Shown here: one piece after another, positions 1 through 29,449 of the stretch
Numbering within the stretch: the first letter of the stretch is position 1
Layout: every line of letters starts with the position of its first letter
From: a virus
Virus record (IMG/VR): IMGVR_UViG_3300042691_022814
Coordinates: 1 to 29,449 of that record
Strand: one strand, 5' to 3'
Length of the DNA: 29,449 bases
Notes under the pieces: generated by a model
Told to the model about the DNA's origin: nothing
Seen by the model: the letters and a program-made list of their open reading frames with translations, nothing else
The model's database searches: none
Program-made: the position numbers and the translations under genes

Positions 1-166
1 GACCACAGACAAAACCAAAAACGAAAGTAATCAGCGGAGAACCGAAGGCCGTATCTTGCAAAAACCGACTGATTGACTGATCAACACCATTGGTAGCAAC
101 AATCACCAAGTCATAGATTCCAAGAATGATCACGCATGTGGTGACAATGAGTGCAGTGCGTGTCAC
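1..166 (-). CDS. Partial small membrane protein, holin-like (3' end outside window)
   Basis: Reading from a GTG at 164-166, about 55 codons are open and run off the left edge of the window. The start shares GTGA with the stop of the upstream gene and has a strong Shine-Dalgarno (GGAGGA) just before it. The product begins MTRTALIVTTCVIILGIYD, a hydrophobic segment, and has a second hydrophobic stretch (PLITFVFGFVCG) near the edge. Two closely spaced membrane helices in a small phage protein at the end of a structural operon suggest a holin or similar membrane protein. That role is inferred from size, topology and position; the C-terminus is not visible. Confidence 0.6.
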   Translation of the reverse strand, partial: MTRTALIVTTCVIILGIYDLVIVATNGVDQSISRFLQDTAFGSPLITFVFGFVCG

Positions 167-456
167 TCTCCTCCTCCAAGTCTGCCTTCCAATCGACCAA
201 GCTGAGTACTGATGTGTGTAATGCGTTCACTCTGCTCATTCAATCTGCCGTGAAGCAGTTTTCGATCCTCTTCGCATTCCTCTGCTCGTTCCAGAGTCTG
301 CTGGTGAGCATCACACAACGCCTTGATGTTTCGATTGTGTGACATTCTCAGTGCCGTCCACATGGCAGTCCCCGCAGCTACGCCAGCAGCCCCAACTCCA
401 GAAACTACCTTCATAGTGTCAGAATCCGCCATCGCGAACAGAATGAAGTCGATCAT
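163..456 (-). CDS. Small membrane-anchored coiled-coil protein
   Basis: 97 residues. The N-terminal part (about residues 14-35, VVSGVGAAGVAAGTAMWTAL) is hydrophobic enough to be one membrane segment. The rest is charged and helical (HQQTLERAEECEEDRKLL and on), ending in Gly and Glu. ATG at 454-456 is preceded by AAAGGG at good spacing. The gene overlaps the next membrane gene by GTGA, so the two are probably co-translated. A short TM plus coiled coil beside a holin-like gene resembles lysis accessory proteins (inner-membrane spanin or antiholin type), but no family motif is seen. No lysin is recognised in the window. Confidence 0.65.
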   Translation of the reverse strand: MIDFILFAMADSDTMKVVSGVGAAGVAAGTAMWTALRMSHNRNIKALCDAHQQTLERAEECEEDRKLLHGRLNEQSERITHISTQLGRLEGRLGGGE

Positions 457-473
457 GGTGAGAACCCTTTCCG

Positions 474-884
474 TTACGCCTTTGCGACCCCTGACGGCAG
501 TGGCCGAAAATCAATCTGCGTTGTGCTGACACCAAAACCAATGAAGGTGGCGAAATCACCAGTCGACAGGTCAGACTCAAGGCAGATCGCCCCTGCTGTC
601 GTGGAAACGTAGTATGCCGCTCCAACAGCAACCGTAGCCCCGACTGTATACTGACCAGTGGTCAAATACACAACAGGCTGACCAGCAGCCGCTGCGGTCA
701 ATGCCACTCCCGACACAAACGAACTGGCAGACGCATCAGCATCAGCGAGTTTCATTTTATTGCTGTCGGTGGTGTCCACGTAAAGCAATTGGCCCTGAGT
801 GATTGCAGCTCCGGCAATTCCAGCGGTTTGCCCTGCTGACGCACTCTTCAATACACTCGCAGCCGTGATAGTAAGGTCAGCCAT
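474..884 (-). CDS. Putative virion decoration/cement-like protein (second copy type)
   Basis: 136 residues, rich in Ala, Gly, Thr and Ser, with almost no charged clusters and alternating beta pattern (GVALTAAAAGQPVVYLTTG, then VAVGAAYYVSTTAGAICL). This composition and length match small capsid decoration or tail-surface proteins such as the DUF2190-type cement proteins, in which an uptake of V/G/A repeats forms a beta-barrel. The start ATG at 882-884 follows AAAGGAATCAA, the same strong ribosome-binding motif used by the capsid genes, suggesting high expression. It sits far from the capsid block, so a tail or fibre role is equally possible. Confidence 0.65.
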   Translation of the reverse strand: MADLTITAASVLKSASAGQTAGIAGAAITQGQLLYVDTTDSNKMKLADADASASSFVSGVALTAAAAGQPVVYLTTGQYTVGATVAVGAAYYVSTTAGAICLESDLSTGDFATFIGFGVSTTQIDFRPLPSGVAKA

Positions 885-894
885 TTGATTCCTT

Positions 895-1197
895 TCAGAA
901 CGGCTTGATAACGCACTTGAGAGAGGGAGTCGTCGAACCAGTTACCACGATACGATAACTGCCATTTGGACACTGCCGCATTGCAAATGGTGCTGCACTG
1001 GTCAGCGTGGCGATGGTAATCCAACTGTTCGTTGTGTCGGCATCATCTACCAAGTATTGAACGGCAATAGATGCCCCGCCCCACGTTGAGCCATATGCCG
1101 ATACAACCGCATAATCATGGCCACCACGGGATTTAAGCCATTCAACCGGCGTTGATCCAGCCGTGTTTCCAGTGATTGCTGCACTGAGCGTTAGCAT
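895..1197 (-). CDS. Small beta-rich virion-type protein
   Basis: 100 residues with a beta-sandwich-like pattern: SIAVQYLVDDADTTNSWITI, then YRIVVTGSTTPSLKCVIKPF at the C-terminus. No catalytic motif or membrane segment is seen. Strong start signal (AAAGGAATGAACA before ATG 1195-1197), again the virion-type RBS. It lies directly upstream of the decoration-like gene in the same operon. A structural role (tail or head surface) is inferred from composition, RBS strength and context; no family is recognised. Confidence 0.6.
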   Translation of the reverse strand: MLTLSAAITGNTAGSTPVEWLKSRGGHDYAVVSAYGSTWGGASIAVQYLVDDADTTNSWITIATLTSAAPFAMRQCPNGSYRIVVTGSTTPSLKCVIKPF

Positions 1198-1232
1198 TGT
1201 TCATTCCTTTGAACATTGTTGGTTGCAACATT

Positions 1233-2705
1233 CTACAACCAGCGATCCAGTGATGTCCAGAAAGCACCAGTAGAATGGGTAGTTGATCGCCTATATTTTT
1301 CCCGATGGACCTGAAAATACCGATCTACCAGCAACCCCAAGGATTTCCGGCTGAATGGCATTTTATTGCCGAAATCGTCTTCTCCCGGATCATAGAAATA
1401 TGGCTCGTCAGAAGACGCAATGTCTGTCATTTGCTTGTTGTACGCCTGCTCCGCAATACCACGGAGCCAGTTCTTATCATGCATCCCCGGTTTTGGGGTC
1501 TGGTCCTCACGCAGCATCGACCATGCTTTATCAGCCCATAAATGTTCGTCAGGGCCGAGATGTTCCTGTAGCAGTGCGGTGTCCAAAGATCCGTACAGTC
1601 CGTCCGCATTTTTCAGACTGTTGTGATCCAGCCCTTTATTCTCCATGTCTCGAAGCGTTCCGGAATGCACTCCCCATGCTTTCCGAATCTGCGTCTTCAC
1701 CTGCTCACGACGGTTCCATTCATCTTGCTCCCACTGCTGCATAGACTCAGCATGTGCTCGCAATTCTGCTGGATCCATTTCGTATTCAGCAGCAATCTCG
1801 TCGATGTTGCGGTCAGGGTTTTCTTCGACGTCTTTCGTCCACTTCCGATTCTGCCGAACCAGTGACTCGCGGTCTTTCTTCGCCTGATCAAATGCGTCGA
1901 AGTTACCATCAAACTTTGTTGCGACATCAGACCTCTTAAGCGGCTTGCCTGCTGCTTCCGGCTGTTCAGGAACTGACTGTTCCAGTTCTTCAGGATCGAA
2001 CGTGTCGTCTAGTTCTCGATCATGTCCGTTGTCTGAAACATCGACAGGTCCGTCAATCGCTGGTGGAGTGTCACTCTGTCCGGCTTCTGGAACCGATCCC
2101 ACATCACTTTCGCCAGCCGAATCTCTGCCGGGTTCTGAGCTTGTGCTGTCACTATCTTCGACAGCACCGACACTCTCTGGCGTCGATACTCTATCATCCG
2201 CATTTCCGTGTTCATTATTTCCAGATAACTCTGTCGCATTTGGCGTTGTCTTTCCGTGCCACTTTTCCGCTACCGCTGAAGTCAGATGATCCTGCTGACG
2301 CCGTCTCTGAATGGCCTGCTGAATATCGCTATCCGAAAGTGCTGCTGGTTGCGGGGCAGGCTTTACCGAGGATTCTGTTTGGGGCAGCGGTGAAGACTGC
2401 TGTGCATTCGGTTTTGGAGCAAACTGACCAGCATGTTTCTGGCCTGCATTGACTGTTTCTCGTGGATGCAACTGCTCGAATGGCTGACTGGAAATTGAGG
2501 GTGAATCCGCCTGTTTCGCCTGTGCCTCATCCGTGTCGCCTGACAGAGCATGTGCAGCCAACGCAGCAAGAAGAACTCGCAGGATATTCCCGCCGATTCC
2601 GTACCGGTCAGGATCTACAGACGAGTCAACAGTTGTGTATCGCTCGATTTCAGACTTTGCAATCTGATAGCACGACTCGTCGAAATACTCTTCATAGTGC
2701 GACAT
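1233..2705 (-). CDS. Large virion-type protein of unknown function, mostly disordered
   Basis: 490 residues from ATG 2703-2705, which overlaps the portal stop as TGATG and has GGAGA about 10 nt upstream; an in-frame ATG 24 nt earlier lies inside the portal gene and is less likely. Residues about 35-55 contain a Gly/Leu/Ala hydrophobic stretch (NILRVLLAALAAHAL). Residues about 55-250 are Pro, Gln, Ser, Glu and Asp rich and look disordered, including a KHAGQFAP motif reminiscent of portal-adjacent phage proteins. The C-terminal 230 residues are charged and helical (EEIAAEYEMDPAEL-like), with many Trp. Position right after the portal suggests a head or head-tail joining role, but this is inference. 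Confidence 0.65.
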   Translation of the reverse strand: MSHYEEYFDESCYQIAKSEIERYTTVDSSVDPDRYGIGGNILRVLLAALAAHALSGDTDEAQAKQADSPSISSQPFEQLHPRETVNAGQKHAGQFAPKPNAQQSSPLPQTESSVKPAPQPAALSDSDIQQAIQRRRQQDHLTSAVAEKWHGKTTPNATELSGNNEHGNADDRVSTPESVGAVEDSDSTSSEPGRDSAGESDVGSVPEAGQSDTPPAIDGPVDVSDNGHDRELDDTFDPEELEQSVPEQPEAAGKPLKRSDVATKFDGNFDAFDQAKKDRESLVRQNRKWTKDVEENPDRNIDEIAAEYEMDPAELRAHAESMQQWEQDEWNRREQVKTQIRKAWGVHSGTLRDMENKGLDHNSLKNADGLYGSLDTALLQEHLGPDEHLWADKAWSMLREDQTPKPGMHDKNWLRGIAEQAYNKQMTDIASSDEPYFYDPGEDDFGNKMPFSRKSLGLLVDRYFQVHREKYRRSTTHSTGAFWTSLDRWL

Positions 2706-5700
2706 CAGCAGCATTCTCCATTCAGCCACTGCTTAAACTGGCCAATCGGCATGGCTTTGATCTCGCCACACTTCCAGCCAGACGGGTAATGCGACAGATA
2801 TAGAGACTTCGCCTGCTTCTCATTGGTGCAGCCGAGAATGACCTTCTCTTCGTCAAACTGCCCAGTCTTCTGGTCAATTTGTGACACAACAAAAACTAGA
2901 TCGGATTCTGGAGTTTTCCCCATGAATGCGTCGAGCTGATCACCGTCGCTGCCTGTCGTCCCGCTAATGTACCCGTAGTGGGCCGACATGGTGTTTTTCC
3001 ATACCTTGCCATCATCGGACACACCGCGACGTGTTGAGCCGACAGGGTTTTCAATCACAAACCGCATTCCATTCCACCGGAAACTACCCTTGCGATAGTT
3101 TCCGGCCTGAACCTGCTCGTCACTCGGTTCTGGATGAGTCTTGTCTGCCGCTTCCCGAATTACTCGATTCAACCGACGCTCATACCGTTCCTTCTGCTCA
3201 TACTGCAGCACAGCAACGGAATACTGAGTGACAAGCCAGCGAACTGCTTCATATCGATCCTTGCCGATATCTGCAGTGGGAGCCTCATAGATGATCCGAT
3301 CCTGCAGAGATTGCAGAATACGATCAACGACGTGCTTTGCTGCCTGAGCAGAGTTATAGCCATGTTTCTGGGCAAAGTGGGCCTGATTCATTCCTTCAGA
3401 TTTTTGAATCCCCGTGAACCAGTCCATGAATAGTGCTTTTTCACGCTCTGTGTCAGCAGGATTCTTCGCCTGATGAGAATCGAGAGCATCACGAACCAGA
3501 TTCAGTTTCTCGTTGTGCTCACTGCGATCATTGCCGCCAGCCATGTTCTGAAGAGGATCATTGCCGTCTTCATCTGAAGAGACGTTCTGTGTGATGCGTC
3601 GATCTTTAGTCAGCCTACTGCTGTTCTTCAATACCCGCTTCATTCCAATCATGGCAAATGGGCGGAATGGTGTTCCCTTAGACTCATCCCACTGCTCCGC
3701 AGCCTCCATTAAAGCCAATTGAGCGGCTGATTCCGCCTCGTCACGGTCTCTGCCAATCCATTTCGCCATTGAACGCACAGCGAGCTTCACCAGATCGTAG
3801 TTGTCACTTACCAACTGATCACGCTTCGCATTGTTGACGGGAGGCTTCTGTTCTGGTGCGGTAGGTTGCGGAACCTGTTTCGAATTGTCGGCAGTTACAA
3901 GCCTCTGTGTGCTGTTTGTAACATCAGCCATCGGAGATTGTGGCTGATTGAAAAGATTCGCGAACGACTGTCTATCCGACTCGTCGTTAATCCATGCAGA
4001 CACCACATTGACATAGAAGTTTGGGTCATCCGGATCACGCAACAGCTCAGTGTTTCTTCGTTCCTCAGGCAATAGCATCGGACGATCGAATCGATGCAAA
4101 GCCAGTTTGCCATCTGCTGCCAATTGCCAGAGAACTCGATCCGCGTCCTCTTGAGACATCTTTCCTGACAGGTTCTTCCGAATGTCCGATATCTGAGCCA
4201 TGCCGCCATTGATGATATCCGGAGCAGCCTGCTTAATGGCACTCAGGACAGTCTGCGTGGGCGTGTTCCCATTCTGAGAACCATGCTCAGGCGGTGATTG
4301 CTGTGGCTCATTGGAAGGCTGCTCAACACTCAACTGCGGCATTTCAGGTTTTGGTGCTGCCGCTACAGGAGCAGGAGGAGCAGTCGTGCCGACCGGCTTC
4401 ATCTTGCTTGGATCACCACCGACCATACGGCGTTTCGGAGCTACAGGCGGTTCTGGTGGTGCGGGGGCAGGTTCAGGCTGCGATGGCTGCTCACTTTGCG
4501 CTGGATCCAGCGCAAAGTTCGGTTTCGGTTCTTCTTTTGATTTTGACACTGCCTCATGCAGATGCTGCCCGTTGAACTTCCCGCCCATACCAGCCTTGAT
4601 TCTGCCGTCACCAGAAATCAACACCGGCTGACCTTCACTGTCAGGGCCGTTCGGATGCACTGTGATCCAGTGTTCCTGCTTGTACAGTTTCTGCTGCGTC
4701 TTCCTGCCGTCGTCAAACAGTTTTCGCTCAGGTCCGTACAGATCCTTGTCACCATCAACAGCGTACTGCTCGCCGGAAAGACCACTCAGCAGAGACGACA
4801 GATCTGGTTTCTCTTCGTCTTCCTGTGGCGGACCACCGGCAGGAGCCTGACCAGCTATCATGCCCGGCATCATTGACTGCTGCTGCGTCTGAATCGACAG
4901 AACCTTCTCACCAGCACGAGGAGATGCAATTCCCAGCGACTTAAACACTTCAGACTCAGGAATTCCGCAACCCATCTGGTAGGCAGCGTTCAGCGAGTCA
5001 AGGCGTTCCTGAACCTTGTCATCCTTCGTCTTGAGCTTGAACTGCATGTGCCAGCCCAGCGTCTCAGGGAAGTTAATTCGCTGCAGGTATCGCACAAGCT
5101 GACGAGTGATGGTATCTTCGAGATTATTCGCGTCGAACTGAACGATCTGACTCAGTGTGTCCATGTGAGCATCAGCAACACCAGACCCAAGCCCGGTAGC
5201 GTGCGATTCTGTGCTCAGTTCCTGACCGAGAATATATCGCTTCAGCCGTCCGCCGAAGTATCGCTCTACGATGCTCTGGATGATATCCAGCCCCATCGCT
5301 CCCGGCTCAATGACCTGAAAGTCGTACATTGGAGCATCTTCCCCGAGCGGTTTCGGGAAAAACACCATGTTTCGACCATTGGCCATCTTCTCAGAAGCAG
5401 CCTTCTGAACAGCAGCGAGAGCCTTGTCGTCACCAGATGGATATGTCCAGACTTCAATGCCACCGGCAGACCGCTCCAGATACTGCATCAGGAACGCGAA
5501 CGCCTGCTGCTTCAGATACCATTCCCAGTAGATACGGGAGCGAATACCGATGCCGTGAATCGAGCCAGCAAAATGAGCGTAATGAAAATCAGCGTCTTCG
5601 ATGTAGTGCTTATGAACGATGAATGTGTCGCGTTCCCATGGCTTCAGGAACACGGCCATCGCGTCACCAATCGGCTCCAGATTGTAGTGACCACCAATCC

Positions 5701-6400
5701 GAGACTCCTGATTGCCATGCATTGACGAGACTTTCAGTCCCATCTGGTGAGCATAGACGTTCGGATCGTCTTTCCCAACTTCTCGGAACCCGTCGTCATA
5801 CCGGAACACAATCTTGTCACCATTGACCGGCATCCAGCCATTATGGTCAAGGTGATCGCCACCAGTCGGAATCAGCCTCTGACGTCCGTTGATGTTGACG
5901 TATCCGTACTTGTGCTGAATTCCGGATCTGCCTGTCCAAATTGCATCCATCAGCCAGTGCTTGTATTGCGTGAACTGACTGATGCGGCTGATCATGCGTG
6001 TCAGCTCGTTGGCCAGACTGACCTGATAGACGTTCTTTTCGTCCTCAGGTTTGATTTCCCACTGCAGCAACGCAGTGAGACGTTGGCGATTCTCGATACA
6101 TTCAAGAATGCCAATATCTTTCCGCATCAAGTGGGCGTTCTCGATACTGTCGCGGATCGCCTCATCGGGGCTGATATACGCTCGGCTGTACGTTCCCACG
6201 AGAGACTGAAACGTCAGCAGGTGCGGAACCGCGTCCTGCCCGTAATTGGGCGGCATTCCGGGAGCCTTGGACGATGGATCTGTACGCGACTCCATCCACT
6301 CACGCACGAACTTTGACGCATTCTCTGCGTTTCGTGACTGAGGATTCAATTGGATCGCGAAAGCGTCAGCCGATAGCGTCCCTGCCATGTACCGACCCAT
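2705..6400 (-). CDS. Portal protein (Mu gp29/DUF935-like) fused to sigma-like and pyrophosphatase-like domains
   Basis: 1231 residues, roughly twice a normal portal. Residues 1 to about 500 fit the DUF935/Mu gp29 portal pattern: HGIGIRSRIYWEWYLKQQ, RYILGQELSTES, IVQFDANNLEDTITRQLVRY and a C-terminal GIPESEVFKSLGI-type end. Residues about 544-615 carry a phage motif around HWITVHPNG and GKFNGQHLHE. About 616-715 is a Pro-rich linker containing a 26-bp palindrome. About 715-805 looks like a winged helix (DRVLWQLAADGKLALH). About 858-1035 resembles sigma-70 regions 2 and 4. About 1100-1231 resembles the inorganic-pyrophosphatase domain of phage polyvalent proteins (DGDQLDAFMGKTPESD, EEKVILGCTNEKQA). 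The portal forms the head vertex ring; the fused domains could be injected. An in-frame ATG at 6386-6388 is an alternative start. Confidence 0.82.
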   Translation of the reverse strand: MGRYMAGTLSADAFAIQLNPQSRNAENASKFVREWMESRTDPSSKAPGMPPNYGQDAVPHLLTFQSLVGTYSRAYISPDEAIRDSIENAHLMRKDIGILECIENRQRLTALLQWEIKPEDEKNVYQVSLANELTRMISRISQFTQYKHWLMDAIWTGRSGIQHKYGYVNINGRQRLIPTGGDHLDHNGWMPVNGDKIVFRYDDGFREVGKDDPNVYAHQMGLKVSSMHGNQESRIGGHYNLEPIGDAMAVFLKPWERDTFIVHKHYIEDADFHYAHFAGSIHGIGIRSRIYWEWYLKQQAFAFLMQYLERSAGGIEVWTYPSGDDKALAAVQKAASEKMANGRNMVFFPKPLGEDAPMYDFQVIEPGAMGLDIIQSIVERYFGGRLKRYILGQELSTESHATGLGSGVADAHMDTLSQIVQFDANNLEDTITRQLVRYLQRINFPETLGWHMQFKLKTKDDKVQERLDSLNAAYQMGCGIPESEVFKSLGIASPRAGEKVLSIQTQQQSMMPGMIAGQAPAGGPPQEDEEKPDLSSLLSGLSGEQYAVDGDKDLYGPERKLFDDGRKTQQKLYKQEHWITVHPNGPDSEGQPVLISGDGRIKAGMGGKFNGQHLHEAVSKSKEEPKPNFALDPAQSEQPSQPEPAPAPPEPPVAPKRRMVGGDPSKMKPVGTTAPPAPVAAAPKPEMPQLSVEQPSNEPQQSPPEHGSQNGNTPTQTVLSAIKQAAPDIINGGMAQISDIRKNLSGKMSQEDADRVLWQLAADGKLALHRFDRPMLLPEERRNTELLRDPDDPNFYVNVVSAWINDESDRQSFANLFNQPQSPMADVTNSTQRLVTADNSKQVPQPTAPEQKPPVNNAKRDQLVSDNYDLVKLAVRSMAKWIGRDRDEAESAAQLALMEAAEQWDESKGTPFRPFAMIGMKRVLKNSSRLTKDRRITQNVSSDEDGNDPLQNMAGGNDRSEHNEKLNLVRDALDSHQAKNPADTEREKALFMDWFTGIQKSEGMNQAHFAQKHGYNSAQAAKHVVDRILQSLQDRIIYEAPTADIGKDRYEAVRWLVTQYSVAVLQYEQKERYERRLNRVIREAADKTHPEPSDEQVQAGNYRKGSFRWNGMRFVIENPVGSTRRGVSDDGKVWKNTMSAHYGYISGTTGSDGDQLDAFMGKTPESDLVFVVSQIDQKTGQFDEEKVILGCTNEKQAKSLYLSHYPSGWKCGEIKAMPIGQFKQWLNGECC
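4493..4518. repeat. 26-bp perfect palindrome, copy 1 (core centred on GGATCC)
   Basis: Half-site ACTTTGCGCTGGA is followed immediately by its exact reverse complement, with no spacer. It lies inside the portal fusion gene, in the Pro-rich linker, where it encodes FALDPAQS. It shares its 22-bp core design with the palindromes at 17031-17058 and 20807-20830. Confidence 0.85.
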
Positions 6401-6451
6401 CCTGAGGAAAGAAATTTCTCGGTTATTGTAACGAATACGGAATCGTTTTCA

Positions 6452-6682
6452 TTACAGTTTTACTGGTTTTGCCGTGTTGTGTGGGCATTTTTCGCAAACA
6501 GCAACTGACTCATCCCAAGTCTTTTGCCGCCCCTCTGGCATATTTTCCTTTTGCCTTAACGATTCAGCCTCCGTCATTACGCAATCCATCTTCAGATAGC
6601 GACAAATCCACCGCTGCAACAACATGTTGCTACAGCATGAAGCTCGCCGCTGAGATGCACGATGATCACAAATTCCACTCAT
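6452..6682 (-). CDS. Small Cys-rich protein, possible zinc-binding
   Basis: 76 residues starting with ATG that overlaps the upstream stop by ATGA. Seven cysteines: C5, C16, C17, C27, C34 and a C-terminal pair C63 and C66 (EKCPHNT). The CxxC at the end and scattered Cys/His (CDHR) suggest metal binding, though no named zinc-finger family fits. Between a tail protein gene and the portal gene. Followed by a 51-base AT-rich gap (6401-6451) with no clear promoter or terminator. Function unknown. Confidence 0.6.
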   Translation of the reverse strand: MSGICDHRASQRRASCCSNMLLQRWICRYLKMDCVMTEAESLRQKENMPEGRQKTWDESVAVCEKCPHNTAKPVKL

Positions 6683-8118
6683 TGCAGCGATACCGTGATT
6701 TCATATGGGAACCGGTCGTAATAAACTGAATCTTTGTCTCTGCCAGATCCCGGTGAACCGATGATTTCCATGGTACCAAAAAAACCGCCGCCTTTTCGTC
6801 GGCCCGCAAGACGAAAGACCGTCGCTGTTTTCGGTCTCCAAATACCTCGAACTGGATTTTCCACAGACACAATCCCAGTCACGTCATTCTGGTATACTTG
6901 AACAGGTTCGTAATGATCAGTGTCGACTGGATAGTATCTGGCGTATCCAACGTACCCAGTCGGCGTGTTGTTTGCTGTCGTTCTGTAGATGGCGATGCAG
7001 GGCACCTCCTGCGAATAGACGAACTCCACGATATCACTCGAAGCAGAATGAGTCATCGTGATTGCGCCGTCGTATGGCACGGTGGCTGGTGTCCATCCTG
7101 ATTGGGGTTCCAGTCGCAGAACGCTGGCACCTCCGGGAGCCTGCCGATCAAATTCGAGAACGATCGTTCGATTGGCAGGTATTAAACGATTCGCATTGCC
7201 ACCGGTGAATACCAAACCTCCGACGCTCGGAATACTAAAGACATTTGGGGAAAACGTCTGATTGTACATGCTGCAAATGTGCCAGCCTGCCGCAGTTCCA
7301 CCACCATTCCATGTCGACCCCTCCGGGTCGGTACCATCGAGCTCATATGTGGATCTGCCACCTAATGTAATTTCATGCCAAAGGTCGATTTCGATCACAG
7401 CGTCCGTTAAATCGATACCATCTGGGATCGACACTGTGTCTGGACCCGCTGCAGCCTGATATCGGTTGCTGTTTGTGTAGGTATTGATCCCCATGTTGAC
7501 AGCGAGAGGCCCGGTGATGTCCTCACCGTCGACCATAAATCTCACATGTGTGCAATACCCGAACCATTCCCAAGGTGGAGCACCGACCCCATTGATGAAC
7601 ATGGGCGCACTCGGCGCAGTCATATCACGATAGAACATCATTGTCGACAAATACTGTGGCTGAGTTTCGATGAGCCGCCCTGCGTGTCCCTGTGCTGGTG
7701 GTCCTATGTCTCTCGCCTGTGTCGGTGTCATCGCCCAACTGACCGCGTTATACTGCTGCAGATGCCGATAGAGAAACGGCCTATATGGCGGAAACCCCGT
7801 GGAGACTGGAGGGTCTGTCGCAATTCCAAGAGTGATTCTGTACGGTTTCAATTTGTATGTTAGCCAGCGTTTGTAAGTCTCTGTCAAAGGTGTTCCGGTC
7901 GTGTAGTGATATCCGGCAGCAACGTCAGCATCAGTCACAATGATAGCGTGACTGGTCACTCCGTATGGGTCATACGTCGCCGGTGCCCATTCGCGAGTGT
8001 ATCCGAGCGAGTCCAGTGTTGTGTCGGAGTTGAGCGGCGCACCAGTCCGAATTCCACGCCCAAACAAAGCTGGAAGCACATCAAGGCTGTCACACAAGCA
8101 GCATTTACCGTTCTGCAT
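6679..8118 (-). CDS. Large tail/baseplate-like virion protein
   Basis: 479 residues, soluble, aromatic- and Gly-rich with beta-sheet character (VIEIDLWHEITLGGRSTYEL, IVLEFDRQAPGGASVLRLEP). Starts with Cys-rich MQNGKCCLCDSLDVLP, a possible metal site. No transmembrane segment, coiled coil or catalytic motif is seen. Its position after the tape measure and distal tail genes, and its size, suggest a tail-tip or adsorption-apparatus component. A T7 run lies near the end of the gene but its minus-one frame gives only about 25 codons. No family is recognised by eye. Confidence 0.68.
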   Translation of the reverse strand: MQNGKCCLCDSLDVLPALFGRGIRTGAPLNSDTTLDSLGYTREWAPATYDPYGVTSHAIIVTDADVAAGYHYTTGTPLTETYKRWLTYKLKPYRITLGIATDPPVSTGFPPYRPFLYRHLQQYNAVSWAMTPTQARDIGPPAQGHAGRLIETQPQYLSTMMFYRDMTAPSAPMFINGVGAPPWEWFGYCTHVRFMVDGEDITGPLAVNMGINTYTNSNRYQAAAGPDTVSIPDGIDLTDAVIEIDLWHEITLGGRSTYELDGTDPEGSTWNGGGTAAGWHICSMYNQTFSPNVFSIPSVGGLVFTGGNANRLIPANRTIVLEFDRQAPGGASVLRLEPQSGWTPATVPYDGAITMTHSASSDIVEFVYSQEVPCIAIYRTTANNTPTGYVGYARYYPVDTDHYEPVQVYQNDVTGIVSVENPVRGIWRPKTATVFRLAGRRKGGGFFGTMEIIGSPGSGRDKDSVYYDRFPYEITVSLQ

Positions 8119-8120
8119 GG

Positions 8121-10223
8121 CTATTCAATCGTAATTTCTTCAGGTGCTTCCCAGTCTTCATCTGGTTCACAGTTTAACCATCGAAAAAATAACTCGCTGC
8201 CTTCTGGTTTTACAATACCATACGTGCCTTCTTCTGCTGTTGATGTGAATCGATTGTAAGCACGCACCTGCTGATGCCCATACTGCAACCCAAACGCAAA
8301 TGATTCCCCAATCGTTAGTGCTGGAGAGCCACCTGTCATGCTGCTGGTTCCGGAGACTGTAACAAACGCATTCTCTTCGTTTAGAATGAGTTTATGAGTA
8401 ACATTTGGAGATGTGCCAGTAGTTTTTACAACGGCAGTACTTAAGCCGGATAATGCACGAATCGCAGTTTGAACAGTTGTTCCGGTAGCATTTCTTGCGA
8501 TTGCTCCAGTCGTTCTCGTGCCATTCACATCATCAACAAATGTCAGCGTGTATGTTCCGCCTGTTGGAGAGCCACTGATTGAAACTGTGTGTGCCCGCTT
8601 TTTCGATGGGTAGTACACATAACACCGAACTGATGTTGCCTCGTTGCGAGCGGACGTCGATCCTTCGAGTGTTTCACCGAGAAACACATGCAGTTCTGTG
8701 TCGCCGTTGCGGACCCACTCACCGATCATATTCGGTTGACGGGAACACACCCTTGTGAATACATCGTAGCGTTCCGTCTTTTCGTTGTACGTCTGGCGAA
8801 ACACCATGTAATCATCCCAGATGGTCTGTTGCCACAATTGCACCCCTGCAAATGTGACGTCAAACATTCGGGCGAATTGCCAGTAGTAATCCTTTGCAAT
8901 CTGGTCAATTGCTTCGTCTGTAACCTTCTCCAGCCATGACAGTCGCCAGATATGTGTTACGCCTGACTGCGTTGGGTAGCGGTACGCCTGCGAAGATGCA
9001 GTCCGAGTGGTGAATTCGGTCGTCCCATCGACAGCGAACTGCACGGACTCTGGAGCGGAGTAATACTTGTACGCCTCATGAAGTTCAGAGAAATCGACGT
9101 TCGGCTTTACGTCCGTTCCGAATACTTGCGGAAACTCAGTTGCCAGAAATCCACCGACAACGAGCGGTTCACCTGCATCAACCAACCCTGAAGCCATGTT
9201 TCTTACAGGAATTAGAGTTGCATCCGTGTCATTCCACTTCGGTTGCCACAGTCCTACCTTGCCTTCGACGTTTTTGTCATAGATGTATGTGCTGTTTTCG
9301 CCGTCGACGGTAGCGAATCTCGTGACGGGTATATTCTTTGTTGATGCAATCAGACTGAATGGAGGATCTGGGTCAATCGTCTCCTCACCATCACTATGGC
9401 CAATATCTACAACAAGGCGTTGTCCGTAGTGAGCAAGCACGCTGTCCAGCACGATAGGGACATTCTCATAATCATTGGTTGTAGAGCATGTCGGCAGCTT
9501 GTCATAGATCGGTTCTGTATCGATATTCCGAACATTGTAAAGCCATGTGTACGACGGTGGCGGACCTGCTGGATTCTCCCCGAGCGGTTCCAGATATGAA
9601 CTGCCAGCAACGCCGACCAGTGATGTGATCAGGTCATCGGGAGTCATTTCAGATTCTGCACCAAGGTCGAGACTGTCTGCCAGTGCTCCGGTATTCAGAA
9701 ACTGCCACCAATACCGCTGATCAACAACCGGGACAATCCACAGCTCGGAGCTATTGGTGTCGATCTCCTTGTGCTCCATCGGCGTGATTGATCTGGCCGG
9801 GAGCAGACTTACAGTTAGTTTCAACTCATGCTTCGTTTCGACTGTATCGTCAGTCTCATCCGATCGCCGAGCACTGTAGTGGAGATTCAGTTTGTTGTTG
9901 TGCTTTGACGCGAGCTTGTACGCCGCATCTTTGATCTTAGTCGTCGCCAGCAGCAGACCATAGGACCAGCGAGTCGCTCCAGTCGGAATGACAATCTGGT
10001 TGATCTTTGGAACAGGCAATTGCCCGTAATTGTGAATCAGAACATTGTTCCCGCGATTCACATTCACGGCAGCATTCGGGCACAACAGTTGAAACAATTC
10101 CTGCGTGTGATGCTTCTCAATCAGGGCATCTACCCGACCATCCACATCCTGCAGAAGGAACGCTACCGGAGCATCATCCGGGCTATTGCTGTCGTTAACT
10201 GTGGCTCGCAGTTCAATTGCCAT
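8121..10223 (-). CDS. Large distal tail/baseplate-like protein with a C-terminal shared beta module
   Basis: 700 residues. The first about 540 are a mixed alpha/beta, Trp- and Tyr-rich sequence (RYWWQFLNTGALADSLDLG, HIWRLSWLEKVTDEAIDQIA) with no recognised catalytic site. Residues about 545-640 are a beta module (PTGGTYTLTFVDDVNGTRTT, then GTTVQTAIRALSGL and SSMTGGSPALTI) also present in the small protein at 10782-11315. Such GGTYTLTF modules recur in phage and bacterial surface proteins. The gene sits three nucleotides from the next gene (stop 8121-8123, next start 8116-8118). Position in the tail block suggests a hub, tip or receptor-interaction role; this is inference. Confidence 0.7.
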   Translation of the reverse strand: MAIELRATVNDSNSPDDAPVAFLLQDVDGRVDALIEKHHTQELFQLLCPNAAVNVNRGNNVLIHNYGQLPVPKINQIVIPTGATRWSYGLLLATTKIKDAAYKLASKHNNKLNLHYSARRSDETDDTVETKHELKLTVSLLPARSITPMEHKEIDTNSSELWIVPVVDQRYWWQFLNTGALADSLDLGAESEMTPDDLITSLVGVAGSSYLEPLGENPAGPPPSYTWLYNVRNIDTEPIYDKLPTCSTTNDYENVPIVLDSVLAHYGQRLVVDIGHSDGEETIDPDPPFSLIASTKNIPVTRFATVDGENSTYIYDKNVEGKVGLWQPKWNDTDATLIPVRNMASGLVDAGEPLVVGGFLATEFPQVFGTDVKPNVDFSELHEAYKYYSAPESVQFAVDGTTEFTTRTASSQAYRYPTQSGVTHIWRLSWLEKVTDEAIDQIAKDYYWQFARMFDVTFAGVQLWQQTIWDDYMVFRQTYNEKTERYDVFTRVCSRQPNMIGEWVRNGDTELHVFLGETLEGSTSARNEATSVRCYVYYPSKKRAHTVSISGSPTGGTYTLTFVDDVNGTRTTGAIARNATGTTVQTAIRALSGLSTAVVKTTGTSPNVTHKLILNEENAFVTVSGTSSMTGGSPALTIGESFAFGLQYGHQQVRAYNRFTSTAEEGTYGIVKPEGSELFFRWLNCEPDEDWEAPEEITIE
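8305..8592 (-). repeat. Beta module, copy in the 700-residue tail protein
   Basis: About 95 residues with the order GGTYTLTF, RTTGAIA, TVQTAIR.L.GLS, then a glycine-serine-threonine turn SSMTGG near the end. It aligns along its length with residues about 47-143 of the protein at 10782-11315, and the nucleotide sequences are also visibly similar. Boundaries are approximate. Confidence 0.75.
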
Positions 10224-10226
10224 CGG

Positions 10227-10772
10227 TTACACTTGATCCAAGTCCCAGTGAAAATCGACACCAAAATCCATCGACATTACAGCCTGTGACATGTCGCCAC
10301 CGGGAGTCACGCCTGTGACAGAATCAGAAGTGCGTGTCACCTCTGTGTCACTGATGGCATAGATCTGCTGAGTTAATATCGGAATTCCAGCATCAGCACC
10401 CGTCGTCGCTGGAAGCAAGCTCCCGAGAAGCGATTTCAACACATCTTGCTGCAGATCCAATATCCCATCTGGCGACGTCAGCAGACCCTCATCCGTTCCA
10501 TTGCGATCGATCCGGGACGTCTTCCAGAGCGAAACACGCATTGTTCCCTGATACGGAACGACGATCCCGGCGGCACCTGCCTGCTCAGAATAACCATACC
10601 GACCACCAGTGATACTGACCGTGATCAGGTCATGGTCACGGATATTGTCCGGCAGTACATCACCCGCCATGATGAACACGCGACTTGCGTACTTAGGGCT
10701 GGATGCCTGCAGCAAAGCCTTTGCCCGCTGCAGGACCAGTTTTTTCGTTGCCCGTCGCTGTCGCTGCGTCAT
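10227..10772 (-). CDS. Putative tail-completion or neck protein
   Basis: 181 residues. A basic N-terminus (MTQRQRRATKKLVLQRAKAL) is followed by a mixed alpha/beta body with alternating hydrophobics (DLITVSITGGRYGYSEQ, GTMRVSLWKTSR) and an acidic C-terminus ending FHWDLDQV. The size and pattern recall tail terminator or completion proteins, but no conserved signature is certain. Stop TAA at 10227-10229 lies three bases from the start of the next gene. The upstream gene ends nine bases before its ATG, with GTGAGA as a plausible RBS. The role is inferred from length and neighbours only. Confidence 0.55.
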   Translation of the reverse strand: MTQRQRRATKKLVLQRAKALLQASSPKYASRVFIMAGDVLPDNIRDHDLITVSITGGRYGYSEQAGAAGIVVPYQGTMRVSLWKTSRIDRNGTDEGLLTSPDGILDLQQDVLKSLLGSLLPATTGADAGIPILTQQIYAISDTEVTRTSDSVTGVTPGGDMSQAVMSMDFGVDFHWDLDQV

Positions 10773-10781
10773 GGATCAATC

Positions 10782-11315
10782 TCACTTAAGTTCTGACGCC
10801 AACTCTTCACACCAATCGATGAGCTTGTTTTTCATCAAATCACATGAAGACTGCGACAGATGCGGCAGTTCGGCATACGGAGTGGAATTCGCGACGGTCA
10901 GCGAGTTCGTACCACCAGTCATACTGCTGGTACGAGTCAGCGTGATTGCTGCCTGAGTGCCCTTGTATGTGATTGTGTGTGTGAAGTTTGGCGTTGTTCC
11001 ACTGGCTGACACAGTCGTCAGACTCAATCCTGCAAGCAGTCTGATTGCGGTTTGAACAGTCGCTGCCACAGCGTTGAAAGCAATCGCACCAGTTGTGCGT
11101 GCTCCATAAATCGCGTCTGTGAACGTCAGTGTGTACGTTCCGCCGGTAGGAGTGCCAGCAATAGTTGCGGTGTCGACTTGAGCCGTTCCACTGACAGTAT
11201 TGGTCACTGCGGTGTCGAGCAGTGTCAGGATATCATCCACCTTGCCAGCGATTGCAGTTTTATCTGCCGTAGACGGAGCATGTGCAAATGCCGTCGTAGT
11301 CGTCATATCAGCCAT
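10782..11315 (-). CDS. Small virion protein carrying the shared beta module
   Basis: 177 residues: a Thr/Ala-rich N-terminus (MADMTTTTAFAHAPSTADK), a short helical segment (GKVDDILTLLDTAVTN), then at residues about 47-143 a beta module (PTGGTYTLTFTDAIYGARTT, SSMTGGTNSLTV) homologous to one in the 700-residue protein two genes downstream, then a helical C-terminus (CDLMKNKLIDWCEELASELK). The strong RBS (GAAAGGAATCCTGAA before ATG) is of the type used by the capsid and decoration genes, so this product may be abundant. A tail surface or fibre-like role is inferred. Confidence 0.68.
   Translation of the reverse strand: MADMTTTTAFAHAPSTADKTAIAGKVDDILTLLDTAVTNTVSGTAQVDTATIAGTPTGGTYTLTFTDAIYGARTTGAIAFNAVAATVQTAIRLLAGLSLTTVSASGTTPNFTHTITYKGTQAAITLTRTSSMTGGTNSLTVANSTPYAELPHLSQSSCDLMKNKLIDWCEELASELK
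10885..11178 (-). repeat. Beta module, copy in the 177-residue virion protein
   Basis: Partner of the module at 8305-8592, lying on the same strand with the same order of motifs (GGTYTLTF, RTTGAIA, TVQTAIR, SSMTGG). The two copies are about 2.3 kb apart, separated by one gene and the first part of the tail protein. Boundaries are approximate. Confidence 0.75.
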
Positions 11316-11330
11316 TTCAGGATTCCTTTC

Positions 11331-13550
11331 CTATTGCCACAAGTTCCAAGATCCAGAGAACACCCCAATATCATCAGGGTTTTGCGGGCTAGCTGTTGAT
11401 TCCAGGCGTTTCATAAACGCTCTGGCAGTATCATCAGTAACCCGCAGATATTCAGGACGTCCGAAGCGATGATAAATCGGCTCGCGATCGATTGCGTATT
11501 GTACCTCAAGTTGCGTCGTATACAACAACAACTCACCATCTGCTGTCGGAACAGGGTTCTGATAAATGACCTTCTGGTCAATCTTCTTGTGCATAATCTT
11601 CATCGTCTGCCCCTGACCAAGATAAATCCCGGTGTCCTCTTCAAATGTGTCTGGCACTTTGGGAAGAATCGGCAGCGTGTTCAGCCTTTCAGCAGTAATA
11701 CGAATTGTTCGGGTCCGCTGTTTCTGTCCAATATCCACAAATACCGTATCGCTCAATCCCTGATTGGTCTGTGTTGTCTTTGCAGCAGCTACCGGCAGTG
11801 AAATCGATGACGTGGCTGTATTGTACTGCGACGTAATGTCGTAGTGCGAATAGACATTCTTGTACGCATCCGGCGTGTATCGAAGCAGGTCCGCAGAGTC
11901 AGGAAGGTTCTGGTAAATCTCACTCAGAATCTGAGGAGCGTAATATCCATAGATCGCATCGTAATCGTATGCCGGAATCGTCTCGGAAATATTCACCTGT
12001 CGATCAACCCGAACATCGATCTCTGTTTCCGTATCAATACTGGTGTCGAATCCGAAATTCGGATCACAGGGAGTATTGATCGCTGCGTGCAATGCTGACA
12101 GCGTCGGCACATAGCTCGGATCGGGAGATGGCTGCTCAAATACGCCACTGTCGCCAATTTCTCGGTTTCCCAACGCTCGCATATTATTGTAAGAATCGAG
12201 TTGTGTCCCTGTTGGGCCTTTCCCAAGTCTTGCAAACACTGCATTGCTGATCACATTGAAATGCTGGCCCGGAATTCCATTCGGGTTTGCTAGATTTGCG
12301 TTGCCACGCATTCTGCGACCAGACACAATACACGACAACATAAACTGCTGGTTCGACCCTTGTTCAGACGTGATTTCATACTGATCTACCAGAGTCGCAA
12401 CGCTTTCACCCGGCTGATCCGCACGTGTCAAATTCAGGCGAGATTCCACGATAGCAACGGCAATCCGATTCATCGTGTGCAGACTGGAAGTCTTTTCGCC
12501 ACGAAGGTTGACTCGCAGATTGAAGTTGACGATTGCCCCCAACTGAACAGAAGCCTCAGTGTGTGAGATATTGACATCGGCACATCCAGCAGGCGGGGTG
12601 ATCGTCACTTCCTTGTCAGTGATTGTGTAATGAAGTTTCAGCCCATCCTCGGACGCCTTGTATTCCACAGCATCCCGCCGCATTCCCGGAACCAATGGCG
12701 GCATGGTCAATTGGCGATAATCGTTCGGGTTCCAATGTGGGTTCGCCAGTGTGACAGATCCCGTGTACGTCCTGACGAGATAATTTGCTTCGTCATATCG
12801 ATCCAGACATGACCATCGATGGCTGAGAACACCTAGTTTACGCTGTGCTCCGATGAACAGATTCGTCCTGTTCATCAGGCCAGACTGATACAAATACTGC
12901 CCCCCACTACCTACATCCTCACCATATCGCGTCGTTCCTGCGGCACTGTATGGGTATGGGTTCTGTGAACAGGTTGGAACGATACTGAACTCAACTTCAA
13001 ACTCGACACGCCACACCTGATTATTGGCAACCCCTGTGATATTTGCGGACTTTGGCATTGGACCACCTGCCATATCAGTCATACCACTCATCTGGTACAC
13101 AGGAATCGACTCGTAATCCGGAACACCCGTAATTCCATTGGAGGTGTCACGAGTCAGAGCATCTGCAGTATCGTCAATTGTTTTGGTCGACAGATTCTGC
13201 GGAGGCAAAACATCAAACAACACAAACGTCTGCGATGCGTATCCGGTGTGTGCTGTAGAATAAATCAGACGCCGACGAGGAGCCATCAACAGATCGTGCA
13301 ATGCCTTGAACATCTGGCTGGCACCAGCCCCATATTGTGGTGTTGAGCCGTAATAGAACGACTCGCCCATATGTGGATGCAACCCGATCGAACTGTGATT
13401 ATCTTTGGTGATATATCCCAGCACTCGCAGGCTGATCTTGTTGTACAACAACTGCTGGCCTGAATCGTCATAGACTGGCGTTTCGACCAGACTCAATGTC
13501 TGAACATTCCGCAGCTCGATGCCGTTGTATTTGAGAATAGATTCAGTCAT
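11331..13550 (-). CDS. Large tail structural protein downstream of the tape measure
   Basis: 739 residues, soluble, beta-rich (ILKYNGIELRNVQTLSLVET at the N-terminus; VWRVEFEVEFSIVPTC; GQTMKIMHKKIDQKVIYQN). The N-terminal MTESILKYNGIEL opening resembles phage proteins that assemble at the tail tip, but no precise family can be named. Its ATG overlaps the tape-measure stop (ATGA), the usual position of a distal tail or tip protein. It contains many Asp/Tyr-rich loops and no coiled coil or membrane segment. Role inferred from position and size. Confidence 0.7.
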   Translation of the reverse strand: MTESILKYNGIELRNVQTLSLVETPVYDDSGQQLLYNKISLRVLGYITKDNHSSIGLHPHMGESFYYGSTPQYGAGASQMFKALHDLLMAPRRRLIYSTAHTGYASQTFVLFDVLPPQNLSTKTIDDTADALTRDTSNGITGVPDYESIPVYQMSGMTDMAGGPMPKSANITGVANNQVWRVEFEVEFSIVPTCSQNPYPYSAAGTTRYGEDVGSGGQYLYQSGLMNRTNLFIGAQRKLGVLSHRWSCLDRYDEANYLVRTYTGSVTLANPHWNPNDYRQLTMPPLVPGMRRDAVEYKASEDGLKLHYTITDKEVTITPPAGCADVNISHTEASVQLGAIVNFNLRVNLRGEKTSSLHTMNRIAVAIVESRLNLTRADQPGESVATLVDQYEITSEQGSNQQFMLSCIVSGRRMRGNANLANPNGIPGQHFNVISNAVFARLGKGPTGTQLDSYNNMRALGNREIGDSGVFEQPSPDPSYVPTLSALHAAINTPCDPNFGFDTSIDTETEIDVRVDRQVNISETIPAYDYDAIYGYYAPQILSEIYQNLPDSADLLRYTPDAYKNVYSHYDITSQYNTATSSISLPVAAAKTTQTNQGLSDTVFVDIGQKQRTRTIRITAERLNTLPILPKVPDTFEEDTGIYLGQGQTMKIMHKKIDQKVIYQNPVPTADGELLLYTTQLEVQYAIDREPIYHRFGRPEYLRVTDDTARAFMKRLESTASPQNPDDIGVFSGSWNLWQ

Positions 13551-15280
13551 GGCAGTGGCCCCATCGGCTTACGCGGAGCATTTCTGGCTGGATCAAATGG
13601 CGATTCCAGCATCTGCTTGTGCCATTGATGGATCGGAGCATCATTTTGGTCACCAAACCGCCTTCGTTCTTTTATGTCTTGTTTTACTGCATCAGCATTA
13701 TCTTTCATGGCAGGAATCAAATCCTGCAACCATTCAATCCCCTCACCAATTGTGTTTTTGATTTCCGTCGCTGTTTCAAATGTTGATGCAAGGAAGTTTG
13801 CCCCGAATGATCCAATTCGATTTCCGAGATTTGACATCATGTCGGACCAAGGTTGTATAGCCTCTTCGAGACGATTTTGGGCATTCAGGCGATCCTTCCC
13901 TGTTTCGCTTATTTCTCCTGCAGACTCAATGTCACGCAACACTCGACCGACCTGCAATTGGGAATTGGCGTAAGCGAGTACACCACTGTAATTCGCTAGC
14001 TTAACAGTCGTGTCGTAAGACTGCTTTGCCAACGCTGACAGTGCCTTGTATGTCGCAGATGCAGCAGACCCAATTACTGACGCACCAGCGACCATTGCAC
14101 CGAGAGCCACACCAGCAGGACCAATCGCAGCCCCGAACCTTGCAGCCACTACGGGATTTACCCCGAAACGTGTAGCCACACGGGTTCCCAGTCGTGCCCC
14201 CAGTTGTGCCAGACCAGCACGATATCGGGCGGGAATCATCCTCTGCACGCCACGATTCACACGCCTCAAAGCTTTGGCAGCAACTCGCCCTGCCCTCACA
14301 GCCAAAGGCCGCATTCGATTGACGAGCGTTCCAATAACCGTCGTGCTGCCCTGAGTGGCTTCCGTTAACTGATCGACAGCGTTTTTCAGCTCCTCGGAAT
14401 TCATGTTCAGGTCCATGCCCGGAACGCCCATGAAATCCGCGAACGTGCCCATCAGTTTTTCGAGAGCCGATTGTTTCGGCTGCGACTCTCTCACCGACGT
14501 CGGGAACAGGCCACCCTCACGCAGTCGTTCCTCAATCTCGCCTCGTCGTCGGCCCTTCAGTTGGCCAGTCTGTTCTACTCCATCAGATCGCATGGCGACA
14601 TACGTGAACGTCTTTTCCAACGCTCGCCCGAGTGTCTGCTCCATGCGAGGACCACCGAAGATTCCGGCCATTCGCTCGAAGATACGATCGAGGAAAGCGT
14701 TCGTTCTGCGTTCTTCAGCAGGATGAATCGCACGTGCTTCCTCAGCATCAGCACGCTGCCTTCGAGCCTCCGGAGACTGCTCCGCTTCAATCTCTGGAAA
14801 CAATGACGAGAGATTTCCGATCGTCATGCTGTGTGACAATCGATTCGCAACACCCTGCAATTCGTCAGTCAGGCCACGAAATGAAAACCGTGCCAAACCA
14901 GAACCCGGAACACCCTGCATACTATCATCAATATCGTGTTCCAGTAACGCCCGAATCTGCTCCAGCGTCACACCCTGACGTTCAGCAATCTTTACGAATG
15001 CTCTGGTTGATGCCTCATCAAGCGGCATATTCTGCGGAGTTTGTGCCCCCAGCATTCGAATCATGTCGCCAACGGGACCGAGAGTAAATTCTCTGACAAT
15101 CTGGTCAACCGTTTCATCCGCACTCGACACTTCTCGTGGAGCACGCGGAGCAATCTGGCCTGCCGTCTGGTTCAGGCGATCCTGAAACGTATTTCTTAGG
15201 GCAGCATTCGTGACACGCTGCGTCACGTTGCCGTATGGGTTACTGATGATTCGGAAGAGGTCTTGGAGAAAGTTATTCAC
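13547..15280 (-). CDS. Tape measure-like protein
   Basis: 577 residues from a GTG at 15278-15280. Long helical, charged stretches (residues about 100-260, EARRQRADAEEARA, RGEIEERLREGGLF), then a basic region (about 325-360, RAGRVAAKALRRVNRGVQRM), then a hydrophobic Gly/Ala segment (about 376-412, FGAAIGPAGVALGAMVAGA), which is the usual tape-measure layout. By the rule of about 1.5 angstrom per residue this length would suit a tail somewhat under 100 nm. The start lies 8 nt inside the minus-one extension of the chaperone gene, exactly as in lambda-type G/GT/H blocks, which strongly supports the call. Confidence 0.75.
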   Translation of the reverse strand: MNNFLQDLFRIISNPYGNVTQRVTNAALRNTFQDRLNQTAGQIAPRAPREVSSADETVDQIVREFTLGPVGDMIRMLGAQTPQNMPLDEASTRAFVKIAERQGVTLEQIRALLEHDIDDSMQGVPGSGLARFSFRGLTDELQGVANRLSHSMTIGNLSSLFPEIEAEQSPEARRQRADAEEARAIHPAEERRTNAFLDRIFERMAGIFGGPRMEQTLGRALEKTFTYVAMRSDGVEQTGQLKGRRRGEIEERLREGGLFPTSVRESQPKQSALEKLMGTFADFMGVPGMDLNMNSEELKNAVDQLTEATQGSTTVIGTLVNRMRPLAVRAGRVAAKALRRVNRGVQRMIPARYRAGLAQLGARLGTRVATRFGVNPVVAARFGAAIGPAGVALGAMVAGASVIGSAASATYKALSALAKQSYDTTVKLANYSGVLAYANSQLQVGRVLRDIESAGEISETGKDRLNAQNRLEEAIQPWSDMMSNLGNRIGSFGANFLASTFETATEIKNTIGEGIEWLQDLIPAMKDNADAVKQDIKERRRFGDQNDAPIHQWHKQMLESPFDPARNAPRKPMGPLP

Positions 15281-15527
15281 TGTTACTCTTTCTCTTCCGG
15301 CTCGCTGCTACCATTTTTGCGATGGCGAAATCATTCTCCACCATCTGTTTGCAAAATTCCGCGTCAGCACCACTAAACGTCACACCAATTCCCTGAGCCA
15401 CTGAAAATGCCTGCCAGACACAAACCCGATGCAAGTTCAGGTAGAGACCGTATCGCTGCTCGTGGCTGACTCGTCCAAGAACTCCTGTTCCATAGACGGC
15501 GATGAGATCGGCGTCAGTTCTGTACTT
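15273..15527 (-). CDS. Minus-one frameshift extension of the tail assembly chaperone (GT-like T domain)
   Basis: Reading in the minus-one frame from the A9 run gives 84 residues beginning KYRTDADLIAVYGTGVLG, then HEQRYGLYLNLHRVCVWQAF, and ending KMVAASRKRKSNSE before TAA at 15273-15275. The frame has no start of its own near the slip site but stays open across the only gap in an otherwise gap-free operon, and its stop lies 5 nt inside the tape-measure gene. This is the architecture of lambda G/GT: a long product of 104 + 84 residues made by slippage on the mRNA. The 84-residue part looks like real protein, with aromatic and Cys content unlike the 0-frame tail. Confidence 0.78.
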   Translation of the reverse strand, partial: KYRTDADLIAVYGTGVLGRVSHEQRYGLYLNLHRVCVWQAFSVAQGIGVTFSGADAEFCKQMVENDFAIAKMVAASRKRKSNSE

Positions 15528-15838
15528 TTTTTTTGAACACTGGAGTATTCAAGGAATCTCGCAAGTTCCTCAACACACTCTAATTCCGTCAATCCGCCGT
15601 CGCCGACTTGCTGCACATGAAACACATCCCGAAACACCTTTGCCAGTTTTCCAATGATTTTATCTCGCAGACCCTCAACCGCCACGAGTTTCAGGTCATC
15701 TTCCCTGTACTCTTCGTGAGCGTTCAGGTCACGCCAGAGAACCATTGGATCTCCAAGCACAATTCGCTGCCCGTTCCAAAAACGGTAAATGTAGCGATTG
15801 CGATTGAAGATCCAGCGTCGAATCAAATTTAGGATCAT
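15437..15838 (-). CDS. Tail assembly chaperone, 0-frame product (G-like)
   Basis: 133 residues, ATG overlapping the upstream stop by ATGA. Residues 1-104 are structured (MILNLIRRWIFNRNRYIYRF, KLAKVFRDVFHVQQV); residues 105-133 (STELTPISSPSMEQE and on) are Ser/Thr-rich and look like a 0-frame tail of little structure. The gene lies between the tube-like protein and the tape measure. Slippage at A9 (15526-15534) diverts a fraction of ribosomes into the minus-one frame and gives a 188-residue fusion. In lambda such a ratio of short to long chaperone controls tape-measure loading; the role here is by analogy. Confidence 0.75.
   Translation of the reverse strand: MILNLIRRWIFNRNRYIYRFWNGQRIVLGDPMVLWRDLNAHEEYREDDLKLVAVEGLRDKIIGKLAKVFRDVFHVQQVGDGGLTELECVEELARFLEYSSVQKKSTELTPISSPSMEQEFLDESATSSDTVST
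15527..15533 (-). promoter_or_regulatory. Programmed minus-one frameshift slippery heptamer (A AAA AAA)
   Basis: On the minus strand the codons are GTT CAA AAA AAA AGT, so a run of nine A (15526-15534) contains a canonical X XXY YYZ heptamer in the correct register after Q102. Nothing else in the chaperone gene is as slippery. Confidence 0.75.
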
Positions 15839-16452
15839 GCTGTCTGCGAAGTCCCTGCATACGTCTGCAGATTGGTAACGAGGTGATTATTCTGCATGAA
15901 CAGTCGAGTCTTGCCGTCACCACTGACAGCCGTGTTAGTAGTCCATGGATGAGCCACAACATCGAACTCGAACACAGTGTTCTTGGACCCGATCGGAAAT
16001 CGAACAGGGCCATCAAACCAGCAGTTCGGGTAATTCAGCAGAGTCATCACAATGGCGTTGGCGTCTGCTGCCACCGCAACAACATCCGATGCACCGGTCA
16101 GAAGAATCTGGAACGCACGATTACCGCACGTTGTCAGCCCGCCAATGTCGACAATTTCCCCCATTGCATGCGCTGACCAGTTTTCAGACCGCTGTGCCAT
16201 CCGCAGTTTCTTGACGACATCAAGATCGTACTCAACAAGCTGCAGCGGAATGCGGGCAGACTTGCCGAGATACTGTCGATCAATCGGAGGGCCTGACGTG
16301 CCACCCATTCGATCAGAGTAGATATCATTCTTGTAGAACATCTCTTCAACGGAAACGCCGTCCGGGCTGTATCCCAGCGTCTGGAACCCGTCGCCGTCCC
16401 GCAGGTTCACCTTCACGGTGACAGCACCCGTAATGTATGGGCAATATGGCAT
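15835..16452 (-). CDS. Putative tail tube or virion structural protein
   Basis: 205 residues, soluble, mixed beta (GAVTVKVNLRDGDGFQTLGY, SKNTVFEFDVVAHPWT). Its body includes a charged Gly-rich loop (SDRMGGTSGPPIDRQYLG) followed by IPLQLVEYDLDVVKKL. The position just after the gp36-like head-completion gene and just before the chaperone pair is where the major tail tube protein usually lies. The start ATG 16450-16452 has AAGGA about 9 nt upstream. Tube role is inferred from position and beta content; it could also be another virion protein. Confidence 0.6.
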   Translation of the reverse strand: MPYCPYITGAVTVKVNLRDGDGFQTLGYSPDGVSVEEMFYKNDIYSDRMGGTSGPPIDRQYLGKSARIPLQLVEYDLDVVKKLRMAQRSENWSAHAMGEIVDIGGLTTCGNRAFQILLTGASDVVAVAADANAIVMTLLNYPNCWFDGPVRFPIGSKNTVFEFDVVAHPWTTNTAVSGDGKTRLFMQNNHLVTNLQTYAGTSQTA

Positions 16453-16455
16453 CTT

Positions 16456-16962
16456 TTATCGTCCTTGTCGCTCCATACGAGCGGGAAAGTAATGTGACCT
16501 GTCTCGCCACAAGTTCATCTGATTCCACTCAGTGATCGTCGGACCATCTACGGACGTCAGACTTGCGGCCTGATCAGCAGGCTCGTCAGCCGTCACAATA
16601 GACGACCCATCCTGCAGATCCTTGATATTGTTTTTCCGAATCTTCTCGTATGCTTCGAGAACCTCGGGCTTCATGTTCGGTCTTCGGCGTAGCAGGTGAA
16701 CCATGGCAATCTCACAGATAATCCTCTGCAGATATGCCAGATCCGTTCCTGTCAGCGCCGCCAGTTCCGCAGCGTTGTAACGGCCCGCTTTTCGCAATGC
16801 CGCCACAACCTCACCCTCAGCGTCATCGATCGCCGTATCAACTCGACTATTGCTAGTCACGTCCACCACAGTCGGATCTGACAAGTCATCGACGACGAGC
16901 TGTTGAATATCTCGCTCATCGAATCTCATCATCAGGTCACTCGCTGTGACGTACTCAGCCAT
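16456..16962 (-). CDS. Head completion/adaptor protein, gp36 (DUF1320)-like
   Basis: 168 residues. The N-terminus MAEYVTASDLMMRFDERDIQ followed by DTAIDDAEGEVVAALRKAGRY and a helical ICEIAMVHLLRRRPNM block match the Mu gp36/DUF1320 pattern of short helical head-tail adaptors (approximate residue positions 1-120). The C-terminal about 45 residues are extra and end in a basic, aromatic stretch (RDRSHYFPARMERQ). GGGGAGA precedes ATG 16960-16962 at normal spacing. Directly follows the major capsid protein, the expected location for the connector that closes the portal-proximal head opening. Confidence 0.72.
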   Translation of the reverse strand: MAEYVTASDLMMRFDERDIQQLVVDDLSDPTVVDVTSNSRVDTAIDDAEGEVVAALRKAGRYNAAELAALTGTDLAYLQRIICEIAMVHLLRRRPNMKPEVLEAYEKIRKNNIKDLQDGSSIVTADEPADQAASLTSVDGPTITEWNQMNLWRDRSHYFPARMERQGR

Positions 16963-17030
16963 GATTCACTATCTCCCCAACATCAGACTGGATCACCACC
17001 TTTCCAATTTCCATGAGTTTTGGAAACAGG

Positions 17031-17058
17031 AGCTTTGCGCTCAATTGAGCGCAAAGCT
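17031..17058. repeat. 28-bp perfect palindrome, copy 2 (centre AATT)
   Basis: Half-site AGCTTTGCGCTCAA followed by its exact complement. It lies in the 114-base gap between the capsid gene stop (17077) and the next start (16962), so in RNA it could form a 12-bp stem with an AATT loop. No U-run follows, so it is not a classical terminator. It could be an mRNA-stabilising or processing hairpin for the capsid message, or a protein-binding site. Confidence 0.85.
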
Positions 17059-17076
17059 ATTCGGCGATGTCAGGTA

Positions 17077-18123
17077 TCAGACAGCGTTCTGGAACATTCC
17101 GGCAGCTTCCGGAGCGGTCAGGACCATGTCATAGTCTTCAACCACGCGACCTGAAGTCAGACGGTTATCAGCGTCACGCTTCGTTTCGGTGGTCATTTCT
17201 TCATACATGAACGCGGTGATTGCAGAGAACGATGGAGTTCCTGCGACACCTTCCAGCCCGCCCGGTCGAGCAACCATGAATGGCGTAGCAGTGGCGAGAA
17301 CCTGAGACTTCGCCGAGGTGGCTCGTCGTTTGCTGGTCACCTTGCGTGTCTTCTCAACACACAATTTGACACCGTAGAGATTGTCCGGCAGACCGAACTG
17401 AGCATTCGGGTTGCTTCTTCGCAGTTCACCCTTGATCTGATCGAGTGCGTCAGGACTTCCCTTGATGTAGTCGACGATTTCCTGACACTCGCTGATCTGC
17501 TGTGCCAGAGTCGAATTGATCACCAGTCGGAAGTCATCAACATCCACTGCAGCCAGAGTATCATCAAGGATTCTCTGAATCATGGTGTTGATGGACCGCT
17601 TGATATTCATTCGAGCCGTCGTGCTCGCTGCCCATGTGCCGGTGTTTCCGGACAGAGCAGAAATATCGATCACGTGAGTGCTGAGATGGTTGCCAGTGGT
17701 TGTGGCGACCTTGACAGCCTTCATCGTTCGCACGGTCATCGCCTTCTGGGCGTGTGTACGAGCGTGAGCAGCAACGATATCCCACGTTGCCTGCCCAACA
17801 GCCTGCTGGCCGAGAGTGAACGGGAACGCCTTGCGAACACAGAGAAACGGCTTGTATTCGTGTTCCCGAGTTCCAGCACGACCACCCGGAGCGACTTCAC
17901 CGTCTGCCCAGTTGTATTCGTTGCCTTCGTCGTTCATCACGCGACCGGCTTCGTCGATGTTCATCTTCTGGTAGTAACCAACGCGATTCTTGACTTTCAC
18001 GATCTGTGTGTAGTCAGCAAGAGCAAATGACTTCGGTGATCGTGCAAAGTCAACGACCAGTTTATTACTGGCCTCATGTGATGGCACAAACGTATTGTTG
18101 CCACCTGGTAGAAAAGCTGCCAT
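17077..18123 (-). CDS. Major capsid protein
   Basis: 348 residues. The sequence has the expected organisation of an HK97-fold major capsid protein: a flexible N-terminal arm, a spine-like block (WDIVAAHARTHAQKAM), a central domain with STHVIDISALSGNTGTW, and a C-terminal block rich in beta strands (FMVARPGGLEGVAGTPSF, MYEEMTTETKRDADN). ATG 18121-18123 is preceded by GTGAAAGGAATCACAA, the strongest type of RBS in the window, matching the need for many copies. It follows the decoration protein. The N-terminal motif LPGGNNTFVPS resembles a segment of the scaffold-like protein. High confidence in role, medium in the exact family. Confidence 0.82.
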   Translation of the reverse strand: MAAFLPGGNNTFVPSHEASNKLVVDFARSPKSFALADYTQIVKVKNRVGYYQKMNIDEAGRVMNDEGNEYNWADGEVAPGGRAGTREHEYKPFLCVRKAFPFTLGQQAVGQATWDIVAAHARTHAQKAMTVRTMKAVKVATTTGNHLSTHVIDISALSGNTGTWAASTTARMNIKRSINTMIQRILDDTLAAVDVDDFRLVINSTLAQQISECQEIVDYIKGSPDALDQIKGELRRSNPNAQFGLPDNLYGVKLCVEKTRKVTSKRRATSAKSQVLATATPFMVARPGGLEGVAGTPSFSAITAFMYEEMTTETKRDADNRLTSGRVVEDYDMVLTAPEAAGMFQNAV

Positions 18124-18184
18124 TTGTGATTCCTTTCACAGTGTATTTTGAAACGTGGCGTAATGCCCGTTCTAGTGGCCATTT
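18124..18184 (-). promoter_or_regulatory. Hairpin and RBS leader before the capsid gene
   Basis: A 61-base intergenic segment. On the minus strand a stem (ACGGGC, loop ATTAC, GCC-A-CGT, at 18153-18170) precedes UUU and then the RBS GTGAAAGGAATCACAA. It aligns with the leader at 18578-18637, which has a 6-bp stem with a 5-base loop in the same place. Function could be attenuation, processing or message stability. Confidence 0.6.
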
Positions 18185-18577
18185 TCAGGCACCGTAGTAC
18201 CCACGAACAATGCGGACGCGAATTGCTTCACCGGACGAACCGGCTTCCATAGCCTGAGCACCGTAGATGTCGTTGTTCGACGCTACGGCAACACCAGCAC
18301 CATTCGTGTCGGATTTCAGGAGAACACCGGCAGTCGCTCCACCGGAACCGAGAATCAACAGCACTGGCTGATCAATCGGTGTTGACTCGGTGTAGACCGG
18401 GCAACTGTGCCCAGAGTCCGCGACATACTCAGTCGACTGGCTTGGGATCGGAGCATTCTCGCCGTATTCAGCAGAAATCCCGATCGGCCATTCATTTGCG
18501 TCACATTCAGCAACCGTATAGTTGCCACTGATTTTCACGAACCGTGAAGGGCGGATATCCGCACTTGCTGTAAACAT
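18185..18577 (-). CDS. Capsid decoration/cement protein (DUF2190-like)
   Basis: 130 residues. N-terminus MFTASADIRPSRFVKISGNY, then GISAEYGENAPIPSQ, Ser-rich PVYTESTPIDQPVLLILGSG, and a C-terminal ASNNDIYGAQAMEAGSSG block ending RGYYGA. Small, Gly/Ser-rich, with no charge clusters, it fits the DUF2190-type capsid cement proteins that sit just upstream of the major capsid gene, as here. Preceded by the same leader and RBS as the capsid gene, suggesting matched high expression. Confidence is limited because such small proteins diverge fast. Confidence 0.7.
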   Translation of the reverse strand: MFTASADIRPSRFVKISGNYTVAECDANEWPIGISAEYGENAPIPSQSTEYVADSGHSCPVYTESTPIDQPVLLILGSGGATAGVLLKSDTNGAGVAVASNNDIYGAQAMEAGSSGEAIRVRIVRGYYGA

Positions 18578-18637
18578 TTGTGATTCCTTTCACATGTGCT
18601 CGAAACGGAGACTCATTCCCCGGTAGTATGGGTATTT
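18578..18637 (-). promoter_or_regulatory. Hairpin and RBS leader before the decoration gene
   Basis: A 60-base intergenic segment with stem CGGGGA / TCTCCG (loop ATGAG, at 18606-18622) followed by UUU, then GTGAAAGGAATCACAA before the ATG. It is the partner of the leader at 18124-18184; both also begin with an identical CTGAAAAT stretch after the preceding stop. Confidence 0.6.
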
Positions 18638-20203
18638 TCAGCCAGCGATTTTGCCAGCCTTTTTGTCCGCCATGTATCGATCGCGTGCAATGACGTAGTC
18701 GACACCGTTCTGCATGGCGTACTTGCACACCGCGTCCGACTCATCCTTGCTCAGTTCTTCGACAGCACCAGTCAGGTCAGTCTGACGACCGGCACCAGTG
18801 AGTGCGGAGTAATCAGCAACAGTCTCAGGACGACGTCGGTAATGATCCTTGATCACACCGACATGATCCGTGAACTGATCATCTGACATCGCTGCAGTGC
18901 GGTCTTTCTCTTTGTCGAGGTTGATTTCGAACTCCCGAGAGAGATCAGCGAGAACGCTGTACCGGCTCACGCCAATTCGCTGTGCTCGCTCTTTGGTCAG
19001 TTCATCTCGCAGAGTCTGATTCTCAGACTCCAGACGGGCGAGACGTTCTTCGATCTTGCTGTACTTGTCCTGATCTTCCATGTTCGGCTTCCCTTTCGGC
19101 GGAAACTGAGGAGGAGCACCACCACCAGAACCAACTGCCGGGCCACCAGAGGGTAATGGTGGCTTCGGCAGATTGGCTGGAGGAGGACTCATGTTCTGAG
19201 GCATCGCCGGAGGACTTCCACCGGGAGGCATTCCATTTGGAGCAGGAGGACCACCTGAAGGCATCCCCTGTGCTACATCATCAAGTTCTGGCTGTGCCAT
19301 TTCTGGAGCCTGATGAACCAGTGGTGAAACACCACCAGTCGCACCTTCCTGCTCCATTTTTGACAGCACCCACTGCATCGGCTGTGACTGCAGCAGGGCA
19401 GTCAGTAATGCTCGAATGGTTCCAGTCGGTAGGTCTACTTCCTTCTCATCGCCATACTTGTCAGACGGGATGAAAGTGCTGTTACCACCGGGCATCACCA
19501 TTGCGTAGCGTTCAACTTCCACTTGCTCACCATTGGCTTCTGTTTTGAGTGCGTAGCGGGCAGGAGGGAGTTCCAAACGCGGCTCGTCAGCAGACAACAC
19601 CGCAATCGGGTAGAACTCACGCTGATGGACATCAGGGATCGGCAGAATCTCAACAGACCGACCGCGAGCATGTCTCAATACATCCGCACGATCCTTGCGA
19701 TGGTATTCGTCGTTGAACAACGCCCATCGTGGTTTCTTATTGCCGATCATCCCAAGGCGGAACGCCCCAGCATAGCCAACCACTTCAGGAGTGGCTGCTT
19801 TCGGATCGTCGCTTGTGTGCCCATTTGTGATCGGGCAGAACCTGCCAACGTCCTCAATCTTGCGATTCATGTTCTTCGCAATTGAGGCGAGACTTTTCTT
19901 GTCGTAGCGGACAGCAGGAATCTTCTTGCCCGCCCGGCTAGTGCGTGCCGGGATTTCATGCTCGCAAAACACCGGGATATCTCGCCGTTCGTCGTACTCT
20001 TCTGCTTTGTGATACTTCCGAGCAGAGAGAACTTCCGGCTCATCACCTTTGTGTTTTCGCCATGTATCAAAACACAGACGATTCCGTTCGTCCGTGTTGG
20101 GCACTGTGTCCATCATGGACTCATGAAACCGGATCGCGTACTCCGGCTGCATTTCCCCATCCTTAGGGATCAGTGTTTCTGGTAGTGTGTCGGTTGCTTC
20201 CAT
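18638..20203 (-). CDS. Scaffold/prohead-protease-like protein
   Basis: 521 residues from ATG 20201-20203, chosen over an in-frame ATG 45 nt upstream because AGAGGA lies just before it. Residues 1-225 form a mixed alpha/beta domain with NGHTSDD at about 127-133 (a possible catalytic His) and PIAVLSADEPRLEL, broadly like prohead proteases. Residues about 290-370 are Pro/Gly-rich (PPGGSPPAMPQN). About 375-405 is a coiled coil (KIEERLARLESENQTLRD). The remainder is charged and helical, as in scaffolds. Protease plus scaffold in one product, just upstream of decoration and capsid genes, is a common arrangement. The segment MPGGNSTFIPS at about 237 resembles the capsid N-terminus. The catalytic role is not proven by sequence. 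Confidence 0.68.
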   Translation of the reverse strand: MEATDTLPETLIPKDGEMQPEYAIRFHESMMDTVPNTDERNRLCFDTWRKHKGDEPEVLSARKYHKAEEYDERRDIPVFCEHEIPARTSRAGKKIPAVRYDKKSLASIAKNMNRKIEDVGRFCPITNGHTSDDPKAATPEVVGYAGAFRLGMIGNKKPRWALFNDEYHRKDRADVLRHARGRSVEILPIPDVHQREFYPIAVLSADEPRLELPPARYALKTEANGEQVEVERYAMVMPGGNSTFIPSDKYGDEKEVDLPTGTIRALLTALLQSQPMQWVLSKMEQEGATGGVSPLVHQAPEMAQPELDDVAQGMPSGGPPAPNGMPPGGSPPAMPQNMSPPPANLPKPPLPSGGPAVGSGGGAPPQFPPKGKPNMEDQDKYSKIEERLARLESENQTLRDELTKERAQRIGVSRYSVLADLSREFEINLDKEKDRTAAMSDDQFTDHVGVIKDHYRRRPETVADYSALTGAGRQTDLTGAVEELSKDESDAVCKYAMQNGVDYVIARDRYMADKKAGKIAG

Positions 20204-20327
20204 GCTTCCTCTACCATTGCTTCCGTAATGGCCCTTATATGTGGGCAATTACAATAGTTTGCGGTAAACAGGAATCACTGTCAATAATTGGCAGAGAAAT
20301 TTTACTGAACCACTGGAATATTTTTCA
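20204..20327 (-). promoter_or_regulatory. Intergenic leader with -35-like box and hairpin before the head block
   Basis: 124 bases with no gene, AT-rich. A perfect -35-like TTGACA (minus strand, 20279-20284) is followed by a poor -10 (CAAACT at 17 nt spacing). Nearer the start, an inverted repeat (GTAATtGCCC / GGGCcATTAC, arms 20225-20234 and 20243-20252, one mismatch) gives a leader hairpin. A separate 7-bp inverted repeat (20312-20318 and 20332-20338) spans the stop of the upstream gene. Could be an internal promoter for the head genes; evidence is limited. Confidence 0.35.
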
Positions 20328-20597
20328 CTAGTTCCAGTCTCTGCCTCGTTCCTCAAGCCGCTGACGAACCATATCAGCAATGGCACCATCAATGCCGCGA
20401 AGGATCACATTCGCCAGTGCGTCGATCGTCGCTGAGTTGTTCATCTGGCTGATCATGAATGCCTTTGCATTGATGTTCATCCTACCCCAGCATGATGGAC
20501 ACATCGGAACCAACGTGGCATTGTCAGGGCAATGCGGAGCGTGCCACTCGCCACACCCAGCACACAGGTGACGCTCACCCTTTGGCCCCTTCTGCAT
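20328..20597 (-). CDS. Small zinc-ribbon protein
   Basis: 89 residues from ATG 20595-20597, which overlaps the upstream stop as TGATG and has GGGAG about 9 nt upstream. Four cysteines in a ribbon pattern: CAGCGEWH near residues 12-15 and MCPSCWG near residues 33-36, with His residues between (HAPHCP). The C-terminal half is helical with Met-rich MISQMNNSATIDALANVI. Zinc-ribbon proteins of this size occur in phage genomes in regulatory or structural roles; which applies here is unknown. Last gene before the promoter-like gap at 20204-20327. Confidence 0.65.
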   Translation of the reverse strand: MQKGPKGERHLCAGCGEWHAPHCPDNATLVPMCPSCWGRMNINAKAFMISQMNNSATIDALANVILRGIDGAIADMVRQRLEERGRDWN

Positions 20598-21004
20598 CAG
20601 TCTCGCTCCCAGAACCATACTGACCAGCCAGTCAACGCCACGAACGGACCAACCACAGCACCAATCAATGAACCCCACAGAAGCAGACTTCGGATCGATC
20701 CAAGATACATCACCTGATCGAGACCGACAGTCACACTTCCGACAATGTACGCGGGAACAGAGATCCATAGACCGGCTATGATCAGTAGCTTACACCACCT
20801 CACTGCATTTGTACTGGATCCAGTACAAATTGTTGGTTCAGTGACTACCGGCCTCGGTTCGGGCGTCCTCTGTCTGGGTTGCCTCGATTCGGTCGGTTGG
20901 ATGACGGGCGATACGACCCGATCCGCTGGTTTGGGTGGATGCTGCGGACTTGCTCCGATCGTCCGTCGGCGTAGTGGGCGGTTTTCGTTCTCTGAAGTAG
21001 CCAT
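20597..21004 (-). CDS. Membrane protein with Pro-rich N-terminus
   Basis: 135 residues. Residues 1-58 are Pro/Arg-rich and disordered (GASPQHPPKPADRVV, PRQRTPEPRPVVTEP). Two hydrophobic segments follow: LLIIAGLWISVPAYIVGS at about 73-90 and LLLWGSLIGAVVGPFVALTG at about 107-127. The first 160 nt overlap the end of the KTSC-domain gene in another frame, so two disordered tails are coded by the same DNA. A palindrome (20807-20830) lies in this gene and encodes TGSSTN. Function unknown; topology suggests an inner-membrane protein. Confidence 0.62.
   Translation of the reverse strand: MATSENENRPLRRRTIGASPQHPPKPADRVVSPVIQPTESRQPRQRTPEPRPVVTEPTICTGSSTNAVRWCKLLIIAGLWISVPAYIVGSVTVGLDQVMYLGSIRSLLLWGSLIGAVVGPFVALTGWSVWFWERD
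20807..20830. repeat. 24-bp perfect palindrome, copy 3 (centre GGATCC)
   Basis: Half-site ATTTGTACTGGA followed directly by its complement. It is 14 nt past the stop of the KTSC-domain gene and inside the following membrane-protein gene, just before its first hydrophobic segment. Compared with copy 1 the change CG to TA occurs symmetrically in both arms, keeping the palindrome perfect. Confidence 0.85.
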
Positions 21005-21927
21005 TGTTGACCGTTTACCAAAGCTGCCCGACGAGGTACATAGCCCTGTGCCATGCGTTCCAGCGTGTAGGCGTACTGGTGACCAACGACTGTACCACGG
21101 ATGCGAAGCTCATCCCAGACAAACCTGCCCTTGGAATTCGCAATTCGAAAACTCTGAAACAAATCCGGATGCACACCGCGATAGGCATACGTCGGGCCAG
21201 GAACCTTTGCTCTCGACCTGCCAGTCTTGTCTGATTGCAGATACCGCACGATCAGTTCTGACCGTGTTGCCGGATTGTTGTAGTCCATCCGGAACCCGAT
21301 CGAATGGACATTGCTCGACCTGACCGGAATCATAACACCAGTGACGATCGGATCGTCTGTCCGAAACGTCGCACGATATCCGGGACGCACGATCTGTACG
21401 CGATTTCCACCAACCAGCCGGATACCAGACTCTGGGCCAGACTGGCGAACGTCCTCCTCAGGATTGCGACGTTCCGGAACTGGTGTTCTGCGTCCTCCTG
21501 CCTGCTCTGGATCTGTAGGTCTGTCACGACCGAACAACTGCGGAGCCAATTGGTCAAGCAATCGTGCAGCCTGACTAATCGTGTCGACCAGAACATCAGA
21601 AGCGGCTTTGATTGGTCTGCCGGTAGCCAGTTCTGCCAGAGCAAGACCGAAGCTGCCGAGTGGACGCAAAAACGTCCGGGCAGCATCAGCCACTCCGGAC
21701 GTTACGGCGGATTTCTGTTCTGCGGCAGTGACCAGCCTATTTAGTGCGGCGTCGAGATTTCGGTTTCTTCCCCGCATCGTCTGCTGCAGGCGTGTCGCCG
21801 TCTCCCGGATCTGGTTCGCTGCTGCTGGTGTCTTCTGGTTCTGCAGGCGACGGAGATTCTCCATCATCTGCTGGATCTGTCGTCTCTGCTGTTGGTTCTG
21901 CTGGAACCTCGGGAACAGGCTTGTCAT
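20845..21927 (-). CDS. KTSC-domain protein
   Basis: 360 residues. The first 50 are Gln/Arg-rich helical (FQQNQQQRRQIQQMMENL), overlapping the end of the upstream gene by 191 nt in another frame. A middle segment is Ala/Leu-rich (GSFGLALAELATGRPIKAAS). Residues about 205-280 fit the KTSC domain: SSNVHSIGFRMDY, LIVRYL, YAYRGVHPDLFQSF and ANSKGRFVWDELRI. KTSC domains (named for lysyl-tRNA-synthetase-like) bind nucleic acid in some proteins; here the function is unknown. The C-terminus is Arg/Asn-rich (SNRPNRGNPDRGRP) and overlaps the next gene. ATG 21925-21927 has GGAG about 10 nt upstream; a later ATG (21775-21777) is possible. Confidence 0.65.
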   Translation of the reverse strand: MTSLFPRFQQNQQQRRQIQQMMENLRRLQNQKTPAAANQIRETATRLQQTMRGRNRNLDAALNRLVTAAEQKSAVTSGVADAARTFLRPLGSFGLALAELATGRPIKAASDVLVDTISQAARLLDQLAPQLFGRDRPTDPEQAGGRRTPVPERRNPEEDVRQSGPESGIRLVGGNRVQIVRPGYRATFRTDDPIVTGVMIPVRSSNVHSIGFRMDYNNPATRSELIVRYLQSDKTGRSRAKVPGPTYAYRGVHPDLFQSFRIANSKGRFVWDELRIRGTVVGHQYAYTLERMAQGYVPRRAALVNGQQWLLQRTKTAHYADGRSEQVRSIHPNQRIGSYRPSSNRPNRGNPDRGRPNRGR

Positions 21928-22159
21928 CGTTGTGAAACTCCATTTTCACAATATGTGGATACAGCAGATCGTTGACCGTGTTTGTGAGTACGGCGTTTTC
22001 CAATGCTGCATTCTCGACCTCGAACGTGCCAACACGCCCATCGGCCAGAGTTACAGTGTACACGGTAGTGACATTATCTTCACAGAATCGAATGTCAATT
22101 TCAGACAACTGAAGGTCACGTTCTCTCAGAGTCTGTGCAAAAAACGGATTAAAGTTCAT
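21737..22159 (-). CDS. Small protein with acidic Pro-rich tail
   Basis: 140 residues. Residues 1-75 are structured (MNFNPFFAQTLRERDLQLSE, TVTLADGRVGTFEVENAAL, with Ile/Val alternation). Residues about 80-130 are a Pro/Glu/Asp/Ser tail (EVPAEPTAETTDPADD, GESPSPAEPEDTSSS), ending basic (GKKPKSRRRTK). The tail is coded by DNA that also codes for the N-terminus of the KTSC-domain protein. ATG 22157-22159 has AAAGGATG about 8 nt upstream. No family is recognised. Confidence 0.62.
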   Translation of the reverse strand: MNFNPFFAQTLRERDLQLSEIDIRFCEDNVTTVYTVTLADGRVGTFEVENAALENAVLTNTVNDLLYPHIVKMEFHNDDKPVPEVPAEPTAETTDPADDGESPSPAEPEDTSSSEPDPGDGDTPAADDAGKKPKSRRRTK

Positions 22160-22204
22160 TCAGCAGCATCCTTTCTTCGGATCACTTTTCCATCACACCC
22201 AATC

Positions 22205-22714
22205 TCAACAACACTGATCCGGGTTACACTTTCCCGGCTTATCTGATTCTTTGCATGGTCCGAAACTGTCACAGAGTCGCTGCATTTCGGCTGCGAAGAA
22301 TGCGTCCCGTTCTCGCCATTCAGCCAGTTCTGCAACTGCATCGACATATTTCTCAGTAACGTCATCGCGTTGCCTCTTCACGTCATGAAGTGATATTTCC
22401 AGATCACTGACCTGATCTTCCAGCTCATGAACACTGTCACGCAGAGTCGCCAACTGCTTTTCGTGGTCACCGTGAGCAATGGCAGATTCCGTATCGTGCA
22501 GGTCACACTTCCGCTGCAGCGTAACGACATCTGCGTCAGCCACTTCCAGTGCTTCGTTCAGGTTATCACAACGCTGGAAAGCGTCTTTCCGTCGTCGCTC
22601 CGCAACCTCATATGACTGCAGAGCCGCTCGTTTTTGTGAGTCAACTCGGATCGCCAGTAACCATCCAATGACTGCCCATAACCACCCTAAGATTGCTATA
22701 GATTCCATGCTCAT
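22205..22714 (-). CDS. Membrane-anchored coiled-coil protein, inner-spanin-like
   Basis: 169 residues from ATG 22712-22714, overlapping the upstream stop by ATGA. One hydrophobic segment at residues 5-22 (IAILGWLWAVIGWLLAI) is followed by a long charged coiled coil (residues about 30-150, EVAERRRKDAFQRCDNL, VHELEDQVSDLEISLHDV) and a Cys-rich C-terminus ending QCC. The N-terminal anchor plus periplasmic-type coiled coil has the layout of an inner-membrane spanin (Rz type) but also of many other phage membrane proteins. No adjacent lipoprotein ORF with a lipobox is seen, so the spanin call is tentative. Confidence 0.58.
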   Translation of the reverse strand: MSMESIAILGWLWAVIGWLLAIRVDSQKRAALQSYEVAERRRKDAFQRCDNLNEALEVADADVVTLQRKCDLHDTESAIAHGDHEKQLATLRDSVHELEDQVSDLEISLHDVKRQRDDVTEKYVDAVAELAEWRERDAFFAAEMQRLCDSFGPCKESDKPGKCNPDQCC

Positions 22715-23223
22715 TCTGTTACCTGCCAACATGCTTCATCCCATCGTTCACGTGGCCACGCAAGGCATTCCATTGCGTCAGTAACGCAATAATTGTCCCT
22801 AAAATCACTGGTATCCCAGCACGCCGAATATAGTTTCGGTTTCTGGTTAAACGCATACCACTCGCCACTTGAATCCATGGCGTACCACCAGCCAACACGC
22901 AGGAATGCAGGCGGCTTCGGGATCGGCACCTCAGGCGTAACCGGCTTCTGAGCAGCCTTCAGTTCTTCCAGTTCCCGGCAGACACGCTCATATTCCGATC
23001 GGGCGACGTACGGGACACCGCAATGAACGATTGGTGCTGGTTGATCTGCTCTTGGAAACACTGCAATCTCGAATGTTGTGGCTGGACGAATTGAATGTGA
23101 TGGCACACTGGCGGCAACGCCACGCAGCCACACCCGAGTGTCACCCACTTGCTCGACTGTATGAATCACATGAGACGACCAGTCTCTACGCATAACCAAA
23201 TCACCCACGATAAACCCTGTCAC
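22711..23223 (-). CDS. Protein of unknown function downstream of the terminase
   Basis: 170 residues from GTG 23221-23223, which shares GTGA with the terminase stop. The N-terminal half is beta-like (FIVGDLVMRRDWSS, DTRVWLRGVAAS, SIRPATTFEIAVFPRADQ). A Pro-rich hinge (KPVTPEVPIPKPPAF) leads to a Trp-rich C-terminal half (VGWWYAMDSSGEWYAFNQKP, ACWDTSDFRDNYC). Four cysteines in the second half (SACWD, DNYCV, MECLA, EACWQ) could form disulfides or bind metal. No family recognised; possibly a small terminase or head accessory by position, but nothing in the sequence says so. Confidence 0.58.
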   Translation of the reverse strand: MTGFIVGDLVMRRDWSSHVIHTVEQVGDTRVWLRGVAASVPSHSIRPATTFEIAVFPRADQPAPIVHCGVPYVARSEYERVCRELEELKAAQKPVTPEVPIPKPPAFLRVGWWYAMDSSGEWYAFNQKPKLYSACWDTSDFRDNYCVTDAMECLAWPRERWDEACWQVTE

Positions 23224-26200
23224 TTATTCCTCCCCTCTCGATTCTGTCTGTGAGCGTGCAGCATTTTTGACAACGCTCCCTGATCCGGTAAGTATACCCC
23301 AGATGACTGGGTAATTACAGACGGTTTAGCTTTCGCCGACGAAATTGTCAATCCGGCCCTGCCGTCATCGGTAAACATCAGGTATCTCGCCGCATCACAT
23401 GTATGATCCCGGAACTTCAACGGCGTTCTGCGTGCATCCTTCGGGTTCTTGCTCGCTGACGGATCACCGCCGCTACCACGCTCCCAGCGATACGTTTTCA
23501 TCTGCTGAACCAACGTCGGGCAGTTGCTGCGATGAATGAACAGTTTCGGCTCCAGTCGTCTTTCACCGGTCACCAGATCCACTACCGGCACCTGAGGTTT
23601 CAACAGATACTGCAGATGCTCAATTCCTTCAATGACAGCGTTCCTGCCTCGTCCAATCTGTAACGGCTTGACATCTTTGCTCTGTACGTACTGACTGAGC
23701 TTGCTCGCAATTCTGATATTGTCCGGGCTGCTCGGGTCAGCGTATGTCATGCCATACTTCTTGTCGTGCTCCGGCCACTCCCAGCGATGGTAGACCTCTT
23801 CCAGATGGTCAATCGTCGTCTTGCTCTGGTCATGGCTTACGTACTCGTCGTAGAGAAACCACTGCCCGAGACTATTCTTTGCCCCCCATAGACAGTTTCC
23901 GCAAACGAACGGGACATGCCCCGGTCTTCTCACGATCAGTGTGCCATTTGGTACGGAAACACATCGCACAATTCCTGTGTAGTGAGTCTTTTCTAATGGC
24001 AACTTGCTTCCTTTTGCGTGTTTCGATTGCAGTAAACCAACTTTATACAGATTGATGTCTTTTCCAGTGTATCCACTCTTAATATGTGTGCAGTGGATCT
24101 TACTCGCGATACCACAATGCACAGCGAGTTCCTGGATATCATTTGCAAGCTGTTCACTTGTTGAAAAGATAGCACGGCTTACTGCGTGTCGTGGGTTGGA
24201 GTTTTTGGGTCTTTTTCTTCCGTCACCCAGCTCCAAACCAGAAAGAAATTTACGCTTTGCCTCAATTGGCCATGTGAACACTATCCGTGGAATTCGCTTG
24301 CTTCGCGATTTATTACCACCTTCGTGACATTTGATCCACTCATACAACGCAGTGGAGGCGATCGTAAACTTATGGGCACCACCCTGATTGTTGGTCGACT
24401 TCCAATATTTCCACCCCAAAGCATCGAGCACCTGAACGACCTGTTCCATGTGCGTTTTTTGTGCTATGCAAACGTGTCGATTCGTCTTGTGGGATGAAAG
24501 ACACCCTTCGGCAATATAAAGACCGAGAAATTCAGCAAATGCACACAGGTCAACATCAGGCAACCGCTTACACCCATTAGTGTGGGGAATTTGAAACATT
24601 GAAGAATATACTGACTCGCATCCACGCGATGTTGTTGGAATCATGATGTTGCGATGATCAAAAAAGTGGCTTGCAGTAACCTTTCTCAGAGGTTCTGTCG
24701 ACCTTGACCTGACCACAATCTCATGGTCGGGCGTCACAGAAAACCCAACACCCTCACATCGCGGCTCACTGGTTATCATTTCGCCATCCCATGGCTTGGC
24801 GATAATCGCCGTGGGATGCTGCAATTGCAATTTCTCCGATTCCATATCCATGGTCATAATTTGATCATTCATGGATACGTCAGCGAAGTATTTCCACCCG
24901 CTATCGGTCAGCACCTGCATTTTGTCATCGAAACATACAAAGTCGTTTTCCGGGCCTGCCCCCCAGTCGATCCCTCTGCGATGCTGACAGTCACGAATGC
25001 GTGACCACATCTCATCGCCCATGCAGTGAATCGACGGATTGAATTCTTTGTAAATCGTCCCTTCGAACGACGCGAACAGTCCTTTCATCCTCACATCGAG
25101 CATTTCGGACGGGACCATCCCGAAGAACTCTTTGAACCACTCCATATCAACGTGACCAGCCTCAGCGGCACATGCAGTATTGGCGTGATACACTTCCCAG
25201 TTGTGCGGCAAATACCGCAAACCCGGCGTTCGCTTACCGGGTCCGGGATCTTTCCCGTTGTTCAGCATCTCCTCAATATCGATCGACATATCAGGATCGA
25301 CAGGCGTGTATTCCACCAGTTTCGAGCCGGGGAAGTTGTACTCACGGCACCCGCGAAGCACTTCTTCGAACACACCCCATGGGAACTGTTCGATAAACCC
25401 GAACCCGCCTAATGACCGTGCCTGCATCTGCCCACGACCCTGACGCCAGCTCTTGAACTCCAAACACCAGTTCTTACCGGGATGACCTGGAGGACTCTTC
25501 AGAGGCACTCGAAACGGCCAGTTGTTGTTGACCTTGTGCCACTGAATCCGCTTCCGATCAATCGCGTTGTCAGGCAAATGGCCCTGCTGATCGAATTTCT
25601 CGTCGAACATCGAACCGCATTGTTGGTACGACTCCGAAATCACCCAAAACGGCGTATCTCGCCTTGGCGGCGGAGTCTCTAACACAAACCGGCATATCTT
25701 CGCTACGAGGCATGTTGTCGTTCCGGAATTGGCAGAGATTCCACCAGCAAGCCAATAGTTTCCATATCCCGGCACTTCGAAATCATAAAATGGTTGTGGC
25801 GGTTTTGGCTCTATGCTAGTTACAATGATCGCTTCATGTGTATCCGAAAATGCCCATTTGAGAGGGTGATTCAGTGCAAAGTGTAATCGATCAAGCGTTT
25901 GAGATGTACAAGAACGGCGTGAGTCTTCGCACAATTGCATCAACTCTTCATGTTGACCGCCGCAAAGTGTCCAGGCTTCTGAAAGCGGCAGGTCACACCA
26001 CTCGTTGCGGACGACAGCCGTTGACAGGACGTCCCGGAACAACAGTCCATTTCCATGGATACATTCTTGTTCATCGCCCTGATCATCCACGAGCCAATCA
26101 GCGTGGTTACGTGCGAGAACACCGGCTGGTGATGGAAAACATTCTTGGGCGATACCTTTTACCAACTGAGGTAGTTCATCACAAAAACGGCGACCGCACA

Positions 26201-26855
26201 GACAATCGTCCTGAGAATCTTGAGCTGTTTGGCTCAAACTCAGAGCATGTGTCGGAGACATTTCAAAAGCAGTGGCCGGTAGAACTGATTCGCAAGTGGT
26301 GGCGAGAAAATCTGTGCATCTCACATATCGCTGCAATGATCGGTCGATCTGAGATTGCAGTGAGAAAACGCCTGGTTGCGATTGGGGAGACTCCGGAGTG
26401 CCGCATTCATCGACACGCGGAGCTAACAGCCGATCACCTTCGTGAAGCTGCCCAGCTTGCACCCATTTACCGCTCACAGTCAAAAACCAGTGCCCGGCTG
26501 TACAAGACACTTCCTGACCATTTGAAAACCGTATGGACAGAATTGGGGCTACCCCTTTCTGATACGGCTGTTTTGCCCATGCCACATCGAGACGACCAGT
26601 CTTCGGGTTCAACGCATACACTCGATGCGGCCCCGCAATCTTTGCGATCGGCGTAGAGATTCCAGACACGGGATCTAAAATGGCAGTGGTGGCAATGGTA
26701 CAGCCGTTGCCCCCCAAAAGCCAAGCCACACCCTCAGCCTGTGACTGGTAGAACGCAGTCTGCTCGTCGTACTTCTCAGGCTGATCCGCTCGTGGCGTGA
26801 AGTGCATATAGGCTGGCCAGTCTCGGACACTTCCCTGCTGTACCGTGGCTACCAT
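23220..26855 (-). CDS. Terminase large subunit (TerL) with two inteins
   Basis: 1211 residues, of which 539 remain after removal of two inteins (residues 52-376 and 641-987). The extein is a packaging ATPase-nuclease. The P-loop region is LLGGNG joined to SGTTTCLVAK after splicing. A Walker-B-like segment is FGFIEQFPWG at about 485-494. The RNase-H-like nuclease has GIDWGAGPEN (D630), YADPSSPDN (D1040) and HTCDAARYL (D1154) as the likely metal aspartates. ATG 26853-26855 has AAGGATC upstream. The canonical P-loop Lys is a Thr here and the Walker-B Asp is an Ile, so motor activity needs checking; related proteins may share this. No small terminase is recognised beside it. Confidence 0.88.
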   Translation of the reverse strand: MVATVQQGSVRDWPAYMHFTPRADQPEKYDEQTAFYQSQAEGVAWLLGGNGCTIATTAILDPVSGISTPIAKIAGPHRVYALNPKTGRLDVAWAKQPYQKGVAPILSIRFSNGQEVSCTAGHWFLTVSGKWVQAGQLHEGDRLLAPRVDECGTPESPQSQPGVFSLQSQIDRSLQRYVRCTDFLATTCESVLPATAFEMSPTHALSLSQTAQDSQDDCLCGRRFCDELPQLVKGIAQECFPSPAGVLARNHADWLVDDQGDEQECIHGNGLLFRDVLSTAVVRNEWCDLPLSEAWTLCGGQHEELMQLCEDSRRSCTSQTLDRLHFALNHPLKWAFSDTHEAIIVTSIEPKPPQPFYDFEVPGYGNYWLAGGISANSGTTTCLVAKICRFVLETPPPRRDTPFWVISESYQQCGSMFDEKFDQQGHLPDNAIDRKRIQWHKVNNNWPFRVPLKSPPGHPGKNWCLEFKSWRQGRGQMQARSLGGFGFIEQFPWGVFEEVLRGCREYNFPGSKLVEYTPVDPDMSIDIEEMLNNGKDPGPGKRTPGLRYLPHNWEVYHANTACAAEAGHVDMEWFKEFFGMVPSEMLDVRMKGLFASFEGTIYKEFNPSIHCMGDEMWSRIRDCQHRRGIDWGAGPENDFVCFDDKMQVLTDSGWKYFADVSMNDQIMTMDMESEKLQLQHPTAIIAKPWDGEMITSEPRCEGVGFSVTPDHEIVVRSRSTEPLRKVTASHFFDHRNIMIPTTSRGCESVYSSMFQIPHTNGCKRLPDVDLCAFAEFLGLYIAEGCLSSHKTNRHVCIAQKTHMEQVVQVLDALGWKYWKSTNNQGGAHKFTIASTALYEWIKCHEGGNKSRSKRIPRIVFTWPIEAKRKFLSGLELGDGRKRPKNSNPRHAVSRAIFSTSEQLANDIQELAVHCGIASKIHCTHIKSGYTGKDINLYKVGLLQSKHAKGSKLPLEKTHYTGIVRCVSVPNGTLIVRRPGHVPFVCGNCLWGAKNSLGQWFLYDEYVSHDQSKTTIDHLEEVYHRWEWPEHDKKYGMTYADPSSPDNIRIASKLSQYVQSKDVKPLQIGRGRNAVIEGIEHLQYLLKPQVPVVDLVTGERRLEPKLFIHRSNCPTLVQQMKTYRWERGSGGDPSASKNPKDARRTPLKFRDHTCDAARYLMFTDDGRAGLTISSAKAKPSVITQSSGVYLPDQGALSKMLHAHRQNREGRNK
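23895..24935 (-). other. Intein 2: LAGLIDADG (DOD) intein in TerL nuclease domain
   Basis: 347 residues (641-987) bounded by C641 (FVCFDDKMQ) and N987 followed by C988 (CGN, then CLWGAKN). An A block (CFDDKMQVLTDSGWKYF), a B-like block (VTPDHEIVVRS) and the C-terminal GN plus +1 Cys support splicing. Two LAGLIDADG motifs are visible, LGLYIAEG at about 777 and LSGLELGDG at about 871, so this is a full-size intein with an in-frame homing endonuclease. It interrupts the extein just after GIDWGAGPENDFV, beside the first catalytic Asp. Confidence 0.88.
25728..26702 (-). other. Intein 1: mini-intein-type splicing domain in the TerL P-loop with an antisense HNH gene inside
   Basis: 325 residues (52-376) running from C52 (CTIATTAILDPVSG) to N376 with +1 Ser (GISAN, then SGTTT). 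Block B is visible at about 114-130 (VSCTAGHWFLTVSGKW, with T119 and H122). Block F is near FYDFEVPGYGNYWLAGG at about 356-372. The penultimate residue is Ala rather than His. Between blocks B and F the reading frame has no LAGLIDADG or HNH motif and reads as low-quality sequence with many cysteines, because it is the antisense of a plus-strand HNH gene. Splicing would restore the terminase P-loop. Confidence 0.88.
25874..26656 (+). CDS. HNH homing endonuclease encoded antisense within intein 1
   Basis: 260 residues from GTG 25874-25876; GAGAGGG lies about 7 nt upstream as an RBS. Residues 1-43 look like a helix-turn-helix (MYKNGVSLRTIASTLHVD). The HNH core is at about 80-125: REHRLVMENILGRYLLP, then VVHHKNGDRTDNRPENLELF, with H102-H103, N105, N111 and SEH124 as expected for phage HNH_3-type endonucleases. 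A second helix-turn-helix-like segment lies near 140-170 (WWRENLCISHIAAMIGRSEI). The only plus-strand gene in the window; it lies wholly inside intein 1 coding DNA on the other strand. Its last about 80 codons are antisense to the intein splicing block B. A weak -10-like TACAAT is at 25821-25826. Confidence 0.86.
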   Translation: MQSVIDQAFEMYKNGVSLRTIASTLHVDRRKVSRLLKAAGHTTRCGRQPLTGRPGTTVHFHGYILVHRPDHPRANQRGYVREHRLVMENILGRYLLPTEVVHHKNGDRTDNRPENLELFGSNSEHVSETFQKQWPVELIRKWWRENLCISHIAAMIGRSEIAVRKRLVAIGETPECRIHRHAELTADHLREAAQLAPIYRSQSKTSARLYKTLPDHLKTVWTELGLPLSDTAVLPMPHRDDQSSGSTHTLDAAPQSLRSA

Positions 26856-26864
26856 ATCGATCCT

Positions 26865-27236
26865 TCACTCTACAGCCGACTCAATCACCTGAAACGCAAT
26901 GATATTGTAGTAATAATCCTGATTCTGATGCCGCCAATCGAAGTGCCCAGCAATGCCCGTCTCGTCACGCCCAATGCTTTTCCCGCCGTCATATCGAACC
27001 CTGACCGTCGTACCCTTGCTCACAGGGCAGAATCCACCTTTCCAGAGGATCCACGTCCCATAGGGAGCATTGATGATGCTCTCACAACTGACGGCACCAG
27101 GTTCTACCAACGTCGGAGCCATTGGAGTACGCTCACCGCAGTTGTGCCGCAGCAGATGACGCAGGCAGCGTTCCCGCTCCGCACAGTCAGCCCCGATGCA
27201 TCGGCAGATATCATTCGCTAGTTTTTGTGGCGTCAT
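26865..27236 (-). CDS. Small Cys-rich phage protein
   Basis: About 123 residues from ATG 27234-27236 (MTPQKLANDICRCIGADC); an upstream ATG at 27243-27245 is also possible, and both overlap the previous gene by 26-35 nt. Cysteines in the N-terminal half (DICRCIGADCAERERC, then HNCGE) suggest a metal-binding fold. The second half has WILWKGGFCPVSKGTTVRV and ends in an aromatic segment (QDYYYNIIAFQVIES), a pattern common in phage proteins of unknown function. Nine bases separate it from the terminase start, so it is probably co-transcribed. No function is assigned. Confidence 0.62.
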   Translation of the reverse strand: MTPQKLANDICRCIGADCAERERCLRHLLRHNCGERTPMAPTLVEPGAVSCESIINAPYGTWILWKGGFCPVSKGTTVRVRYDGGKSIGRDETGIAGHFDWRHQNQDYYYNIIAFQVIESAVE

Positions 27237-27582
27237 CCAATCCATCCCTATGACCTGACACGATGTACATCCGATACAAGTCTGTACTGCCACACTCTCG
27301 AAAACCGCGACCGAACTGCTTTGCCCGTGCTTCCATCGCGTGTTGTGGTAATTCCATCGCCATGAACGAAAAGCTCAGACCTGACTTCAGCAGCGTCTCG
27401 AAGTTGGCAGCTTCCCATCCCCAACGGAACATCCGCCGATCATCTCTGCCAGTCGGCATGATCCACTTATGCTGGTCTGCCCATTCCCAGAACGGCGAGC
27501 CAGTCGTGAAGAACTCACCCGAGTCGACCGGCTCGAAGCACTCATCGTTGGTCGGCAACAGGTCATCCAGTGGTATGCTCAT
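27211..27582 (-). CDS. Hypothetical phage protein
   Basis: 123 residues, ATG 27580-27582 overlapping the upstream stop by ATGA. Acidic N-terminus (MSIPLDDLLPTNDECFEPVD), Trp-rich middle (PFWEWADQHKWIMPTG, MFRWGWEAANFETLL) and a helical region (LPQHAMEARAKQFGRGF). No signal peptide or membrane segment. No family recognised; in the small-gene run that precedes the terminase. Confidence 0.58.
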   Translation of the reverse strand: MSIPLDDLLPTNDECFEPVDSGEFFTTGSPFWEWADQHKWIMPTGRDDRRMFRWGWEAANFETLLKSGLSFSFMAMELPQHAMEARAKQFGRGFRECGSTDLYRMYIVSGHRDGLDDATKTSE

Positions 27583-27788
27583 TCGATCTTATCCATTTCT
27601 ACCGCTACTGCCTGATCCCATTTCCACGACTTGCGAGCCTTTTGACCATCCGGAACACTATATGGCACCAGCAGAACGTATCGCTGGTCATATTCTTCTT
27701 CAATCCTCTCGTCAGCAATTCGATACACGACACCATTCCGCCTGACCCACAGATCGCCCACGTTCACCGTGATCACAATATCAATCAT
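27579..27788 (-). CDS. Hypothetical small phage protein
   Basis: 69 residues from ATG 27786-27788, which overlaps the previous stop by ATGA; an ATG 12 nt upstream is possible. The sequence starts MIDIVITVNVGDLWVRR, then NGVVYRIADERIEEEYDQRY, and ends AVAVEMDKIE. Beta-rich start, basic middle. No motif is recognised. Coupled to both neighbours by 4-nt overlaps. Confidence 0.55.
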   Translation of the reverse strand: MIDIVITVNVGDLWVRRNGVVYRIADERIEEEYDQRYVLLVPYSVPDGQKARKSWKWDQAVAVEMDKIE

Positions 27789-28030
27789 CGCGTCATCCAT
27801 AGCATGAATAAGCCACCCGCAGATATTAGGGCAATCGCATATACGCCCCACTGAAACGCCGTCAACCACATCATCCGAGTGTGCAGGAACTCCAGTCGCT
27901 CATCGAGACTCTTGATCTGACGTTCGAGGTACAGTTTTTCCAGTTCCTCCTGAACGTCGTCCGGAGTTTCCAGCACTTCAACACCCGTTGGCGAAGCGGC
28001 GGGCCATACCCATTTCGTATCCACAGCCAT
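27785..28030 (-). CDS. Small protein with coiled coil and C-terminal membrane segment
   Basis: 81 residues. N-terminal Trp/Pro region (MAVDTKWVWPAASPTGVEVL), then a charged helical segment (QEELEKLYLERQIKSLDERL), then a hydrophobic C-terminal segment (AFQWGVYAIALISAGGLFML) at residues about 58-77. Tail-anchored membrane topology. ATG 28028-28030 overlaps the upstream TAA stop as TAATG. Function unknown; small tail-anchored phage proteins are often lysis or superinfection-exclusion factors, but nothing here decides. Confidence 0.6.
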   Translation of the reverse strand: MAVDTKWVWPAASPTGVEVLETPDDVQEELEKLYLERQIKSLDERLEFLHTRMMWLTAFQWGVYAIALISAGGLFMLWMTR

Positions 28031-28200
28031 TACACATGACCCCCGATATCCGTTCCGTCACCACCACCGCACACGATCGCCAGCATCAACACCAATATTA
28101 GAATGCACATGATCGGGCTAAACACCCACAACAAAAGGAGTCCCCACACGGCTACGCCGAACAGAAACAGGGCAAACAGTGCCGCAACAACCAGATCCAT
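28030..28200 (-). CDS. Very small hydrophobic membrane protein
   Basis: 56 residues from ATG 28198-28200, sharing one base with the upstream TGA. Almost entirely hydrophobic (MDLVVAALFALFLFGVAVWG, then LLLLWVFSPIMCILILV), with a Gly/Asp C-terminus (GGGDGTDIGGHV). Two closely spaced membrane helices, holin-like in size, but short and without a charged tail. Likely an inner-membrane phage protein. Confidence 0.55.
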   Translation of the reverse strand: MDLVVAALFALFLFGVAVWGLLLLWVFSPIMCILILVLMLAIVCGGGDGTDIGGHV

Positions 28201-28493
28201 CACACCGGCCAATCTGCAAGAATGAACGATAGTTTCACGAAGTCCTCATCACACTCGCCACGAAGCCCGCCGCTGTAGTTACAACTGAACACGCCATTTT
28301 TGTTGTACTCGTCACACGCCGTCTGTAGCCTGACCCGTGCTGTCGATCGCAGTTCCCGCTTATCAGGAACGTGTGCGTCCTGACCGAGACCCCATCGCCA
28401 GTTGATCAGCGTCATGACCTTGTGAACCCGATCGAAGTCGAAATAATCCATTATCTCATCGATCTGATCCCGCTGCCACTGCGTCAAATCCAT
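28200..28493 (-). CDS. Conserved-looking small phage protein
   Basis: 97 residues from ATG 28491-28493 (MDLTQWQRDQIDEIMDYFDF). The later ATG is preferred over a GTG nine nt upstream because AGGTGA lies about 5 nt before it. The FDFDRVHKVMTLINWRWG segment and GECDEDFVKLSFILADW end look like a small family seen in phage genomes, though I cannot name it. Two cysteines (TACDEY, SCNYSG). First gene after the inverted repeat at 28519-28567. Confidence 0.58.
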   Translation of the reverse strand: MDLTQWQRDQIDEIMDYFDFDRVHKVMTLINWRWGLGQDAHVPDKRELRSTARVRLQTACDEYNKNGVFSCNYSGGLRGECDEDFVKLSFILADWPV

Positions 28494-28518
28494 CACAGTC
28501 ACCTGATGTAAGATAATA

Positions 28519-28567
28519 GGGTATTACGCTGTATTGAACCCGCACTGAATTCGCAAGCGTAATACCC
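28519..28567. repeat. 12-bp perfect inverted repeat with 25-nt loop, in a leader
   Basis: Arms GGGTATTACGCT (28519-28530) and AGCGTAATACCC (28556-28567). It lies in the 119-base gap between the gene ending at 28622 and the next start at 28493. It has no U-run, so it is not a typical terminator; it could be an operator or a leader hairpin. The remaining gap holds no other feature I can see. Confidence 0.7.
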
Positions 28568-28621
28568 ATCCAGTGTTGTTGGTCACTGGTTCTCGCAAAT
28601 GTACCACTGAATCACGGCTCG

Positions 28622-29005
28622 TCAATCCGTATCGCCCACAAGTCCGGGGAATTTCTCCTCGTCGTCAACGATATCCCGCAATGACTCATGAATTTCAGTC
28701 AACCATTGCTTCTGGTCCGAGCTGAATTTCAGAATATTGTCATTCAATGGACCACCGATGCACGTAAACGACCGCATGACTTTCAAGATAGAAATACGGA
28801 TTGCTGCCAGATGACTTTTGCCTAACTGTAAGTACTCACAGCAGTCATTATCATCCAGCAGCGTCACGCTGACGATCCTGTGATTTTGCCCAGCATCCGA
28901 CGCAGCCAGCAGCGAGAACATGCGAGCCAGATCATTGCCGTCTGTACCGCAAAAGCTCTCATTAGCGGCGAAATCGACCTGAAACGATATTACGTCAACG
29001 CTCAC
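28622..29005 (-). CDS. Hypothetical phage protein
   Basis: 127 residues from GTG 29003-29005, sharing GTGA with the upstream stop and preceded by AGGAGGTGG at about 6 nt, an excellent RBS. N-terminus MSVDVISFQVDFAANESFCG; a Cys pair in DDNDCCEYLQLG; acidic C-terminus (DIVDDEEKFPGLVGDTD). Soluble and mixed; no motif recognised. Last gene before the 119-base gap. Confidence 0.58.
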   Translation of the reverse strand: MSVDVISFQVDFAANESFCGTDGNDLARMFSLLAASDAGQNHRIVSVTLLDDNDCCEYLQLGKSHLAAIRISILKVMRSFTCIGGPLNDNILKFSSDQKQWLTEIHESLRDIVDDEEKFPGLVGDTD

Positions 29006-29442
29006 TTATCCACCTCCTGCATGACTCGTTCAACGGCTTCCACAATGCCGGGCCACGTCTTGCGGTTGAAACTGATGGATAGTCCCGTGTCTTCATCCAT
29101 CAGTCGAATCTCCTTTCTATTTGCATTCACTCGAAAACGGTCATCGAATTCATGGCCAGGATGCCCGTTCCGCTTCACATTTACGACACCAACCTCCGGT
29201 GTATCGGCAATCGTGTACTCCTTTGGCTGGTCAGTGGTCTGCTGATTCCTTTGCTCCACACCCATGATCCGCTGCAACGCCTCAATCAGGGCCGGAACTG
29301 CGTCCAGCGGGATGAAAACCAGATCGCCGTCGGTATCGTGAATCTCAACTCTCGCCTGATCCAATTTAACCTCAAACACGTCGTTTCCGTTGTCGTCAAC
29401 TGCGTACAGTTTCGGCTGAGGACTTTTCAACGTCACACCCAT
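29002..29442 (-). CDS. Hypothetical phage protein with internal repeat
   Basis: 146 residues from ATG 29440-29442; an in-frame GTG directly precedes it, and the true 5' end might lie beyond the window edge. Two halves share a pattern: an Asp/Glu loop, then beta strands and an amphipathic helix (VPALIEALQRIMG in the first, WPGIVEAVERVMQ in the second). This suggests an internal duplication of about 50 residues. No function recognised. Confidence 0.58.
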   Translation of the reverse strand: MGVTLKSPQPKLYAVDDNGNDVFEVKLDQARVEIHDTDGDLVFIPLDAVPALIEALQRIMGVEQRNQQTTDQPKEYTIADTPEVGVVNVKRNGHPGHEFDDRFRVNANRKEIRLMDEDTGLSISFNRKTWPGIVEAVERVMQEVDK

Positions 29443-29449
29443 CACACAC

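Follow-up and report, generated by a model that had tools for sequence, protein, structure and literature searches.

The window, that is, the whole 29,449-nucleotide stretch of DNA analysed, carries on its minus strand a terL-like ORF (23220..26855) which is open for 1211 aa, matches the PHROG terminase large subunit (2.3e-7) and is the host gene of two inteins. The N-extein (26703..26855, minus strand) ends in WLLGGNG, the first half of the Walker A loop, while the C-extein (23220..25727, minus strand) runs from SGTTTC on and is interrupted by intein 2. The latter is an ordinary in-frame LAGLIDADG intein (minus strand; Pfam LAGLIDADG_3 match within about 23.9-25.0 kb), and plus-strand ORFs in its region do not exceed 113 codons. 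The extein of the window TerL is 68-76% identical to relatives L246-L255, and no match to it was found among cultured phages. Empty relatives show an unbroken GGNGSGTTSC or GGNGAGTTSC at the insertion site.

Intein 1 (25728..26702, minus strand) consists of 325 aa, from Cys1 to Asn325 followed by Ser+1, inside the Walker A loop of TerL. The sequence-only reading had placed splicing blocks in the minus-strand TerL frame of a contiguous intein; its coordinates were correct, and both the key residues and the Hint fold were found. In the AlphaFold model the N-terminal Hint part with blocks A and B (residues 1-105; 26388..26702, minus strand) has a pLDDT of 90-98 and the C-terminal part with blocks F and G (25728..25847, minus strand) one of 93-98, while the linker between them (about residues 110-285; 25848..26375, minus strand), which is the antisense reading of an HNH gene, stays mostly below 55. 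The best Foldseek matches of this model to known structures were the Ssp DnaB (4.4e-8) and Mtu RecA mini-inteins, and Pfam Intein_splicing matched the protein at 3.5e-8, slightly below the curated cut-off. Cys1, block-B His71, block-F D307 and block-G N325 showed no variation across 50 aligned relatives. In-frame insertion, splicing-block residues and Hint fold are thus all those of a class 1 intein, with Ala as the penultimate residue. Since this position is His in 79 of 97 relatives, splicing of the window intein may be slow. No endonuclease was found in the intein's own frame, and the minus frame, as had been claimed, contains no stop opposite the HNH gene.

The plus strand of the same DNA encodes a 260-aa protein with a GTG start (25874..26656), wholly nested antisense within intein 1 and preceded by the Shine-Dalgarno-like sequence GAGAGGGTGA (25857..25866, plus strand). 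This HTH and HNH homing endonuclease gene, its start and its ribosome-binding site had been recognised from the letters alone, and homology searches confirmed them: both HNH_3 (PF13392, 9.4e-11) and HTH_38 (PF13936, 3.1e-7) exceeded the Pfam cut-offs. The HTH and HNH core are modelled with pLDDT above 90, with I-HmuI as the best structural match, and an alignment of 16 sequences contains 29 invariant columns in the HNH core; a lack of such conservation in close relatives had been proposed beforehand as a refutation. The C-terminal tail (residues about 232-260; 26567..26656, plus strand) lies over intein blocks A and B and has a pLDDT of about 40, against more than 90 on the intein side; the last ~30 residues, predicted to be disordered, are therefore truly dual-coding. 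The gene had been described as the sole plus-strand gene of the window. Seven other long plus-strand ORFs gave no significant Pfam match, which is consistent with this description and is no proof of it.

Based on the HNH protein as sole query, 72 relatives were identified, 65 of which are antisense to a long open frame; this search opened the class. The intein protein as query was nearly useless, since its linker lacks conservation at the protein level, and returned one distant locus with a different intein (L001) and weak mycobacteriophage matches. The wider set contains 97 inteins with both junctions, all of them P-loop insertions and all with an antisense HNH gene. The junction precedes [STC]GK[ST] in 87 and sits two residues further on in 8, and the +1 residue is S, T or C in 97 of 97. 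HNH gene and intein stand in one and the same relative phase throughout the first scan (66 loci) and in every intein case of the wider set. Cultured carriers are Pseudoalteromonas phage PHS3 and eight Pectobacterium/Dickeya phage records. The inteins of PHS3 and Ymer align end to end (35% aa identity, E 5e-49) and their HNH proteins are 49% identical, while the two TerLs have no significant similarity; no other annotated TerL was found in Ymer. As controls, related HNH genes are free-standing in eight other cultured phages, and a ninth, Stigma, has no annotated gene opposite the HNH match. Two loci differ in architecture. An AAA+ ATPase gene, L087, has an apparent split form of the intein with an antisense HNH gene and putative stops between the halves, a form seen in this relative only, and in L247 the endonuclease is out of register on the same strand, in the other frame.

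The splicing blocks and the strand of the HNH gene are both under purifying selection, and in the intein frame stops are selected against. In four clades the coding constraint changes strand at the HNH gene and reverts at block F, and the linker of the relatives varies as the reverse of HNH codons. Opposite the HNH gene no intein-frame stops were observed, compared to about 4.6 expected per locus, while in the other two antisense frames stops exceed expectation. When the window HNH gene is recoded synonymously, its antisense frame stays open in no more than about 0.2% of cases. An antisense frame open by chance was rejected on the basis of this recoding together with the recurrence of the nesting, in one phase, in 65/72 HNH relatives. 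Decay of the HNH gene was rejected for the class by codon-position substitution patterns; in the cultured Pectobacterium/Dickeya trio omega of the HNH gene is about 1, on too few differences for purifying selection to show. The evidence for selection comes from the relatives, as the window copy of the HNH gene has no close relative.

Phage AL carries the exact empty site of the 900-bp PHS3 intein, which is inserted between GGAG and SGKS, with flanks 93-100% identical. In one TerL family of about 75 alleles, 45 are empty, 20-21 contain the intein with an antisense HNH gene and 6 have a 136-aa mini-intein lacking the HNH gene. The TerL tree of this family shows 12-14 allele changes, with at least 10 forced gains or losses. 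Patchy occurrence at one site and exact empty alleles, which define a mobile intein, were thus both found, in this family and in the PHS3/AL pair. Co-conversion is weakly visible, as the full-versus-empty distance of 0.195 tops the within-group values of 0.16-0.18 in the first 100 bp only. It had been proposed that homologous inteins without the plus-strand ORF would refute the arrangement; the antisense gene is retained in homologues, and the intein-less and HNH-less alleles that do exist form the mix expected for a mobile element.

The HNH gene had also been suggested to be expressed independently of the late terminase, allowing homing to begin early. For this suggestion no promoter stands out, and Shine-Dalgarno support is modest. 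A sigma-70 promoter scan found no convincing plus-strand promoter; its one plus-strand site (26654, with 0.9 expected by chance) falls where the HNH gene ends, on the 3' side, and so has no value for expression of the gene. Shine-Dalgarno sequences are modestly enriched at HNH starts (14/44 versus 10/70 controls, p=0.02). We infer both the timing and the source of the plus-strand transcript, including any early expression.

The element is very probably a mobile intein with a homing endonuclease encoded apart from it, by an antisense gene. The core claim of the sequence-only reading, a contiguous intein with an opposite-strand homing endonuclease gene, has strong support and holds for many phages besides (97 inteins). 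The intein occupies the ATP-binding (Walker A) loop of phage TerL with an ordinary Hint fold as splicing domain in the TerL frame, and the HTH-HNH gene is nested on the opposite strand between blocks B and F, unfused to the intein. A ribosome on the TerL mRNA would pass through the HNH antisense, producing the disordered linker, after which the intein would excise itself to leave a working TerL. Such self-removal is implied by cultured phages with one annotated TerL. The endonuclease, made from a plus-strand message, would cut intein-less terL at the P-loop codons during mixed infection, and repair would then copy the intein together with the nested gene. Splicing and cleavage of the empty site are here predicted from sequence.

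Several other explanations were weighed. The HNH gene might be a free-standing selfish endonuclease which landed in a tolerant loop of a resident mini-intein and homes itself, without moving the intein. This agrees with close HNH_3 relatives being free-standing in other phages and with the HNH-less mini-inteins at the same TerL site, but the empty alleles lack both intein and HNH gene with an exact boundary, and the two recur as a unit in dissimilar TerLs; we regard it as unlikely, although such a landing may well be true as an account of origin. That the endonuclease has been domesticated for packaging or regulation, in the manner of HK97 gp74, with homing secondary, is more doubtful still. 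Terminase-adjacent HNH nucleases can aid cos cleavage (PMC10448857), but the distribution is patchy, and the HNH gene is dispensable, since in one TerL family 45 alleles out of about 75 manage without it.

It is hardly credible that the plus-strand ORF has no function and merely mirrors the codon bias of the minus frame, or that it is what remains of a decaying gene. Codon bias can give long antisense ORFs, and omega is near 1 in some closely related pairs; however, the HNH_3 and HTH matches above cut-off, the invariant catalytic residues and the excess of stops in the other two antisense frames all speak against it, and for the class it is refuted by the strand switch of the constraint. Disuse of the intein frame, through inactivation of TerL or removal of the insert as an RNA intron, had no observation in its favour and is equally hard to accept given that the frame is open, that C1, H71, D307, the final Asn and a +1 S/T/C are conserved in all lineages, that a Hint fold is confidently predicted and that TerL is presumably essential in the cultured phages.

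Homing endonucleases of inteins are taught as fused domains, which ties together splicing, endonuclease dose and timing. Canonical inteins of this kind (PI-PfuI type, in-frame HNH domains) share with the window intein the Hint fold, an endonuclease between blocks B and F, a conserved active-site motif as insertion point and the occurrence of empty, full and mini alleles, but here the endonuclease has a gene of its own on the other strand instead of being a domain within the intein protein. In fractured genes, split inteins have a free-standing endonuclease gene between their halves. There too the endonuclease is separate from the intein protein, and L087 resembles such a split form with an antisense HNH gene; by contrast, the window intein and the counted relatives are each one contiguous unit whose frame continues across the antisense gene, the window frame being open over the entire intein where a split intein is made as two proteins. 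No published contiguous intein with an opposite-strand endonuclease was found in literature searches, whose coverage left out a 2025 preprint on actinobacteriophage inteins. Gosselin, Arsenault and Gogarten (2025; bioRxiv 2025.01.02.630785) reportedly describe actinobacteriophage inteins with 'non-canonical architecture', possibly overlapping-frame endonucleases.

The nearest published systems are those of PMC11855218 and PMC9548176. In the Didymium nuclear group I introns Dsq.L2066 and Dir.S956-2 the homing endonuclease genes are likewise on the antisense strand of a mobile self-splicing element, but these involve RNA splicing, rDNA, His-Cys box enzymes and eukaryotic nuclei, and no second protein frame needs to be kept open through the endonuclease gene (PMC9548176). 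The ShiLan domain and the Pacc40 insertion are hidden out-of-frame HNH endonucleases in phage methylases, where a phage HNH also overlaps a host-gene frame that remains open; there, however, the HNH is on the same strand, no splicing domain was found and the insert is thought to be retained in the protein (PMC11855218), whereas the window HNH gene is antisense, within a true intein with a clear Hint fold.

Taken as a class, these elements are probably a widespread and so far unrecognised kind of phage intein with an independent antisense endonuclease gene, in which one segment would be selected as linker one way and as nuclease the other, and nuclease expression would be separated from the late host gene. 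The class may be a step on the way to split inteins whose halves flank a free endonuclease gene (L087), and possibly belongs to a wider set of out-of-register intein endonucleases (L247). Intein and endonuclease are here encoded by different genes on different strands, in nearly 100 phage sequences and in isolated phages. This is a clear example from nature of long overlapping coding in antisense, in which both products are plausibly functional, as the switch of constraint from one strand to the other at the border of the gene shows. The arrangement explains why terminase genes were annotated as broken or hypothetical in PHS3 and Ymer, suggests how contiguous inteins could give rise to split ones, and offers compact inteins in which about 170 disordered residues are tolerated between the two halves. 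With the PHS3/AL pair, homing driven by an antisense gene can be tested directly.

The terminase large subunit (TerL) gene of the window (26855-23220, minus strand) is a stop-free frame of 1211 residues carrying two inteins. The placement of intein 1 in the minus-strand terminase frame by the sequence-only reading was borne out: it spans 26702-25728 (minus strand, 325 residues), begins with Cys and ends in ISAN, with LLGGNG before the Cys and SGTTTC after ISAN, so that the Walker A loop is split. The complete 260-residue endonuclease reported within it was also found, on the plus strand at 25874-26656, with a GTG start preceded by GAGAGGGTGA; its HNH_3 domain and the HTH at its N-terminus both exceed Pfam cut-offs. 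Intein 2, on the minus strand in the same gene, is of the ordinary type with an in-frame LAGLIDADG endonuclease, and opposite it there is no plus-strand ORF of more than 113 codons; it serves as an internal contrast to intein 1 within one gene. The Walker A motif (26703-26720 plus 25710-25727) reads GGNGSGTTTC and is missing the usual lysine, which is a family trait rather than specific to the window, since intein-less relatives have GGNGSGTTSC or GGNGAGTTSC.

IMG/VR was scanned using the HNH protein alone, a query carrying no intein information. Seventy-two relatives were identified, of which 65 lay entirely inside a long antisense ORF with a P-loop and with intein N and C blocks flanking the HNH; terminase inteins with a reverse-strand HNH between the splicing blocks, for which the earlier reading had suggested a search, thus exist well beyond the window. 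When the scan was repeated with an alignment of 16 HNHs, now also covering bacterial MAG contigs, the total rose to at least 97 inteins with both junctions defined, including the window and two cultured phages; the HNHs among the matches listed form 26 clusters at 60% identity. The intein with an antisense HNH is therefore a class. All were inserted in a P-loop: 87 of the 97 directly before [STC]GK[ST] (or SGTT, in the window), eight two residues further on (NRxGK/T and similar, the slash marking the insertion point), and two at slightly different points (RG/SNRAGK in L093, CS/SAGKS in L147). The site varies even among related TerLs (GGNG/SGTT in the window, GGNGAG/TTSC in its homologue L081). 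Host TerLs belong to several Pfam families (Terminase_3, Terminase_6), while at L082:1908-5333 the host is an SMC/RecF-type ATPase.

The register was identical in every intein case, HNH codon position 1 lying opposite minus position 1 and HNH position 3 opposite minus position 2. When substitutions were counted per codon position of the TerL frame in four clades, minus position 3 was the most variable in exteins and splicing blocks; within the HNH gene it was almost frozen and minus position 2 was the most variable, the pattern switching at the HNH border and reverting at block F. In the stretch shared by the HNH C-terminus and the intein N blocks, substitutions keep the minus-strand pattern; this end is therefore dual-coding with the HNH tail as the free partner, in agreement with AlphaFold confidence below 50 for window HNH residues 232-260. 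Synonymous recoding that kept each phage's codon usage predicted 4.6 stops per locus in the intein frame, against none seen over 40 loci; stops in the two other antisense frames were above expectation. In the case of the window HNH, recoding left the antisense frame open with a probability of 0.002. These patterns indicate that both frames are selected.

An AlphaFold model of the intein, built from a 50-sequence alignment, had pLDDT values of 90-98 (residues 1-100) and 93-98 (about 290-325), mostly below 55 between, and Foldseek matched it to the mini-inteins of Ssp DnaB (M86) and Mtu RecA (E 4e-8 to 2e-7). Intein 1 is accordingly modelled as a mini-intein with a disordered loop, the loop being the antisense of the nuclease gene. 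In the HNH model the HTH and HNH core were confident, and among solved structures the best match was I-HmuI, an HNH homing endonuclease (probability 0.98 in Foldseek, although E was 0.17).

Split inteins whose halves are separated by a free endonuclease are known. At L087:2955-4961 the P-loop intein of an AAA+ ATPase is split by stops, its C-half having its own AAAGAGG ribosome site and ATG, with the HNH antisense between the halves; this is probably a natural split intein and looks like a bridge to those systems. L247, a relative of the window TerL, carries a different intein (4812-5759, site DHS/C...SN/CDALRY) whose HNH_3 endonuclease (4970-5716, 5.7e-14) is on the same strand in another frame, a second way to nest a nuclease out of register. 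Antisense homing endonuclease genes in nuclear group I introns, cited in the earlier reading, are on record (PMC9548176). Phage methylase inserts contain out-of-frame HNH genes (PMC11855218), but on the same strand and without a splicing domain, whereas the HNH of the window is antisense and within an intein. In agreement with that reading, no report of an antisense endonuclease in a contiguous intein was found in the literature read, which did not include one preprint on non-canonical phage inteins.

Gain and loss were evident among close relatives. Pseudoalteromonas phage PHS3 (KX912252) has the same arrangement, and phage AL, which shares its host species, has that TerL (about 95% identity) with the 900-bp intein absent, joined exactly as GGAG/SGKS between flanks 93-100% identical to those of PHS3. 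One environmental TerL family includes 45 empty alleles, 20-21 with intein and antisense HNH, and six mini-inteins; its extein tree requires 12-14 changes between full and empty states, and well-supported branches make at least 10 of them unavoidable. The mini-inteins (L179, L226 and four others; 136 residues, no HNH) share their TerL site with 295-residue inteins and look like alleles in which the nuclease was lost or had never been present. Among relatives of the window TerL, L246-L251 and L255 have no intein at its site; L252 and L253 have one there with a diverged 301-residue antisense HNH ORF. That of L252 (2518-3420) has two HTH-like regions and EEVHHRN in place of EVVHHKN, and likely represents one of further subfamilies which the TEVVHHK patterns miss. 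The inteins of PHS3 and Pectobacterium phage Ymer (OP748252) are 35% identical in amino acids over their full length and the HNHs 49%, while comparison of their TerLs gave no significant similarity, which indicates movement between unlike hosts.

No clear plus-strand promoter for the HNH was found, and Shine-Dalgarno motifs were only moderately enriched (14 of 44 HNH starts, 10 of 70 control starts; p=0.02). The element has led to annotation errors: in PHS3 only the C-terminal part is called TerL, the N-terminal part being left out, and in Ymer TerL is a "hypothetical protein" and the HNH is unannotated. Cultured carriers besides PHS3 are Dickeya phage Setonix and seven phages of Pectobacterium, in which the host gene adjoins the portal gene. 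TerL is essential in tailed phages, and the annotation of Ymer has no TerL besides the intein-bearing gene; the intein therefore presumably splices in cultured phages, and of the indirect evidence for function this is the strongest.
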